64,000 bases of DNA, from the NCBI GenBank assembly GCA_021463865.1, contig JAJTXY010000001.1, forward strand, positions 310,001 through 374,000, given 5' to 3'. A program made the position numbers and the translations under genes. The notes under the pieces were generated by a model. That model did no database searches, had not been told where the DNA came from, and worked only from the letters and a program-made list of their open reading frames with translations. Shown here one piece after another: positions 1 through 64,000 of this stretch (position 1 is the first letter of the stretch; every line of letters begins with the position of its first letter). Source of the stretch: Anaerolineae bacterium (GTDB taxonomy: Bacteria; Chloroflexota; Anaerolineae; Aggregatilineales; J027).

Positions 1-72
1 GTCGCCATCAAGACAAGCAAGGTTGAAGATGTGCTGGCGCTGGATTTATTGGTGGCGGGATTAGCTGGATAG
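1..72 (+). CDS. C-terminal fragment of an unidentified protein
   Basis: An open frame enters from the left edge and ends at a TAG at 70-72, giving a 23-residue tail ending in LLVAGLAG. The gene is truncated by the window edge and too little remains to name it. It converges on the FtsB/DivIC-like gene, leaving only 5 bases between the two stop codons. Confidence 0.5.
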   Translation, partial: VAIKTSKVEDVLALDLLVAGLAG

Positions 73-77
73 AAGCA

Positions 78-524
78 TCACCCCGGCGGTTCGCTGTCAA
101 AAAAGAGATTCCACCATAACTGCCAGATGGGTATATCCGGTTCGTCATTTTCAGGGGGTGGGGGAGTTTCACGCGGCGGAGCGGTTGCAACAGGTGGCAG
201 GCCGGGTACAGGAATCACCAACCGCTCCCCGGGTCGCACCATCTTGGCTTCGCGGTGGGACCATTCAATGATGTAATCATCGCTGGCGACATAATCCCGT
301 TCTTGACGCAGATTGGTTCGGATGCTTTCCAACACTGTGATGGTCGCCTGCATATTGCCGCGTAGGTCATTGATTTGCTGGCTGCGGCGGATACGAGCAC
401 TAAAGTTAATCGTCAGCAGCAGACCTATCGCCAAAATCGAAACAAATACCACTTGAAAACTCGAAATCTGCTGGCGGCGTTCGCGGCGTCGCAATTGGCG
501 CTGACGGTTGGGGTCTCCATACAT
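78..524 (-). CDS. FtsB/DivIC-like septum formation initiator protein
   Basis: This 148-residue protein has a basic N-terminus (RRRERRQQ), one membrane helix at about residues 24-42 (VVFVSILAIGLLLTINF), then a short coiled coil to about residue 75. A compact motif follows (YVASDDYIIEWSHREAKMV) that resembles the post-coil segment of FtsB/DivIC proteins. The tail is Pro-rich and ends in a Trp-rich segment. Family members are bitopic divisome proteins that form complexes with FtsL and FtsQ/DivIB. The architecture and the 'E..AR..... PGE' style motif (here EAKMVRPGE) support the call. The gene is transcribed away from the ABC ATPase; an ATTATA at 571-576 reads as TATAAT on the minus strand and may be its -10 element. 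Confidence 0.7.
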   Translation of the reverse strand: MYGDPNRQRQLRRRERRQQISSFQVVFVSILAIGLLLTINFSARIRRSQQINDLRGNMQATITVLESIRTNLRQERDYVASDDYIIEWSHREAKMVRPGERLVIPVPGLPPVATAPPRETPPPPENDEPDIPIWQLWWNLFFDSEPPG

Positions 525-710
525 AGGCTGTTTTGAACCATCTTGATGTTTTCAATACAAAAGTACCTTCATTATACAGGGATGGGATGGGAATTTTTAT
601 AAGAACTTCTGTATAGGGGGAACTGCGCTCGGCTGCAAGGTGCTGTTGCGGATGACCCGCCTGCGCTATACTCTACCCCAAAATTCCTGACCCCCAGTGA
701 GATTAATTTA

Positions 711-3700
711 ATGGACAACACGGATTTAAATGAACAAAATGTGGTGCTAGAGGCGCGTAATGTAACCAAACGTTTCCCCGGTATCCTTGCTAATGACCGC
801 GTAGACCTCAAACTACGGCGCGGTGAGATCTTGGCTTTGTTGGGTGAAAACGGCGCGGGTAAAAGCACGCTGATGAATATTATCTATGGCCTTTATCATC
901 AAGAGGAAGGCCAAGTTTTTCTTAAAGGCAAAGAAGTCAAATTTACCAGCCCGCGTGAGGCCATTCACAGCGGCATCGGCATGGTGCATCAACACTTCCA
1001 ATTGGTAAATGTGATGACCGTCGCGGAAAACGTGGTTTTGGGGGAAGAAAAAGAAGCCCCCCATCGGCGCACCTTATTTGCTATCTTTTTTGCTCTTCTG
1101 TTTGGTATCGGCTTGGTATGGCTGTCGTTTCAAAATGACCTCATCTACAACATCTTCGCGTTTGCAGTGCTGGCAGCAGGGCTTCCATTGGTGTTGGCAC
1201 GTTGGCTGGTGCGGCTCGCCAGTAGTGGTCAAAATGGATCAAAACGAGAAACACTAAAACGTGTACGTCCGATTGCCGCTGTCGTGCTTCAACTGCTGGC
1301 GGCATTGGGGGTGATGCTGGGGGCAGCAGATGGCAGCGGGGAGATTATTGGTTCGTTGGTGGTCTTTGCTATTGGTATCGCGGTGGGTTTTGGTACGGCG
1401 GTTATACTGCCGCCCATTCTAGTAGACCGCTTGAAACCATCCGAAAGCAAAACGCCACTATCTTGGCCGCTGTTTGCGTTGGGTGCTTTGATTGTCTATG
1501 CCGTCTGGTTTTTGGTATTGCAATCGAACACCGGAGATGGCTTAGGCGCGGCAGGTGCATTGTTAGCCCTATTTTTAGGCGCGACGGCGGTGGCCGCAGG
1601 CTTGGCGTTTGTGTTCGATTTTCTATTTAACCAATGGGAAACCGTCACAGGGGTTTTACGTGTCGCATGGGGGGCAGCTTGGCGTTTGGCCCTGATTATC
1701 GTGGCGTTTTGGGTTGGTAATCAGATGCTGCGAATCACCGAGATGGGCCTCATCACTGTTATTCTCCAGCACGATGTCACTTTTTTTGCCGAAGCCGAAG
1801 AACCTGTCGGTAATGTCAACGGCAAAGGTGGCGCGGCGGGTACATTTGAGAATGAAATTTCATGGCGCACCATTGAACGTGCGGGCAGTCGGCAGGCGCA
1901 GTTGAATGCGCTGCTTGACGAAATTGATGTGACTTATGGCGTGGACTATACCTATGAAAATACGCACGATGGCTTAACCTCACGCACGTTTGTAAAAGGC
2001 CAAGCGGGTTACAACACCTTTTGGCATCAACTGGCCGAAGATGTGCCCCCCGTTGCACGCGATGTTGTCACAGCGGGTCTGCTGTTGGCTTTTGTCTATC
2101 TTGGTATCAAGACATGGCGTGGACATCAATTGACCCCCGGTTGGCTTTCCCCGTTTGATTGGTCAGTGATGGTAGTGATTGGGGCGGTGTATGTTTGGCA
2201 GTTGTATGTGGCGTTAAAGGATGTCAACCCCACGATGCAAGTCTTATTAACTATCATCGGGGCTGTTTTCATTGGGATGGTTTTTGCATGGACAGTTCGA
2301 AATCGCCAGCAGCACCCCAACAAAGAACGTTCCACTTCGGCACTGGATGGCATTATTGAGGCATTTGTGAATTTATTTTATGATGCCTTTAGTGTGCGTA
2401 ATGCCCAAACTGCCGGACAGCGCGTGCGTGAACTCTCCCGCCAATATGGATTGGAAGTTGACCCCGATGCGGTGGTCGAAAAATTACCCGTCGGCGCCCA
2501 ACAGCGTGTCGAAATTATCAAAGCGCTCTATCGCAAAGCCGATATTTTGATTTTGGACGAACCCACCGCCGTCTTGACCCCCCAAGAAGGCCGCGAACTG
2601 TTTAAGATTATGCGCGAATTAGCCTCGCAGGGCGTTTCGATTATCTTCATCACCCATAAATTGAAAGAGGTCTTTGAGGTCGCCAGCCATATCGTGGTCA
2701 TGCGCGGCGGCAAGGTTGTTGGGACGACTACTCCATCCGAAGCCACCGAATCTTCATTGGCAGCGATGATGGTCGGACGTGAAGTGCTGCTGCGGGTAGA
2801 CAAAACCGAGGCCAAACCTCGTGAAGTCGTTTTGCAGGCAGCCGATTTGCAGGCGATGGATGATCGTGGTGCAGTGGCGCTCAATGGGGTGAGTTTTGAA
2901 GTGCGCGAAGGTGAGGTCTTAGGCATCGCGGGTGTACAGGGCAACGGTCAAACCGAATTGGTCGAGGTGATTACCGGATTACGCCCATTGATAAAGGGCA
3001 CTGTGGAATTGCTTGGGCAAAAACTTCATTCCATCACCCCGCGCCATGTCAAAAATATGCAAACCGCGCATGTGCCGGAAGACCGCATCAAATATGGCAT
3101 GGTCAAACCCTTTACCGTCGCCGAAAACCTGATTTTAAATGACTACTACGAAGCACCCTATTCCGAGCCGCCGACCCCGATCCAAGTGCCTTTCCTCGGT
3201 GCGTTTTATGCCATCATCTTTGGGGTAGTATTCGCGGTGTTAGGCTTTGCATGGCTCTCGGTATGGGAAGATTCGCTGTGGTATGGCATTTTGGATCGCT
3301 ATGATGTGCCGTCTGCTTTCCGCACCGTACCCAGTGATCGCGCCATGAACCCTGTCGAACAGGGTTATCTCAATACGCCGTTGGTGATTGCGTTGCTGAG
3401 TTTGTTGATAACGACGCTGGTGTTTAGTATCGTGGCACATTTAGTCGCCTCGACCATTATGCGTGTCCTGCGGCGTTTGGCGGTACAACGGCAACTGGTA
3501 CAAGAGAAAAATGGCCTTTTGCTGAATTTGGACGGCACGGTGCAACACGCCGGAAATTTGATTGAACAGTTTGACATCCGCACTCCATCGCCGTTGGTCG
3601 AAGGTGGCTCACTGTCGGGTGGGAATCAGCAAAAATTGGTGGTGGCCCGTGAATTTAGCCGCAAGCCGCGTTTGTTGATTGCCGCCCAACCGACACGCGG

Positions 3701-3950
3701 AATTGACGTGGGATCCATTGAGTTCATCCATAAGCAAATTATCGCCCAACGCGATGAAGGAGCGGCGGTACTGTTGGTCTCAGCCGAGTTGGATGAAATT
3801 ATGTCGCTGTCAGATCGTATCGCGGTGATGTATAAGGGCCAGATTATCGAAACGTTGGAGGCCAAAGCCGCCACTCGTGAGCAGTTAGGGTTGTTGATGG
3901 CGGGTATCAAACGCAATGAGCCAGCAGTGGCCGAAGCTGCGATGGATTAG
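711..3950 (+). CDS. RbsA/YufO-type ABC transporter ATPase with membrane segments inserted in both NBDs
   Basis: The 1079-residue protein carries the two fused ATPase domains of sugar/nucleoside (BmpA-type) importers but is about twice the usual ~500 residues. NBD1 has Walker A GENGAGKST (45-53), Q-loop Q94, signature LPVGAQQR (592-599), Walker B ILILDEP (612-618) and H649. NBD2 has the usual degenerate P-loop GVQGNGQTE (741-749), signature LSGGNQQK (968-975) and LLIAAQPTRG (988-997). Between Q-loop and signature of NBD1, residues ~115-565 hold about ten predicted membrane helices and a ~105-residue hydrophilic loop (~345-450). The same position in NBD2 (~820-935) holds two more. Both insertions have even helix counts, so each split domain could fold in the cytoplasm. 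No permease or binding-protein gene is adjacent. Residues flanking the insertions join into a normal family sequence, which argues against misassembly. Transport function is inferred from the family; the role of the insertions is unknown. Confidence 0.85.
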   Translation: MDNTDLNEQNVVLEARNVTKRFPGILANDRVDLKLRRGEILALLGENGAGKSTLMNIIYGLYHQEEGQVFLKGKEVKFTSPREAIHSGIGMVHQHFQLVNVMTVAENVVLGEEKEAPHRRTLFAIFFALLFGIGLVWLSFQNDLIYNIFAFAVLAAGLPLVLARWLVRLASSGQNGSKRETLKRVRPIAAVVLQLLAALGVMLGAADGSGEIIGSLVVFAIGIAVGFGTAVILPPILVDRLKPSESKTPLSWPLFALGALIVYAVWFLVLQSNTGDGLGAAGALLALFLGATAVAAGLAFVFDFLFNQWETVTGVLRVAWGAAWRLALIIVAFWVGNQMLRITEMGLITVILQHDVTFFAEAEEPVGNVNGKGGAAGTFENEISWRTIERAGSRQAQLNALLDEIDVTYGVDYTYENTHDGLTSRTFVKGQAGYNTFWHQLAEDVPPVARDVVTAGLLLAFVYLGIKTWRGHQLTPGWLSPFDWSVMVVIGAVYVWQLYVALKDVNPTMQVLLTIIGAVFIGMVFAWTVRNRQQHPNKERSTSALDGIIEAFVNLFYDAFSVRNAQTAGQRVRELSRQYGLEVDPDAVVEKLPVGAQQRVEIIKALYRKADILILDEPTAVLTPQEGRELFKIMRELASQGVSIIFITHKLKEVFEVASHIVVMRGGKVVGTTTPSEATESSLAAMMVGREVLLRVDKTEAKPREVVLQAADLQAMDDRGAVALNGVSFEVREGEVLGIAGVQGNGQTELVEVITGLRPLIKGTVELLGQKLHSITPRHVKNMQTAHVPEDRIKYGMVKPFTVAENLILNDYYEAPYSEPPTPIQVPFLGAFYAIIFGVVFAVLGFAWLSVWEDSLWYGILDRYDVPSAFRTVPSDRAMNPVEQGYLNTPLVIALLSLLITTLVFSIVAHLVASTIMRVLRRLAVQRQLVQEKNGLLLNLDGTVQHAGNLIEQFDIRTPSPLVEGGSLSGGNQQKLVVAREFSRKPRLLIAAQPTRGIDVGSIEFIHKQIIAQRDEGAAVLLVSAELDEIMSLSDRIAVMYKGQIIETLEAKAATREQLGLLMAGIKRNEPAVAEAAMD

Positions 3951-3969
3951 GCAACTCCCCACCCTAAAT

Positions 3970-3992
3970 CCCTCCCCATTGCATGGAGAGGG
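3970..3992. repeat. Dispersed palindrome, copy 1
   Basis: The hairpin CCCTC-C-CCAT, loop TGC, ATGG-A-GAGGG sits just after the ABC ATPase stop. It is preceded by a CTCCCCACCCTAAAT segment. The same design, with similar flanks, recurs on the opposite strand at 30578-30600, so this is probably a dispersed intergenic palindrome rather than part of the terminator at 4000-4035. Confidence 0.45.
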
Positions 3993-3999
3993 ACTTCAG

Positions 4000-4035
4000 A
4001 AGCCCTTCTATGTCAATATCGAGAGGGGCTTTTTT
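4000..4035 (+). terminator. Intrinsic terminator of the ABC ATPase gene
   Basis: A 10-bp stem, AAGCCCTTCT (4000-4009) with AGAGGGGCTT (4022-4031) and one G-U pair, is followed by TTTTT. The T-run touches the stop codon of the convergent recombinase gene at 4034. Confidence 0.75.
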
Positions 4036-5086
4036 AGTCTGGGTCAAAGTTGAGCAAATCTGCCATCAACAACGCGCCTTCATTTTCACGCGGGAGTTTG
4101 GAAAGATATTGTTGGGTAATGGCGACATTCGAGTGACGCAGCAACCGCGAAATGGTCTCAATCGGTACACCGCTTTGCTCCAAATTACCCGCCACCGAGC
4201 GCCGGAGGTCATGAGGGGCGACATTGCCTAATCCCGCGATTTTGGCGGCATCTTTAACCACCCGCCAAATGGCATCAGCGGTAAGGCCCCCCGGACGCGG
4301 ACGACCTGATTTATAAAAACCGCATAACAGGAAATTTTCGGGGGAGGGCAGTTGACCATCTTGGCTCCTAAATTGCGCCCAATTTTGGATGGCCTTCAAA
4401 ACCACATTCGGCATATCCACAAGCGCGGCTTTGCTCCCCTTACCATGAATCAGCAGCACCGGGCGGCCTGCTTGGGTGTGCAGATCTTTCCAACGGATTT
4501 CGGTCAACTCTTCACGGCGGAGCGCCATAATACACAACATACGAATTAGGACGGCGTTGCGTGCCCGCTGAATGTTGGTGGTGGCGATGTCTTCTGCACC
4601 CTGCATCAACAATCTGACTTGTTCGACTGACAACCAGCGGCCTTGCCGTTGACCCGTCTCAGCGCGGGGGATGCGGACATTGGTCATGGCGGCAGCGGTG
4701 TAGTCATCTAGCCAGCCCGCTTCGGATAGCAGCGAAGATAAGGTGATAATCGCGGAACGGGCTTGATTCAAGGCCTGCTTGCCCTGCTGTTCCGATGAAA
4801 TCTGTCCCAGCCATGTACGCAAAAGAGTCGAGTTCATGATCGGCAGGATATTGGCTAAGGGCAGGGCTTCCATACGAGCACGGCGAGCGCGGCCTTTGGT
4901 GGTATCAAGGCCCGTCATGTCTGCCAGATAGCGATCTACCCAACGGGCATAGGCGCGATAGGTGTGGGTGCTGCTGGCTCGGCCCTGTAACACCGCAATG
5001 AAGTTAAAAGTGACGTCGGCAGGGTTGGCAACTACAAGGCTATTCGATTGCGATACTGGAGGCGACTGGGGATTTTCCATGACCAC
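4034..5086 (-). CDS. Tyrosine recombinase/integrase (XerC/D-like)
   Basis: The 350-residue protein has an N-terminal SAM-like core-binding region (about 25-130) and a C-terminal catalytic domain. The tyrosine recombinase residues are visible: R190 in ALRREEL, the GKGSK beta-hairpin lysine region (215-219), H292/R295 in HDLRR, H318 in LRHSN and Y327 in TQQYL. The family performs site-specific strand exchange through a 3'-phosphotyrosyl intermediate. No phage, transposon or cassette genes adjoin it, so it may be a stand-alone Xer-type enzyme rather than a mobile-element integrase. The specific subfamily cannot be decided from sequence alone. A TATAAT on the minus strand near 5122-5128 is a possible -10 element. 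Confidence 0.85.
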   Translation of the reverse strand: MVMENPQSPPVSQSNSLVVANPADVTFNFIAVLQGRASSTHTYRAYARWVDRYLADMTGLDTTKGRARRARMEALPLANILPIMNSTLLRTWLGQISSEQQGKQALNQARSAIITLSSLLSEAGWLDDYTAAAMTNVRIPRAETGQRQGRWLSVEQVRLLMQGAEDIATTNIQRARNAVLIRMLCIMALRREELTEIRWKDLHTQAGRPVLLIHGKGSKAALVDMPNVVLKAIQNWAQFRSQDGQLPSPENFLLCGFYKSGRPRPGGLTADAIWRVVKDAAKIAGLGNVAPHDLRRSVAGNLEQSGVPIETISRLLRHSNVAITQQYLSKLPRENEGALLMADLLNFDPD

Positions 5087-5138
5087 TCGTGCTGGATTGC
5101 AATAGATGTTCTAGTGTTTTTATTATAGCGTATCTGGA

Positions 5139-5176
5139 ATCAAAAACGGCCAACCCAGAAGCTGACCGTTTTTGAT
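5139..5176 (-). terminator. Terminator between SH3-repeat gene and recombinase gene
   Basis: A perfect 11-bp inverted repeat, ATCAAAAACGG (5139-5149) and CCGTTTTTGAT (5166-5176), has an internal T-run on either strand. It lies directly after the stop of the SH3-repeat gene, so it should end that minus-strand transcript before the recombinase gene. Confidence 0.7.
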
Positions 5177-5192
5177 TAACTTCTAGAAGATT

Positions 5193-6182
5193 TTATTCAA
5201 AAAGCGGCAGGGTGGTGAGGTCGAATTCGCCTGCATCCACGAGGCTAGCCGAAATCCAGCCTTCAAAACCGCTGGTCAATTCACCACCAAGATAGACTTC
5301 GCTTTGAACACGGACGTACAGCCAGTCGCCTGCTTCATTGCGGGACAGCAGCAACAGTGGCGTGCCGAATTCGAGCAGCGTGACCTGAGCAGAATCTTTG
5401 CTGCCTTCTTCACGTAGGTTGGCAGGGCCAGCCGCAACGGTGGCGTGAGCGCGACCACGCGGGGTAATTTCCAGCGAGGAGGTGAATGCCCAACCGCTGA
5501 CACCTTCAGCCACGACATAGCTAAACAGACCGTTGTCACTAGTGGCAACGACTGCGGCGGCGGCACCATTTTCCAGAACGCCGACGGATTCAGCCGAAAT
5601 GTTGGGTTCAGCACGGACGGCTACGGCGCTGTCATCGCTGGAGACGGCGACAGCCTGTGACTGCACCAGATCGGTAAGGTCACTGGTGGGTTCACTGATC
5701 TCCAGTTGATTGGCGAATGTCCATCCCACATGATCGCCATCATAGACCAGTGCCCAGACACCATCAATTTGCATAATACCAACGAGACCGCCAGATGGGA
5801 CGGTTGCGACCACATCAGCCTGAATGTCCTGACCGGTACGTAGCGCAATATCGCTTTGGGTAGCGGCAACCCCTTGCAGATTGACGTGAGCGGGGCCAAT
5901 TACTAGATCGGAAGCGAGCGCATAGCCGGAAACGCCTTCGTAGGAGACTTCCGCCCACAGACCGTCAATACCGAAAATGTCCACTACGGCACCATTGGGG
6001 GCGGTGCCCAGAACTTCGCTGCCGATATTGGGTTCAGCGTAAATACCGAGGTCTCCATCAGTCTTGGTTACGACGCCCTGATTGCTGGGGACTCCACCAC
6101 CCTGACCAAAAACGAGGGCTGATGTCAATAATGAGCTTACAATCAGGAGAGTTAGCACGAAACCACGCAACAATCGATTCAT
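5193..6182 (-). CDS. Secreted bacterial SH3-repeat protein
   Basis: The protein is 329 residues from the ATG at 6182. An upstream TTG at 6203 is in frame, but AAGGAG lies 7 bases before the ATG, which decides the start. An N-terminal signal peptide (LLRGFVLTLLIVSSLLTSALVFG) is followed by four bacterial SH3-like repeats of about 65-75 residues. Each has a motif like 'R.EPNI.S..LG...NG..V......GLW..V...G..GWAF'. Bacterial SH3 repeats usually bind cell-wall or extracellular polymers. No catalytic domain is attached, so a binding or envelope-anchoring role is inferred; the ligand is unknown. Confidence 0.8.
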   Translation of the reverse strand: MNRLLRGFVLTLLIVSSLLTSALVFGQGGGVPSNQGVVTKTDGDLGIYAEPNIGSEVLGTAPNGAVVDIFGIDGLWAEVSYEGVSGYALASDLVIGPAHVNLQGVAATQSDIALRTGQDIQADVVATVPSGGLVGIMQIDGVWALVYDGDHVGWTFANQLEISEPTSDLTDLVQSQAVAVSSDDSAVAVRAEPNISAESVGVLENGAAAAVVATSDNGLFSYVVAEGVSGWAFTSSLEITPRGRAHATVAAGPANLREEGSKDSAQVTLLEFGTPLLLLSRNEAGDWLYVRVQSEVYLGGELTSGFEGWISASLVDAGEFDLTTLPLFE

Positions 6183-6377
6183 TGAGAAAATTCTCCTTGT
6201 CAAGATTATGTATGGGTGAATTTGAGGTGAACACCCCTAAAATTTAGTTTTGCTATTAACCTCCTACAGATTATACAAAGCTGATTTCAGCATTGCAAAA
6301 ACCTATCATCGCGTTTTGTTCGCGGGGAATATTTGTTAAACTCCGTCTATCTAATTTTGCTGAGAGGGGCGTGACTC

Positions 6378-7637
6378 ATGAGTGATGAATTGAACACTAA
6401 AGTGGCTGAATTACGGACAAAACTCGATAGTCTTCAGGACTTGGTAGCAATGGATGATGTCACCCGTCAGTTGGGGGATCTGGCGACGACGATTGCAGGG
6501 CTGCCTGCCAAAGTCAAACAATTGCGTGACAAAGGCTACATCTATGCCAATTTTTTGGAGCAGAAAACAGCGGCCCTTGATGAACAGTGGGCGGCTGTGC
6601 GTGGAAACGTAAGTCAGTCTATCCAAGAAGAATTGCAGCGGGCACAGGAACAAATTGAGGAAATTGATGATCTGTGGGAAAAATTGGACGCCGCCCTTGC
6701 TCAAGGTGGACAACCTGCACCTGCTAGAACTGGGGCAGGCTCATTGGGTGCGAAAATGCAGACTGCCATCCAATCCGCACAGAAAGCCGGAGCAGGCGCG
6801 AAAATGGCCGGAGTAGTCAAACCAAGTGGGGCAGGTGGGGCGCTCTCCAATGTGGCCCAACCGCCTAAACCTGCCGGGGGCGGATTGGTCAAAGGGGCAA
6901 TGTCGGGTGCGGCTAGTGGCGCTAAACCAGACGCCCTGATTAGCCAATTGGACGGTGCGATGTCGCGCTTGTCGTCTGAGGTGGACGGTGCGAAACGTCG
7001 CATTGAAGGCATGTACGGCGAAATCCCCAATAATGTGAGCCAGACTGTCAGCCAGATTGACCTAATTGAAACCTATCTGGAACGTGCAGGGGAGGCATCC
7101 TTCCCGCTGTTGGCAGGCGAAGTGATTTATATGGTCGTTGAGGCCGAATGGAAAAAAGGCAAAGATAAAGACGATAACCCCGATGGCTTGCTGTATATCA
7201 CCAATCAGCGCCTCATCATGGAACAAAAAGAAAAGGTCGGCAAAAAACTCGGCATGTTTGGCGGCAAGGCCGTGCAAGAATTGATATGGGAAAGCCCGGT
7301 GGGTGCAATCACCGATGTGACTTTTGAGAAAAAAGGCATGTTCGGGGGTATTGATCTTGTCACCCTGAAGTTTGGGTCGGGTGGGCCGTTTGGGGAAACG
7401 ACGATTGAAGTCAAAGACGGCATCCATGCCAAATGGTTCGCTGGAAAATTGAAACAGGCCGCCAGTGGTGAAATTGATGCGGAGCGCGTGGGTGAACACA
7501 AAACGCTGACGATGGAAGCCGTCGCCGATGCCCCGACCATGTGTCCAAGCTGTGGGGCGACATTCACCGAACCGATTGTGCGCGGGATGACCCAAATCTC
7601 CTGTACCTATTGTGGGACAGTGGTGCGCTTGGGGTAG
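6378..7637 (+). CDS. Coiled-coil, PH/GRAM-like and zinc-ribbon protein
   Basis: The 419-residue cytoplasmic protein begins with a helical coiled coil (1-115). An Ala/Gly/Pro-rich linker (~115-180) and a second short coil (~185-230) follow. A beta-rich domain (~235-360) contains GLLYITNQRLIM and resembles bacterial PH/GRAM-like folds. The end is a zinc ribbon with CPSCG and CTYCG pairs (~391-414). There is no catalytic motif, and a scaffold or interaction role is likely. The GAGAGGGG before the ATG is a plausible ribosome binding site. I do not recognise a named family for the full-length protein. Confidence 0.65.
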   Translation: MSDELNTKVAELRTKLDSLQDLVAMDDVTRQLGDLATTIAGLPAKVKQLRDKGYIYANFLEQKTAALDEQWAAVRGNVSQSIQEELQRAQEQIEEIDDLWEKLDAALAQGGQPAPARTGAGSLGAKMQTAIQSAQKAGAGAKMAGVVKPSGAGGALSNVAQPPKPAGGGLVKGAMSGAASGAKPDALISQLDGAMSRLSSEVDGAKRRIEGMYGEIPNNVSQTVSQIDLIETYLERAGEASFPLLAGEVIYMVVEAEWKKGKDKDDNPDGLLYITNQRLIMEQKEKVGKKLGMFGGKAVQELIWESPVGAITDVTFEKKGMFGGIDLVTLKFGSGGPFGETTIEVKDGIHAKWFAGKLKQAASGEIDAERVGEHKTLTMEAVADAPTMCPSCGATFTEPIVRGMTQISCTYCGTVVRLG

Positions 7638-7699
7638 TGTGATTTTGCCCTGCGTTGGGGTATAGTCACAGGGTTTAGCAATTAATTTAGGAGGTCGCT

Positions 7700-8380
7700 T
7701 TGGAAAAAGAACATTCAAGCAGTTTTTTTGCTTCATTGCTGCGGCTGATAATTTTGCTCTACGGACTCTATCATGTGTTGGTGCGTCCGCGTTTGTTACG
7801 GTGGGGGGCAACACCCGCTGAAGTCAACCGCCCCTTGAATGGCGATACCCTGATTCCACGCCCCAATTTGGAAGCGACCCGCGCCATTGACATCCATGCC
7901 GCACCAGAAACGGTCTGGGCATGGTTGACGCAGATGGGCCGTGAACGAACGGGCTTTTATGGGATTGACCGGATTGATAATTGGGGCATTCCCAGCGCGA
8001 CCTATCTACGCCGTGATTTACCCACCTTGACCATCGGCACGACGCTCGATAACGGCCTCAAAATATTTGATGTCAATGACCATGACCTCCATTTATTGAT
8101 GGGCGTGTTTGACCGCCCTCATGAATTTGGCGGCAATATTGACCTAACCTATCTCTATTCACTGGAACGCACGACGGATGGTGGTACACGCTTGATCGTG
8201 CGGATGCGTGGCTATACTGATGGCACGGCGGCATGGTTCTATAACCGCTATTTTGAGGTATTGGATTACCTGATGGGTCGGAAGCAGTTGGAAGGAATCA
8301 AAACACGGGCCGAAGCCTATAAACCCCCCGTACCGATTTCCTTTGGACAGGTTGACCGCCCGATTCATAGTTGGAATTAG
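7700..8380 (+). CDS. SRPBCC-superfamily (START-like) protein with N-terminal membrane helix
   Basis: The 226-residue protein starts at TTG 7700, where GGAGGT (7690-7695) is correctly spaced and no nearby ATG competes. A hydrophobic segment (residues ~10-27) precedes a START/Bet v1-like domain (~50-215) beginning IDIHAAPETVWAWLTQMG, the usual SRPBCC opening strand and helix. The family binds hydrophobic ligands. No ligand or enzymatic role can be assigned. It lies between the zinc-ribbon protein and the SRAP gene, which has its own promoter. Confidence 0.7.
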   Translation: MEKEHSSSFFASLLRLIILLYGLYHVLVRPRLLRWGATPAEVNRPLNGDTLIPRPNLEATRAIDIHAAPETVWAWLTQMGRERTGFYGIDRIDNWGIPSATYLRRDLPTLTIGTTLDNGLKIFDVNDHDLHLLMGVFDRPHEFGGNIDLTYLYSLERTTDGGTRLIVRMRGYTDGTAAWFYNRYFEVLDYLMGRKQLEGIKTRAEAYKPPVPISFGQVDRPIHSWN

Positions 8381-8400
8381 TCGAGTAAATGTGGTATAAT
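8371..8400 (+). promoter_or_regulatory. Extended -10 promoter giving a leaderless SRAP mRNA
   Basis: TTGGAA (8371-8376), an 18-base spacer and TGGTATAAT (8392-8400, an extended -10) lie just before the ATG at 8408. A start 6-8 bases after the -10 would fall at 8406-8408, on or next to the A of the start codon. No Shine-Dalgarno sequence is present. Confidence 0.65.
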
Positions 8401-8407
8401 AGCACAT

Positions 8408-9091
8408 ATGTGCGGAAGATATACTCTCACCAACGTGAACCCCGAACAACTGGCGGATACATTCTCGCTTCAGAATGTACCGATTGAGTTTTTGACGCCA
8501 CGCTACAACATCGCGCCAACCCAATTGATGCCTGTTGTGGTGCAAGACGCCGAGGGCCAAAATCAACTGGTGCAAATGCGGTGGGGTCTCATCCCCTCAT
8601 GGTCAAAAGATGCCAAAGCCGCTGCCCGAATGATTAATGCCCGCTCCGAAACGCTGATGGAAAAGCCGAGTTTCCGTGAAGCCTATAAAAAACGCCGCTG
8701 TCTGGTGGTGGCGGATGGCTTCTATGAATGGAAAGCCAATGCTGACGGCCCCAAAACACCGCTGTATATCAAATTGAAGAACAGCGGCCTTTTTGGTCTG
8801 GCGGGCTTGTGGGAACGCTGGAAAGAACCAGAAAGCGGAGAAATCTGGACGACGTGTACAATCGTCACCACCACGCCCAATGAATTGCTGAAATCCATCC
8901 ATGAGCGGATGCCAGTGATTATGCCGCGTGAACAGTATAGTACGTGGCTGAATCCTGAGGTGACTAATCCCTTTGAATTGGCTTCATTGTTAACTTCGTA
9001 TCCGGCGGATGAGATGACCTACTATCCCGTATCGCCGCGTGTCAACAATGCGCGGTATGAAGCCCCGGATTTAATTGACCCCGTTGCTTAG
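8408..9091 (+). CDS. SOS response-associated peptidase (SRAP; YedK/HMCES family)
   Basis: The 227-residue protein begins MCGRYTLTN. After Met removal Cys2 becomes the N-terminal nucleophile, which in this family forms a thiazolidine crosslink with abasic sites in single-stranded DNA. Other family landmarks are RYNIAPTQ (~38), the WGLIPSW motif (~60), NARSETL (~77), FYEWK (~108) and HERMPVIM (~165). The length is normal. The product shields abasic lesions during replication. The initiator appears leaderless. The 3' end overlaps the convergent sortase gene by 21 bases. Confidence 0.93.
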   Translation: MCGRYTLTNVNPEQLADTFSLQNVPIEFLTPRYNIAPTQLMPVVVQDAEGQNQLVQMRWGLIPSWSKDAKAAARMINARSETLMEKPSFREAYKKRRCLVVADGFYEWKANADGPKTPLYIKLKNSGLFGLAGLWERWKEPESGEIWTTCTIVTTTPNELLKSIHERMPVIMPREQYSTWLNPEVTNPFELASLLTSYPADEMTYYPVSPRVNNARYEAPDLIDPVA

Positions 9092-9715
9092 ATCGTCGGT
9101 GGTCGTTGGAGCACCCTGATAAAGCGGTACGGCGACCACCACCAAACGCTCCTCATATCGTTTCGTTTCATAACTCCAAGCATCGCAGGTAATCAGGGTC
9201 AGGTGTGGCGCATCGGTGTGACGCAGGACTTCGAGATCATCCGGTGCGGTTGAAAAAACCTGCTGGACTTCATACACCATCATCGTCGCAGACTGGATGA
9301 TAATGCGATCTCCGACTTGGGCCTCATATAAATATCGAAATGGGCCGGGGCGACCTATTTCATCCTCAAAATGACCTGCTAAGACGGTGTTACCGCTGTC
9401 CCCAAACCACGCCGTCCCTTCCAGATGCCCCACCAAACTTTGCAGATTTTGTACATCCCATCCCCCCGGCACACGCGGCACTTCAACAATCACACCTGCA
9501 CTGGCAACCCCCGGAAATAAAATGGTGTTAATGATTGGGGAGATCGTTGGTAAGGACTGTGGCAGCAGTGTGGCGTAGACGGGAGGTGTTGTGGTAGGTA
9601 CATCGGCAACATTCGTGGTTGGTTGATCGGGCCATCCATTCATAATAAACAACCCGATGCCAATGACAGCCCCAATCCCCATAACCCAAAGAACGCGCTC
9701 CCGTTTAATCCCCAT
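9071..9715 (-). CDS. Sortase family cysteine transpeptidase
   Basis: The 214-residue protein has an N-terminal membrane anchor (~8-25), a Thr/Pro-rich stem to about residue 60 and a sortase beta-barrel. The catalytic triad is visible as His in TVLAGHFE, Cys in TLITCDAW and Arg in YEERLVV. Sortases attach secreted proteins to the cell surface or polymerise pilins. No LPXTG-like substrate was noticed in this window, so the partner is elsewhere or uses another signal. It follows the aminotransferase by 12 bases on the same strand and is probably cotranscribed. Confidence 0.88.
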   Translation of the reverse strand: MGIKRERVLWVMGIGAVIGIGLFIMNGWPDQPTTNVADVPTTTPPVYATLLPQSLPTISPIINTILFPGVASAGVIVEVPRVPGGWDVQNLQSLVGHLEGTAWFGDSGNTVLAGHFEDEIGRPGPFRYLYEAQVGDRIIIQSATMMVYEVQQVFSTAPDDLEVLRHTDAPHLTLITCDAWSYETKRYEERLVVVAVPLYQGAPTTTDDLSNGVN

Positions 9716-9727
9716 CGGTATATCTAC

Positions 9728-10897
9728 CTAATCGTGTTTCAAATAGGCCAGTTTTTCTTCGGCGGCATCTAGCAGCACATCGGATTTGCAAAAGGCAAAC
9801 CGGGCTTGTTTGCTGACGATATGTTTGTTGGCCTCACTATAGAAAAAGGTGGGGGGAATACAGGTCACGCCGATTTCTTGTGTCAGCCATTTGGCAAACG
9901 CGACATCATCCCCATCAAAAATGTCGCTGAAATCCGCCATCACAAAATAGCCCCCTTGCGGCGTGGCGGCTTTAAATCCCACCCGATTGAGGACATTGAC
10001 CAAGCGGTTACGTTTCGCTTCAAATGAGCTGATGAGTTCTTCATAGTAGGTCGAGGGCGATTTAAGAGCATAGGCCGCGCCGACTTGCAGGGGATGGGCC
10101 ACTGCGAAGCTCATAAATTGACGTGCCCGCTGTGCCCCTGCGACGAGTGGTGCTGCGCCGAGAATCCAGCCGATTTTCCAACCCGTCACACTAAAGGTTT
10201 TACCAATGCTGCCGATTTTGATACTGCGCTCGAACATGCCATCCATTTTTAATACATTGGTGGATTGTAGGCCATCAAAGGTCAGGTGTTCATAAACTTC
10301 ATCGGTGATAGCCAGCACATCAAATTCATGGCACAAACTGGCGATAAAGGCCAACTCGTCCTGCGTATAGATTTTGCCTGTCGGGTTGTGAGGCGTGTTG
10401 ATGATAATGGCGCGGGTGCGGTCATTAAACAGGCGGCGGAGTTCATCCCGGTCAAATTCCCATGTGGGCGGGCGCAATGGACAATAACGCGGAACCGCCC
10501 CGGCCATCAAAATATTGGGCACATAGCTGTCGTAAAATGGCTCAAAAACAATCACTTCATCACCGGGGTCAACAAGGCCTAAAATCGCCGCAAACACCGC
10601 CTCAGTCGCGCCAACGGTGACAATCACTTCGCGGTCTGGGTCAAGATTCAGATTATAGAAATGCGATTCGTGAGCCACAATCGCTTCACGCAGGGCGGGG
10701 AGTCCCAACCCGGGGGCATATTGATTAAAACCGCCATTACTAAGGGCTTCCATCGCGGCCCGAATGACTTCCGGTGGCCCATCAAAATCCGGTTTCCCCT
10801 GCCCCAAATTGACTGCATTATATTGAGCGGCGAGGGCGTTCATCTCGCTAAAAATGGTGGTGCCAAAATCAGCTACACGCTTTGCCATGTCTGCCAT
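9728..10897 (-). CDS. Class I/II PLP-dependent aminotransferase (methionine/kynurenine aminotransferase-like)
   Basis: The 389-residue protein shows aminotransferase class I motifs. They include LGQGKPDFDGPP near the N-terminus, NQYAPGLGLPALR, the NTPHNPTGK loop with the conserved Asn, the cofactor Asp in ITDEVYEHL, and the PLP Schiff-base Lys in GSIGKTFSVTGWKIGW. Overall it resembles the YbdL/kynurenine aminotransferase branch that handles methionine or aromatic amino acids. Exact substrate is uncertain. A second ATG lies three codons in (10888). The divergent S41 protease gene begins about 140 bases away. Confidence 0.87.
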   Translation of the reverse strand: MADMAKRVADFGTTIFSEMNALAAQYNAVNLGQGKPDFDGPPEVIRAAMEALSNGGFNQYAPGLGLPALREAIVAHESHFYNLNLDPDREVIVTVGATEAVFAAILGLVDPGDEVIVFEPFYDSYVPNILMAGAVPRYCPLRPPTWEFDRDELRRLFNDRTRAIIINTPHNPTGKIYTQDELAFIASLCHEFDVLAITDEVYEHLTFDGLQSTNVLKMDGMFERSIKIGSIGKTFSVTGWKIGWILGAAPLVAGAQRARQFMSFAVAHPLQVGAAYALKSPSTYYEELISSFEAKRNRLVNVLNRVGFKAATPQGGYFVMADFSDIFDGDDVAFAKWLTQEIGVTCIPPTFFYSEANKHIVSKQARFAFCKSDVLLDAAEEKLAYLKHD

Positions 10898-11036
10898 GTA
10901 AAAAAATATCCCTGTTAAGAAAATGAAGTGTTTAGAGTATAAAGCAAAAAGCGCTATATGGTGGAATGTTTTTGGGAAACCTTTTCGGATAATGGGCGTA
11001 CAGGAAATTGTCGCCTATTCAAACAAGGGAGAGGTT

Positions 11037-12386
11037 ATGACGCGCAAAATTTTAGCTATATCACTACTGACCGTCGTCGTTGCGACCATGTTAGGGCTTC
11101 CGGCGGCGCAGGCACAGCAGGCAGAAACGGATGGCATCTGGCTCAGTCATGGTTATGGGATGCTGATCGAAATTAACGGCGCGGAAGTTACAGTTTATGA
11201 CATTACCTCGGTAAGTTGTACACCACTTTTCGACACGGAGGCTGTGGAAGAATATCATGTCGAATTTGTCGTAGAAAATGGTGAATTAACCATGCACGAC
11301 GATAAGACATTGTATATTACGGCAGCGCGGTTGGAGAACCTACCGGAGCAGTGCGCCAATGGAGGCACAGTGTCAGATGACCCGGAACTGAATTTCGAGG
11401 CGTTTTGGCACGACTTTAATGAGCAGTATGCCTTCTTCGATTTATACGGGGTCGATTGGCAAGCCCAATATGACCAATATCGCGCGCTGGTCACAGCGGA
11501 TACCACGCCAGAAGAACTTTTTACGGTTCTGTCCGACATGCTACGCCCGTTAACTGACGAACATATCTCGCTGTCGAATGGTCAGCAGGATTTTAGCCCT
11601 GCGATCAGTGCGTCATGGCTGGCCGATGACCCTATGCCTGTCGTCACCATTTTTTCGATGAACAATGTGGTGGCCCAAAACACCTTGAATGGGCAGGTCA
11701 GTTTTAATCTGGAGGCTTTTGCGTTGGAGGGTGACGAGGCGCTGATTGCAAATCGTTTTATCTTCTATGGCAGACTAAGCGACACAGTGGGCTATGTGAA
11801 TATTCCTTTAGAAACAGCCTATACCGAAGACGGTAGCGATGTGGCAAATGCGGGTGCTACAATGGATCGAATTGTGGCAGAGTTTGCCGACTTGGAGACG
11901 ATCATTATTGACGTTCGTTTTAATTTAGGCGGCGATGATGCGGTTGCTTTGGCATTGGCAAGTCGCTTTGCGGATGAAAAACGAGTCGTTACGACCAAGC
12001 AAGCCCGCGATGGTGACGGCTTTACCCCTTCCCGTGAATTTTATGTTGAACCGGGCGGCCCTCAACAGTTTACGGGAAATGTCATTGTGTTGACCAGCCA
12101 ATTCACCGTTAGCGCTGGGGAAACGTTTGTGTTGGCGATGGATGTCTTGCCCCATGTCACGATGGTGGGTGAAAACACCGCTGGAGCTTATTCCGACGTT
12201 TTAAGTCGTGTGTTGCCAAACGGGTGGACATTCGGGCTATCCAATGAAAGATATGTCGCCGCTGATGGTGAGGTGTATGAAAAAGTGGGCAATCCGCCTG
12301 ACATGCTAGTGCCCTTTGATCCGGAAGACTTCCTAGCCGGAACAGATCAAATCTTGAGTGCCGCGTTAGAGTTGGCCGCACAATAG
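11037..12386 (+). CDS. Secreted S41 family (CTP/tricorn-like) peptidase without PDZ domain
   Basis: The 449-residue protein starts at ATG 11037, preceded by GGGAGAGG. The frame is open further upstream but only this start places a signal peptide (ISLLTVVVATMLGLPAAQAQ) at the N-terminus. After a ~90-residue beta-rich region comes the S41 core: FWHDFNEQYAFFDLYGVDW (helical bundle), IIIDVRFNLGGDD, the catalytic Ser in FTVSAGETF and ENTAGAYSDV. No PDZ domain is apparent. Likely an extracytoplasmic serine protease; its substrate is unknown. Confidence 0.85.
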   Translation: MTRKILAISLLTVVVATMLGLPAAQAQQAETDGIWLSHGYGMLIEINGAEVTVYDITSVSCTPLFDTEAVEEYHVEFVVENGELTMHDDKTLYITAARLENLPEQCANGGTVSDDPELNFEAFWHDFNEQYAFFDLYGVDWQAQYDQYRALVTADTTPEELFTVLSDMLRPLTDEHISLSNGQQDFSPAISASWLADDPMPVVTIFSMNNVVAQNTLNGQVSFNLEAFALEGDEALIANRFIFYGRLSDTVGYVNIPLETAYTEDGSDVANAGATMDRIVAEFADLETIIIDVRFNLGGDDAVALALASRFADEKRVVTTKQARDGDGFTPSREFYVEPGGPQQFTGNVIVLTSQFTVSAGETFVLAMDVLPHVTMVGENTAGAYSDVLSRVLPNGWTFGLSNERYVAADGEVYEKVGNPPDMLVPFDPEDFLAGTDQILSAALELAAQ

Positions 12387-12402
12387 GCTTTTGCCAGGCT
12401 CC

Positions 12403-12444
12403 AAAAACCCTGCCCTGCTGTTTTTCGATGGGGTAGGGTTTTTT
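12403..12444 (+). terminator. Terminator after S41 peptidase gene
   Basis: AAAAACCCTGCCC (12403 onward) pairs with GGGGTAGGGTTTTTT, giving a G-C-rich stem followed by six T residues at 12439-12444. Confidence 0.75.
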
Positions 12445-12705
12445 GTTTCCTAACCACCCAACCCGGAAATCCTCCTATCAAGCCAATTGACAGATTAATC
12501 TTCAATATTGATCAACATGATTTGTATATTATGGACAAATCAACTTGAGTAATTTTGTGAATCTTGACAACAAGGAAATTGTTAAATCCCTTTATCATGT
12601 ACACATCAAAAAGTCATCAAGATTTGGTGACAGATGTCATCTATAAGGAGGTGGGCTAATTAGAGAGGTGAATCAGCAATACTAAAAGGCTTATATAACA
12701 CAAGC
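12445..12705. other. AT-rich region upstream of the amt leader
   Basis: No gene is apparent. It holds TTGACA at 12564-12569 without a well-spaced -10 partner, and a strong Shine-Dalgarno-like AAGGAGGT at about 12645-12652. That site is followed only by very short frames (for example a GTG-started 5-codon frame near 12668). A short leader peptide or a vestigial gene start is possible. Confidence 0.35.
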
Positions 12706-12770
12706 GGCGTGACTTAGCTCTTGAAGTGTTCTGGGGTCGAAGTCAAAACACAATTCAGAGATCACACGCC
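12706..12770 (+). ncRNA. Long hairpin in the amt 5' leader (candidate cis-regulatory RNA)
   Basis: A stem of about 18 base pairs is built in blocks. GGCGTG (12706-12711) pairs with CACGCC (12765-12770), CTC with GAG, TGAA with TTCA, and GTGTT (12726-12730) with AACAC (12747-12751). The apical loop CTGGGGTCGAAGTCAAA is about 17 bases. It lies about 105 bases before the ammonium transporter start. No T-run follows, so it is not a terminator. It does not match the glutamine riboswitch consensus that I know. Confidence 0.45.
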
Positions 12771-12874
12771 GGGCCAATAATCATAGCGCCCAAAAGCCAA
12801 TGGGTCAAGGCTCTGCTTTGCCCACCGTTCGTTTTTGTTCCAAGTGAATCATTATAGAAAATGGGGAATATATC

Positions 12875-14422
12875 ATGCGTAAGCGGACTAAACTTTTCCG
12901 AAGACTTTTTGTATTGGCAGTCGCCTCAATGACGCTGGCGCTGTTTGGTGTAAAGGTCGAAGCCGCCCACAATGGCAACCCTGCTGGGGACTCGGTTGCA
13001 ATCATTGATGAGGAACATGGCGCGACCAATAATCAAGATGGTGGCGAAGTAGCGGGTCAAATCACGGGTCTTGCGGTTTCCATTGACTCAACATGGGTAC
13101 TGCTAACCGGTTTCTTAGTATTTTTCATGCAGACAGGGTTCGCCCTTTTGGAAGCAGGGCTTATACGACAAAAAGGTGTTGTCAACGCGCTACTTGAAAA
13201 CTTCATAGATGCTGGTTTAACAGCGGTTATCTTTTGGGCGGTTGGCTTTGGGGTTGCCTTTGGTACAGATTCAGGCGGCTTGATTGGGACTGATAATTTC
13301 TTCCTCAGTAAGGCCGTTGAAATTAATGAAGGCAGCATCATCTATAACTCCATCGCGGATGCAAACCCCGACATTGCCTATCCTAATCTAACCGTATTGG
13401 TGTTCTTCTTCTTCCAATTTGCCTTTGCCGCCACCGCCAGCACGATTACCACTGGCGCGATGGCAGAACGCACGGATTATATCGGCGACCTGATTTACAC
13501 GGGTTTGATGGCAGCCCTAACCTATCCGATCATCGTTCACTGGGTCTGGGGTGGTGGCTGGTTGTTTGATAAGAGCTTCCATGATTTCGCAGGGAGTACC
13601 GTTGTGCATACCGTTGGGGGTGTTACTGCACTGGTCGGGGCGTGGATGCTTGGCCCACGCGCCAATCGTGAATTTGGCAAACTGCCAGCCCCGCATAATT
13701 TGGCCTATGCGACACTGGGTACAATGATTTTGTGGTTCGGTTGGTATGGTTTTAACCCCGGCTCGACCCTCGGCGCTGGCAATACGGGCTTGATTGGTTT
13801 AGTGACATTAAATACGACCCTCGGTGCAGGAGCAGGTGCGTTGGCTGCCATGTTCTTCCAATTTGTCCGCAGCGGCAAGTGGGACTTGAGCATAACCCTG
13901 AATGGTTCACTGGCGGGTCTGGTTGCCATTACCGCTGGCTGCGCGTTTGTCATGCCTTGGGCCGCCGTTATTATTGGCGCAGTGGCAGGTGTAGTAGTGT
14001 TGCTTGCCGTTGATTTGATTGAAAAGATCAAGATTGATGACCCGGTAGGTGCGTTCGGGGTTCATGGTGCTTGTGGTATCTGGGGAACACTTGCCATCGG
14101 CCTGTTTGGTCAACCCGAATTGGTCTTTGGCGAATATGTCGGCAAGGGCGGTCTCTTGCTCGGCGGTGGTGTGGATATGTTGATTACGCAGGCAATTGGT
14201 TCTGGCGCGACGATTGCCTTCATTGGCGTTACCTCGGTAATCATGTTTGGTGCACTCAAGGCAATTGGCCGTCTGCGGGTCAACAAACTGGCGGATGTCA
14301 TCGGTATTGATGTGTACGAACACGGCGCGAGTGTGTGGCCGGACGTTTTGCCCGTCCCTGAAACTCTGCCCACTGTAACCTCTGGTAAGTCAGCTCAAAC
14401 TGCTGCTGCGACTGGCGACTAA
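12875..14422 (+). CDS. amt: Ammonium transporter (Amt family)
   Basis: The 515-residue protein has an N-terminal signal peptide (LFVLAVASMTLALFGVKVEA) followed by a linker and about eleven membrane helices. Amt signatures include the DFAGSTVVHTVGGV motif with the first pore-lining His, and GAFGVHGACGIWGTLAIGLF with the second conserved His. The phenylalanine gate region also appears conserved. Amt proteins conduct ammonium/ammonia across the inner membrane. No glnK/PII gene adjoins, so PII control, if any, is by an unlinked gene. The structured leader at 12706-12770 suggests post-transcriptional regulation. A cleavable signal and a ~45-residue linker before helix 1 are longer than in E. coli AmtB. 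Confidence 0.95.
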   Translation: MRKRTKLFRRLFVLAVASMTLALFGVKVEAAHNGNPAGDSVAIIDEEHGATNNQDGGEVAGQITGLAVSIDSTWVLLTGFLVFFMQTGFALLEAGLIRQKGVVNALLENFIDAGLTAVIFWAVGFGVAFGTDSGGLIGTDNFFLSKAVEINEGSIIYNSIADANPDIAYPNLTVLVFFFFQFAFAATASTITTGAMAERTDYIGDLIYTGLMAALTYPIIVHWVWGGGWLFDKSFHDFAGSTVVHTVGGVTALVGAWMLGPRANREFGKLPAPHNLAYATLGTMILWFGWYGFNPGSTLGAGNTGLIGLVTLNTTLGAGAGALAAMFFQFVRSGKWDLSITLNGSLAGLVAITAGCAFVMPWAAVIIGAVAGVVVLLAVDLIEKIKIDDPVGAFGVHGACGIWGTLAIGLFGQPELVFGEYVGKGGLLLGGGVDMLITQAIGSGATIAFIGVTSVIMFGALKAIGRLRVNKLADVIGIDVYEHGASVWPDVLPVPETLPTVTSGKSAQTAAATGD

Positions 14423-14446
14423 TCTCTCTACAGAATTACACAATAC

Positions 14447-14482
14447 AAACAGGACTCGACCCCAACCGAGTCCTGTTTGTTT
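14447..14482 (+). terminator. Terminator after amt
   Basis: A perfect 12-bp stem, AAACAGGACTCG (14447-14458) with CGAGTCCTGTTT (14467-14478), has an 8-base loop and is followed by GTTT. Confidence 0.8.
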
Positions 14483-14569
14483 CTCCTAAGTTTCTCCTTA
14501 TCTTCCAGATACCCTCTCTCATTGTTATAATCAACCAAACTGACCAATTTTCAACCATAGGGCTTTGAT

Positions 14570-15364
14570 TTGATACGTATCGAAACGACGACGGATGAAC
14601 CGGTCTATTATCAATTTGAATTTTGGGAAGCTGCCCCGATTAAACACGGGGTTTTTACACGCTTGGGGGGTGTTAGCCAAGACCCTTGGGATTCGCTGAA
14701 TGTGGGGGGTACGGTCGGGGATGATTTAGCCCATGTAGCCCAAAATCACGAGCGGATGTACGCGGCGTTGGGACTGGATGGCACGCAAGCCTGTACGGTT
14801 TGGCAGGTTCATAGTGCCGATACAGTGGTTGCCAATGGCCCGATGCCCAATCGAAAATGGCTGGCACGGGCAGATGGCATTGTTACCAACAAAATTGGAC
14901 TGCCGCTGGCAATGCGCTTTGCCGACTGTGTGCCGATCTTATTTTATGACCCCGTTCAACATGTCATCGGGTTGGCCCATGCGGGTTGGCGTGGCACGGT
15001 GCAGGGGGCAGCACTGAGCACCCTCTATGCCATGCGTGATGCCTATGGCTCAAAACCCGCCGATGTCATGGCCGCGATTGGCCCTAGCATTGGCCCGGAG
15101 CAGTATCAGGTAGGGCCAGAGGTGGTCGAAGCGGTTGAAGCGCATTTTGGCAGCACCGATGGATTAATTCAGTGGGCCAACGATGGCAGCGCCCATTTCA
15201 ATTTATGGGAAGGCAACCGTTTGGCGTTGACCCGCGCTGGTGTTGAGCAAATTGAAGTGGCGAGGATTTGTACTGCCCAAAATACACATGAATTTTTCTC
15301 CCATCGGGCTGAAAAAGGTCGGACAGGGCGTTTTGGGGCAGTGATGGCCCTGATGGAAAATTAA
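14570..15364 (+). CDS. pgeF: Peptidoglycan editing factor PgeF (YfiH/DUF152, laccase-like fold)
   Basis: The 264-residue protein begins at TTG 14570. Conserved metal-site residues of the YfiH family are visible: His in QVHSADT, Cys in RFADCVPI and His in LAHAGWRG. Further family motifs are ARADGIVTN, GPSIGPEQYQVG and the C-terminal TAQNTHEFFSHR with RTGRFGAVMAL. PgeF removes wrongly incorporated residues from peptidoglycan precursors, and family members also have oxidase/adenosine-hydrolysing activity reported. It is separated by 3 bases from yggS and is the first gene of the cell-envelope/PLP cluster. A TATAAT at 14526-14531 may be the -10 element. Confidence 0.9.
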   Translation: MIRIETTTDEPVYYQFEFWEAAPIKHGVFTRLGGVSQDPWDSLNVGGTVGDDLAHVAQNHERMYAALGLDGTQACTVWQVHSADTVVANGPMPNRKWLARADGIVTNKIGLPLAMRFADCVPILFYDPVQHVIGLAHAGWRGTVQGAALSTLYAMRDAYGSKPADVMAAIGPSIGPEQYQVGPEVVEAVEAHFGSTDGLIQWANDGSAHFNLWEGNRLALTRAGVEQIEVARICTAQNTHEFFSHRAEKGRTGRFGAVMALMEN

Positions 15365-15367
15365 ACG

Positions 15368-16114
15368 ATGATCACTCAGGAAATGATTGCCAAAAATCTT
15401 GCTTCTGTCCAAGCCGAAATCGCGGCAGCATGTCGTCGTTCAGGCCGTCCGGTTGAGGCAGTGAAATTGGTGGGAATTAGCAAGACCCATCCACCGGAAA
15501 TGCTTTTGGCGGCGTTACAGGCCGGATTGCGCGATTTGGGTGAAAACCGTGTTGAGGAAGCCGCACCGAAAATTGCCGAGGTATTAAGTCGCCTGCCAGC
15601 GAATATAGCGTCCCCAACATGGCATATGGTCGGGCATGTGCAGAGCCGCAAAGCCAAGCCCGTGATTGATACTTTTGATGTCATTCATTCATTGGACGAT
15701 CTGAAATTGGCCCGACGCTTGGATACCTTTGCAGGCGAACAAAAAGTCATCCGTGAGGTGTTGCTGGAAATCAACATTTCGGGTGAAGAAAGCAAAGAAG
15801 GCATCGCGGCGCAAAATTGGCAACATGACGCTGACCAGCGACAAAATTTGTGGTCACTCGTACAGGAGATAAGCCAGCTATCTCATATTCGGCTGGTTGG
15901 CCTGATGACGATGGCGCCCTATTATGCCGAACCCGAAGCCACTCGTCCGGTGTTTGCGGCCCTGCGAGGTCTGCATGATGCGCTGATCAATGATTTTCCG
16001 CAGATCGAATGGCGGGAATTGAGCATGGGCATGACCAATGATTATTCGGTAGCGATTGAAGAAGGTGCGACAATGGTACGGGTTGGGCGGGCGATCTTTG
16101 GTGAACGTGAGTGA
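15368..16114 (+). CDS. yggS: YggS/PROSC-type PLP homeostasis protein
   Basis: The 248-residue protein has the PLP Lys in VGISKTHPPE near residue 38, GENRVEEA, the WHMVGHVQSRKAK motif, LEINISGEESKEG and the C-terminal phosphate-binding SMGMTNDYSVAIEEGATMVRVGRAIFG. It is a single-domain alanine-racemase-like barrel that manages free pyridoxal phosphate rather than catalysing a reaction. The order pgeF-yggS-yggT-yggU is a common conserved cluster near cell-division genes in many bacteria, supporting all four assignments. Confidence 0.93.
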   Translation: MITQEMIAKNLASVQAEIAAACRRSGRPVEAVKLVGISKTHPPEMLLAALQAGLRDLGENRVEEAAPKIAEVLSRLPANIASPTWHMVGHVQSRKAKPVIDTFDVIHSLDDLKLARRLDTFAGEQKVIREVLLEINISGEESKEGIAAQNWQHDADQRQNLWSLVQEISQLSHIRLVGLMTMAPYYAEPEATRPVFAALRGLHDALINDFPQIEWRELSMGMTNDYSVAIEEGATMVRVGRAIFGERE

Positions 16115-16177
16115 GCGCTGTGGGCGAATTTTGCGTAATATAGGTGGAATCACATATAGGTAAGGAGCGTGATAGCA

Positions 16178-16435
16178 GTGGCGGATTTGATTGATATGCT
16201 GGCTACGATTCTTTCGTTAATCCTGTTCGGGCGTATTATTGTGAGTGGGATGGTCGCTTTGGGACGATTAAGCCCTTATAGCCCAATAGCCAAAACTCTT
16301 TTTGATCTTACCGAGCCGTTTTTAGCGCCGATTCGTAATCTACTGCCCCAGACTGCCGGGTTCGATCTCAGTCCACTTATCGCATTTATCATAATTCAAA
16401 TTGTAAGGACGCTGTTGATCCAAATGGTGGCATAG
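16178..16435 (+). CDS. yggT: YggT family membrane protein
   Basis: This small two-helix membrane protein (85 residues from GTG 16178) has MLATILSLILFGRIIVSGM, then LFDLTEPFLAPIRNLLP. The second segment is the diagnostic YggT motif with its conserved Pro and Arg. A second hydrophobic helix follows. An earlier in-frame GTG at 16169 is only 1 base from TAAGGAG (16161-16167), whereas 16178 is 10 bases away, so the later start is preferred. YggT proteins are linked to osmotic or cell-division functions, but their biochemical role is not known. Confidence 0.85.
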   Translation: MADLIDMLATILSLILFGRIIVSGMVALGRLSPYSPIAKTLFDLTEPFLAPIRNLLPQTAGFDLSPLIAFIIIQIVRTLLIQMVA

Positions 16436-16516
16436 GTCGGAAGTCCCTCAGCAGAACACGAGTCTTTGTCGTAAAATAGAGTAAGTGCATTGCCAGATCA
16501 GAAAGGCGACTATAGG

Positions 16517-16834
16517 ATGACACGACCCTTTAAAATCACAGATGCCCAAAGTGGGGCAGCTTTTACTGTCCGTGTAGTGACTCGTGCCAATAGAACCGAG
16601 ATCGCTGGAATTCAAGAAGACGGTACGTTGAAAATTCGCTTGACGGCTGGCCCGGGGGAGGGTGGAGCGAACCAACAGTTGATTGATTTCTTGGCAGATC
16701 GGCTTGGTGTTGATCCCGAACATATTGAGATTGTCGCGGGTGAAAATTCACGCGATAAACTCCTCAGTGTTGCGGGGGTCAGCCCATCGGAATTGGAAGA
16801 GCGCCTGAAACCAGACCCGGATGCTGAAGACTAA
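16517..16834 (+). CDS. DUF167/YggU family protein
   Basis: The 105-residue protein is taken from ATG 16517; a longer TTG-started frame from 16490 lacks support. It contains the DUF167 core: FTVRVVTRANRTEIAG, then LKIRLTAGPGEGGANQQLIDFLA and IVAGENSRDKLLSVAG. This matches the compact alpha/beta fold seen with YggT and YggS elsewhere. Biochemical function is unknown. Its TAA stop overlaps the ATG of the next gene by one base (TAATG at 16832-16836), suggesting translational coupling. Confidence 0.88.
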   Translation: MTRPFKITDAQSGAAFTVRVVTRANRTEIAGIQEDGTLKIRLTAGPGEGGANQQLIDFLADRLGVDPEHIEIVAGENSRDKLLSVAGVSPSELEERLKPDPDAED

Positions 16835-17727
16835 TGTCAAACGCGGTTATGTACCGCCGTTTTATGCCCCTAGCTGCCTCGACTTTGATGATCCTTTTTT
16901 TCATCACGGTTGGGGTGGCTTGTTCAGATTCTGAGGCTACGCCGACTCCCCAAGCGGCGGCTGTTTCAACACTGATTCCTCCCACGCCGACCTCCACACC
17001 GACCCTCACCCAAACCCCACCTCCCTCAACACCTGCTTTGCGCCCCAATGACCTCCCGACTTATACCCCTGCCGTCATTTCATTTCTACCTGAAAGCGCG
17101 ACGATAGCAGTGGATTTTGCGATGCGTGCCCTCCGTCAGAAATTAGATCTGGGGGATGATGCCGTCATCGGGGTGCTAAATTTACGCAAGGTCAATTGGC
17201 CGGATGGCAAACTGGGGTGTGCGCCGCGTATCGTTTCCTCCGCATTGCGGGGAGAATCAGGGGTGGCGGGTTATCGTGTGGCCCTGAGTTATGGTGAAGA
17301 GGGTTATGTTTATCATACTGATAGCGAAGGCACGGTTTATTATTGTGTACGGACCGAGTTGTTGAGTGATGCGGGCGAACCACTGGCCTTTGATCCAATT
17401 GGCGAATCCTTGATTGACCCGGCCCAATTAGATTTGGCGCAACGATTGGACATGGATGTTGAGGCGATTGAGTGGGTGGATTTATCAGCGGTGACGTGGA
17501 TTGATTCCAGTTTGGGATGCCCCCAACCAAATCTCAACTACACAGTGGTTAACATTCCCGGCTATCGCATAGTGTTTCGGGTGTTAGGGGATGAGGCAGC
17601 GCCCACGACCTATATTTATCATTCAGATGGCTTGCAAGTCAGTTATTGCGATGCTGAATTAGAGGTGCTTCCGCCGCCCTATGGCACACTTGAGCCGTTG
17701 ATTATTGGCACACCGGAAGCGGAATAA
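16834..17727 (+). CDS. Lipoprotein with duplicated LGCP/YxYHxD/C domain
   Basis: The 297-residue lipoprotein has a lipobox ending VGVAC at about residue 30, a Thr/Pro linker to ~residue 70, and two tandem copies of one ~95-residue domain. Both copies share a Trp-Asp/Pro...LGC motif (WPDGKLGCAP; WIDSSLGCPQP), a GYR(V/I) segment, Y-(V/I)-YH-(T/S)-D and a terminal YC. Paired Cys residues in each copy could form a disulfide. The family is familiar from Chloroflexota but I know no function for it. It is translationally coupled to yggU, so it may have an envelope role. Confidence 0.7.
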   Translation: MSNAVMYRRFMPLAASTLMILFFITVGVACSDSEATPTPQAAAVSTLIPPTPTSTPTLTQTPPPSTPALRPNDLPTYTPAVISFLPESATIAVDFAMRALRQKLDLGDDAVIGVLNLRKVNWPDGKLGCAPRIVSSALRGESGVAGYRVALSYGEEGYVYHTDSEGTVYYCVRTELLSDAGEPLAFDPIGESLIDPAQLDLAQRLDMDVEAIEWVDLSAVTWIDSSLGCPQPNLNYTVVNIPGYRIVFRVLGDEAAPTTYIYHSDGLQVSYCDAELEVLPPPYGTLEPLIIGTPEAE

Positions 17728-17746
17728 CTTTGGCCCATAAAACAAA

Positions 17747-17777
17747 AAATGCCTGTACAAGACAGGCGATATTTTTT
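17747..17777 (+). terminator. Terminator of the pgeF-yggS-yggT-yggU-lipoprotein cluster
   Basis: GCCTGT (17751-17756), loop ACAAG and ACAGGC (17762-17767) are followed by GATATTTTTT; AAAAAA lies on the other side. Confidence 0.7.
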
Positions 17778-18145
17778 CTACTTACTAAATGGCGCAATAT
17801 TTAAATTTAGTTGGCTAAAATATATTTGCCTGACAAAGGGTGAAATCTATTGAAATAATTTGATAAGTTATTTGGACAAGAAGTTTTTACAAATCTTTTT
17901 GGTCTAAATTGACTATTCAATGGGATAGCAAAAATGAGTTTTGTTGTAAGCTATTTTCGCAAAACCCCTGAAAAAAATCTTTTTGCAAGAAATTTATTAG
18001 AATGAGATGAATGTTACTCACGGATTTGGTGATTTGCAACAAACTTGCAGGCTTTTCACAAAACCTCAATACTTTCTCAATAATGCTCAACTATTCTTTA
18101 ACGGATTCCCCATTTATAGAGACATCGTAAGAAAAATCATAGAAA
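17778..18145. other. AT-rich intergenic region before groES
   Basis: This ~370-base AT-rich stretch holds no supported gene. No clear promoter or RNA structure was recognised in it apart from the groESL control region that follows. Confidence 0.5.
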
Positions 18146-18172
18146 TTAGCACTCCCCTGTTTAGAGTGCTAA
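18146..18172. promoter_or_regulatory. CIRCE operator 1 (HrcA binding site)
   Basis: A perfect TTAGCACTC (18146-18154), 9-base spacer and GAGTGCTAA (18164-18172) match the CIRCE consensus bound by the repressor HrcA. It lies 7 bases upstream of the -35 hexamer. Confidence 0.95.
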
Positions 18173-18179
18173 AAATGTC

Positions 18180-18209
18180 TTGACATCCATACCAACCAGA
18201 CGGTATATT
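18180..18209 (+). promoter_or_regulatory. groESL promoter
   Basis: TTGACA (18180-18185), an 18-base spacer and TATATT (18204-18209) form a sigma70/SigA-type promoter. It sits exactly between the two CIRCE operators. Confidence 0.8.
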
Positions 18210-18220
18210 TTGGGTCGGAA

Positions 18221-18247
18221 TTAGCACTCCCCCAATAAGAGTGCTAA
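18221..18247. promoter_or_regulatory. CIRCE operator 2 (HrcA binding site)
   Basis: A second perfect TTAGCACTC-N9-GAGTGCTAA lies at 18221-18229 and 18239-18247. It starts about 11 bases after the -10 hexamer, at or just after the expected transcription start. Confidence 0.95.
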
Positions 18248-18309
18248 CGACGAATAAAGTTGAAATTCATCTCAGTGAAATTTAAGTCATCCCTAATGAG
18301 GAGGATAGC

Positions 18310-18612
18310 ATGTCATTGAAGCTGCGTCCTTTGGCCGACCGTGTGATTGTCGAACCACAGGATAAAGAAGAGACTTTTGCGGGTGGTGCGCTGGTGCTGC
18401 CAGAAACCGCGAAGGAAAAACCCCAACAGGGTTTGATTTTGGCTGTTGGCCCGGGCCGTCGTGATGATGATGGCGCTTATATCAAGATGGATGTCAACAC
18501 TGGTGATACCGTGCTGTTTGCCAAATATGCGGGCACCGAAGTCAAGGTAGATGGCAAGAAACTGCTTATCTTGAAGGAAACCGACATTCTGGCTGTTGTT
18601 GATAACAAGTAA
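18310..18612 (+). CDS. groES: Co-chaperonin GroES
   Basis: The 100-residue protein has the canonical start [14 protein letters not shown], the mobile loop ([20 protein letters not shown]) and [19 protein letters not shown]. It caps the GroEL ring as a heptamer during ATP-driven folding. GAGGAGG precedes the ATG. It is cotranscribed with groEL 60 bases downstream and is controlled by two CIRCE operators, so heat-induced derepression via HrcA is expected. Confidence 0.98.
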
Positions 18613-18672
18613 TTTCTAGCCTAGCAAAGCAAATCTTAGAGAAACACAACTACTCGGAGGAGTAAAAACGTC

Positions 18673-20307
18673 ATGGCTAAACAACTGGTGTTTAATGAAG
18701 ACGCCCGTCGTCGCCTAAAAGTGGGTATTGATATTTTGGCGAACGCTGTGAGCACCACCCTCGGTCCCAAGGGGCGCAACGTGGCCCTCGACAAGAAATT
18801 CGGCGCTCCCACCGTTACTCACGATGGTGTAACCGTTGCCAAAGAAATTGAATTGTCCGACCCCTATGAAAATATGGGTGCGCAACTGTTGAAGGAAGCC
18901 GCCACCAAGACCAACGACATCGCGGGTGATGGCACAACCACCGCAACCGTGCTGGCTCAGGCGATTGTGAACGAAGGCCTGAAGAACATTGCCGCTGGTG
19001 CCAACCCCATGTTGCTGAAGCGTGGGATCGAAGTAGCTACCGACAAAGTGGTCGAGGCCCTGCGCAAGATGTCGGTTGAAATCAACACCAAAGAAGAAAT
19101 TGCCTCGGTTGCTTCCAACTCCGCACAGGATCGCCAAATTGGTGAGCTGATCGCCGAAGTGATGGACAAAGTGGGCAAGGATGGCGTGATTACCGTCGAA
19201 GAAAGCAAGGGTCTGGATTTCGAGACCGAATACGTCGAAGGTATGAACTTTGATCGTGGCTATATTAGCCCCTACTTCGTTAACCACCCTGAAACGATGC
19301 AGGCTGTCATTGAAGACCCGTATATTTTGATTCATGACAAGAAGATCAGCGCCGCTGCTGACCTTGTGCCAATTCTGGAAAAACTGTTCCAATTAGGCAA
19401 ACGTGATGTCGTGATTATTGCGGAAGACGTTGATGGTGAAGCGCTCGCCACTCTCGTGTTGAACAAGCTGCGTGGCATGATTAACGTGGTCGCCGTCAAA
19501 GCCCCCGGCTTTGGTGATCGTCGCAAGGCCATGCTGCGTGACATTGCGGTGCTGACGGGCGGTCAGGTCATTAGCGAAGAAATGGGCCGTAAGCTGGACA
19601 GCGTCACGATTGATGACTTGGGTCGCGCTGCCAAGGTGGTCTGCACCAAAGATGACACCACCGTTGTGGATGGCATGGGCGATCAGGCGGACATCAAGGC
19701 CCGTATCGAAGAAATCCGTGTCGAAATTGAAAACAGCACCAGCGACTACGACAAGGAAAAACTGAACGAACGTCTGGCGAAGCTGGCGGGTGGAGTGGCT
19801 GTGATTCGCGTTGGTGCTGCTACCGAAGTTGAACTGAAGGAAAAGAAGCACCGCGTTGAAGACGCCCTGAGCGCAACCCGCGCCGCTGTTGAAGAGGGTA
19901 TTGTCCCCGGTGGTGGTGTGGCGCTGATTAACGCGATTGCCGCCCTTGACGGGGTCAAGATGAACTACGGTGATGAAAACACCGGCGTCAGCATCCTGCG
20001 TACCGCACTGGAGACTCCCATCAAGAAGATTGCTGCCAACGCCGGCCAAGACGGTGGCGTCATTATCAGCAACGTTCGCCGCATCCAACAGGAAAAAGGC
20101 AACAACAAGATTGGTTATGACGTGATGACGGGCGAATATGTAGACATGATTGTCGCTGGTTTGCTCGATCCGGTGAAGGTGACTCGTGGAGCGCTGGAAA
20201 ATGCTGCTAGCATCGCCGCGATGATCCTGACCACCGAAGCGCTCATCACCGATATTCCTGAGGAAGAAAAAGCCCCAGCGATGCCCCCCGGTGGCATGGA
20301 TTACTAA
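18673..20307 (+). CDS. groEL: Chaperonin GroEL
   Basis: The 544-residue protein shows all GroEL landmarks: [19 protein letters not shown], the ATP-site [25 protein letters not shown] in the apical domain, [25 protein letters not shown], and the C-terminal PPGGMDY tail replacing the longer GGM repeats. The ring-forming ATPase folds cytosolic proteins together with GroES. GGAGGAG precedes the ATG. Length is standard. Confidence 0.99.
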
Positions 20308-20332
20308 TCCAACGCCTCACGTTAAATACCAA

Positions 20333-20365
20333 GACGGATTCGGCAGCAATGTCGAGTCCGTTTTT
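20333..20365 (+). terminator. groESL terminator
   Basis: ACGGATTCG (20334-20342) pairs with CGAGTCCGT (20353-20361) with one mismatch and is followed by TTTTT. Confidence 0.75.
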
Positions 20366-20389
20366 GATTTTTGAGGTACAGAACCTTAA

Positions 20390-20418
20390 TTGCCCCTTCT
20401 GGCTATGACTAGTACAAT
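20390..20418 (+). promoter_or_regulatory. Promoter of the histidine kinase operon
   Basis: TTGCCC (20390-20395), a 17-base spacer and TACAAT (20413-20418) lie about 70 bases before the kinase start. Confidence 0.5.
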
Positions 20419-20489
20419 GGAACTAACCCATCGGGACTTGAAGGGAAACAGGTATCGCCTGCTTGCATAAGTAAAAGTATTGGTACGCT

Positions 20490-23105
20490 ATGGATTTCTG
20501 GCCGTCAATTAACGCAAGTCGCATTTTGATTGTTGAGTCGGATGTCAATCTGGCCGACGCTCTCCATGATATGTTGGTGGCTGAGAATTACTATGTCCAG
20601 AAAGCCTATAATCTGGGCGATGCACGGTTCTCGGTTCGACATCATCATTATGATGTAGCGCTGGTAGATTTGCGTGTGAGTGATACCGATGGACAGTCAG
20701 CGGCGGATGTCTTTCAGAAAGACCCGGCCTTTGAGTATGTGACATGGATTGCGATTTCAACGTCACCTGCCAAAGTGATGCCCCCGGAGGGTGCTTCAGG
20801 GATGATTACTGCGCCGATTCATACACAGGCAGTCTTGAATGTTGTGGCCCAAACACTCGAACGGGTCAAATTGAAGCCTGCCAATCTATCGAACATGCCA
20901 GAAATGACCTCCCGCGATGAGTTGTTGAAACTGCTGGAGCGTAATTTGCTGGAACAACAGACACTTTCAGGCATTGCGCGGATGCTGAACTCTACCCTCG
21001 ACCTAAACACGGTATTGACGAAGGTAGTTGACGCGGCGACCTCCTTGACCAATGCCGAAGAAGGCTTGCTGCTTTTGCCGGATGATGAAGGCAAGACGCT
21101 GTATATCCGCGCCGCCAAAGGCATTGACCACGAGACCGCCCGCGAGTTTCGCATCAAAACACAAGATACGCTGGCGGGGCATGTCTTCCAAACGGGTAAT
21201 CCGGTGTTAGTGGGGCGAGCAGGATGGCAAAAAGTCAAAACCCAATACTTTGCTCGTTCACTGCTCTATGTGCCAATGCAGGTCAAAGGGCAAAATGTTG
21301 GGGTACTCGGCGTCAACAACCGCATGACCGACCGTACCTTTACCGAGCGTGACCGCGAATTGTTGCAAGATTTGGCCTCACACGCGGCGATTGCCATTGA
21401 AAATGCCCGTTTATATGGCGAAAGTGTGATGCGCTCCCGTGAATTGGCGACCTTAGTGAATGCCAGTATCGCTGTCAATACCACCTTATCCTTAGAAGTG
21501 GTACTGCCAACCATCGGCGAACAGTTTATCCATGCCCTCAACATCAGCTTGTGTGAGCTAGCCACCATTGATGGCGGAACGGGCACACTGCGGGTCATTT
21601 CACGTTATATACAGGGCCATTGGTCACCCGAACATTCCCCACAATTGAACCCACTCCAAGTCACCGTGTTTCGTCACAGTTTAGAGCAGCGTCAAGCGAT
21701 GGTGCTCGGCCTTGAGGAATTGGTCAACGACAAGGTGAACTATCAGTATCTATCGGGTCAACAGGCCCAAAAATTATGCCTGATTCCGGTTTTTAGCAAT
21801 AATCAGCCTCAGGGGGTTGTGGAACTGATCTATCATCACAGACACTCCGACCCAGTGATTTCTGCCGACTGGGAAGAAAAAAGCCATCATTTATTGACGA
21901 TGGCCCTTAACAATCAAGATGATTTTATCGAACAAAAAGAGTTGGCGTGGTCTTTGGCGAAGACTGCCGAAGCGAACGTTTGTAATGTTTGGCGTTGGGA
22001 CCCGATTTACAAAATGCTGCGTCAGTTACTCAGTGTCGGCAAAGGGGTATGGCTTGCTTCCCCTAGCCCTATGCTCAATTTCAATAAATTGAAGTTGCTG
22101 CGTCGGACGGTGCTGCATAGTGAGACGGTTGAGATCACAGCCAATGCCCAACTTGACCCCGACGAGGCGGTGCTGCTCGATTTCTATCACGCACAAGGTT
22201 TGCTTGTTTTGCCATTGATGATAACGGGTCAGGTTGTGGGGGTGGTGGTGTTGGCAGACACCTTGAGCAAACGCACCTTTGCCAAACGCGAATTTAAGTT
22301 GGCCCAAGCGCTAGTGCTGCAAGCGGGGAATGCCTTGCAAAATGCCCGTTTGTATAATGATCTTGAAACCAGTCTGCAAAAACTGCGCAAAGCCCAAACG
22401 CAGCTTGTTCAAGCCGCCCGCATGTCAGCGATGGGGGAATTGGCCGCAGCAGTGGCTCACCAGATTAATAACCCCTTGACGACCATTTTGGGGGATACCG
22501 AGATATTATTGCAAGACAGCCCCGAGGGAGACCCCTCCCATGAAGCCCTCCAAGCCATTCATCGGGCCGGTCAGCGAGCGCATGAAGTGGTACGACGCTT
22601 GTTGAGTATGGCCTATCGTGACCGCGAAAGTGAACATTTGGAGCCGATGGATGTCAATATCACCATCCGAAACACATTGGCACTGGTCACCAGCCATATC
22701 GAGCGCGGCTTTATTGCCCTAACCGCTGATCTAGCGGATAATCTACCTATCATCAACGGACTGCGTGGGCAGATGGAAGATGTTTGGCTCAATTTGCTGC
22801 TGAATGCGCGCGATGCCGTCATGGAACAAGATACCCGCAAAATTGGCATTATGTCTTGTTTAGACCCAGATGGCATTATACGGGTTGAGGTGTGGGATAA
22901 TGGGCCGGGGATTCCCGATGAAGAGCGTGAAACGATTTTTGATGCGTTTTATACCACGAAACAACCGGGGCAGGGGACAGGACTTGGACTTCATATTTCT
23001 CGACAGATTGTAGAAAAATGCGGCGGGCAAATTTCTGCCGAAAAGCCTGAAAACGGCAAAGCAGGTGCCCGTTTTGTCGTGTTATTACCAGCACTCGAAA
23101 AATAA
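20490..23105 (+). CDS. Histidine kinase with degenerate receiver and multiple GAF domains
   Basis: The 871-residue soluble kinase has no membrane helix. Residues ~10-130 form a receiver-like domain with D60 (ALVDLRV), but the conserved Lys of the KP motif is Ala (TAP at 107-109), so phosphotransfer there is doubtful. Three GAF-like domains appear to follow (~165-305, ~320-470, ~480-625). HisKA carries H657 in AVAHQINNPL, and the ATPase domain has LLLNARDAV (N box), DNGPGIPDEE and GTGLGLHIS. It probably senses a small molecule or redox state in the cytoplasm. The response regulator gene starts 21 bases downstream and is its likely partner. Confidence 0.9.
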   Translation: MDFWPSINASRILIVESDVNLADALHDMLVAENYYVQKAYNLGDARFSVRHHHYDVALVDLRVSDTDGQSAADVFQKDPAFEYVTWIAISTSPAKVMPPEGASGMITAPIHTQAVLNVVAQTLERVKLKPANLSNMPEMTSRDELLKLLERNLLEQQTLSGIARMLNSTLDLNTVLTKVVDAATSLTNAEEGLLLLPDDEGKTLYIRAAKGIDHETAREFRIKTQDTLAGHVFQTGNPVLVGRAGWQKVKTQYFARSLLYVPMQVKGQNVGVLGVNNRMTDRTFTERDRELLQDLASHAAIAIENARLYGESVMRSRELATLVNASIAVNTTLSLEVVLPTIGEQFIHALNISLCELATIDGGTGTLRVISRYIQGHWSPEHSPQLNPLQVTVFRHSLEQRQAMVLGLEELVNDKVNYQYLSGQQAQKLCLIPVFSNNQPQGVVELIYHHRHSDPVISADWEEKSHHLLTMALNNQDDFIEQKELAWSLAKTAEANVCNVWRWDPIYKMLRQLLSVGKGVWLASPSPMLNFNKLKLLRRTVLHSETVEITANAQLDPDEAVLLDFYHAQGLLVLPLMITGQVVGVVVLADTLSKRTFAKREFKLAQALVLQAGNALQNARLYNDLETSLQKLRKAQTQLVQAARMSAMGELAAAVAHQINNPLTTILGDTEILLQDSPEGDPSHEALQAIHRAGQRAHEVVRRLLSMAYRDRESEHLEPMDVNITIRNTLALVTSHIERGFIALTADLADNLPIINGLRGQMEDVWLNLLLNARDAVMEQDTRKIGIMSCLDPDGIIRVEVWDNGPGIPDEERETIFDAFYTTKQPGQGTGLGLHISRQIVEKCGGQISAEKPENGKAGARFVVLLPALEK

Positions 23106-23126
23106 TCGGCGAGAGGAAGACTTTCT

Positions 23127-23831
23127 ATGAGCAGCAGTACCAACCATATCCTCGTGGTAGATGATGATCCTGATGTGCTGGGGACGCTGACCCGTGCCTT
23201 AACACGGGATGGCTTTGATGTATCATCAGCGAACTCCGGCCCGGATGCCTTAGATCAATTAAAACGACGTGTGCCCGATTTGGTGATTTTAGACGTGATG
23301 ATGCCGGGCATGACAGGCTTTGAAGTCTGCAAACGGATTCGGGCCGATTCAGCCATGAATCATATTCCGGTGTTGTTTTTGACGGCACGTGGGCATACCG
23401 ATGATATTGTGGCAGGTCTGGACGCTGGTGGGGATGATTATGTCGTCAAACCCTTTGAACTAATTGAATTACAGGCACGAGTGCGGGCCTTGCTTCGTCG
23501 CAGCGAACGCGATGCTTTAAAGGTCAGTTCACGCATCCAAGTCGGTCATTTGATTCTCGATTCGGATACCTATCGGGCTTCGATTGGTGACCAGACCATG
23601 CAGCTAACGTTTACCGAACATCGCCTGCTGCGCTATTTGATGGAGCATATCAATCAGGCCCTTTCGCCCGGCCACTTGTTAGAAGCTGTTTGGAGTTATC
23701 CTCCCAACACCGGTGATCCTGATCTGGTGCGTGCCCATATCCGCAACCTTCGTTCCAAACTGCAAGATATGGACCCCGAAAGCCAATTTATCAAGACCAT
23801 TCATGGCGTCGGTTATATGATGAATGAATAG
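23127..23831 (+). CDS. OmpR/PhoB-type response regulator
   Basis: The 234-residue protein has a receiver domain with the acidic pair in VDDDPD, the phospho-acceptor Asp in LVILDVMMPG and the Lys in YVVKPFEL. A winged-helix DNA-binding domain (~130-234) ends with VRAHIRNLRSKLQD and TIHGVGYMM. It is the probable output of the GAF-domain kinase immediately upstream. Its targets are unknown. Confidence 0.95.
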   Translation: MSSSTNHILVVDDDPDVLGTLTRALTRDGFDVSSANSGPDALDQLKRRVPDLVILDVMMPGMTGFEVCKRIRADSAMNHIPVLFLTARGHTDDIVAGLDAGGDDYVVKPFELIELQARVRALLRRSERDALKVSSRIQVGHLILDSDTYRASIGDQTMQLTFTEHRLLRYLMEHINQALSPGHLLEAVWSYPPNTGDPDLVRAHIRNLRSKLQDMDPESQFIKTIHGVGYMMNE

Positions 23832-23882
23832 GCGGATGACTCATTAGAATTTCTTCGGGAAAAATTCATAGGAGTTTCATGG

Positions 23883-23914
23883 ACTGGCCTTTATTTTAGG
23901 CCAGTTTGTTTGTT
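23883..23914 (+). terminator. Terminator after kinase-regulator operon
   Basis: ACTGGCC (23883-23889), loop TTTATTTTA and GGCCAGT (23899-23905) are followed by TTGTTTGTT. Confidence 0.75.
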
Positions 23915-23920
23915 ACCATT

Positions 23921-23986
23921 GATTCAATAGAAAGTCAAAAAGCCTTACCGTAATAGGGGGACATCTCATAACCCCTGTATTGAATC
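23921..23986 (+). promoter_or_regulatory. Inverted repeat abutting the second regulator's ribosome binding site
   Basis: A perfect 9-bp inverted repeat, GATTCAATA (23921-23929) and TATTGAATC (23978-23986), has a nested AGGGG/CCCCT stem inside. Its right arm ends directly against the AAGGAG (23987-23992) that serves the regulator at 24001. It could be an operator pair or an RNA structure controlling translation. Confidence 0.5.
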
Positions 23987-24000
23987 AAGGAGCCACACAC

Positions 24001-24717
24001 ATGCCAGTGATTATGGTGGTAGAAGACGACGAGATTATTCTTGAAACACTTGAGCGTGTGCTTGAGCGTGAAGGGCATGATGTGTTGGGTGTCCTGAATA
24101 GTTATGAGGTTTTGTCCATCGCCCGCGAATCGCAGCCGGATTTGATTATCTTGGATATGGTGCTGCCGGGTGATAATGGCCTGTCCCTTTGCACCCAACT
24201 TCGCAAGCTGCCCCATCTGACCGATGTGCCAATTTTGTTCTTAACTGCCTATCACAGCGCCCACGAGATTGCATTGGCGTTGGATGCGGGGGGCGACGAT
24301 TTTATGCGCAAGCCCTTTAGTACCCGTGAACTTAATGCACGGATTCGCGCCCTACTGCGACGGGCCACACGCAACAAAAAAGAAGAGCAGCAGCGGCTAA
24401 CGATTGACTATAATTTGCGGACGGTATCGGTAGATCAACGGGTGATTAGCCTTACACCAGTGGAATTTGAACTGCTCGATTATCTGTGTGTCAACCCCGA
24501 TAAATATCACACCGCCAATGATTTGTTGGAATCCGTGTGGGATTACCCGGCAGGCGCTGGTGATACAGCCCTTGTCCGCAATCATATTCATAACTTGCGG
24601 AATAAATTGGAATTCGACCCCGACCGACCGCGTATCATTATTTCCCTGCATGGACGCGGCTATCGTATCAATGCTAATGTTCACAAAATCGGTAAATCAA
24701 CCGAAATGGTCGTATAG
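24001..24717 (+). CDS. Second OmpR/PhoB-type response regulator
   Basis: The 238-residue protein is taken from ATG 24001, 8 bases after AAGGAG; an in-frame TTG at 23980 lies within the upstream inverted repeat. The receiver has VVEDDEII, the phospho-acceptor in LIILDMVLPG and the Lys in FMRKPFST. A winged-helix domain ends with VRNHIHNLRNKLE and SLHGRGYRIN. It is a divergent paralogue of the regulator at 23127, separated by a terminator, and has no adjacent kinase. It may share the upstream GAF kinase or be an orphan. Confidence 0.93.
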   Translation: MPVIMVVEDDEIILETLERVLEREGHDVLGVLNSYEVLSIARESQPDLIILDMVLPGDNGLSLCTQLRKLPHLTDVPILFLTAYHSAHEIALALDAGGDDFMRKPFSTRELNARIRALLRRATRNKKEEQQRLTIDYNLRTVSVDQRVISLTPVEFELLDYLCVNPDKYHTANDLLESVWDYPAGAGDTALVRNHIHNLRNKLEFDPDRPRIIISLHGRGYRINANVHKIGKSTEMVV

Positions 24718-24832
24718 GCCATAGACCTAGTTTTACAAATTTCAGATAATATCAATTGTCGCGCGGCAGCATTTATCCAGTCCAGCGGCAATTTTGTTTT
24801 TACCCAAAAACGGTTAAAGTTGGGTAAGAATA

Positions 24833-24899
24833 ATTAGGGTAATTCGGCGTATTGACTACCCTAATGACAATATATGCACAAGTTCTCACAATTGAGAAC
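24833..24899. promoter_or_regulatory. Stacked inverted repeats upstream of the Tad-like cluster
   Basis: Two perfect inverted repeats lie in the 290-base gap before the TadE-like gene. One is ATTAGGGTA (24833-24841) with TACCCTAAT (24857-24865). The other is GTTCTCA (24882-24888) with TGAGAAC (24893-24899). A nearby TACCC/GGGTA pair (about 24801 and 24822) repeats the first motif. A small AGGAGT/ACTCCT hairpin is at 24934-24949. They may be operators for a regulator of the surface genes. Confidence 0.45.
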
Positions 24900-25005
24900 A
24901 CGGCTTTTATGGCAGGTATGGTATCATGTCAACAGGAGTTGCCACTCCTCGGATGAGCCTATCCTGAAACTCGTCCAACAGAGTTTTGATTAGAGGGCTA
25001 ACCTT

Positions 25006-25971
25006 ATGCGAAAACCGCTTAAAAGAACTTTTCGGAGAGCCGTAGCCATTTTAGATGGCCGCACCAGCCGGACTCGTGGGCAAAGCCTCGTAGAATTGAC
25101 ATTGACCATGCCAATTTTGCTGCTGATGCTGTTAGGCTTGGTTGAGATTGGGTGGCTTGCCAATAATTATCTCACCCTGCTCGATGCCACTCGTGAAGCA
25201 GGGCGCTATGGCTCGGTACGCGATCCTAATCTTTGGCAGATTGGCTATGAAACCAGCTACCATATGATGGACTGTGACTTTGACACGCCTGAAAATGGGA
25301 ATTATGGTTCCACGCACTTTGATAAGTATCAACAGGAATTGGTGGGCACCTATCCCGGCCCCTCCCTCCCCGGCTTTAACAATGGGGTCGAAACCCCGGG
25401 CCTGCAATTTTACGATGGGGTGGCCTGCTCTGCGATTACCAATATCTTGCCGCTGCCATTTAACGATGCCGAGGATGATGTGGTCGTTTCGGTCTTTTCC
25501 TATGCCTACTTTGCCAATGACCGCCGCATTCATGTGGTGGGCCGCCTGCCCAGCCGCGGTAATGAATGCACGGGCACGGACGAACCCTATCCAAATGCCT
25601 TATACAAGATTCCTGCCACCCAAGCTGATTCCGGTGGCGAGAACCGATTGGGCTATTTCTTCCGGGGCAACCATATGTCTTCCCATACCCCCGGTTGTCG
25701 CGGGTCAGAATTTACCACCGCTGAAGTGGAAGACATGTTGAATCGTACCCTGTTGAATAACACAGGGGGACCCATTACCGATCCTGAAATTCGTGAAATG
25801 GGTGCTGGCGGTATGGTGCTGGTGGAAATTTTCTGGCAGCATGAACAACTGCTTGGGATTCCATTCTTCACATTTTTTGAGGATCAATTTGATATTCATG
25901 TTTGGTCAATGTTCCCCAACACTGCGGCTGAGCCAATTTGTGGCCTCTTGCGTGATGATGCACAGTGCTAG
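25006..25971 (+). CDS. TadE-like pilus assembly/pseudopilin protein
   Basis: The 321-residue protein has a basic N-terminus, then the TadE motif RGQSLVELTLTMPILLLML, a type IV pilin-like hydrophobic helix (~residues 26-50) with Glu at position 5 of the mature-like segment. ATREAGRYG follows. The C-terminal ~260 residues are hydrophilic, Cys-containing and unlike short TadE proteins. TadE-family minor pilins act in the Tad (tight adherence) secretion apparatus. It is the first of three related genes. Confidence 0.8.
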   Translation: MRKPLKRTFRRAVAILDGRTSRTRGQSLVELTLTMPILLLMLLGLVEIGWLANNYLTLLDATREAGRYGSVRDPNLWQIGYETSYHMMDCDFDTPENGNYGSTHFDKYQQELVGTYPGPSLPGFNNGVETPGLQFYDGVACSAITNILPLPFNDAEDDVVVSVFSYAYFANDRRIHVVGRLPSRGNECTGTDEPYPNALYKIPATQADSGGENRLGYFFRGNHMSSHTPGCRGSEFTTAEVEDMLNRTLLNNTGGPITDPEIREMGAGGMVLVEIFWQHEQLLGIPFFTFFEDQFDIHVWSMFPNTAAEPICGLLRDDAQC

Positions 25972-26004
25972 TGACCGTCAAGAAAATGATGAGGGCCTCT
26001 GGAT

Positions 26005-28068
26005 ATGAGACGTATAGTACATCGCTTTAAATTCAAAAAGGAAAAGGCAGGACAGTCTATTGTCTTGCTCGCTATTGGTTTTATAGCGCTCATTGCCTTT
26101 GTTGGTTTGGTCACCGACCTTTCACTGCTATTTGTCCGTTACAGTGCGCTGCGTCGTGCCGTAGACTCGTCGGCGATTGCGGCAGCGGGCCAAATTCGGG
26201 AAGGCCGTGACTATGGCGACGTGGCAATTGCGGCGCGTCAATATATCGAACTGCATGGCCTCGAACCCCATCGGGTGTTTGTGGAAACCTGCGAAACCGA
26301 TATTGCTGGCTGGCGCACGGGCACAGGAACATTTGAAGGGCAATCTGCTCATCCTGAACCGGAATCTCTTGACAATATGCCCGAAACAGAATTATGCCAA
26401 TGGGATAACCCCCGTAAATTGGTGCGTGTGACTGCTCAGATTCAATCACCAACGACGTTCTTGCGCATGGTGGGCTGGACGGATATTACCCTTGAAGCCA
26501 CCTCCGTTTCCGAAACGGCGGTGTTGGACGTAGCGTTGGTCTTGGATAGCTCGGCTACCATGACACAAGATACAAACTTTACTACCCACTATCTTCCTGC
26601 CCACGCGGGTATTCAAGGCTGGATTCGCCCTGACTGTATGCGGACAGCCCCCGAAGATGGTTCATTCCCCGATGCAGACCGCCTCAAATGGTCAGGTTGC
26701 TGTTCCAACCCCGGTAAAGGCTTGATTCGTCAAGACCCCATGACGGGGAATTGGAATATTTGGACAGATGTTAATGGCAATGGCATCTATGATGGGAGTA
26801 GTGAAGACGGGGTGCGACCAATTCCATCTCTCGGCGAGACTACTGCCGTACCGGATGACAAATATACCGACTTGATCTGCCGTCCCTTCAAGGATGTCAA
26901 GGATGCTGCCCGCAACTTCATCCGTCGCTTGGACTTTATCCGGGGTGACCGCGTGGCATTGGTGTCGTTTTCTCGTACCGGGGAAATTCTCATTCCATGG
27001 AACGCAGGCTCGACTGACGAACTTATGATGACCTCAGAGACGGTTGCCACGATTACCCTGAACGAAGAAATGGCACCCGACTTTGCTAATGAGCCTTGGG
27101 GTACCGGGAATGCTTTCTGGGATCGGTATAACCGCTGTCGTGAGCTGCTTGAACCGTATTGGGATTATGACCCTGCGACCGGAACCGTAGATGGTTTGGT
27201 CAGCAGTGTATATGCACCCCAATCGGTCTATCCTATTGGATCGCCTGTCAATACCTCATTGGTGCGTGAATGGGCCTATGAAAGTATTGCGCCCTGTCCT
27301 GATACCAATACCGGATCGGGGATTTTCTGGGCCAATAACGCCTTAACGAATGTTGAGACGATTCGTAAGGACGCGGTGTGGGTCATCATTCTGTTGAGCG
27401 ACGGTGGGGCAAACGTGACCGATAGTCCATCTGGCTCGGCCACTTTGAGCCTACCCACCTATGGCGCGGCGGGTTTCTGCCCATGGCGGACGTTCTGCAA
27501 TGGGGTTCCATCCAATAACGCCTATGATGTGCATCCGGAATGCCCGGCTGGGAATACCGATGTAACTTCGCCGTTCTGTAATGACAACACCCCCTTGACG
27601 CGGCATTTCTGTTTGCAATGGACAAATGATCCGCTGACCAATGGCTCACCCCAAACCGGCAACCCTGAATGCACCCAAGCGGGCAATTACGATGCGGACG
27701 ATTATGCGCGTGACTGGGCCGACTATGCCGGGTTGCAGGAAGTCCGACCGGGGGTTGAAGGCAACTTTGTGGCAATCTTCACCATTGGGTTCAGTCAACA
27801 GGTTGTCAACTCACCAGTAGCGGGGCCGCTATTGCATTACATCGCGGATGCTGGCGACAATGGGTTCATTGATGACGATATTCAGCAAGACCTGCGGGAC
27901 GACGGGTTCATCAACAGCAGTATTTCGCCCGGAGATCGTGGCCCATGTCAGGGGATTACGGATTATAGAACGTGGTGCGGTCAATATTTTTATGCCGATA
28001 ACCTGCAATCTTTGGATGCGGTGTTTGAAGCAATCGCCAGTCGGTTGTTCACTCGTATTTCACGTTAA
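26005..28068 (+). CDS. TadG-like protein with von Willebrand factor A domain
   Basis: The 687-residue protein begins with the TadG/Flp-like segment AGQSIVLLAIGFIALIAFVG (~residues 12-35) and RRAVDSSAIAAAGQI. A large extracytoplasmic VWA domain follows (~170-680), with the MIDAS-like DSSATM at the strand end of VALVLDSS, NFIRRLDF, and VIILLSDGG later. The domain has unusually large Cys- and Asn-rich inserts. VWA domains bind partners through a metal-dependent site, so an adhesion role is inferred. It starts 33 bases after the TadE-like gene. Confidence 0.8.
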   Translation: MRRIVHRFKFKKEKAGQSIVLLAIGFIALIAFVGLVTDLSLLFVRYSALRRAVDSSAIAAAGQIREGRDYGDVAIAARQYIELHGLEPHRVFVETCETDIAGWRTGTGTFEGQSAHPEPESLDNMPETELCQWDNPRKLVRVTAQIQSPTTFLRMVGWTDITLEATSVSETAVLDVALVLDSSATMTQDTNFTTHYLPAHAGIQGWIRPDCMRTAPEDGSFPDADRLKWSGCCSNPGKGLIRQDPMTGNWNIWTDVNGNGIYDGSSEDGVRPIPSLGETTAVPDDKYTDLICRPFKDVKDAARNFIRRLDFIRGDRVALVSFSRTGEILIPWNAGSTDELMMTSETVATITLNEEMAPDFANEPWGTGNAFWDRYNRCRELLEPYWDYDPATGTVDGLVSSVYAPQSVYPIGSPVNTSLVREWAYESIAPCPDTNTGSGIFWANNALTNVETIRKDAVWVIILLSDGGANVTDSPSGSATLSLPTYGAAGFCPWRTFCNGVPSNNAYDVHPECPAGNTDVTSPFCNDNTPLTRHFCLQWTNDPLTNGSPQTGNPECTQAGNYDADDYARDWADYAGLQEVRPGVEGNFVAIFTIGFSQQVVNSPVAGPLLHYIADAGDNGFIDDDIQQDLRDDGFINSSISPGDRGPCQGITDYRTWCGQYFYADNLQSLDAVFEAIASRLFTRISR

Positions 28069-28108
28069 TGTGGATGTGGGTGGAGCGAGAAGGGAGCATG
28101 GTTAAACC

Positions 28109-30460
28109 ATGAATTCGAGTAAACAGGTAACCCGAGTTAAAACAGTGCCACGACGTGGACGACGTGGACAGACAATGATAGAATTTTCGTTAACCCTGCC
28201 GATTGTCTTGATTCTGACGTTTGGCGTCATTGAGTTTGCGCGGCTTTTCCAAGCATGGGTAACGCTGCAAAACTCCGCTCGTGCTGCCGTGCGTTATGGC
28301 GTCACCGGACAATGGGACCCGGAAAGCGTCCAAGACCACGTGCCCGGAGCGCCCAGTGGCCCAGTGGATGAGACCGTTTTGGATTATTTAGTACCCTGTA
28401 CCGCAGGGTATGACACCATTTTTATAGACCACTGGGGCATTGACTGTGACCCCCAAGATGACGAGCATCAGGGGTTGCGCAAAGACCTAGCCCGTTTGCC
28501 TTCGATTGTAGATCGGGCCAGAGTCGGCGCTTCTGGTCTAAATCTGCGCGACGGCGACAACATTGTGGGTTTGATGTCCCCCGGTGGCCCGGTCAACAGC
28601 AGCAATACCGGGGACGAAGATAGACCCAGTTGGTTTCATGTTTGGATTTGTAGTTCACGCCCAACCATTATTACAGAACCGTACAATCCAGCCAATCCAA
28701 CTTATGTAAAATCAGGGTCACGCTATCAACCGAGTGCTGATCGTCGTGATCGTCAATGCTCCGTGCGTGAATCGCCAACCCCGCCCGGTTATGGCCCCGC
28801 GGTTGGCACCAACCAATATGACGCGGGCGGCCCCGGTGATATTTTGGAAGTCGTGGTGCATTACAATGCCCCGCTGATTACCCCCATGGCGGCTTTGTTG
28901 GGATGGACGGACTTGGGCGATTATGTCTATATGACGGCCCAACGTGTCGGGGTCAACGAATCGTTCCGTGCGGTTCGTGCGGTCAACTTGCCGCCCCAAC
29001 TGCAACTGCCGACGTTTACACCTTCGGATACACCGTTCCCGACCAACACCCCAGTACCATCGGCATCTGCGACCTTTACACTGCAACCCAGCCCAACCGG
29101 AACGGCGACCTCTAGCGCGACGGCTACCGCCACTTCGACGCCCGACTGCACCCGTTTAAGCATTGTGGCGGGCAGCGTGGTGGTCGGGACGAACAATGTC
29201 ACGGTACAGGTTCAAAATACCGACCCGGCCCCGTGGTACATTTCGCAGGCGACCATTCACTGGCGTCAATGGGTCAGCGGCAGCATGATCTTAGCTGCAA
29301 CGGGTATCTCCAGCCCGCTGCGTACCGATCACTGGACAGGCACCCAATTGGGCAGTGGTGTTCCCAACGGCTATGGCGATACCATCTTAAATTCCAGTAC
29401 ACCGGGATGGAATAACAACAACTATCTCCGCCAGTTCGCGGGTAATTCGACGACGACGTGGCGTATCCGCTTCACCAATGGGCCAAACCCGTTGTCGGCA
29501 CATTACAACGCCAACAGCTTCTATGGATCGAGACTGCGTTTTGAAGGTGGCACGGGCAACATCTGCGAGATACCCTTCCCCGGTCAAGCACCATCTGCTA
29601 CACCAAACGCGACGGCCACTAGCACACCTATCCCGAACTGCTCGGACTTCACGGTACGCTTTGAACGCTTTGACCCGTCGGGTGTCGTTGTCTTCCGTGT
29701 CCAAAATGTTGGGCCAAACACAGCCACTATCAACGGGTTTAGCATCAATTGGCGCGTCCTCGCTGGTTTGTCTGGTAGTATGCATATCCAGCAAATTCAA
29801 GTTGGAGGTGCTTCGTTTGGCGATCCGCTGAACGTGATCATGTGGTTAACTGGTTCGCCGCGCGACTATACACCCGCCACGACCTATATGCCGAACCCGC
29901 CCGGTACGCCGCGCGAAGGCGTGTGGCAGCGTGCGCCAATGGTCAACGCTGGCTCGACCACCTTTATGTGGGTGGACTTTGACGGTCTCGGTGGGGTGCA
30001 ATCGCTGAACTACTATGGTGCGGCTGGCTCAGACTTCAACAACTCGGCGCTCTACTTTGAAGGTTGCCCGGCTGTCATAGTGCCGCCGCTGCCAACGCCG
30101 ACGCCGACCAACACGCCGACGAACACACCGACGCCGACCCAGACCTATACACCGTCGAACACGCCAACCCGGACGAATACACCGCCGCCGACCAACACTC
30201 GGACGAACACGCCGACCCGGACGCCGACCCCGACTGGCCCAACGATGACACCGACGCGCACGAATACGCGGACGCCCACCAACACGGCCACCAATACGCG
30301 GACGCCGTCTAACACGCCGACAAGAACACCAACTCGGCCAACGAATACACCGACGCCGACTCGACCGACGAACACGCCGACCCGGACACCTACACCGCGT
30401 CCGCCCACCGCAACCCCAACCCAGCCACCACCACCGACGGTCTGCGTGGACTGCGCGTAA
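28109..30460 (+). CDS. TadE-like surface protein with two beta domains and Thr-Pro stalk
   Basis: The 783-residue protein has an N-terminal TadE motif ([21 protein letters not shown], then ARAAVRYG), a ~270-residue luminal region and a short Thr/Pro/Ser linker (~300-350). Two related beta-rich domains follow (~350-490 and ~510-655), each starting with C-(T/S) and containing W-R, a G-S-M motif and a Phe-Glu-Gly close. The remainder is an unbroken Thr-Pro/Asn-Thr-Pro tract (~660-775) ending VCVDCA. The stalk resembles surface spacer or O-glycosylation substrates. No membrane anchor or LPXTG is at the C-terminus. Probably an adhesin-like minor pilin component. Confidence 0.75.
30091..30440. repeat. 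Degenerate tandem repeat coding for the Thr-Pro stalk
   Basis: About 350 bases of short C/A-rich units such as ACGCCGACCAACACGCCG, repeated imperfectly, encode (N)TPT(P/R/N) units. The unit length varies (about 6-18 bases). The tract is prone to length change by slippage and is coding in one frame only. Confidence 0.8.
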
Positions 30461-30520
30461 CCAAAATCACAACAGGGTGACCGACAAAAAAGTCACCCTC
30501 CCTTCTCCATCAACCAAAAT

Positions 30521-30554
30521 GCCCCAGAAGCTCTTCCGGGGCGTTTTATTTTTT
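30521..30554 (+). terminator. Terminator of the Tad-like cluster
   Basis: GCCCC-A-GAA (30521 onward), loop GCTC and TTC-C-GGGGC (ending 30542) are followed by GTTTTATTTTTT. A preceding hairpin GGGTGAC (30475-30481)/GTCACCC (30492-30498) lacks a T-run. Confidence 0.7.
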
Positions 30555-30577
30555 GTATATTGAATTTGATATTCAAG

Positions 30578-30600
30578 CCCCTCGCCACGTTGGAGAGGGG
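30578..30600. repeat. Dispersed palindrome, copy 2
   Basis: CCCCTC-G-CCA, loop CGT, TGG-A-GAGGGG has the same architecture as the palindrome at 3970-3992. On the minus strand it is likewise preceded by CCCCAACCC. Confidence 0.45.
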
Positions 30601-30833
30601 TTGGGGATTTTCAAGGGTGGGTTTTTCGCAGATCGCCAGAGCATGAATTCTCCGGCTACCGCTGCAAAGTCGGTTAATGCGATTTAACAAGATAAGCCGG
30701 ATATAAGATTTCGGAGGGGCGTACCCTGTGTGCGCCCGTTTTTTGGGCTGGCACAGGGCCATCCCCTACAAAACATCTCCGTATTTAATCGGAAAACTGC
30801 ATAAGCCGACTAGGGAAGTAATTCATATCCTTA

Positions 30834-30879
30834 GTCCAATTCATTGGACTTCGCCTCGATAGCCGCCGACTTCAGTCGG
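30834..30879. repeat. Two REP-like palindromes with TC centres
   Basis: GTCCAAT-TC-ATTGGAC (30834-30849) and CCGACT-TC-AGTCGG (30866-30879) lie 16 bases apart in a ~480-base gap without genes. Both are perfect and share a TTCA centre, a form typical of intergenic REP-like elements. No transposase gene is near. Confidence 0.5.
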
Positions 30880-30937
30880 TGGGCCAATATCAGAAACCTA
30901 CCCTTGAAAAGGCACTAGGGTTGGGGTTGAATCATTA

Positions 30938-32701
30938 CTAGTTTTCGGATTTTTCGCGGGCTTCGATTTCCATTTGGGCCAATTGACGGCGCAAAATCTT
31001 CCCCACCGTCGTCTTGGGCAGTTCTTTCACAAACTCAATGCGCGTCGGCACTTCATAACGGGCAAGGCGCTCACCAGCAAACGCAATGAGTTCCTTATCG
31101 GTGGCCTGCACATCGGGTTTCAACACTACCCACGCCTTGAGCGCTTCCTGACCCACTTTATCAGCGTCGGGATGAGGTACAGCCGCTACCCCAACTTCTA
31201 GCACCGCTGGATGTTCGTTCAGCACATCTTCAACATTGCGCGGATAGACATTAAACCCACCAATCAATGCCATATCTTTCTTACGGTCTACGATATAAAA
31301 ATAGCCATCCTCGTCCATACGGGCAATGTCCCCTGTATACAGCCAGCGTTTGCCATTTTTGTCAGTGCGAATGACATTCGCCGTTTCGGTGGGCATGTTG
31401 TGATAACCGACCATAATCTGTGGCCCCGCCATGCACAACTCACCGGGTTCACCCACAGGCATCTCGGTTTCGCCATCTTCTAGGCTGACAATTTTCATTT
31501 CCATGTCGGGTAGCGGGAGACCAATCGAGCCGATCCGATTTTCGCCCCGTAATGGATTGACATGGGTGGCAGTGGGGGCTTCGCTCATGCCAAAACCTTC
31601 AGCAATGACCCCACCGGAGAGTTCCTCAAAGCGCCGTTTGGTGGCAGGGGGTAGGGGAGCCGAACCACTGATACAGGCCCGAATAGATTTGAGGCTGACC
31701 TCACCCGCGATCACTTTAGGATGGTTGTTGATGGCGTTGTAGAGGGCCGGAACGCCCATAAACTGGGTGGGTTTATAGCGGTTAATGCAGTCCAACACCT
31801 CATCAATTTCGCGGGCATTCGGCACAAGCACCATCAGGCCGCCCATATAGACGCAGAAACTCAACACAGCGACCATGCCAAAAACATGAAACATCGGGAT
31901 GGCTGCCAACGAAATTTCCTCTTGACTCGGCCCATCCCCCACAAGCCATGCGTTGCACATGAGGGTATTGGCGACTAATGCCTGATGGGTTGCCATAGCA
32001 GCTTTAGCTACCCCTGTTGTCCCACCTGTATACTGAAAAATCGCAATGTCGCTGGCTTTAACATCCACACTGGGGCGCTTGCCTGCGTTTTTGGTCAAAA
32101 TGGCTTGGAACCAATCGTCGTTGGGCTGAAGCTGCTCCACCCGATGGCCTGTTTTCTTCTCTTTGGCAATCGTGAACAGCGTTTTGGCTGGGCTGGGCAG
32201 ATATTCTTTGATGTTGGTCACGATGATGTTTTTGACATCGGTATCAGCTTGGATTTGTTTCAACATCGGGTAAAACAAAGTCAGCGAAATCGCCACCTTC
32301 GCGCCGCTGTCTTTCAATTGTTCCGCCATCCGTTTGGGGGGATAGGTTGGATTAGTCGCCGCGACCACCCCGCCTGCCTTGAGGATGGCATAGAAACTAA
32401 TCACAAATTGGACGCAGTTCGGCATGATAATCGCTACCCGATCCCCTTTTTGCAGGCCCATTTCTACCAGCCCTTGCGCCAACGCATCCGAAAGCGCATC
32501 GGCCTGCTGATAGGACAAGGTAGATTTGATACGACCTACGACTGGCAGGTGGGCCGAGGTCAGCGTGATGGGGTTGTTGGGGAATTTCTTGGCACTCTGG
32601 CGCAGAAATTCATGCAACGGGTGCTCGGGATAGGGGGCCAGCGAAGGGGGCACTTTTGCATCGTAGTGTTTTGTCCAAGGGCGGTCAGTATACATCACCA
32701 T
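30938..32701 (-). CDS. Long-chain acyl-CoA ligase (FadD-like, AMP-binding)
   Basis: The 587-residue enzyme of the ANL superfamily activates a carboxylic acid to an acyl adenylate and then an acyl-CoA. The P-loop-like QYTGGTTGVAKAA lies near residue 218. The A5 motif is EGFGMSEA, the A7/A8 hinge YTGDIARMDEDGYFYIVDRKKDM, and the A10 Lys is in TTVGKILRR. TAGGAGT precedes the ATG. It is the last gene of a minus-strand operon with a hotdog thioesterase and a CoA-transferase subunit, pointing to fatty or aromatic acyl-CoA metabolism. Confidence 0.92.
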   Translation of the reverse strand: MVMYTDRPWTKHYDAKVPPSLAPYPEHPLHEFLRQSAKKFPNNPITLTSAHLPVVGRIKSTLSYQQADALSDALAQGLVEMGLQKGDRVAIIMPNCVQFVISFYAILKAGGVVAATNPTYPPKRMAEQLKDSGAKVAISLTLFYPMLKQIQADTDVKNIIVTNIKEYLPSPAKTLFTIAKEKKTGHRVEQLQPNDDWFQAILTKNAGKRPSVDVKASDIAIFQYTGGTTGVAKAAMATHQALVANTLMCNAWLVGDGPSQEEISLAAIPMFHVFGMVAVLSFCVYMGGLMVLVPNAREIDEVLDCINRYKPTQFMGVPALYNAINNHPKVIAGEVSLKSIRACISGSAPLPPATKRRFEELSGGVIAEGFGMSEAPTATHVNPLRGENRIGSIGLPLPDMEMKIVSLEDGETEMPVGEPGELCMAGPQIMVGYHNMPTETANVIRTDKNGKRWLYTGDIARMDEDGYFYIVDRKKDMALIGGFNVYPRNVEDVLNEHPAVLEVGVAAVPHPDADKVGQEALKAWVVLKPDVQATDKELIAFAGERLARYEVPTRIEFVKELPKTTVGKILRRQLAQMEIEAREKSEN

Positions 32702-32752
32702 AATTTTTATACTCCTAAACTAATGTTATTTTTTAAACAAGCGATGATCATC

Positions 32753-33184
32753 TCATGAAAGGTTTGGGTTTGGCGACCAGCGTTCCACCCAATCTTCGGG
32801 GATGCGGGTCACTTTGCCATCTTGGGTAATGCAGATGTGGCGGGTGACGCCTGTCACGTGCATGGTGCCATCCGCGGGGTTGAAAATTTCATAACCAAAC
32901 ACGATGCGGCGGCTTTTGATCTCCTCCACCCACACCCGCACGGTGACTTGCTGCCCATACACTGCTGGCGATAGATAACGCAGATTGACCTCACTTACTG
33001 CTAAAAAGAAGCCTGCCTTTTCAAAATCGGCATAATTCGCTCCAATCGCCCGCGAATAGGCGCTGCGACCTTCTTCGCAGTAGGCCAAATAATTGGCATG
33101 ATGGACAATCCGCATGGCGTCGGTTTCAAAATAGCGCACGTAAAAGGTGATTTCATGAAAACGATGATTGGGCGGTGGTGGCAA
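32753..33184 (-). CDS. Hotdog-fold acyl-CoA thioesterase (YbgC/FadM family)
   Basis: The 143-residue single hotdog domain has the 4-hydroxybenzoyl-CoA thioesterase-type motif YVRYFETDAMRIVHHANYL, with the catalytic Asp, then CEEGRSAYSR. It starts at TTG 33184, with GGGAGAG about 7 bases upstream and no usable ATG. It hydrolyses acyl-CoA thioesters; the chain preference cannot be told. It follows the CoA-transferase gene by 24 bases. Confidence 0.88.
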   Translation of the reverse strand: MPPPPNHRFHEITFYVRYFETDAMRIVHHANYLAYCEEGRSAYSRAIGANYADFEKAGFFLAVSEVNLRYLSPAVYGQQVTVRVWVEEIKSRRIVFGYEIFNPADGTMHVTGVTRHICITQDGKVTRIPEDWVERWSPNPNLS

Positions 33185-33208
33185 AATTGATCTCTCCCAG
33201 TGGTTGAA

Positions 33209-34027
33209 TTAAAGTGCATTTTCGGCAGCAAGTATATCGCGCAGCAAATCTCGGCGGGCGGTTCCCCCCAATATTTCGAGTTTTCGCACGCCGAGGGGGT
33301 CAATTTCTTCTCGCAACAGGCGGATTTCTTCATCGGTGGGGAGGGGCGTCTCATGTATATCCGGCGCGATTTCCAATTCAAAGCCCGTTTTCTTTTGGAT
33401 GCGTTCAATACTTTCGCCGGGGTGATAGGTTAGCATGCGCATTCGTCCATTGGCCCAATCAAATTGACCTAGATCACTGATGAGATACCGTGCCCCTTGT
33501 CCCCGCCCCCGTTCAGCCGTATGCCCCAACCCACTGATAAAGTCGAGTTTTTCCACAAAGGTCACGCGAGAATGGCGTGGCACATAGAGGTAAATCTGAT
33601 CGGAAAAAACCGTGACATCCGGGATACCGCCTGTGCCGGGGAGTCGCATTCGGGGGTGGGTATAGTCCTCCCCAAAGGCCACATTGTTAAAATTGCCTAC
33701 CCTGTCTACTTGGGCAGGGCGGAAATATTCTTTCATATGCAGGGAGGGTAAAACATCCGCTACTGCCGATACAAACCCAACATTCATGACCGATTTGCCA
33801 AGCCAGAGTGCTTCGATAGTAGCGACACCCAACGGGGCGGATTCAAAACAAATGCCTTGTCCAATCGCCGACCCATAGGCCACATTGGGTGCATGGGTTT
33901 TGGAAGCCAAGATATAACCCGCCACCACCAACGGCGTTGCCAAGCCCTGTGCCAATAAATCACCGTCCTGAATCTGACGCGAAATACAAACCGAAATCAG
34001 TTCGTCAACAGTGTAGGCGGTAGACAT
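33209..34027 (-). CDS. CoA-transferase beta subunit (GctB-like, family I)
   Basis: The 272-residue protein is taken from ATG 34027; an upstream in-frame TTG at 34045 overlaps the GGGAG ribosome binding site. It resembles beta subunits of glutaconate/3-oxoacid-type CoA transferases: YTVDELISV, DGDLLAQGLATPLVVAGYILA, then ESAPLGVATIEALWLGKSV, GGIPDVTVFSD and a long C-terminal helical part. It needs an alpha subunit, which is not adjacent; the only candidate here is the plus-strand gene at 57025. The classical active-site Glu could not be placed with confidence. Confidence 0.82.
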   Translation of the reverse strand: MSTAYTVDELISVCISRQIQDGDLLAQGLATPLVVAGYILASKTHAPNVAYGSAIGQGICFESAPLGVATIEALWLGKSVMNVGFVSAVADVLPSLHMKEYFRPAQVDRVGNFNNVAFGEDYTHPRMRLPGTGGIPDVTVFSDQIYLYVPRHSRVTFVEKLDFISGLGHTAERGRGQGARYLISDLGQFDWANGRMRMLTYHPGESIERIQKKTGFELEIAPDIHETPLPTDEEIRLLREEIDPLGVRKLEILGGTARRDLLRDILAAENAL

Positions 34028-34091
34028 GGCAATAAATTCTCCCAAACCGAGATTTGATTTTTTAAGTATAGCCTTGAAAAGTTGGGGAAAG

Positions 34092-34128
34092 CAAAAAATG
34101 AGGGGCGGCTTAAATTCAGTACCGCCCT
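34092..34128 (-). terminator. Terminator of the lipoprotein gene (minus strand)
   Basis: GGGCGG (34103-34108) pairs with CCGCCC (34122-34127). Read on the minus strand, the stem is followed by a T-run formed by the AAAAAA at 34092-34097. Confidence 0.7.
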
Positions 34129-34136
34129 GACGGAAA

Positions 34137-35486
34137 CTAGGCCTGTGTCACAATCCATGCCAGCCAATCGGCGGTCAGGTCTTCAAACGATTTACCCAAA
34201 ATGTCTTGGCAGGCTTCCTCCAGCGTTTTTTCGACAGCCATGCTCTTGATCCATTCATTACGTTTCGCTTGACCATAGGTGGCATCAATATAGTAAACAA
34301 ATGTCCCGGCCTGAAGACTAGCGGCATAATCTTGGGCTGAAGGTTCGCTCTCCCACTCGGCCATCGCTTCCCAGTCTTGCATTTGCGGGGCATCTGCTTC
34401 AGGCTCGACTCCCTCCGTTGTGCCGAGCGCGATTCCGGCCATTTCTGAAAGCTGATTGTTACGGCGTGGTACGGTCATAAACTCTTTCATCACGAGCATT
34501 TGCGCTGTCCCTTCGGCCACCCACTGCGGATAATTTCCGATGGTGTCGCCTGCCAGTTGATAGAGCAGACGATAGACTAACTGACCCGCCATGACCTCAT
34601 CAGCGGGGGGCAGTTCGGTATTCACATCTTGCGAAAAGCGCAATGCTTCGGCGGGGCGATTCCAGACCCATAGGACATGCAGATAGGTGATGTCTACCAT
34701 TGAACGCAGGGCATCCGGGTATTCATACACCTTGAGATTGATTGCTTCGGTTGGCTCAATACCCAATTCGCGGCTGACGATGGTATAGATTCCGGGGATA
34801 TTTTCGGCCAGAACAGTTGCGGCTTTGCTCGTCCCAGTGATTGGGCCATAGTCAGGTAGATAGAAGATACGAATTTTTTCGGTGCCGTCGCTGGGCTGAT
34901 CGGCTGTCCAATCGCTTCCGTTGCGGTGGAGATTAATAACCTGCCATGCCTCACCCGCAAACAGCCAACGCTGACTATCCGCCGCCTCTCGATAAAAATG
35001 AACGGTAATCGTCGAGCCGCCTGAACCCAAATCGCTGACTTCGGCCTCACCCGATCCGCGCCATTTAACCGACATGCGGGCAAAAGATTCATCTCCGCTG
35101 GGGGCGCTGATCGAGCTAAGGGTGATGTCAAATGAATGGGGTGGTTGTTTGGCCCACGCCTCTGCCCAACGCCGCTGCTCGGTGGTGAACAGAGGATCAC
35201 CCTGCCAAATATTTGCCATATATTTGTCCACATCCCCAGCGACAATGGCAAGTTCCATCTGCGAAGTGGTCAAGGCCAGTTCGCTTTCAACATCGGGCAG
35301 AGGGGTGGGCGTTTCACGACTGCGTGGTGTGTTGGTTGGGTTGGCAAAAGCGGTTTGGGCAAGGGCAGCACGGTCAAGATTGGGGGTCGCGGTTGGCTCC
35401 GTGTCCCCATCATCTTTACAAGCGCTTAAAATCAACAGGCCGAATAATAGAAGACTCAGAGCAAAAGACATTTTTTTGAGAAGCAT
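34137..35486 (-). CDS. Lipoprotein resembling a peptidase-MA-like metallopeptidase with lost zinc motif
   Basis: The 449-residue protein starts at ATG 35486 behind GGGAG. A lipobox ends LLILSAC at about residue 23, with a Thr/Pro linker after it. Residues ~70-185 resemble a small NTF2-like domain. The C-terminal half has the layout of gluzincin 'peptidase MA' proteins, including EGTAQML where families read 'EGLA'. The expected HExxH is replaced by YRLLY (about 305-309), so zinc catalysis is unlikely. It may be a pseudoenzyme. No operon partner is obvious. Confidence 0.65.
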   Translation of the reverse strand: MLLKKMSFALSLLLFGLLILSACKDDGDTEPTATPNLDRAALAQTAFANPTNTPRSRETPTPLPDVESELALTTSQMELAIVAGDVDKYMANIWQGDPLFTTEQRRWAEAWAKQPPHSFDITLSSISAPSGDESFARMSVKWRGSGEAEVSDLGSGGSTITVHFYREAADSQRWLFAGEAWQVINLHRNGSDWTADQPSDGTEKIRIFYLPDYGPITGTSKAATVLAENIPGIYTIVSRELGIEPTEAINLKVYEYPDALRSMVDITYLHVLWVWNRPAEALRFSQDVNTELPPADEVMAGQLVYRLLYQLAGDTIGNYPQWVAEGTAQMLVMKEFMTVPRRNNQLSEMAGIALGTTEGVEPEADAPQMQDWEAMAEWESEPSAQDYAASLQAGTFVYYIDATYGQAKRNEWIKSMAVEKTLEEACQDILGKSFEDLTADWLAWIVTQA

Positions 35487-35573
35487 TACACCGTCTCCCA
35501 AATGGCAGCGTGGTCACTATATTCCTACTAGCCCAAAGCCCGCAAAAGGTTCAGTTTTAGAGTAGCCGCTTGC

Positions 35574-35873
35574 TTAGAATAATCGCTCGACACCAACAAC
35601 AACCAGCATCGGGCATAGCACACAAAAATAGATGAAATGCAGGAAGGTGGCAAACATCAACAGCGTGCGCCCAAACGCCCGGGTGGAATAGTGTTTTTGG
35701 CGTTGATAGTAGAGGCCGATCAGTAGCCCCGTCATCGGCAGTGTGGAGATGATGACGATAAAGACCGTTGCAAATGGGCCAAGCCCCACCTGCTGCAATG
35801 TCAGGTTTTCAACCACACGCGGCGGTGGGGATTTGCGACGGACAGGCAGCCGAGATTGCGTTTGATTAGACAT
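35574..35873 (-). CDS. Small two-helix membrane protein of unknown function
   Basis: The 99-residue protein has a basic N-terminus (RLPVRRKSPPPR) and two hydrophobic helices at about 35-55 and 70-93, joined by a basic loop (YQRQKHYSTRAFGR). No family is recognised. It follows rpoD by 21 bases on the same strand, so it may be cotranscribed with dnaG-rpoD. Confidence 0.6.
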   Translation of the reverse strand: MSNQTQSRLPVRRKSPPPRVVENLTLQQVGLGPFATVFIVIISTLPMTGLLIGLYYQRQKHYSTRAFGRTLLMFATFLHFIYFCVLCPMLVVVGVERLF

Positions 35874-35894
35874 AAGATATGCCTATCTATGGTG

Positions 35895-37724
35895 CTAAAG
35901 CTCCAGATAATCACGCAGGGGGCGGCTGCGATTGGGATGGCGCAATTTACGCAGAGCTTTGGCTTCAATTTGACGGATACGTTCACGGGTAACACCGAAA
36001 TGCTGCCCGACTTCTTCAAGGGTGTGTTCTTTGCCATCTTTGAGGCCGAAACGCAGTTCTAGCACTTCCCGCTCACGCTCATTTAACACCGAAAGGGCGC
36101 TGCGAATTTGCTCTTTCAACAGTTGACGGGCGGCAGCCTCCACCGGGCTAATCATCTTGTCGTCTTCGATGAAATCTCCTAGTTGGCTCGAATCCTCTTG
36201 ACCAACAGGCATTTCCAGCGACATCGGCTCTTGCGAAATCCGCATAATCCGCCGGACTTTGCTGGCGGCCCGCAGCAGTTTGCGCTTCATGGTGGGGTCG
36301 AGTTTTTCATCGTTTTTCCATGCTTCCCGCACCTGCTCGGTTTCTTCAGGCGTCAGGAATCCAATTTCAACCGCCAATTGTTCAATCGTCGGGTCAGTGC
36401 CGAGTTCTTGAATCAATTTTCGTTGAATCCGCATCAGGCGGTTGATAGTCTCGACCATATGCACCGGGATGCGGATGGTGCGGGCTTGATCGGCGATGGC
36501 ACGGCTGATGGCTTGACGAATCCACCATGTCGCATAGGTGCTGAATTTAAACCCTTTGGTATGGTCAAATTTTTCTACTGCCCGCAGCAGACCGATGTTG
36601 CCCTCTTGGATGAGATCAAGGAAGCTGATGCCACGCCCCATATAGCGTTTTGCCATGCTAACCACCAAGCGCAAATTGGCACGGGTCAACACTTCGGCGG
36701 CTTCATTGCCCCGGAACACTGCACTGGCAAATTCATCGCGCACGCGGCTGGCATAATAATCTGGCCGACGCTCTACCCACGCGCTAAACGCATCGGCAGT
36801 TGGGGGTTCACCCGTTTGACGATAGGCCCGTAACAACTCCTGTTGAATTTCCGGTGGGATGAGATAGAGGGCATGGAACACTTCAAACAGCGACTGGGCC
36901 AAGCCTGTCCATTTTTCATCACGTCCCCAAGGCCCCTGTGCCATCAAATATTCGCGGATATAGGAGGGCAAATCCACGTCCCAGTTTTCACGTAATTGGA
37001 TTGTCTCGGCGGCCACGAGTTCAAAATCGGGCAGGTCAAGTTTATGCGTCGCCACCAATTTTTCGAGCTTGGCCCAATTGGTGAGGATGTGCAGATAGAG
37101 CGTATTCAGGACAGTCAGCGGGTCGGTCTGGCCCTCTTTGGTCAGGGTATCTACCAGCCGATTCAGGAACATGACGGCGGTGATTTGCACCGAGAGCCAT
37201 GTTTCGCGGTTGGAATCAAGCAGTTCCACCTGCCCGATTTCCTTGAGATACATGCGCACCGGGTCATCCGCCAGCGCCAGTAAATCGTTATCGCTCTCGT
37301 CGGCGGTATCAAACCCAACGTCATCGAGATCAAAATCGTCGAAATCTAGCTCTTCGTCATCACCCCCCAATTCGCCCGCAATGCCCAGTTCAGAAAGGGT
37401 ATCATCGAGGTCGTCAAGGTCTTCCTCTTCAAAATCCTCTTCGACCAACACAGGCTCATCATCAAGGGCGTCTTCCACTTCGACTTCTTCGACAGCGGTG
37501 GTGCCGTCTTGTGCTTCAAATTCTTCCGCGTCCAATACCACAGTAATCCCTTCCAATCGCTTCAAAAATGCCTGTGCTTCCTCGCTGGCGAGATCGCCGA
37601 AGACAGCCACAATCTCGGATTCGGTGAGCTGTCCGGCTTGTTGTCCTTTGGTAGCCAGCGCTTCTACCAGATGGGCTGGCGCTGTTGAGGTGGTCTTTGG
37701 TCGAGAACTCACTCGTTTGCTCAT
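35895..37724 (-). CDS. rpoD: Primary sigma factor RpoD/SigA
   Basis: The 609-residue sigma70 has a long N-terminal region with a very acidic Asp/Glu tract (about 70-150). [16 protein letters not shown] marks region 1.2. Region 2 has [36 protein letters not shown] and [15 protein letters not shown], and region 4 has [20 protein letters not shown]. It directs RNA polymerase to housekeeping promoters of the TTGACA/TATAAT kind, which several promoters in this window match. The dnaG stop is only 5 bases upstream, as in the macromolecular-synthesis operon. Confidence 0.96.
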
Positions 37725-37729
37725 ATCAC

Positions 37730-39778
37730 TTAATTTTCTTGCCGTTGATGCACTAACTCATGATGGGCGCGTTCCAATAAATGTATGGCGAGACTATGGG
37801 TCTTGATGGTTGAATAATCTACCACGAGGGCATCCTCGCCGTCTAATTGAGCCTCACGCTCAAAAAAGTAGAAATCACTCATCTCACGTTTTAGTCGTTG
37901 CTGGCGGAGTTCAAATACACACCGCAATAGCTCAAGACCTTGATGTTCCGCTTCACCATTAAAGCGGCTGAGGTCTTTCATTACACTTTGTAATTCGGTG
38001 AGATGCAAGTTGTTGGCCCTCTGTCGGAAAATTTCCAATGGGTGGGGCTGAATCTCTTGCACCGTTCCCCACAATTCTTGCGGTACGTATTCCTGAATAA
38101 ACTCCGCTGGTTCATATTCATCTTGATCCAGTGATTGTTTGATTAAACGGAATAGGGCGCGATAATCCTCACGGCTGAAATCATCTTGGTTTAGCGGAAG
38201 TAGGGCCGCTGATGCACGTTCTTCTTGGGCAGCCAATTCGCGCAGTCTACGATTAACCTGAAACAGGCGGTCAGGGGCGTGCAACAACAATGATAGGCAA
38301 TAACGTTCGAGCGCCGCACCGGGTTGGCTGGTGTGCCCGTTGCGCCGCTGCATAATATTACCATTTGCCGCGCCTTTAGGTTGGGGGCGATGGGCCGGTA
38401 GCGGTTTGGCGATAGGCTTCATTACACCCGCCGCATGTACCCAATTCAGCAAATCGCGTTCGGGAATGTGTAGTCGCACAGCTAGACGCTGCACATTGTC
38501 ATTGCGCTGCAAATCGCTTTCCGTCGCCGTCAGAAGGGGCAGTAGTTCATGGGCCAGACGCTGACGCTCGTGAATATCGGCATGTGGGCTAAGACCGCGT
38601 GTGCCCATTTCAATCACATAGTCTACCAGCGGTTTGGCCTGATTGACCACTTCCGGCCATTGTTCAGGATTGGCCCGAATAAAGTCATCCGGGTCTTTGC
38701 CGCTGGGCAGTTGTAACACCCGTATATCCAACTGGAGTTTACCCGCCTGCGACATCATGCCCCGCGCATCCAACCCCTGCGATCCGTTATCGGCTCCTGC
38801 TTCGACCAGACTATCGCGGGTCACTTTGAGGCCGCGCATGGTGGCGTTCACCCCGGCGGCGTCTGAATCGAGGGCCAAAATCAGCCGATGAGCATATTTT
38901 GCCACCAGTTGCACCTGCGTAGGAGTCAAGGCCGTCCCCATTTGGGCAACGACATTGGTATACCCCGCTTGATGGGCCTGAATGACATCCATATAGCCTT
39001 CGACGATGACCACTGTTTCGCTTTCACGGATGGCACGGCGGGCCAGATCAAGCCCATAGAGCAGGGTGCTTTTATCAAATAATGGCCCCTGTGGTGAGTT
39101 CAAATATTTTGGCTGCTGGTCATCCGCCAGAGCACGTGCTCCAAAACCAAGTGTGCGACCCCGCCCATCTCGAATTGGAATCATCAGGCGGTGGCGGAAG
39201 CGATCGTAGACGCGGCCATTGTCATTGCGAATGGCAAGCCCTGCTTCTACCAATTCCTCTTCCCGATAGCCCTCCAAACGGAAGTGATTCAGGGCGAAAT
39301 GCCAGTTATCGGGCACATAACCGATGTTAAACTGCCGGATGGTCGTTTCGTTTAAGCCGCGCCGCGCAACATAGCCCCGCACCGACTCGGCTTCCGGCGA
39401 TTCGAGAAGATACTGGGTAAAATATTGGGCTGCCGCATCAAGCAGCGCCAAGAGACGTTCTTCGGTATTTTGCCGGGTCGTTTCTTCAGGGGTTTGAGGA
39501 CGAAGCTCAATCCCAGCTTTTTCGGCGAGGGCACGCAGCGTTTCGGCAAAATCCCACCCCTCGGCTTTCATCACAAAGCTGAACAGGTCGCCGCCTTCGC
39601 TGCACGCGCCGAAACAGCGCCACGTCTGCCGGTCTGGAAAGACGACAAACGAAGGGGTCTTTTCCCCATGAAAGGGGCAAAGCGCCTTATAATTGCGCCC
39701 CGCTTTTTTAAGGGGGGTATACGCCGCCACGATGTCTATAATATCGAGTCGGGCTTTGATGTCGTCAATTACGGACAT
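37730..39778 (-). CDS. dnaG: DNA primase DnaG
   Basis: The 682-residue protein is taken from ATG 39778, giving the standard start [22 protein letters not shown]; a longer frame from 39874 adds 32 unrelated residues. The CHC2 zinc finger reads CPFH...CFGAC, with one extra residue in the second Cys pair compared with E. coli CFGC. The Toprim domain has [15 protein letters not shown] and ALDSDAAG. The C-terminal helicase-interaction region is present. DnaG synthesises RNA primers for replication and lies immediately upstream of rpoD. Confidence 0.96.
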
Positions 39779-39970
39779 ACCAGTTAAAACCTTCTGACCG
39801 GGATGGTGTTTTGTGTTGGCATTATATGTTTGTTCTAGTCTTAGCGCAAGCGAAGGCTCGAAAAATTTGGGCAATCTTTATGTCGTAAGGCACTTGGCAG
39901 AACCTCGAAATCAGTCCAAAATTAGAGTTGAAATTATTGAGCCTTGTTCTATTTTGAAGGGGTGAAAAAA

Positions 39971-40369
39971 ATGACGATGACCGATGAAACCGTGCTCGTC
40001 CCAACTGATGAGGATATTTTAGAATCGCTTCACGCCCTCGTCCGCTCAAACGATCAAATCCGTGTGTCACGGAATGATTTTACCTATACAGTGGTCAATG
40101 GGGTGGTGAAATTGGTGGGCCATGTGAGAACCTCCATTGTGCGGCGGATGTTTAAAGACAGCGTGCTGCAATTGGCGGGGGTCAGCGCGGTAGATGATAC
40201 AGAATTATATGATGATGAGAGCCTGCTCCTCGCGGTGGGTAAGGTTTTACCTGTTGGGGTTCGGGCACGTATCAATCATGGCGTGGTAGCCTTAAGCGGA
40301 ACTTCGGCGGATGAAATCGTCGCCAATGTGGGTGAAATTCCGGGTGTCCGATTGGTCTCCTTTATTTAA
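39971..40369 (+). CDS. BON-domain protein
   Basis: The 132-residue protein starts at ATG 39971, 4 bases after GAAGGGGTG; an upstream TTG frame is rejected. It contains a BON repeat (VSRNDFTYTVVNGVVKLVGHV with VRRMFKDSVLQLAGV) and a second, shorter one (VGVRARINHGVVALSG). BON domains bind phospholipid or hydrophobic ligands. There is no signal peptide. It stands 8 bases from the esterase gene and divergently from dnaG. Confidence 0.8.
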   Translation: MTMTDETVLVPTDEDILESLHALVRSNDQIRVSRNDFTYTVVNGVVKLVGHVRTSIVRRMFKDSVLQLAGVSAVDDTELYDDESLLLAVGKVLPVGVRARINHGVVALSGTSADEIVANVGEIPGVRLVSFI

Positions 40370-40377
40370 ATCGTTCA

Positions 40378-41394
40378 ATGCGAAAAAAATTACGCCTATC
40401 CCATGTCCCGACTAGTATTTTGGTGCTGGTTGGGATTCTACTTTTGCTGGTGGCCTGCGAACCCTTAGCCCCTGATGATCAGAGCCAACAGGTCATTGTG
40501 GTGACGGCAACCCCTTTGCCATCTCCCCGACCCAGTGCCACCCCACCGTTTGTGACGCCACTGCCGACCCGTGTCGAAGCAACCGTTACCCCTACGATTG
40601 CAACACGCCCGACGGTGAGCCTCCCCCCTTGTGACGAAACCGAGGGGCGAGTGTTGGATGCTACCTTTACCAGTACCATCATGGAAAATGATGTGCCGTA
40701 TCGCATGTATCTGCCCCCCTGTTTTTTCATTACGGGTCAGCGCTATCCCTATGTCATTTTATTGCACGGCTCAACCTTCGATCAAACCCAATGGACGGAC
40801 GGCTTGGGCGTGCAGACCGTCATGGATGAGCAGTTGGTGGATCCGCTGAACCCCCTGCCGCCGATGGTGTTGATTATGCCCTATGGCGATTGGCTGATGC
40901 AGGAAAATATTTTTGACGAAGGGGCGTCCTATGAAAATGTCATTTTGGACGAACTGATTCCTACCGTCGAAAGTCAATACTGTCTATGGTCAGAGCGCGA
41001 AGGCCGAACAATTGGCGGGATTTCACGCGGCGGCTTTTGGGCGGTCAGCATGGCGTTTCGACATCAAGACTTGTTTTCGGCGGTAGGGGGACACAGCCCC
41101 GTTTTTGATGATGGCCTTGCCCCGCCTCTCTATGACCCACTGCAATTGGCCGAAACCATCCCGCCAACCACCCAACTGCGGATTTATCTGGATGTGACTC
41201 AATCGGATGTTGCCGAACCCAATGTGACAGCGGTCTCGAATATTTTGCGCTTAAATGGCGTCGAGCATATCTATGAAATCAGCCCGACGGGGGATCATGA
41301 TAATGAATATTGGTCAGCCCATGTCTTGGATTATCTGATGTTCTATGGGCAAGATTGGCCGCGTAATGCCGCCGAACTGCCGAGTTGTTTTTAG
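40378..41394 (+). CDS. Secreted lipoprotein esterase (alpha/beta hydrolase, paralogue A)
   Basis: The 338-residue lipoprotein has a lipobox LLLLVAC at about residue 23, a Pro/Thr linker to ~residue 75, and an alpha/beta-hydrolase domain of the feruloyl/Fes-type esterase group (D1/PF00756-like). The nucleophile elbow is GGISRGGF, YPYVILLHGS supplies the oxyanion region and the late His is in SPTGDHDNEYW. It hydrolyses an extracellular ester, substrate unknown. It is clearly paralogous to the protein at 42085, sharing YLPPC, GGISRGGFWA and GGHSP(V/F)F. Confidence 0.82.
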   Translation: MRKKLRLSHVPTSILVLVGILLLLVACEPLAPDDQSQQVIVVTATPLPSPRPSATPPFVTPLPTRVEATVTPTIATRPTVSLPPCDETEGRVLDATFTSTIMENDVPYRMYLPPCFFITGQRYPYVILLHGSTFDQTQWTDGLGVQTVMDEQLVDPLNPLPPMVLIMPYGDWLMQENIFDEGASYENVILDELIPTVESQYCLWSEREGRTIGGISRGGFWAVSMAFRHQDLFSAVGGHSPVFDDGLAPPLYDPLQLAETIPPTTQLRIYLDVTQSDVAEPNVTAVSNILRLNGVEHIYEISPTGDHDNEYWSAHVLDYLMFYGQDWPRNAAELPSCF

Positions 41395-41413
41395 TTGATA
41401 GAGAGAGTAATTA

Positions 41414-42076
41414 ATGCCTGTACCATCTCAATTGCGTGGAAAGATTGAAAAGGGATTAGAAGCGATAAGGACTCACTCACTCCATCACTTCAATTGGCTT
41501 CATCGCCAAGAACTTTACCAAACGTTCGGCTCCTATGATGACCCCAATGTTTTGAAGGCAAGGGGATGGCTGGCCGTTCTCGCGGCTCAATATGTGTTTC
41601 CAATTCTTGAATCCGCTGCAACAGAAATAGATGATTTGCTCCGCAGTATGCTGGAGGGATCCATTGGCTACTTGAACGGGGCGGTATCGGATGATGAAAT
41701 TACCAATATTGAGGACGAAGGTTATCACACACTCGGCAACTGGGCTGATTTTGATGATCCCGGTTATTCACCTAGAGCCGATATTGCAGCGATGGCAGTG
41801 TATAAAGCAGCGGGCGAGGTACAAGGCAAAAGGCGAGACCCATTCGAGTTTGCGAAAAATCATAATAAACACACGTCCGACGGCACTGTGTCAGGAGACA
41901 CGTTTTCAGATAGTGACTGGGTAGGTATTGCAGGTGTCGGCGATGCGGCTGGCGATGAAAGCGTTTCCAGCTATGATCCGCGAAAATTGGAAGAATTTTG
42001 GAAATGGTGGTTATTGGAAGCGATTCCTAAAGCGTGGGAATTAGCCGAAACATCACCAAATCAATCTACAGAGTAA
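41414..42076 (+). CDS. Hypothetical mostly helical acidic protein
   Basis: The 220-residue protein is predicted soluble and has no signal peptide, unlike its secreted neighbours. It is rich in Trp and acidic residues, with ALAAQYVFPILE-like helices and a GDTFSDSDW segment. Layout resembles polymorphic-toxin immunity proteins (Imm5-like) but the match is weak, and no toxin gene adjoins. It lies between two paralogous esterase genes with gaps of 19 and 8 bases. Confidence 0.45.
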   Translation: MPVPSQLRGKIEKGLEAIRTHSLHHFNWLHRQELYQTFGSYDDPNVLKARGWLAVLAAQYVFPILESAATEIDDLLRSMLEGSIGYLNGAVSDDEITNIEDEGYHTLGNWADFDDPGYSPRADIAAMAVYKAAGEVQGKRRDPFEFAKNHNKHTSDGTVSGDTFSDSDWVGIAGVGDAAGDESVSSYDPRKLEEFWKWWLLEAIPKAWELAETSPNQSTE

Positions 42077-42084
42077 ACAGGTAC

Positions 42085-43278
42085 ATGAAAATCGTCAAAA
42101 AGGTTGTTTTAGTTACATCTGTCGTTCTAGTTCTAGGGTTTCCTTTCAAAACCCATGCCCGTCAAAATGGGGGTGGGGTGGTTCAATTCGGTGAGACCAT
42201 CGCAGCGGATTTGGCATCCGGTGAAACCGACACATGGACGTTTACTGGTCGCGTAGGGCAGATGGTCACGATCTCAATGGAACGTTTCCCTGCCGACCAA
42301 GCCGATACCCTTGACCCCTATATAGACCTATATGGCCCGGACGGAGCACTTATCGCGTCTGATGATGACAGTGGCCCCGGCCAAGATGCGGTCATTTTGG
42401 GTGTGATCCTGCCTGCCGATGGGGTCTACTCCATTCAATTAAGCAGTTTTGACGATTTCAGCCCCGGCATTTACCAGATTGCGCTGGCGGAAAATGTGCT
42501 GCCAGAGGGGTGTACCTCGCTGCAAGGCACGATGGTTCAAGTGGATCCTTGGTACAGCGCCGTTGCCCGCGAGAATTTACGCTATCGGGTTTATTTGCCC
42601 CCCTGTTATCAAACCAGCGCCGTCAAATATCCGTATGTGCTGCTGATGCACGGCTCGAATACCGATGATTCGCATTTTGACCGATTGGAAATGGACGAGG
42701 CCCTTACCCGCGATATAGCGTTGGGTCGCTTGTCCCCAATGGCGCTGGTGTTGCCTTTTGGTGGCGTGATGGCGAACACCAATGTCTTTTGGATTGATGG
42801 ATCATATGAATACGTCATTTTGAACGAACTCATGCCGCTGGTCGAAAGCACCTACTGTCTGCAAAATACGCCGGATGGTCGGGCGATTGGTGGAATTTCG
42901 CGCGGCGGTTTCTGGGCCTATCTCATCGGGTTGCGCCACCCAGAAATCTTTACCGCCATTGGTGGACACAGCCCCTTTTTCGATTTATACCACGCGCCAG
43001 ATACCCATAATCCGCTGGCGCTTGCCCTCACTGTCGAATGGCCCGCCAATGCCCCCCGCCTCTATATGGATCGGGGCAAGGATGATTATGCACAGGTCAA
43101 TATTGATTTAATTGCCGAGCGCCTGACTGAACATGGCATCCCGTTTACCTATGTGCTGCACCCGACGGGCGAACACCGCGATGAATATTGGGGGGCGCAT
43201 GTCGAAGAATATCTGATGTTTTATGCCGAGACATGGGACGCCAGCACCTATCCTCCCTGTGATTTAGGATTGAATTAG
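42085..43278 (+). CDS. Secreted esterase with N-terminal PPC domain (paralogue B)
   Basis: The 397-residue protein starts at ATG 42085; a longer frame runs back into the previous gene. A signal peptide (VVLVTSVVLVLGFPFKTHA) is followed by a PPC-type beta domain (~30-140) with DLYGPDGALIASDDDSGP and a GIYQIAL close. An alpha/beta hydrolase (~150-397) has YPYVLLMHGS, the nucleophile elbow GGISRGGF and HPTGEHRDEYW. The extra PPC module is absent from paralogue A. PPC domains are usually secretion- or surface-binding modules removed in mature peptidases. Confidence 0.82.
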   Translation: MKIVKKVVLVTSVVLVLGFPFKTHARQNGGGVVQFGETIAADLASGETDTWTFTGRVGQMVTISMERFPADQADTLDPYIDLYGPDGALIASDDDSGPGQDAVILGVILPADGVYSIQLSSFDDFSPGIYQIALAENVLPEGCTSLQGTMVQVDPWYSAVARENLRYRVYLPPCYQTSAVKYPYVLLMHGSNTDDSHFDRLEMDEALTRDIALGRLSPMALVLPFGGVMANTNVFWIDGSYEYVILNELMPLVESTYCLQNTPDGRAIGGISRGGFWAYLIGLRHPEIFTAIGGHSPFFDLYHAPDTHNPLALALTVEWPANAPRLYMDRGKDDYAQVNIDLIAERLTEHGIPFTYVLHPTGEHRDEYWGAHVEEYLMFYAETWDASTYPPCDLGLN

Positions 43279-43292
43279 AAAGAGTCGTTTGC

Positions 43293-45026
43293 ATGAGAGT
43301 GTTTTACCGCTTTGCTATTTTCGTCTGTATCTTGACGACCCTCTTGATTTTTGCGCCCTTTGCCGCTGCGCAGGATGATCTGAATTTGTCGTTGAATAAC
43401 CCCACTGCCGGAACGCTTACCGCAACCGTGCCGCAGCAAACATGGCGTTTTCAGATTGGGCAGGCTCAAACTCTCAGCTTGGATGTCGCCCGCAGCAGTG
43501 GCAACTCGGTGTTGATTGTGATTCTTAATCAGATGAACAATGCCGATACGCCGCTGCAACTCATCAAAGCACGAGGCGATACCACCGGACGAGTCTACAT
43601 TCCGCAACTCTATTTGGAAGCCGGGAGTTATGCCCTGACAGTGACGGGGGATTTAGTGGCGGTAGGCGGGGAGACGGTTGATTATTATATTTTGCTGGCG
43701 ACGGTGGGCACCCCGGTTGGCCCAACTGCTAACGTGGCAACCTTTACGCCTAGCCCGACGGTGAATCGTACTGCTACGCCAATCCCCTCCAATAATGCGA
43801 CCCAGATTGCTGAAGATGAGGTGGGTATATCCGGTTTTAAATTGATCGAATCGGGTGAGGCGCTTGAATTTGGTGAAATGCGCGAAGGGATATTCGAGCA
43901 AGAAGGCGACATTCATCAATTTACCTTCTTCGGCACGACGGACATGGTGGTGACGCTGAGTTTTAGCCGGATGGATGAAGAGGCCACCTTTGACCCCTAT
44001 TTACGTTTGCAAGCCCCCGATGGCACCATTATTGCCGAAGACGATGACATCGTACCCACCACGCTCGATTCAGTCATTAATAGTATCATTTTGCCCGCCG
44101 ATGGGACATATACTGTTTATGCGGGCAGTGCGACTGGATTTGGGGTAGGGAGCTATCTAATCGGGATTGGTATAGGCGTCACGGTTGCGGATGTCGAACG
44201 TGGAACACTCGCACCTGATTTCACACAAACCGCCACCCTAGAATTTTATGGCGCACGAGATCGTTGGTTGATTGGCTTGCAAGCCGGGGATGTCGTCACC
44301 ATTTATCTCAAGCGGGTAGACAACGCTACAACCTTTGACCCGATGGTGGAGTTGGTCGCTCCGGGGGGCGAATCATTAGCCTTTGATGATGACAGTGGTG
44401 GCGATAACAATGCCCTCATTACCGACCTAATTGTTTCGGAAACGGGACTGTACAGCATTCATGTGGCTGGGTTTGGCAACAGTGAATTGGGAACCTATGA
44501 GTTGCGTTGGTCACGCGAGACCGCCACTCCACCAGCCTCCACTCCCTCACCAATTACGACCACGCGCCCATCCCCATCGCCTAGCGCGACGACACGCCTC
44601 TTGCCGAGTTCAACCCCGACCCCAACGACTTCTAATGTGTCCCAACTTCCTAGCCCACAGGCCGCCCCGACATCGGTTAGTCCTACTGCGACGGTTTTTG
44701 CGACGGCTGCGGCGGTTTTACCTCCGGCGGGTTCGGAACGGGGCAGTGTCAGCGAAGGCGGAGTTTTTGAACGCCAGATTGATATTCCTGCTGGCGACAG
44801 TCTATTGGTATTTGTCGAAGGCTATTGGAGTTTTGATGCGATTTTGGAGTTGGTTGATCCTTCGGGTGTCGTGATTGAAATGGTGGATGATGTTGGGTTC
44901 AACACCACCTTTGACCGTAACCCGCGTCTGACCGTTATTATTCCAGTCGAAGGGCGCTATGTGCTGCGTGTTTATGGATATGAAGGTAGTGCCGGAGAAT
45001 TTAGCCTTAACTGGCGTGTACAATAG
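43293..45026 (+). CDS. Secreted multi-PPC-domain protein
   Basis: The 577-residue protein has a signal peptide (RFAIFVCILTTLLIFAPFAAAQ) and several PPC-like beta modules: ~30-135, ~185-300, ~305-405 and ~485-577. They are joined by Pro/Thr/Ser linkers, the longest at ~410-480. The core motifs repeat (FDPYLRLQAPDGTIIAEDDD, then FDPMVELVAPGGESLAFDDD). No catalytic domain was seen. It starts 15 bases after esterase B and probably belongs to the same surface-protein operon. Confidence 0.75.
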   Translation: MRVFYRFAIFVCILTTLLIFAPFAAAQDDLNLSLNNPTAGTLTATVPQQTWRFQIGQAQTLSLDVARSSGNSVLIVILNQMNNADTPLQLIKARGDTTGRVYIPQLYLEAGSYALTVTGDLVAVGGETVDYYILLATVGTPVGPTANVATFTPSPTVNRTATPIPSNNATQIAEDEVGISGFKLIESGEALEFGEMREGIFEQEGDIHQFTFFGTTDMVVTLSFSRMDEEATFDPYLRLQAPDGTIIAEDDDIVPTTLDSVINSIILPADGTYTVYAGSATGFGVGSYLIGIGIGVTVADVERGTLAPDFTQTATLEFYGARDRWLIGLQAGDVVTIYLKRVDNATTFDPMVELVAPGGESLAFDDDSGGDNNALITDLIVSETGLYSIHVAGFGNSELGTYELRWSRETATPPASTPSPITTTRPSPSPSATTRLLPSSTPTPTTSNVSQLPSPQAAPTSVSPTATVFATAAAVLPPAGSERGSVSEGGVFERQIDIPAGDSLLVFVEGYWSFDAILELVDPSGVVIEMVDDVGFNTTFDRNPRLTVIIPVEGRYVLRVYGYEGSAGEFSLNWRVQ

Positions 45027-45077
45027 TGTTACTATAAATGCACCGTCCTTATCCATCAACGGAAATACATATCTCCT

Positions 45078-46934
45078 ATGAAAACCCCATGTCGCCGCCT
45101 CACAGCATTCCTTAGCCTGTTGCTTATTGTTGGACTGTTGTCGTCATGGGTGGTTAGGGGTTCGCTTTATGCCCAAGATGGGATTCCGCTTGTCCCCAAT
45201 CAAGTTGTGACAGGGACAATTGACACCCCCGGTCAAGAAAACGAATACTTTTATGATGGAACGGGCGGCACGGACATTGAAATCGAAGTGCAGGCCGCCG
45301 CTGGTTCTCAGTTAGTACCGTCAGTTGCCCTTGAGGATATTGAGGGTAATATTTTGGCGTCTGAAGCCCGTTCTGGCGGTGCGGTGATTGCGATTACCCT
45401 GCCTGCCACCTCGACTTATCGGGTGCTGGTAGGAGGTAGTGGTGACTCAACAGGTGCTTATCAATTGGAACTCCGGCTTGAGGAGACCGCCACCAACACC
45501 CCCTCTGGCCCGGCCCAAATGCCCACCAGTACCTTAAATTTTCCCACACCGACACCAGAGGGCACATTTGCCCCGACGCGCATTCCCCCCGGAGTTAGCC
45601 GCACGGGTCGCCCGATTGAACTCAACAGCACGGTTGAGGGTTATTTAGCGGTAGGCCGTTGGGATGTATGGCAGTTTGACGCGGAAGCGGGTCAGGTCGT
45701 CACCATTGAATTGACCTCTACTGATTTTGACCCCTATTTGGAATTGTATGAGCCGTCTGACACCACCGTACCGTTTATTGCCGATGATGATGGCGGGCGC
45801 GGCACAAATTCCCTGATTTATAACACCCAACTCCTTGTGTCGGGGACGTATCAAATTTATGTTCATTCGTTTGAAGATTCCAGCAGCGGCGCGTATGCCC
45901 TATCGCTGTTTGAAGGTACAGGCACAGTCGTCTCGGTAGAAAACAGCACTCTGCTGCCTTTTGGGGAGACCGTGATCGGAACCCTAACCGCGCCGGAAGC
46001 CGCCTATTATTTTGAAGGCACGGCGGGTCAGCAAATTAGCCTATTTCTGACCTCCCCCCAGTTTGATACCTACTTAGAACTACTCGATGCGGAAGGCACG
46101 TTGGTTGGGGAAAATGATGACGATGGACGCACCACCAACTCAGCCCTCAATCTTGAACTCCCCGACGATGGGATATATTTTGTTCTAGTATCGGCCTATG
46201 AAACGCAGCTTGCGGGCGAGTTTGAGTTAGAACTCTATGCTCTCGATTCGATTGAATCCCCCGGCGGCACCCTCGATATTGGACAAACCGCCAAAGCACG
46301 CCTATTGCCAGAAACAGCGGCCATCTGGACATTTCAAGCAACCGCAGGGCAAATCGTTAGCGTATCCGCCATGCCACAAAATCCTACCGAACAGTTGGAT
46401 TTGTTTGTAGACTTGATGGATGCCGACGGGCGGGTATTGATTTCTGACGACGATTCCGGTTTGGGGCTGAGTCCACAAATCACTGATTATCCACTGCCCA
46501 TCACCGGGGAATACGCGGTGCGTGTACGTGAAGCCTCGGCCACGATTGGCGGACGCTATCTACTGGCACTGGCGGAGGGCCGAGTCTATTTTTCGCCGTT
46601 AGGTGTGCCTGCCGGGGTCGTCGTTTTGCAGGATGGCACGGCTTGGGTGGCTGGGGCTATGGATGATACCACCCAGACCTATGCCCTGTGGGTAATTCCC
46701 GTAATCGAAGGCCAACAATTGAATGTGCAAACATTGACCGCCGTTGAGGGCAGCAATTTTCCCGGCGATTTTGAAATGCGCCTATTTGATACCAACTGGG
46801 ATTTGGTGGCGGAATCAGTGAATGGGGCTTTGGATTTGCAGCGGATTCAACCCCCCAACGATTATCTGCTGTTAGTCCATTTTCGTGGGATTGGTGAACA
46901 GCCCTATCAATTGGCATTCACCACATCCCCATAA
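45078..46934 (+). CDS. Secreted PPC-repeat protein
   Basis: The 618-residue protein has a signal peptide (AFLSLLLIVGLLSSWVVRG, then SLYAQ) and about five PPC-type modules (~30-130, ~175-275, ~285-385, ~390-490, ~500-618). They share FDPYLELYEPSD, DDDGGRGTNSLI and FDTYLELLDAEGTL. It is a paralogue of the 43293 gene with the modules in a different number and a shorter linker. No enzyme domain is present. Confidence 0.75.
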   Translation: MKTPCRRLTAFLSLLLIVGLLSSWVVRGSLYAQDGIPLVPNQVVTGTIDTPGQENEYFYDGTGGTDIEIEVQAAAGSQLVPSVALEDIEGNILASEARSGGAVIAITLPATSTYRVLVGGSGDSTGAYQLELRLEETATNTPSGPAQMPTSTLNFPTPTPEGTFAPTRIPPGVSRTGRPIELNSTVEGYLAVGRWDVWQFDAEAGQVVTIELTSTDFDPYLELYEPSDTTVPFIADDDGGRGTNSLIYNTQLLVSGTYQIYVHSFEDSSSGAYALSLFEGTGTVVSVENSTLLPFGETVIGTLTAPEAAYYFEGTAGQQISLFLTSPQFDTYLELLDAEGTLVGENDDDGRTTNSALNLELPDDGIYFVLVSAYETQLAGEFELELYALDSIESPGGTLDIGQTAKARLLPETAAIWTFQATAGQIVSVSAMPQNPTEQLDLFVDLMDADGRVLISDDDSGLGLSPQITDYPLPITGEYAVRVREASATIGGRYLLALAEGRVYFSPLGVPAGVVVLQDGTAWVAGAMDDTTQTYALWVIPVIEGQQLNVQTLTAVEGSNFPGDFEMRLFDTNWDLVAESVNGALDLQRIQPPNDYLLLVHFRGIGEQPYQLAFTTSP

Positions 46935-46951
46935 GGAATTGAGGAATAGCA

Positions 46952-47818
46952 ATGGAAGAACGTATTCAGAAACTCATCGCGCAGGCGGGCATTGCATCGC
47001 GTCGTGCTGCCGAAGAAATGATTATACAGGGACGTGTGTCGGTCAATGGCACGGTTGCCACACTTGGTCAAAAGGCCGACCCCGAAACGGATGTCATCAA
47101 AGTGGACGGCAAAGCCCTGCCCCGACCCGAAAAACACCGTTATATCATCGTACATAAACCGCGTGGGTATATTTCCTCCACCGTCGAAGATGAGCAGATT
47201 TACGTGCCGACGGTGTTGGAACTGGTTAACAGTGATGTGCGCCTCTACCCGGTAGGGCGCTTGGATGTCAACAGCGAAGGGCTGGTACTGCTGACCAACG
47301 ACGGCGATTTGACCAATCGGCTGACCCATCCGCGCTATGGACACGAAAAAACCTATAAGGTGTTGCTCGAAGGCCGTGTCAACGATGAAAAACTCAATCG
47401 CTGGCGTAGCGGCCTGACCCTGCCCGATGGTTTCCGCACCGGCCCTGCCAAAGTGATTCTATTAGAAGGCTCACGCGATGGCACATGGGTGCGTGTCGTC
47501 TTGCGCGAAGGGCATAAACGCCAAATTCGTGAGATCGCTGATTTGTTGGGCCACCCCGTCAAACGTATCATTCGCACGCATATTGGTTCATTGGCACTTG
47601 GTGATCTACCCCCCGGCAAATGGCGCGAACTCACCCATGATGAAGTCAAGGCTCTACGTGATAATGCCGGAATTGGCAAACAGCGTCGGCCCAATCAGCA
47701 GCGATCTTCCGCCGCTAAACCAGAAGGCCAACGATCAAGCCGCCGCTCTTTGGATGGGGAGCGTCCATCTCGTCCATCATCCCGTACTGCACCACGTCGC
47801 CCCCGCGGAGATAAATAA
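46952..47818 (+). CDS. rluB: RsuA/RluB-family pseudouridine synthase
   Basis: The 288-residue protein has an N-terminal S4 RNA-binding domain (QKLIAQAGIASRRAAEEMI) and a pseudouridine synthase domain with the catalytic Asp in VGRLDVNSEGLVLLTNDGD. RHKR-like KRQIRE and the HxxxL close follow, plus a basic Arg/Ser/Pro tail (~250-288) that likely binds RNA. RluB modifies U2605 of 23S rRNA in E. coli; the subfamily (RluB vs RsuA) is inferred. It follows the PPC gene by 17 bases and precedes plsC by 5. Confidence 0.9.
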   Translation: MEERIQKLIAQAGIASRRAAEEMIIQGRVSVNGTVATLGQKADPETDVIKVDGKALPRPEKHRYIIVHKPRGYISSTVEDEQIYVPTVLELVNSDVRLYPVGRLDVNSEGLVLLTNDGDLTNRLTHPRYGHEKTYKVLLEGRVNDEKLNRWRSGLTLPDGFRTGPAKVILLEGSRDGTWVRVVLREGHKRQIREIADLLGHPVKRIIRTHIGSLALGDLPPGKWRELTHDEVKALRDNAGIGKQRRPNQQRSSAAKPEGQRSSRRSLDGERPSRPSSRTAPRRPRGDK

Positions 47819-47823
47819 AAAAT

Positions 47824-48558
47824 ATGAGTACCGACGTATCCGTATCCACCCTAACCGATATTGTTCAACAGCAGGTTCACTATGGCTGGCGGCGCAAATT
47901 GATGCGCGATTGGCTGCTCCGTCCAATCGGCTTTCGTGTGATTGTGCGCCCGACCATCTCTGGGACAGAATATGTTCCCGCCAGCGGCCCGACCCTGCTG
48001 GTCATGAACCATATCGGTTTTCCTGATCCGGTGGTGGTGACGGGGGCGGTTACGTCGCGCTATGTTATCCCGATGTCGAAAATCGAAAATTTCAATTCGC
48101 CCTTCATTGGCTTACTTGCACGGGCATGGGGGGCGTATCCGGTAGATCGGGATAAAGTGGATCGGCAGGCGTTGGAAAACACGATCAACCTATTAAAAGC
48201 CGGGTACTGCGTCTTGATTGCCCCGGAAGGCACACGCCAACCAGCCATGATTGAAGCCAAAGAAGGGTTCACTTATGTTGCAGTTAAATCCGGTGCGATG
48301 ATTGTGCCGATTGGCTTGGAGGGCACACATTTGGTCGGCGGCAATATGAAACGGCTGCGGCGTACCCCGATTGAGATTCGTTTTGGGCCAGCTTTCCGCT
48401 TTAAAACCGAGGGGCGTTCGCATGTGCCACGCCCTGAGATGCGCCAGATGACCCAAGAGGCGATGTACCAATTGGCACAGTTGGTCAACCCCGAACGGCG
48501 CGGTTTTTATGCCGATTTATCGCAGGCCACGACAGAAACATTGGAATTCGTATCGTGA
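47824..48558 (+). CDS. 1-acylglycerol-3-phosphate acyltransferase (PlsC-like)
   Basis: The 244-residue protein has the acyltransferase H-x4-D motif in MNHIGFPDPV, the acceptor-binding WGAYPVDRDK region and the APEGTRQ (EGTR) motif. VPIGLEGT completes the family pattern. PlsC adds the second acyl chain to lysophosphatidic acid in phospholipid synthesis. No strong membrane helix appears, so association with the membrane is probably peripheral. Confidence 0.88.
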   Translation: MSTDVSVSTLTDIVQQQVHYGWRRKLMRDWLLRPIGFRVIVRPTISGTEYVPASGPTLLVMNHIGFPDPVVVTGAVTSRYVIPMSKIENFNSPFIGLLARAWGAYPVDRDKVDRQALENTINLLKAGYCVLIAPEGTRQPAMIEAKEGFTYVAVKSGAMIVPIGLEGTHLVGGNMKRLRRTPIEIRFGPAFRFKTEGRSHVPRPEMRQMTQEAMYQLAQLVNPERRGFYADLSQATTETLEFVS

Positions 48559-48663
48559 AAATTGCCCATGACAAATTTTGGCTAACCGGGTATTATGTGG
48601 CCCATCGTAGCCAAAAAGATGAAAGGAAGGCCATCGAGCGAAAAATAGATCAAGGGGATAATA
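48559..48663. other. Leader upstream of the glmS ribozyme
   Basis: About 100 bases with no gene. The glmS transcript probably starts here, but no strong -35/-10 pair was recognised. Confidence 0.4.
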
Positions 48664-48890
48664 GCGCATGGCCTGTGCGTAAACTTCACTTCACAGGTGA
48701 CGAGGTAACGGTTCCTGCCGAGGGGCAGTGCTAACCCTGTAACAAGGGGAAAATCGAGGTTTCAGCGGATGCCGTTCGGGGTAAATCATCACTACTCCGG
48801 TTACTCCCCACACAACAAGCAGGTTTTTTCATAAACCCCACTGGTAACAGCGGGACAACTCCGCCTGCCGTGATGAGGCTCTGAGCATAT
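48664..48890 (+). ncRNA. glmS ribozyme (GlcN6P-responsive self-cleaving RNA)
   Basis: The RNA leading into glmS matches the glmS ribozyme core. The cleavage-site context A/GCGC is at 48663/48664. GGTGACGAGGT at about 48696-48706 corresponds to the conserved GUUGACGAGGA. AATCGAGGTTTCAGCGGATGCC at about 48753-48774 corresponds to the conserved AUCGAAU(U)...GGCGGAUGCC. GTAACAAGGGG and later Pro-domain-like helices follow. Glucosamine-6-phosphate is the known cofactor for cleavage, which lowers glmS mRNA. The 3' boundary is approximate. The downstream gene being glmS makes the assignment strong. Confidence 0.88.
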
Positions 48891-48956
48891 TCGCTCGGAG
48901 AGCATATCTATTTGCATTGTTGCGTTCCTCAAAATCAAATAGGAGGCTATCAGGCC

Positions 48957-50801
48957 ATGTGTGGAATCGTTGGTTACGTCGGTGGGCGTGATGCTGCGCC
49001 GATCATCCTAAACGGCCTGCAATTGTTGGAATATCGCGGTTATGACTCCGCTGGTATCGCCATTTTAGAATCAAACGGTCAAATCCAAGTCCGGCGTCAG
49101 GTCGGCAAATTGGGCAATCTGCGCCACGAAGTTGAACTCGCCCCTGTCAAAGGGTCGCTGGGTATCGGGCATACCCGTTGGGCAACACACGGCGCACCCA
49201 GTCAGCGCAATGCCCATCCCCACACCAGCATGGACGGCGCAACCGTTGTCGTCCATAACGGCATCGTGGAAAATTTTCTATCCCTGCGTGCCGAGTTGGA
49301 AGCGGAGGGCGTTGTTTTTGCCTCCGATACCGATACCGAAGTCATTGTGCATCTGGTTGAGCGTTATCTATCCGCTGGCAAGGACATCACCGTTGCCACC
49401 CAACTTGCCGTACAGCATTTATGTGGGGCGCACGCCATCGTCATTATGAGCGCCCATTTCCCCGGTCAATTGGTCGTGGCACGCATTGGCAATGCGGGTG
49501 GGGTGGCGATTGGCTTGGGTGAAAATGAAATGTTCATCGCCTCCGACATCCCCGCTATTTTGGAACATACCCGCCGCATGGTCTTTCTGGAAAGTCGGCA
49601 GATGGCAACTGTCACCTCCGAGGGTTACACCGTCCAAACGATTGATGGTGTACCCATCCAAGCAGTAGTACATGATGTCCCCTATGACCCTATCAGCGCC
49701 GCCAAAGGGGAATATCGCCATTTCATGCAAAAGGAAATCCACGAACAGGCCCGTGCTATTACCGATACCATCGGCGGACGGGTAGATTTTAAGACGGGTG
49801 AAGTCTTCCTGCCTGATTTACCCCTTACCGCTAACGAAGCCAAATCACTGCAACGGCTGATTACTGTGGCGTGTGGCACAAGCTACTATTCTGGCCTGAT
49901 CGGGAAATTTGCCATCGAAAAATTGGCCCGTCTGCCCGTTGAGGTAGATTATGGCAGTGAGTATCGTTATCGTGACCCGGTGTTGGATGAACACTGCACG
50001 ATGTTGGCGATTACCCAGAGCGGCGAAACAGTGGATACCCTTGCGGCGATGGAAGTGGCAAAGCACTATCGCATCCGTCTGTGGAGCATCGTGAATGCGC
50101 TTGGCAGCCAAGCTATGCGGGTTGCGGACGGCTATATTACTATGCAGACCGGCCCAGAAATCGGGGTGGCCTCAACCAAAGCCTTTACCGCCAGTGTGGT
50201 AGACCAGATTTTGCTGGCCCTCTATCTTGGCTATCTGCGCGGCACACTAACCGAAAAAGACATGATTGCTCATACCGCCGACCTTGCCACCTTGCCAGAT
50301 TTGGTAGGGCGCGTATTGAGCAATGAACACCACATTGAGCAACTGGCCGGACGCCTCTATCACTACGAGGATTTTTTGTATCTGGGGCGCGGGATTAATT
50401 ATCCTGTTGCGCTCGAAGGGGCATTGAAGCTGAAAGAAATCAGCTATATCCATGCTGAGGGCTATCCGGCGGGTGAGATGAAACACGGGCCGATTGCGCT
50501 GATTGATGAAAATTTGCCTGTCGTGGTAGTTGCGCTGCAAGATGAGGTCTACGACAAGATGCTCAGTCAGATTGAGCAGGCCAAAGCACGCGGCGGCATC
50601 GTTATCGCCGTTGCGACGGAGGGCGATACCCTAATTGCTGAAAAAGCCGACCATGTGTTGTATGTCCCGCCTGTCTCGTGGTTATTGAGTCCGGTGGTAG
50701 CGGTCATTCCGCTGCAACTGCTAGCCTATCATATTGCGGTGCGGCGTGGGGCCGATGTTGACCAACCGCGTAATCTCGCCAAGAGTGTCACCGTCGAATA
50801 G
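48957..50801 (+). CDS. glmS: Glutamine-fructose-6-phosphate aminotransferase GlmS
   Basis: The 614-residue protein starts at ATG 48957, 10 bases after AGGAGG; the Cys2 nucleophile needs this start (MCGIVGYVGG). The glutaminase domain has YRGYDSAGIA, GHTRWATHGAP and VVHNGIVEN. Two SIS sugar-isomerase domains contain ITQSGETVDTLAAME and ACGTSYYSG, and the end is PRNLAKSVTVE. It converts fructose-6-phosphate and glutamine to glucosamine-6-phosphate, the first step of amino-sugar synthesis for peptidoglycan. Expression is probably under the upstream ribozyme. Confidence 0.98.
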   Translation: MCGIVGYVGGRDAAPIILNGLQLLEYRGYDSAGIAILESNGQIQVRRQVGKLGNLRHEVELAPVKGSLGIGHTRWATHGAPSQRNAHPHTSMDGATVVVHNGIVENFLSLRAELEAEGVVFASDTDTEVIVHLVERYLSAGKDITVATQLAVQHLCGAHAIVIMSAHFPGQLVVARIGNAGGVAIGLGENEMFIASDIPAILEHTRRMVFLESRQMATVTSEGYTVQTIDGVPIQAVVHDVPYDPISAAKGEYRHFMQKEIHEQARAITDTIGGRVDFKTGEVFLPDLPLTANEAKSLQRLITVACGTSYYSGLIGKFAIEKLARLPVEVDYGSEYRYRDPVLDEHCTMLAITQSGETVDTLAAMEVAKHYRIRLWSIVNALGSQAMRVADGYITMQTGPEIGVASTKAFTASVVDQILLALYLGYLRGTLTEKDMIAHTADLATLPDLVGRVLSNEHHIEQLAGRLYHYEDFLYLGRGINYPVALEGALKLKEISYIHAEGYPAGEMKHGPIALIDENLPVVVVALQDEVYDKMLSQIEQAKARGGIVIAVATEGDTLIAEKADHVLYVPPVSWLLSPVVAVIPLQLLAYHIAVRRGADVDQPRNLAKSVTVE

Positions 50802-50828
50802 TTCTCGGATGGGGATTTTATAAATGAT

Positions 50829-50872
50829 GCCAAACGCGCTGCCTGTGAAGATGGGTGGCGCGTTTGGCTTTT
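50829..50872. terminator. Bidirectional terminator between glmS and the OB-like gene
   Basis: A perfect 11-bp stem, GCCAAACGCGC (50829-50839) with GCGCGTTTGGC (50858-50868), is followed by TTTTAA. The loop is 18 bases. It overlaps the end of the convergent minus-strand gene at 50871. Confidence 0.8.
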
Positions 50873-51629
50873 AATTAGGCAGTCGAATCCCTTGTTTCCT
50901 AAAATCATCAAAGGTTTGACCATCGAGATAATCAGGAAAAGTATAGATGCCATTGACTTGCAACCAACACCAGCCCTGCCAAGGACGGGTAAGGCCAAGC
51001 CGCAGCCAAACCTCTGAATTTTTGAGTTTTTTGGCTATGACAGTCCGAACGCCATCTTCTCGCCGTTTGCGCTCAAGGGCATGAACGTAATAGCGGAAGG
51101 TCAGGTCGGTAATCGTAATTTCAGGATAGCGGGTGCCGGTGGCATCAGTAAAGCGAATACGATACCCATGCTTTTCGCCTTCCGGAGTCTGCAAAACGCG
51201 GTAATCAACCCAATCTATCGTTTGCGGTTTAATTGTGCCGAGTGAACGGACACCGGTACCCGGAGTAATATTCTTTTTGTGATGAAGGGTCGTCTCAAAA
51301 ATAGCCTCCACTGATGGAAAGGTGGTTTTTTCAAGCACTTGTCGCCAACTGGCTTCAGTTGCTATTCGTAGCACTTGGTTCGCACCATGTCGGTCCCAAT
51401 CGAAATCTTCTACATGTGGAGCAATTCGATCTGGTGCGGTATGGACGGAAAGATTGACAACCGCACGCGGACGAATGATTTGCTGGTCATGAAGATAAAG
51501 ATGCTGTTGAAAAATGCCGGGTGGAGGTAAATCTATCCGAATTTGCTGATTTTTATGGTCAACACCTGCCACACAAACCCGTTCCCCCTGCATTTGGGTT
51601 AAATCAGTGATAATAAATTCATGTTCCAT
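50871..51629 (-). CDS. Possible dual-OB-fold protein next to DUF488 genes
   Basis: The 252-residue soluble protein is beta-rich. The N-terminal region (~1-70) opens EFIITDLTQMQGERVCVAGVD and resembles a small OB-like barrel. The C-terminal region has LRLGLTRPWQG and WCWLQVNGIYTFPDYL. The N-terminal opening and the C-terminal Trp-rich motif resemble the 'dual OB' proteins that I recall occurring beside DUF488 genes; the link is from memory and should be tested. It lies 18 bases downstream of the short DUF488 gene on the same strand. Confidence 0.5.
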   Translation of the reverse strand: MEHEFIITDLTQMQGERVCVAGVDHKNQQIRIDLPPPGIFQQHLYLHDQQIIRPRAVVNLSVHTAPDRIAPHVEDFDWDRHGANQVLRIATEASWRQVLEKTTFPSVEAIFETTLHHKKNITPGTGVRSLGTIKPQTIDWVDYRVLQTPEGEKHGYRIRFTDATGTRYPEITITDLTFRYYVHALERKRREDGVRTVIAKKLKNSEVWLRLGLTRPWQGWCWLQVNGIYTFPDYLDGQTFDDFRKQGIRLPN

Positions 51630-51647
51630 AGATCACTAACGTTTCAT

Positions 51648-52103
51648 TTACATGAGATGATGAATTTCCACTTCTGACCAGTACGAGGCCATATATTCAG
51701 CAACGAGACGGCGATGGCAATGGTCTGGTTCATGTTCGCTGCATAATAGACAAGTACGATGACTTTGCCACCATTGCCGATCTAATTGAGTGATTAAGTT
51801 GCGTTTTTCCAAGAGGGCCTTGAATGCGATTTCATATTGATCCCATGCTGCATCCTCCCGATATTGCTTCAGGAATGATTCTTCAGGAGCCATTTCCGGC
51901 ATATAGCGATAATCGCAGCCAATCAAATTTCGCAGCAAATAAGGGAGGTCGCGGCCTTTGGCAAAGCCACTGAGTTGGGAATCAGGTTTAAGGCGTGTAT
52001 CTACAAGAACTTGAATACTGTGATTCTTTAAAAGGCCAAAAAATTGTTCTGCCGTTTTTTGAGTAAATCCGATTGTGTAGAGATGAATTGGCTGCACGAT
52101 CAA
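51648..52103 (-). CDS. DUF488 family protein (paralogue 1, short)
   Basis: The 151-residue protein has LYTIGFTQKTAEQFFGLL, VLVDTRLKP and LCSEHEPDHCHRRLVAEY, which are DUF488 landmarks (IGxS, VD.R and the Cys-Glu...Pro..CHR motif). The fold and role are not established; the conserved Cys and His suggest metal or nucleotide chemistry. It overlaps the next DUF488 gene by 4 bases (ATGA-type). It is more divergent than paralogues 2 and 3. Confidence 0.8.
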   Translation of the reverse strand: MIVQPIHLYTIGFTQKTAEQFFGLLKNHSIQVLVDTRLKPDSQLSGFAKGRDLPYLLRNLIGCDYRYMPEMAPEESFLKQYREDAAWDQYEIAFKALLEKRNLITQLDRQWWQSHRTCLLCSEHEPDHCHRRLVAEYMASYWSEVEIHHLM

Positions 52104-52696
52104 AAAAGCCTCTCTTGGATAAACTCCTCTGGAAAATTTTCAGCGGTGATGGGTGTGAATTTGCCATCGCGCTCAATATGATAAACTATTATATCAATCT
52201 CATTATCTATGATTTTCAATTTGGGGTCAACCAGTGAACGGGTAATTAAATGATGGCGGTGGCATTCTAGGGGGTTGCCTTCACTGCACATAATCGTGAC
52301 ATTTCCACCCACTTCAGTCGCCTGACGCACAATGCTCAAAAGATGGGTGATCCCCTTTAGATATTTTTCATAGTGCATCATGGCTTTGTAGTCTACTTTT
52401 TTGAGGAAATCAGCCCGTTTTGTATCCTCATCAGGGAGTTCTTCGTCTTTATACAGTTCAGCTTCTTTGGGTCGCCCTCCTAAATATTCACCTGCATAGC
52501 GATATTGAATACCATGCTGTTCTAAAAATGCTTGGAGTTCAGATTTGTTGAACTGGGGCGCGAATTTGCTGTAGGGGGCGCTTCGTACATCTACCAATAC
52601 CGTGATATGGTAAGTTCGGAGCAAGGCTAAAAATTCTTCGGTAGTGTGGTTGCTATGACCGATGGTGTAGAGGGTGAGTTTTTTGGATTCACTCAT
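52100..52696 (-). CDS. DUF488 family protein (paralogue 2)
   Basis: The 198-residue protein starts LTLYTIGHSNHTTEEFLALL, continues with VLVDVRSAPYSKF and GGRPKEAELY, and contains TIMCSEGNPLECHRHHLITRSL. The C-terminal ~35 residues (LKIIDNEIDIIVYHIERDG) match paralogue 3 at 53982 closely. Start is ATG 52696. It forms an operon with paralogue 1 and the OB-like gene. Confidence 0.85.
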   Translation of the reverse strand: MSESKKLTLYTIGHSNHTTEEFLALLRTYHITVLVDVRSAPYSKFAPQFNKSELQAFLEQHGIQYRYAGEYLGGRPKEAELYKDEELPDEDTKRADFLKKVDYKAMMHYEKYLKGITHLLSIVRQATEVGGNVTIMCSEGNPLECHRHHLITRSLVDPKLKIIDNEIDIIVYHIERDGKFTPITAENFPEEFIQERLF

Positions 52697-52991
52697 GAGA
52701 TTAACCCTAAAAACTTAATGCTGTTCTCCCAGTGTAGCACAGAAATTCTAGGTTATACGACTTTTTGCATCCCCGAAAATCTGAAGTAAAGTAGAACGTA
52801 TCGTCTATAAAAAGACCGCCCCCAAGTGCGGAAACACTCAGGGGACTAAGCTGAATTCAGCAAAGGAGAATTTTAGCATGAATTGATTGCTAAAGGAATA
52901 TCTACCCATACCCGTTTTTTCGCTTATCCAAGCCATGCAAAAGGGGGGAGAGAAATCCCCCGTCTTATCCTATAAATAAGGAGCAATTACA
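52697..52991 (+). other. Structured leader of the BRO/DinD-like gene
   Basis: This 295-base gap holds several features. A CCCC-AGTG/CACT-GGGG hairpin (about 52812-52840) and a perfect 12-bp palindrome GCTGAATTCAGC (about 52851-52862) are present. AAGGAG (52863-52868) is followed by a two-codon frame, ATG AAT TGA (52878-52886). A GGGGG/CCCCC hairpin (52944-52961) precedes the ribosome binding site TAAGGAG of the gene. It could be a regulatory leader or attenuator. Confidence 0.4.
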
Positions 52992-53918
52992 ATGTCTCTC
53001 ATTGAACGGTATCTGAACAATGACCCTGAACTAGCCGAAATTCCATTGCCTGAGATTATTATTCAAAGTTTGGGTGGCAAGATGGATTATGTTGATCTGG
53101 AAGATGGACGACGGCTTTATGCAGTCCGAGATTGGGTACATGAGATTAAAAGATCAACCAATAAACAGCGTATAGCCCCATGGAAAGATTTAAAACGGAC
53201 GATTTTGGAACAGGGTGATTTTAAGGTGGGTGAAATTCTCACATACCTTGAGGTTGAGACACCCGGCGGCACATTTGAAATCGAATTTACAGATGCTGAA
53301 GGGTTATATGCGATAACGCAGCGCATGGCAGACCGTTCCCCAACAGTCCGTCAGGTTAAGGATTATCTCGCAAAAGCAGGCGTGTTCGTAGACGACCTCC
53401 GTACCGAACCGGAACAGCGCGATGAACTGATGGAGCGTCTCATTGCCGAAAATCCCGAACGGGCGATGGAAGCAATCGTGGCACGCTATCGGGCGCAAGG
53501 GAAATCGGATTTATGGATTGAGCGCCGCATTGTTGGGATGCAAAAACGCAACAAATTTACCTCTGCCCTGCGAGAAACATCCGCCAGTTCGCCCAATTAT
53601 GCCCAAGCGACCAATGCAGGTTATCAAGGCGCATTCAACATGATGAAAGACGAGATTGTGGCCTATCTAGGATTGACCAAACAGCAAGCCCGCCAATTAC
53701 GCGACCACATTTCGGAAATCGCCTTACAGGGCATCGCGCTTTATGAAACGGCCTCCGCCGAGAAAATGAAAATCATGAAACGTGCCTTAACCCCACTCGA
53801 ACAGGCCGAAATCGTGCGTACCTGTGCCCGCATCGTCGCCCCATCTATGAAGGCCCTTGCCGAATATGTAGGGGTGGATGTGCTGTCCGGTCAGCCGCTT
53901 CTAACCACTGGCGAATAA
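52992..53918 (+). CDS. BRO/DinD-like protein
   Basis: The 308-residue protein has an N-terminal domain (~1-125) with YAVRDWVHEIKRS and the conserved W..LKR motif, as in phage BRO/antirepressor proteins. The C-terminal helical part (~130-308) has KFTSALRETSA and AYLGLTKQQARQLRDHISE, similar to DNA-damage-inducible protein D. BRO-N domains bind DNA. A signature enzyme motif is absent. It lies amid DUF488 genes but on the opposite strand with its own leader. Exact function is unknown. Confidence 0.55.
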   Translation: MSLIERYLNNDPELAEIPLPEIIIQSLGGKMDYVDLEDGRRLYAVRDWVHEIKRSTNKQRIAPWKDLKRTILEQGDFKVGEILTYLEVETPGGTFEIEFTDAEGLYAITQRMADRSPTVRQVKDYLAKAGVFVDDLRTEPEQRDELMERLIAENPERAMEAIVARYRAQGKSDLWIERRIVGMQKRNKFTSALRETSASSPNYAQATNAGYQGAFNMMKDEIVAYLGLTKQQARQLRDHISEIALQGIALYETASAEKMKIMKRALTPLEQAEIVRTCARIVAPSMKALAEYVGVDVLSGQPLLTTGE

Positions 53919-53938
53919 AACCCCGATTATGAAACTCG

Positions 53939-53964
53939 ACCCGCTGAGATTTCGGCGGGTTTTT
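53939..53964 (+). terminator. Terminator of the BRO/DinD-like gene
   Basis: ACCCGC (53939-53944), a 10-base loop and GCGGGT (53955-53960) are followed by TTTTATTT. Confidence 0.7.
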
Positions 53965-53981
53965 ATTTACAACAAGGGTAG

Positions 53982-54497
53982 CTACCCTCCAAAATCCTCA
54001 GCCGAGATAGGGCGCAATTCACCATCCTTCAAAATATGCACAATCTCAAGGCTAATCTCATCCCCAACAATTTTCAATTGAGGGTCAAGCAGCGAACGGG
54101 CGATTAAATGATGGCGGTGACATTGATCCGGGTCGCCTTCACTGCACATAATCGCCATTCGGCCTGCGTTCGCCTCCACCTCTTGCAGCATAGCAAGCAA
54201 ATCTCGGATACCCGCTTGATACCATTCCTTCTGCATGACCAATCCAAAATCTACTTTGTCATTGGTATAAACACTGGAGTCTTTGGGCCTACCCCCCAGC
54301 GCCTCTCCACGAAAATGATAAGTCATGCCGTATTCGGGCAGGCTACTTTCGAGACGCTTCTTATTAAAATGCGGCGAAAATCGGCTTTGAGGGGCGCTGC
54401 GAATATCCACTAAATCCGTAATCGTGTGTTGTTTCAATAACCCCAAAAAATCATCAAGAGGGTGGTTGCTGTGACCGATGGTGTAAAGCGTGGTCAT
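53982..54497 (-). CDS. DUF488 family protein (paralogue 3)
   Basis: The 171-residue protein starts TTLYTIGHSNHPLDDFLGLL and has DLVDIRSAPQSRFSPHFN, GGRPKDSSVY and AIMCSEGDPDQCHRHHLIARSL. It is nearest to paralogue 2. Its ATG overlaps the stop of endonuclease III (nth) by 4 bases, so the two are translationally coupled. The coupling to a base-excision enzyme makes a nucleic-acid role plausible. Confidence 0.87.
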   Translation of the reverse strand: MTTLYTIGHSNHPLDDFLGLLKQHTITDLVDIRSAPQSRFSPHFNKKRLESSLPEYGMTYHFRGEALGGRPKDSSVYTNDKVDFGLVMQKEWYQAGIRDLLAMLQEVEANAGRMAIMCSEGDPDQCHRHHLIARSLLDPQLKIVGDEISLEIVHILKDGELRPISAEDFGG

Positions 54498-55189
54498 GGT
54501 TTAGGTGCTCGATTCTCCAAATACCAGTTACATATATCTGTTAGCGGACATTTTTCGCAGCGTGGGTCTTTCCATACACAAATCTTCTGCCCATGCCTCA
54601 ACAGGCTCACATGAAAATTAAACAGAATATACGGATCGGCGGGTAGCAGATTCAGCAATAAGGGATGGGCAGCGGTGGGATTCACTTTTGGCCCGATCAA
54701 GCTGACCCGCTGACTCACCCGATGGACATGCGTATCCACAGGCATCACGGGCTTATGAAAACAAAATAGCAGCACTAGCGTGGCGGTTTTGATGCCTACA
54801 CCGGGCAGCGAGGTCAGCCATGCTACGGCTTCTTCGGTGGGGGTATCGCGCAAAAATTCAATATCGGCCTCGCCCCGTTCCGCAATAATCCGGCTGAGGG
54901 TAGCCTGAATATTCGGTGCTTTGACCTCTGGGAAATTCGAGACCTTGATGGCGTCAATCAGTTCATTGAGTGGGGCATCGCGTACTGCCTCCCATGTGTC
55001 AAAACGCCGCCGCATCTCCGCATAAGCAGTCGCTTCATTTTGCTCGGTTGTGCGGTGCGACAGCATCGTGGAGATAAGCTCGTGCATCGGCTCACGGCGC
55101 GGTTTGAGGGGACGTTCCCCATGTAGGGCCACTAATCGCTCATACACCAGCATCGTTTTTGCTTGTAGGGCGGTATTGGTTTTCGGCAT
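54494..55189 (-). CDS. nth: Endonuclease III-family DNA glycosylase/AP lyase
   Basis: The 231-residue protein has the helix-hairpin-helix LPGVGIKTATLVLLFCF with the catalytic Lys. The conserved Asp is in VDTHVHRVSQR, and the 4Fe-4S loop C-x6-C-x2-C-x5-C is in CVWKDPRCEKCPLTDIC. The enzyme removes oxidised pyrimidines and nicks at abasic sites. Length is normal. It is followed with a 4-base overlap by DUF488 paralogue 3. Confidence 0.92.
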   Translation of the reverse strand: MPKTNTALQAKTMLVYERLVALHGERPLKPRREPMHELISTMLSHRTTEQNEATAYAEMRRRFDTWEAVRDAPLNELIDAIKVSNFPEVKAPNIQATLSRIIAERGEADIEFLRDTPTEEAVAWLTSLPGVGIKTATLVLLFCFHKPVMPVDTHVHRVSQRVSLIGPKVNPTAAHPLLLNLLPADPYILFNFHVSLLRHGQKICVWKDPRCEKCPLTDICNWYLENRAPKP

Positions 55190-55261
55190 AGGTCAGGCTT
55201 CCCTGTGCAAATTTTGGGAAATTTTAACCCGCTCCACCCCATCTTTTGAGGGTCAAGTGGC

Positions 55262-56185
55262 CTAATTTGAACGTGGCAAATTTTCCAATATGGTTTGCAA
55301 CCGCTCTGGTAGTGCCGCCTCGAAATTCAATCGCTCACCCGTCACCGGATGGTCAAAACTGATGCGATAGGCATGTAGAAACATGGTCTTGATACGCTGC
55401 TTGCGCGGCCCATAGACCGCATCTCCCACAACCGGACATTCAATGAATGCCAGATGGACGCGGATTTGATGCGTGCGTCCGGTGAGGGGGTGAACATCCA
55501 ACAGGGCGTAGTCGTCATAACGTTCGCGCACCTGAAATTCTGTCACCGATTCTTTACCATCCCGCACCACCGCCATGCGCTTGCGATTTTTGGGGTCGCG
55601 CCCAATTGGGGCATCAATTTTGCCGCGATCCGTCGTCGGGGTGCGTTCGGTCAGCGCGAGATAATGTTTTTCGATGGTGCGGGCCTTAAATTGCGCCATC
55701 AATTTTTCGCGGGTCGGGTCGGTCAAGGCGATGAGAATGACGCCGGATGTTTCTTTGTCTAAGCGATGCACAATCCCGGCGCGGGTTTCATCATCCCCTA
55801 CTGAAGCGGTTTGGGGCCAGCGATGTAGGACGGCATTCACCAATGTGCCATGTTCGTTGCCATAGGCAGGATGCACCACCATGCCAGCCGGTTTATTGAC
55901 GACGGCAAGGTATTCATCTTCATACAACACATCCAGCGCGATATTTTCGGGCAAGACGGGTTGATCGCCTTCAATGGGAGGCAGGGTGACGGTGACACAA
56001 TCATCCTCTTCAAGGCGATAGGCGGGTTTGCTGGTCTCGCTGTTGATCTGTACTTCTCCCGCTTTGATTAATTCTTGAAGACGGGTGCGCGAAAGATCAG
56101 GCAAGCGTGTTGCCAAGACTTTATCCAGCCGTTCGCCCACTTCGGCGGCATCGGCACAAAATTCAAAAATATCGAGTTCTTCCAT
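55262..56185 (-). CDS. rluD: RluD-type 23S rRNA pseudouridine synthase
   Basis: The 307-residue protein has an S4 domain (RLDKVLATRLPDLSRTRLQELI) and the RluA/RluD catalytic motif GIVHRLDKETSGVILIA with the catalytic Asp. GRTHQIRVHLAFI and GDAVYG follow. It converts uridines to pseudouridine in 23S rRNA helix 69 in RluD relatives. The start is ATG 56185, whose A overlaps the TAA stop of the upstream toxin gene (TAATG); the earlier in-frame TTG at 56194 is less plausible. Confidence 0.92.
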   Translation of the reverse strand: MEELDIFEFCADAAEVGERLDKVLATRLPDLSRTRLQELIKAGEVQINSETSKPAYRLEEDDCVTVTLPPIEGDQPVLPENIALDVLYEDEYLAVVNKPAGMVVHPAYGNEHGTLVNAVLHRWPQTASVGDDETRAGIVHRLDKETSGVILIALTDPTREKLMAQFKARTIEKHYLALTERTPTTDRGKIDAPIGRDPKNRKRMAVVRDGKESVTEFQVRERYDDYALLDVHPLTGRTHQIRVHLAFIECPVVGDAVYGPRKQRIKTMFLHAYRISFDHPVTGERLNFEAALPERLQTILENLPRSN

Positions 56186-56631
56186 TATTTCCAATGCTCC
56201 AATACGAAATTTCCCGAAAACGGATTAATGAAACGTACCCCTTCTAGCACTGACCCGGTGTTGAAATCCTCGCTAAAAATGACGGGTATTTGGTTCAGGC
56301 GGGCTGTTGCCCAAATTTGAGCATCCCAATAGGCTATTTGATAAGTTTTTACGCCGCGTAATGCCTCTAGAATAATAAAGGATGTCAATTCCAGAACTGT
56401 CCAACTTTGCACCAATAGCTCAATTTGCCGTGCGGCTTCGTCAACTGTCAAAATCGGATTTTTGCGGCGAGCAGTGGAACTAAAAAACTCTGAGAGACAT
56501 TGAACACTCAAACGACCCCGCCCATTTTCGTGCAGCAACTTTAATACCTCAATGGCCCGAAGTCGTTTTACTGGTTCATTCTTGTCGTGGGCGTAGATCA
56601 ACAAATTGGTATCAATCAGTATCGCGGTCAT
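56185..56631 (-). CDS. VapC-like PIN-domain toxin
   Basis: The 148-residue PIN-domain protein has the N-terminal acidic site ILIDTNLLIYAHD with the catalytic Asp, a Glu in CLSEFFS and the third acidic pair in YWDAQIWATA. PIN toxins are Mg-dependent RNases. Its start overlaps the antitoxin by 20 bases. The stop overlaps the rluD start (TAATG), so rRNA modification is coupled to this toxin transcript. Confidence 0.85.
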   Translation of the reverse strand: MTAILIDTNLLIYAHDKNEPVKRLRAIEVLKLLHENGRGRLSVQCLSEFFSSTARRKNPILTVDEAARQIELLVQSWTVLELTSFIILEALRGVKTYQIAYWDAQIWATARLNQIPVIFSEDFNTGSVLEGVRFINPFSGNFVLEHWK

Positions 56632-56905
56632 AACGACTCAAGCGTTCCTCATAAGCGTCTTCCCGTCGCCATTGGTAGGGAGGTTCACCTGAAGGCCCTT
56701 GCTCATGTAAACCCTCCATAAAAGCTAAGGCTTCTTCCCATGCTTTTGCATCGGGGGGTAGAGCCTGAAACCCTTGTTGGGCATTTTGATCAATAGCCTG
56801 CCGAATGACTTCTGCTTCGCTGACCCCTCTGATTTCTGCCAAATGTTTAATCAGTTCATTTTGGCGTTGCTCAAGGTAGATTTGTTTGCGTATCATGATT
56901 GCCAT
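56612..56905 (-). CDS. Ribbon-helix-helix antitoxin (VapB/CopG-like)
   Basis: The 97-residue protein has an N-terminal ribbon-helix-helix (IRKQIYLEQRQNELIKHLA, then GVSEAEVIRQAI) and an acidic, Glu/Asp-rich C-terminal region that should bind the toxin. The gene begins at ATG 56905, behind AGGAGGT, and is probably autoregulatory. It is the first gene of the transcript with vapC and rluD. Confidence 0.82.
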   Translation of the reverse strand: MAIMIRKQIYLEQRQNELIKHLAEIRGVSEAEVIRQAIDQNAQQGFQALPPDAKAWEEALAFMEGLHEQGPSGEPPYQWRREDAYEERLSRYDRDTD

Positions 56906-56925
56906 AATGACCTCCTATACATCAT

Positions 56926-56954
56926 ATTATACATTACGATATATAGGGCCTCAA
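56926..56954 (-). promoter_or_regulatory. Promoter of the vapBC-rluD operon
   Basis: On the minus strand TTGAGG (56949-56954), a 17-base spacer and TATAAT (56926-56931) form a near-consensus promoter. Two ATGTAT half-sites nearby may be the antitoxin operator. Confidence 0.65.
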
Positions 56955-57024
56955 GATTATCAGCTTGCTGGCAACTTTGTGGTAGACTATCCACCATTAT
57001 CCCGCCAACCAAAGGATTTTTGTG

Positions 57025-57861
57025 ATGGCTCCTCGCATCAATCGTGTTGTCTCCATGACAGAAGCGGCCTCATTGGTACAATCCGGCATCACATTGGGCT
57101 TGGGTGGGGTGACGATGTATCGCCGTCCGGTAGCCTTCGTGCGCGAACTCATCCGCCGTGAGGATCGGCCCAAGAATCTGACCCTATTAAATTTTACATC
57201 CGGCTATGAATCGGATTTGCTGGTGGGGGCGGGGGTTATCCAAAAAACGCGCACCTGTTATTTCGGCCTCGAAATTTTTGGCCTCGCCCCGATGTTTACC
57301 CAAGCGTCGAATCTGGGTGAAATTCAGATTATTGAGGAGACGGAAGCCAGCCTTGCAATGGGCATCCGCGCAACGATGGCCGGGGTCGGATTTATGCCTG
57401 CCTATGCGTGGTTGGGGACGGATTTGCCCAAACTGCGTCCTGATGTCAAAACCGTGCAAGACCCCTACAGCGGCGAGACGTTGATGGCTTTTCCGGCTTT
57501 GTTCTGCGATGTCGCTGTCATTCATGCGCTGGTCGCGGATAAACGGGGCAACGCACAGATTAACCAAAATCGCGGCATTGATATGGAACTGGCAATGATC
57601 GCCAAACAGGTTATTATCACCGCCGAAAAAATCGTGGATGTGCTTGATAAAGACGTGCATATCCCCTCCCCCGTGACGACAGCAGTGGTACATGCGCCGT
57701 TTGGGGCATGGCCGACCTCGTGTTATCCCGATTATCCGGTGGGGGGTGGCGAAATTTTGCGATATATAGATGCCTGCAACGGCGAAGATTTTGAGGGCTA
57801 TTTGGCGACACTATTGAGCGCCGAGTGGGGTCAGCGCGTAATATATTCACACAATGCTTAG
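57025..57861 (+). CDS. CoA-transferase alpha subunit (GctA-like, family I)
   Basis: The 278-residue protein has SMTEAASLVQSGITLGLGG, a family-I alpha subunit opening, and NLTLLNFTSGYESDLLVGAGV. Other features are EETEASLAMGIRATMAGVGF, DVAVIHALVADKRGNAQI and ITAEKIVD. A GTG at 57022 is also possible. The glutaconate-type enzyme is a heterotetramer and needs a beta subunit; the only candidate in the window is at 33209-34027, on the other strand. It diverges from the vapBC operon. Confidence 0.82.
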   Translation: MAPRINRVVSMTEAASLVQSGITLGLGGVTMYRRPVAFVRELIRREDRPKNLTLLNFTSGYESDLLVGAGVIQKTRTCYFGLEIFGLAPMFTQASNLGEIQIIEETEASLAMGIRATMAGVGFMPAYAWLGTDLPKLRPDVKTVQDPYSGETLMAFPALFCDVAVIHALVADKRGNAQINQNRGIDMELAMIAKQVIITAEKIVDVLDKDVHIPSPVTTAVVHAPFGAWPTSCYPDYPVGGGEILRYIDACNGEDFEGYLATLLSAEWGQRVIYSHNA

Positions 57862-57919
57862 TTCTTCCGTCCAAAATCTGACCTATAATTATGCCTATAG
57901 ATTGAGTAGTTGGAGATAA

Positions 57920-59170
57920 ATGGTAATGCGTAGTCAATTCAACAAGGTCGCCAGTCTTGTATTGTTAGTGACATTGACCTTTGGGGCAGGTTACTTTTTC
58001 CGTGATTCACAAGAACCTGCGGTTGCCCAAACAGGTACAAGCCGCGATGAGCTATTTGCGCCGTTCTGGGAATCGTGGGATTTGCTGCATGATAATTATG
58101 TTGACCCCCTTGATGAAGAATCGGATGTTCATCTGATGGAAGCGGCTCTTGATGGAATGCTGACTTCTTTGGGCGACCCGAATATGGGCTATATGGACCC
58201 GGAAACCTCCCAGATGGTTTTTTCAGACCTTTCGGGTGAATTTGAAGGCATCGGCGCGACGGTGCGGAAAGATGAAGAAACCGGCGCTTTGTTGATTGTA
58301 CGTCCTTTACCGGGATCACCTGCGGAGCAAGCGGGGATTTTGCCGGGGGATGAAATTGTCACGGTAGATGGTCAAGACATCACCCAGATGGAACAGGAAG
58401 TCATCATTACCCTTGTGCGTGGGCCAGCCGGAACCGATGTGGTTTTAGGGGTACGACGGGAAGGCAGTGAAGACATCCTCGAAATCACTGTGACACGCGC
58501 CCGTATCAGCCTGCCCAGTGTGGAATTTGATATTTTGGATGGCGACATTGCCTATATCCAACTCTATGATTTTTCACGCGATGCTGGCTCAGAATTGGTG
58601 GAAACCCTGATTGAATCCGATGCTCAAAATCGGACGGGTCTCATTCTTGATCTGCGGGGTAACACGGGTGGTTATCTGGATGTGGCGCTCGAAGTCATGA
58701 GCCAATTTATTGAGTCTGGCCCGATTATGATTGAGCGCGGATCAGGGGATCAAGAACAGATTTATCAAGCCTTTGGGGGTGCATTGGCCCCCACAGTGCC
58801 GATGGTGATTTTGGTAGATGCCAACAGTGCCAGCGCCAGTGAAATTTTAGCCGCGACCTTCCAAGATTTGGGACGGGCAACCGTTGTCGGAACGCAGTCC
58901 TATGGCAAGGGCACCGTCCAAACATGGCGACAGCTTTCTAATGGCGGCGCGGTACGCATCACGATTGCACGCTGGTACACACCCGACGAACGTTCGATTG
59001 ATTTGGTCGGTGTGACGCCCGATATTGTGGTCGAGTTTGAACCGCTCGAACCCGGCACGATTTACAGCTATGACGTAGATAGCCAGTTGCAGGCCGCCAT
59101 TAAAGCGTTGGATGGAGTAGGATTACCCCAAGTCCACCTCCCAATTTCTGGGGGTCTGTGGCATCTGTAG
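57920..59170 (+). CDS. C-terminal processing peptidase (CtpA/S41A)
   Basis: The 416-residue protein has an N-terminal membrane/signal helix (VASLVLLVTLTFGAGYFF), a PDZ domain (~105-180) and an S41 core. The catalytic Ser lies in ANSASASEI and the Lys in QSYGKGTVQTW. GAGDEIVTVDG and RGNTGG motifs are present. Ctp enzymes cleave near the C-terminus of envelope proteins. GGAGAT precedes ATG 57920. It contrasts with the PDZ-less S41 protein at 11037. Confidence 0.93.
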   Translation: MVMRSQFNKVASLVLLVTLTFGAGYFFRDSQEPAVAQTGTSRDELFAPFWESWDLLHDNYVDPLDEESDVHLMEAALDGMLTSLGDPNMGYMDPETSQMVFSDLSGEFEGIGATVRKDEETGALLIVRPLPGSPAEQAGILPGDEIVTVDGQDITQMEQEVIITLVRGPAGTDVVLGVRREGSEDILEITVTRARISLPSVEFDILDGDIAYIQLYDFSRDAGSELVETLIESDAQNRTGLILDLRGNTGGYLDVALEVMSQFIESGPIMIERGSGDQEQIYQAFGGALAPTVPMVILVDANSASASEILAATFQDLGRATVVGTQSYGKGTVQTWRQLSNGGAVRITIARWYTPDERSIDLVGVTPDIVVEFEPLEPGTIYSYDVDSQLQAAIKALDGVGLPQVHLPISGGLWHL

Positions 59171-59190
59171 GATGAATTTACGGCATTTTT

Positions 59191-59231
59191 ACAATCACCG
59201 CGTAGAATTATTTGAGTTATGTGGTGATTGT
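59191..59231 (+). promoter_or_regulatory. Inverted repeat before the YugP-like gene
   Basis: ACAATCACC (59191-59199) and GGTGATTGT (59223-59231) form a perfect 9-bp inverted repeat with a 23-base spacer, 24 bases before the start of the next gene. It is comparable in form to the one at 23921-23986. It may be an operator or a leader hairpin. Confidence 0.4.
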
Positions 59232-59254
59232 GAACTGGGAGTGTGAGGTGAACG

Positions 59255-59947
59255 ATGTTTTTTGACCCAGCCTATTTTATGTGTGTATTGATTCCCACCC
59301 TTATCTTGAGTGGGGCAGCACAAATGGCGGTTCGTGGGGCCTATAGCAAGTGGAGTCAGCGTGCCAATGCCAGTAATGCAACAGGCGCAGATGTAGCCCG
59401 TCATTTGATTCGCTCGTATGGTTTTGAGGTCAATTTACAAGAGACCCCGCAAGAACTCGGCGATCATTTTGATCCGCGTTCCGGCGTAGTGCGTCTCTCT
59501 TCAAAGGTGGGGCGACAGCCATCCGTTGCTTCCATGGCAATTGCTGCGCACGAGTTTGGGCATGTGCAGCAGTATCAGCAAAACAGCCCCTTGATTGCGG
59601 CGCGTGGGTTTGTCCTGCCTGTGGCTCAATACGGTGGTGGTCTTTCAATTTTTGTAATTATCGCCGGATTGATGCTGAATCTTTCGGGTCTAGCATGGCT
59701 TGGTGTCTTGCTTTTTGCGGCGGCGACCCTGTTTTCGGTTCTGACGCTGCCGATTGAACTAGATGCCAGCCGTCGGGCCATGAAGATGTTAGAAGAACAA
59801 GGGATGCTGCGAACCTCCGAAGATCGCAGCGGGGCACAGTCGGTTTTACGGGCCGCCGCGTTCACGTATCTGGCTGCCATGATCGGCTCAGTGTTAAACT
59901 TGCTTTACTATGCCATGCTGGTGTCTGGTATGAGCCGCCGCGATTAG
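59255..59947 (+). CDS. YugP-like membrane zinc metallopeptidase
   Basis: The 230-residue protein has a membrane helix at the N-terminus, the HEFGH zinc motif in AIAAHEFGHVQQY (~residue 109) and two or three C-terminal membrane helices. The PIELDASRRAMKML helix after helix 3 is a conserved YugP feature. YugP proteins are predicted membrane proteases of unknown substrate. It follows ctpA, giving two membrane proteases in a row. Confidence 0.85.
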   Translation: MFFDPAYFMCVLIPTLILSGAAQMAVRGAYSKWSQRANASNATGADVARHLIRSYGFEVNLQETPQELGDHFDPRSGVVRLSSKVGRQPSVASMAIAAHEFGHVQQYQQNSPLIAARGFVLPVAQYGGGLSIFVIIAGLMLNLSGLAWLGVLLFAAATLFSVLTLPIELDASRRAMKMLEEQGMLRTSEDRSGAQSVLRAAAFTYLAAMIGSVLNLLYYAMLVSGMSRRD

Positions 59948-59970
59948 GCTCGGCTCACTGAACTTTGCAG

Positions 59971-60006
59971 AACGCCATTGTCTAGTGTTAGCAGTGGCGT
60001 TTTTTG
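59971..60006 (+). terminator. Terminator after the YugP-like gene
   Basis: AACGCCATTG (59971-59980) pairs with CAGTGGCGTT (59992-60001) with one mismatch, followed by TTTTT. Confidence 0.75.
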
Positions 60007-60097
60007 ATTGGGCACTTCGTTGTGGGGATGCCGTTCTTGATTTATAATCTGCCCGCACTTGCATTCATTCCCTGAACTGAATATGAGGTTAACACGC

Positions 60098-63000
60098 ATG
60101 GCGAACCCCAAAGCGTTGTCTTTCCAAGATGTTGTAATGAAACTAGACCAATTTTGGGCTGAACAGGGGTGTTTGCTTTGGCAGCCCTATAACATTCAAG
60201 TCGGGGCTGGTACGAACAACCCCGCAACCCTGCTGCGTGTGCTGGGGCCAGAGCCGTGGTGGGTGGCCTATATTGAGCCAAGCATCCGGCCTGATGATGG
60301 TCGCTATGCGGAAAATCCCAACCGTATGCAGTCTTTTTATCAATATCAGGTCATTCTCAAACCCGATCCCGGCAATCCCCAAGAAATTTATCTAAAAAGC
60401 CTAGAAGCCATCGGTATTGACCCCCGTCAGCATGACATCCGTTTTGTCGAAGATAACTGGGAAAGCCCCGCTCTCGGTGCATGGGGCTTGGGCTGGGAGG
60501 TCTGGCTAGATGGGCAAGAAATTACCCAATTTACCTATTTTCAGCAGGCAGGTGGCATGACGCTTGACCCGGTTTCCGTCGAAATCACCTATGGCGTTGA
60601 GCGTATCGTATTGGCCTTGCAAGATGTGGCCGCGGTGTGGGATATACGGTTTGCGTCGGGCGTGACCTATGGCGACCTGTACCGCGAAAGTGAAATTGAA
60701 CACTGCCGCTATTATTTTGAAATCGGTGATGTACAGGGTCTCAAACAAACCTACGAAATCTACTCCAGTGAGCATAAACGGGCGCTCGAAGCTGGGGCGT
60801 TGATTCCAGCCTATGATTATGTGTTGAAATGTTCGCACCTGTTTAATGTCTTGGATACACGCGGGGCAATTGGTGTAACCGAACGCGCCTATTATTTCCG
60901 CCGAATGCGTGATATGACCCGCAATGTTGCCAAAGCCTTTGTTGAACAGCGTGAGCAAATGGGCTATCCGCTACTGCAACGCAAAACCCCTTGGACAATC
61001 AAGCCGGAGGAAAAATTCACCATCACCTCCATGTCACAGCCAGCCAAACCTGCGGATGTGCTATTAGAAATCGGCGTGGAAGAAATGCCGTATGGGGATG
61101 TGGCGACAGGAATTGAACAACTCAAGGCCCAAGTTCCGGCTCTATTAGGTAATCTCTTTTTGGAGCACTCCGGGGTGGAGGTTTATGGCACACCGCGCCG
61201 CCTCGCTGTCTTGGTACGTCAGATGGCAACCCATCAAACCACTCGTACTATTGAGGCCAAAGGCCCACCCGTCAGCCGCGCCTTTGATGACAAGGGCAAC
61301 CCCACCAAAGCTGCCGAAGGATTTGCCAAAGGGCAGGGTGTTCTGTTGAGTGATTTGCAGCGTAAATTCATTGATGGCGGGGAATATATTGTCGCGAATG
61401 TGACCCACGATGGTCAACCCGCGATGGAAGTGCTGGCAAAGGCCTTACCAGAACTCATTGCTAATATCAAATTTGATAAGTCCATGCGCTGGAATAGGTC
61501 GGGGATTGCCTTTTCCCGCCCAATTCGCTGGCTGGTGGGCTTGTATGGCGATCAAGTAATTGCCTTTAATTATGCGGATGTCCATTCAGGCAAAACCAGT
61601 CGCGGCTTGCGTCCACTGGGGTCGCCTGAAATCCCTTTGAAGGATGCAGCCAGTTATTTGGAAACCCTCAAAGCCAATGGCATCACGCTTGACTCTGAAC
61701 AACGACGCGAAATCATTTGGCAGCAGGTGATTGCGCTGGCAAACGAGGTCGGTGGTAAGGTGGCGGAAGACCCCGGTTTGTTGGATGAGGTCGTCAATCT
61801 TATCGAACAGCCGACGGTGCTGCGTGGGGAATTTGACAAGAAATTCCTTGATCTGCCACGTGAAGTGCTAGTGACAGTGATGCGGAAACATCAGCGGTAT
61901 TTCGCAGTAGAAGATGAACACGGTCAACTCCTGCCCTATTTCCTTGCTGTGCGGAATGGGGATGATTTGCATCTTGATAAGGTCACGCACGGCAATGAGC
62001 ATGTCTTGGTGGCCCGTTTTAGTGACGCGGTCTACTTCTTTAACTCGGATCGTGAGCAACCGCTCGAAAGTTATTTGCCCCGCCTCGGTACGCTGACCTT
62101 CCAAGAAAAACTAGGTTCGATGCTCGATAAAAACAACCGTGTTGCAACGATGGTTGACCCCTTTGGCGAACTGCTCGGTGCGGCGGTTGATGTCATGCCG
62201 ATTGTACGGCGTGCTGCCCAACTTGCCAAAGCTGACCTTGCAACTCAGATGGTGGTCGAAATGACCTCGCTGCAAGGGGTGATGGGTCGGATTTATGCCA
62301 CATTGGGTGGTGAGTCACCGGAAGTCGCCAACGCCATTTTCCAACACTGGCTGCCGCGTAGTGCCGATGATATTTTGCCCAGCGGCGCACCGGGGATTCT
62401 ATTGGCCCTGTTAGATCGTTTGGATAGCCTTGTCGGATTGTTTGCAGTCGGCCTTGCCCCAACCGCTAGTGCTGATCCCTTTGCACTGCGTCGGGCTGCG
62501 TTGGGGGTTATCCAAATTTTGCTGGATCAGCGGCTGGAGCTTGATTTGCGCGATGCCATTCAACTTGTTGCACGCTATCAGCCAGTGGATGTCAGCGATG
62601 AGGCGAAGGCCGCCGTTATGGAATTTATCATTGGACGTCTGCGGGTATGGCTGGTTGAACAAGGACAGCCGCGTGATGTAATTGAAGCGGTCTTGGCAGA
62701 ACAGGGCCATAATCCCGTGCGTACTGTGACGGCGGTTCATGAACTGCGCCAATGGACAGAGCATGAAGATTGGGCCGGAATTTTGGACAGCTATGCGCGA
62801 TGTGTGCGTATCAGTCGGGATAAACCGACCTATACCCTGCACCCCGAAAAATTCACCCTTGAGGCTGAAAAAGCCCTGTTTGAAGCCTATTTCACCTATA
62901 ACCGCCGCCTGCACCCGATTGAACATAATGTGGGCCGTTTCTTGGCGACCTTCATCAACATGGTGCCCGCCATTACCGACTTCTTTAAGGAAGTCATGGT

Positions 63001-63106
63001 TATGGATGAAAATCAGGCCGTGCGTGAAAACCGCCTTGCGTTGCTGCAACATATCGCGGCAATGGCGCATGGTCGGGCTGATTTAAGCAAATTGCAAGGG
63101 TTCTAG
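60098..63106 (+). CDS. glyQS: Glycyl-tRNA synthetase, fused alpha-beta type (GlyQS)
   Basis: The 1002-residue protein starts at ATG 60098; an earlier in-frame TTG at 60059 is unlikely. Residues ~1-290 are the GlyQ alpha subunit ([46 protein letters not shown], motif 2-like FRRM). A short linker leads to the GlyS beta subunit (~320-1002) with [12 protein letters not shown], the HD-like core MRKHQRYF and the anticodon-binding end. It attaches glycine to tRNA-Gly. In E. coli the two chains are separate genes. A fusion is seen in Chlamydia and some other bacteria. Confidence 0.95.
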
Positions 63107-63171
63107 TCTGAATATTTAAGAGGGTGGGTCGAGTGGCCTGCCCTTTTATTTTGGATAAACAAGGAAAAGAT

Positions 63172-63726
63172 ATGCGCTGGTATAACGAACCGCAGATGTG
63201 GGCAGCACCAACCAACACGATTCGCTTTACAACCAATCCCAAGACCGATTTTTGGCGCAAAACCCATTCGGGAGCCATCGCTGATAATGGGCATTTTTAT
63301 TATCAGACCGTTGCCGGAAACTTTACAGCCGAAGTGAAATTTAGCGGGCAATATCGAGATTTGTATGACCAAGCCGGATTGATGCTGCGCCATGATGAAA
63401 GTACATGGTTGAAATGTGGGATCGAGTATGTCAATGGGGTCTATAATGCCAGTGTAGTCATCACCCATGATTACTCTGACTGGTCAGTGACCGCCCTCAA
63501 GGAAAATCCGGCGGCGATGTGGCTGCGCTTGGTCTGGCATCAACCCACCATCGAGGTTTATTATTCGCTGGACGGCGCGGTGTATAACATGATGCGCCAA
63601 GCCTATCTGACCACTGCCAATGAACTCCAAGTGGGTGTGATGGCCTGTTCACCGACAGGCAACGGCTTTGAAGCGACTTTTGAGCATCTCAAGATTGAAA
63701 AACTTGAAAAGAATGAAAAAGCCTAA
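63172..63726 (+). CDS. DUF1349 concanavalin-like domain protein
   Basis: The 184-residue protein is taken from ATG 63172, behind AAGGAAAAG. It has a beta-rich jelly-roll domain with KTDFWRKTHSGAIADNGHFYY, AEVKFSGQYRDLYDQAGLML and EVGVMACSPTGNGFEATFE. The family resembles the 'regulation of enolase protein 1' fold and probably binds sugars or proteins. It follows glyQS. Its stop overlaps that of the convergent gene by 3 bases. Confidence 0.8.
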   Translation: MRWYNEPQMWAAPTNTIRFTTNPKTDFWRKTHSGAIADNGHFYYQTVAGNFTAEVKFSGQYRDLYDQAGLMLRHDESTWLKCGIEYVNGVYNASVVITHDYSDWSVTALKENPAAMWLRLVWHQPTIEVYYSLDGAVYNMMRQAYLTTANELQVGVMACSPTGNGFEATFEHLKIEKLEKNEKA

Positions 63727-64000
63727 GCCATGCCTAGCCGCTTGGCGATCTCATCCGGTACGGGATAAACACGCTCCGGCGGCAGTAATTTTTGGGCTTT
63801 ATCGTATTCCCCATCCCGGCAAAACGCATGAATTTTGTGGGTGAGGGGCGTGTAATCTTTGATTTCGGTAATCCATTTCGTCGCATAAGCTTCAATTAAG
63901 TGGCGGCTAATGCCTACCTGAATGGCGGAATATTCCAGTTTGGCTCCCCGCAGTGAGCGCTCCGGGTCCCACTGCACAATCACCCGCGCTTTTTCAAACT
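63723..64000 (-). CDS. DUF4291 family protein (N-terminally truncated by window edge)
   Basis: The frame continues to the window edge beyond the GTG at 63983, so only the C-terminal ~91 residues are visible. VQWDPERSLRGAKL, SIQVGISRHLIEAYATKWI and the TPLTHKIHAF segment match the DUF4291 C-terminal half. The family is common in actinobacteria and has no known function. The ORF-start ATG/GTG inside the window is not the real start. Confidence 0.75.
   Translation of the reverse strand, partial: FEKARVIVQWDPERSLRGAKLEYSAIQVGISRHLIEAYATKWITEIKDYTPLTHKIHAFCRDGEYDKAQKLLPPERVYPVPDEIAKRLGMA

Follow-up and report, generated by a model that had tools for sequence, protein, structure and literature searches.

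A divergent, Anaerolineae-type glmS ribozyme in a Chloroflexota genome, with a probable new helix between its leader and the P3-P4 linker

The glmS ribozyme is commonly seen as a one-gene switch of near-uniform structure. Here we ask whether the leader of a glmS gene within 64,000 nucleotides of Chloroflexota DNA (the window) holds such a ribozyme, given that a default Rfam scan of the window reports nothing, and, if it does, how far it departs from the known form. The gene itself, at 48957..50801 (+ strand, as are all coordinates below unless stated), matches TIGR01135, glutamine--fructose-6-phosphate transaminase (isomerizing), with 761.8 bits for a cut-off of 418, and GGAGG at 48942..48946 is its likely ribosome-binding site. 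Searched directly, RF00234 aligns at 48652-48878 over model positions 1-167 of 167 with 28.8 bits (E 6e-5), below the Rfam gathering threshold of 37 bits, which is a curation threshold and no biological feature. The original prediction had proposed this search as its check, and the poor score against which it warned was literally obtained; it is outweighed by anatomy, covariation and gene context. Because the RF00234 score is weak, we examined the anatomy of the element and its relatives rather than the score.

We found that the A|GCGC cleavage-site motif and the invariant core strings ACGAGG, AUCGA and GCGGAUG are all present, with GCGC at 48664, TGACGAGG at 48698-48705, AAATCGA at 48751-48757 and GCGGATGCC at 48765-48773. 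The element is the sole match in its genome in the model search, and it lies in the leader of glmS, which begins 80 nt downstream. A core model built from 44 class sequences, the window's among them, scores it at 101.7 bits. The minimum free energy of the stretch alone does not stand out from shuffles (z -0.94), the folding method being blind to pseudoknots. Covariation, the class model and the gene context rule out a chance match. Separately, a collection scan for TGACGAGG-N35-65-GCGGATGCC returned mostly chance loci, just 2 of the 119 matching the class model. We conclude, with a probability of roughly 0.92, that a glmS ribozyme occupies 48652-48878 (+), that it belongs to a divergent variant at class level (Anaerolineae-type), and that it is predicted to cleave itself. 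The claim that the glmS leader contains this ribozyme thus holds, with the core motifs where they had been placed, as does that of a Chloroflexota genome; the class is probably Anaerolineae, judging by named class-model matches (Bellilinea sp. KatS3mg047, L123; Anaerolineales bacterium SMBSF12, L071).

All known parts of the glmS ribozyme can be assigned, namely P1, P2, P2.1, P2.2, P3, P3.1 and P4 with its internal loop and a GNRA tetraloop, and they match those of the Bacillus and Tte ribozymes as set out in passages of PMC11602151 and PMC7125110. The predicted cleavage site A|G at 48663..48664, placed by the RF00234 alignment, corresponds to A-1|G1 of the known ribozymes as those passages give it. 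Downstream of it, the P2.2 5′ strand (48665..48669) pairs with 48764-48767, with A48668 bulged and U48669 paired to A48764; the P1 hairpin (48671..48698) pairs 48671-48677 with 48692-48698; the P2.1 5′ strand CGA (48701..48703) pairs with UCG at 48754-48756; and the P2 5′ strand AACGG (48707..48711) pairs with CCGUU at 48772-48776. The core 3′ segment at 48754..48776, comprising the P2.1 UCG, the P2.2 3′ strand, GCGGAUG and the P2 3′ strand, is identified by RF00234, the class model and covariation alike. The P3 hairpin CGGGGUA/UACUCCG (48777..48799, also predicted by folding) carries in its loop L3 the P3.1 5′ strand UCAUCAC (48786..48792), which pairs with GUGAUGA at 48870-48876. The P4 domain (48819..48868) is formed by GCAGG/CCUGC, an A-rich internal loop and an upper stem at 48837-48854 closed by a GUAA tetraloop. 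P3, P3.1 and P4 were read from the sequence, consistent with the RF00234 alignment, and P3 and P4 lie outside the covariation count. The element thus ends at 48876 with the P3.1 strand; its start lies about 10 nt ahead of the 48664 given in the original prediction, at the strand of a further helix, P0 (from 48654), to which we return below.

Covariation was assessed in alignment A2 of 44 class sequences over the helices P1, P2, P2.1, P2.2 and the first of two inserted hairpins. Across these five helices 94.9% of cells are paired, compared with 77.1% after shuffling and 30-45% when the structure is slid, the covariation score is 0.506 (0.178 shuffled), and double changes are seen in 16 of the 24 pairs. 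By helix, the paired cells amount to 93.2% for P2.2, 89.3% for P1 (double changes in 6 of 7 pairs), 97.6% for P2.1 and 100% for P2 (double changes in 3 of 5 pairs), so that the double pseudoknot is found as expected. P2.1 is nearly invariant and is therefore neither supported nor contradicted by covariation. The P2.2 pairing varies: 21 of the 44 sequences can form solely 6-53, 3 solely 5-53, 15 either and 5 neither. Position 5 is unpaired in the window, as in most relatives, and we counted this against the main reading; the variation fits a mutational result, reported in a passage of PMC7125110, that a shifted P2.2 bulge can be tolerated.

In the window, the P2 5′ strand is also followed by two extra hairpins, which lie ahead of the P2.1 3′ strand and are absent from the Rfam model. 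Hairpin 1, CUGCC/GGCAG at 48715..48728, shows double changes in all 5 of its pairs, and hairpin 2, CCCU/AGGG at 48735..48748, is predicted in class sequences and in the window fold. Among 176 class sequences, two hairpins are predicted in 141, one in 13, three in 5, five in 1 and none in 1, with 15 unparsed, while 52 sequences of other Chloroflexota classes comprise 28 without an insert, 9 with two hairpins, 1 with three and 14 unparsed. Plausibly, the inserts account for the shortfall of the window in the RF00234 score. The long peripheral helices noted in the original prediction are not the sole cause of the divergence: the core contains the two additional hairpins, and the helix between leader and P3-P4 linker is unmodelled. 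The RNAalifold consensus used for our class model R1 lacked hairpin 2 and contained a doubtful helix of 2 bp; R1 was kept since it draws its score mostly from the conserved core.

How might this element act? The most likely mechanism is self-cleavage dependent on glucosamine-6-phosphate (GlcN6P) and followed by mRNA decay, as judged from the anatomy, the covariation, the gene context and the genome's RNase J gene (TIGR00649, 587.6 bits). Plentiful GlcN6P would bind the preformed core and serve as cofactor for the cut at A48663|G48664, and the glmS-bearing 5′-OH fragment would then be degraded, as in Bacillus subtilis, where, according to passages of PMC3997798, cleavage is set off by GlcN6P and the 5′-OH fragment is broken down by RNase J1. 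P0 may fasten the RNA 5′ of the scissile bond to the ribozyme, aid core folding and possibly tether the upstream product. We found no terminator between the ribozyme and glmS in the window. Further upstream, a sigma-70-like promoter, ATGACA-17-TATTAT at 48568..48596, lies 67-95 nt before the predicted cut with 10 of 12 consensus matches; one such site was found where 0.7 are expected in shuffles, which makes it weak alone.

Between this candidate promoter and the ribozyme, at 48622..48630, lies a Shine-Dalgarno-like AAAGGAAGG without a conserved start codon. GGAGG without a gene start is enriched here in class leaders, occurring in 89 of 178 (shuffled mean 13.4, maximum 23), and is found in 25 of 54 leaders of other classes (shuffled mean 8.1). 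According to a passage of PMC3997798, Bacillus mRNAs are stabilised by a strong Shine-Dalgarno sequence that has no start codon, and the leader could accordingly be a ribosome-bound 5′ stabiliser, cleavage silencing glmS chiefly by removing this guard. This reading, which would complement the main explanation, seems to us rather doubtful: the window has just AAAGGAAGG, the AUG-stop minimal frame of some families hints at a translational role, and the guard would stay attached after cleavage through P0 unless P0 melts. A translated upstream peptide at the Shine-Dalgarno element was rejected, as the start codon is by eye unconserved in the window's genus. Families in which the leader GGAGG is followed by AUG-stop include those of G462, G463, G526 and G574.

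In the P0 helix the partners are the leader 5′ of the cut and the P3-P4 linker; RF00234 has its first positions unpaired. In the window, the 5′ strand GGGGAUAAU (48654..48662) and the 3′ strand GUUA-C-UCCCC (48800..48809) form nine pairs with one bulged C, and GGGGA/UCCCC appears in both the MFE and the centroid folds. Across genomes, the G-rich leader strings and the pyrimidine-rich linker strings change together, as in GAGAGUAU/AUACUCUC in G007 and GGGCACAAC/GUUGCUGCCC in G008. We tested this pairing with permutations of duplex energies, setting the value for a leader and the linker of the same genome beside those for linkers from elsewhere. The design was alignment-free, since the MAFFT alignment A1 puts the linker in the wrong place in some ten rows. 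Within the order of the window (n=34), the duplex energy was -13.50 kcal/mol with the own linker and -11.27 kcal/mol with other linkers, a difference reached in 0 of 20000 permutations. The same count, 0 of 20000, was obtained for the remaining orders of the class (n=32), and no signal was found in other classes (n=45; 15616 of 20000 permutations). This first test left out G001-G004 (same genus) and G013 (long P3) and had the core of G018 misplaced, which is correct in a test of 13 families. There, with one sequence drawn from each family, p<0.05 was obtained in 200 of 200 draws. In a larger set, restricted to sequences with a located core and linker and inserts of no more than 200 nt, the signal was present with one sequence per genus (n=110, z -10.3, 0 of 5000 permutations) and with one per family (n=42, z -5.6, 0 of 5000), and was absent in other classes (n=37, z 0.1).

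Next we considered whether P0 is no ribozyme helix at all, reflecting instead a composition match of G-rich leader and C-rich linker, or separate roles of each strand, such as a CCUCC-like linker that masks a Shine-Dalgarno sequence. Anti-Shine-Dalgarno strings do occur in many linkers, and since the mirrored linker gives a weak signal in the genus set (z -3.2), part of the genus-level signal is composition. That part is small and most of the signal is pairing: the mirror is weaker than the real linker and at family level drops to z -1.3 next to -5.6 for the real one, the control segments of the genus set are near zero (downstream segment z 0.0, insert z 1.1, farther leader z 0.1), as are other classes, and across the 13 families 4 to 6 standard pair types occur at every leader position from -12 to -3. 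Composition as the cause of P0 is hence rejected beyond a partial effect at genus level, and an artefactual helix appears improbable overall.

P0 is probably new. Three relatives (G342, G363b, G452) have the glmS start codon about 60-80 nt past the core, which is too short for P4, and by eye keep P0, suggesting that P0 may replace the peripheral P4 domain there. At L213, L214 (2480-2648) and L224 we noticed glmS ribozymes seemingly lacking P4, with a start codon soon after P3 and P0. A class whose leader pairs back onto the ribozyme, with some glmS copies keeping P0 without P4, provides a natural test of what the periphery does. If P0 does hold the upstream product, this may allow cleavage to be reversed or may link it to a refolding of the leader further downstream.

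We then examined how widespread this variant is. At E<=1e-3, RF00234 matches 35 of 61 relatives, 14 genomes being above the cut-off, and 128 of 400 genomes in the phylum (111 above the cut-off), so glmS ribozymes are ordinary in Chloroflexota and presence alone is no news. The class model R1, trained on 44 sequences that include the window and part of the relatives, matches 42 of the 61 relatives and 177 of 298 class genomes. Thus the Rfam threshold misses most class copies, 14 of the 61 relatives passing it compared with 42 found by R1, and the expectation that the variant widens the known sequence range is borne out by its sub-threshold score. Sub-threshold scores, in the window and in all four further searched members of its genus, could also mark a degenerate, non-cleaving ribozyme kept as a structured 5′ leader, which we consider very improbable given that nothing is lost from the core motifs, IL4, the GNRA loop or P3.1, that the core is near-identical across five genomes of the genus and that compensating changes keep the helices across families. 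Two individual loci deserve mention. L026 (G005) has U for A at -1 and changed letters beside or in P2.1 (CACGAGG, AAAAGCGA), and is possibly a weakened or altered ribozyme; L301 and L308 (G655:C50:16394-16504 and 16190-16295) are two class-model matches some 100 nt from each other upstream of a single glmS, and represent either a tandem or one split match.

The gene context in relatives was read in several sets of places, which overlap in genomes and were chosen from match lists, so that the numbers are counts of loci read and no frequencies. Of 39 places matched by RF00234 in the 61 relatives, 35 have glmS next and 4 (G009, G011, G034, G039) a split glutamate synthase, consisting of an FMN-binding GltB-like protein (PF01645, 352.8 bits) followed by a glutamine amidotransferase-like protein (PF13522, 31.0 bits) as assigned by family searches of 4 proteins. 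A set of 91 places gave glmS in 84, glnA in 5, a contig end in 1 (G400) and an amino-sugar transaminase in 1 (G071), the latter continued by an oxidoreductase and a long protein that we take to be MurF-like. In a third set, glmS follows in 26 of 40 places, glnA in 1, split glutamate synthase in 1 (G153) and other genes in 12: nine ada-like genes, a transaminase (G501), a YvcK-GlmM fusion (G655) and a presumed FAD-linked oxidase operon (G484) that also contains GltB-like segments. In eight of the nine ada-like cases a presumably EamA-type transporter and glnA come next, and in G076 the contig ends. A set of 78 places contains glmS in 72, a gene with presumed GTPase motifs and then glmS in 3, a transaminase in 2 and glnA in 1 (G129); this last (L334) is the sole class-model match of that class genome. 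The labels GTPase, FAD-linked oxidase, EamA and MurF are tentative assignments from sequence motifs. Second copies in relatives stand directly before glnA (8), before ada-eamA-glnA operons (8), split glutamate synthase (5), amino-sugar transaminase operons (4) and a yvcK-glmM fusion (1), and Bellilinea has two copies, one before glmS and one before glnA. Elsewhere in the window, on the - strand at 51648-54497, three similar open frames (51648-52103, 52100-52696, 53982-54497) start with YTIG, share a CSE..P..CHR motif and form a small family of repeated genes.

A survey by McCown et al. in 2011 reportedly placed all but two of 463 glmS ribozymes before glmS. Our full-text search of the literature found no title or abstract opening that describes the ribozyme with glutamine or glutamate synthesis genes, and its recruitment to these genes is probably new. 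Among 18 glnA-type copies, the cut-site string is GCGGCU in 16 and GCGACU in 2, while glmS copies mostly have GCGCAU or GCGCC. P2.2 is rearranged with it: opposite CAGCGG, it gives C5-G54 and U6-A53 with a purine bulge at position 4. Since ACGAGG, the P2.1 UCG and GCGG are kept, GlcN6P is the expected ligand of these copies as well. The P0 signal is weaker among glnA-type copies alone (n=14, z -2.3, 68 of 5000 permutations). In four of the glnA leaders (L123, L071, L286, L299) we observed GGAAGGG downstream of the ribozyme, complementary to a linker CCCUUCC that overlaps the P0 strand, followed before the gene by a terminator-like hairpin, a possible attenuator coupled to the ribozyme.

Taken together, we tentatively propose, as a possibility that falls short of probable, a GlcN6P-sensing regulon in Anaerolineae that includes glutamine supply and amino-sugar steps, with a glnA lineage that could be altered in kinetics or ligand preference and with P0 retaining the product. 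Under this proposal, glutamine synthetase and glutamate synthase would represent the glutamine supply of GlmS, later amino-sugar steps of the cell wall would be included, and the copies before the two synthases would make GlcN6P a nitrogen-assimilation signal read by a catalytic RNA.

Compared with the RF00234 ribozyme of Bacillus subtilis and Thermoanaerobacter tengcongensis, the window ribozyme shares the core double pseudoknot P2/P2.1/P2.2, P1, P3, P3.1, a P4 carrying a purine-rich internal loop and a GNRA loop, and the position before glmS, and differs in the two hairpins inserted between P2 and P2.1, the P0 helix and a score under the gathering cut-off. Variants of Deinococcus-Thermus, reportedly described by McCown et al. 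in 2011, are said to resemble it in having extra core stems. Copies in other Chloroflexota classes (for example G435, G395, G183) share the phylum, the downstream glmS and the core; unlike the class of the window, they give no P0 signal and more than half of the sequences (28 of 52) have no insert. The glnA-type copies (Bellilinea L123, G169, G217 and others) resemble the window ribozyme in matching the class model, in P3, P3.1 and P4 and usually in P0, and differ from it in standing before glnA operons and in the shift of the purine bulge to position 4.
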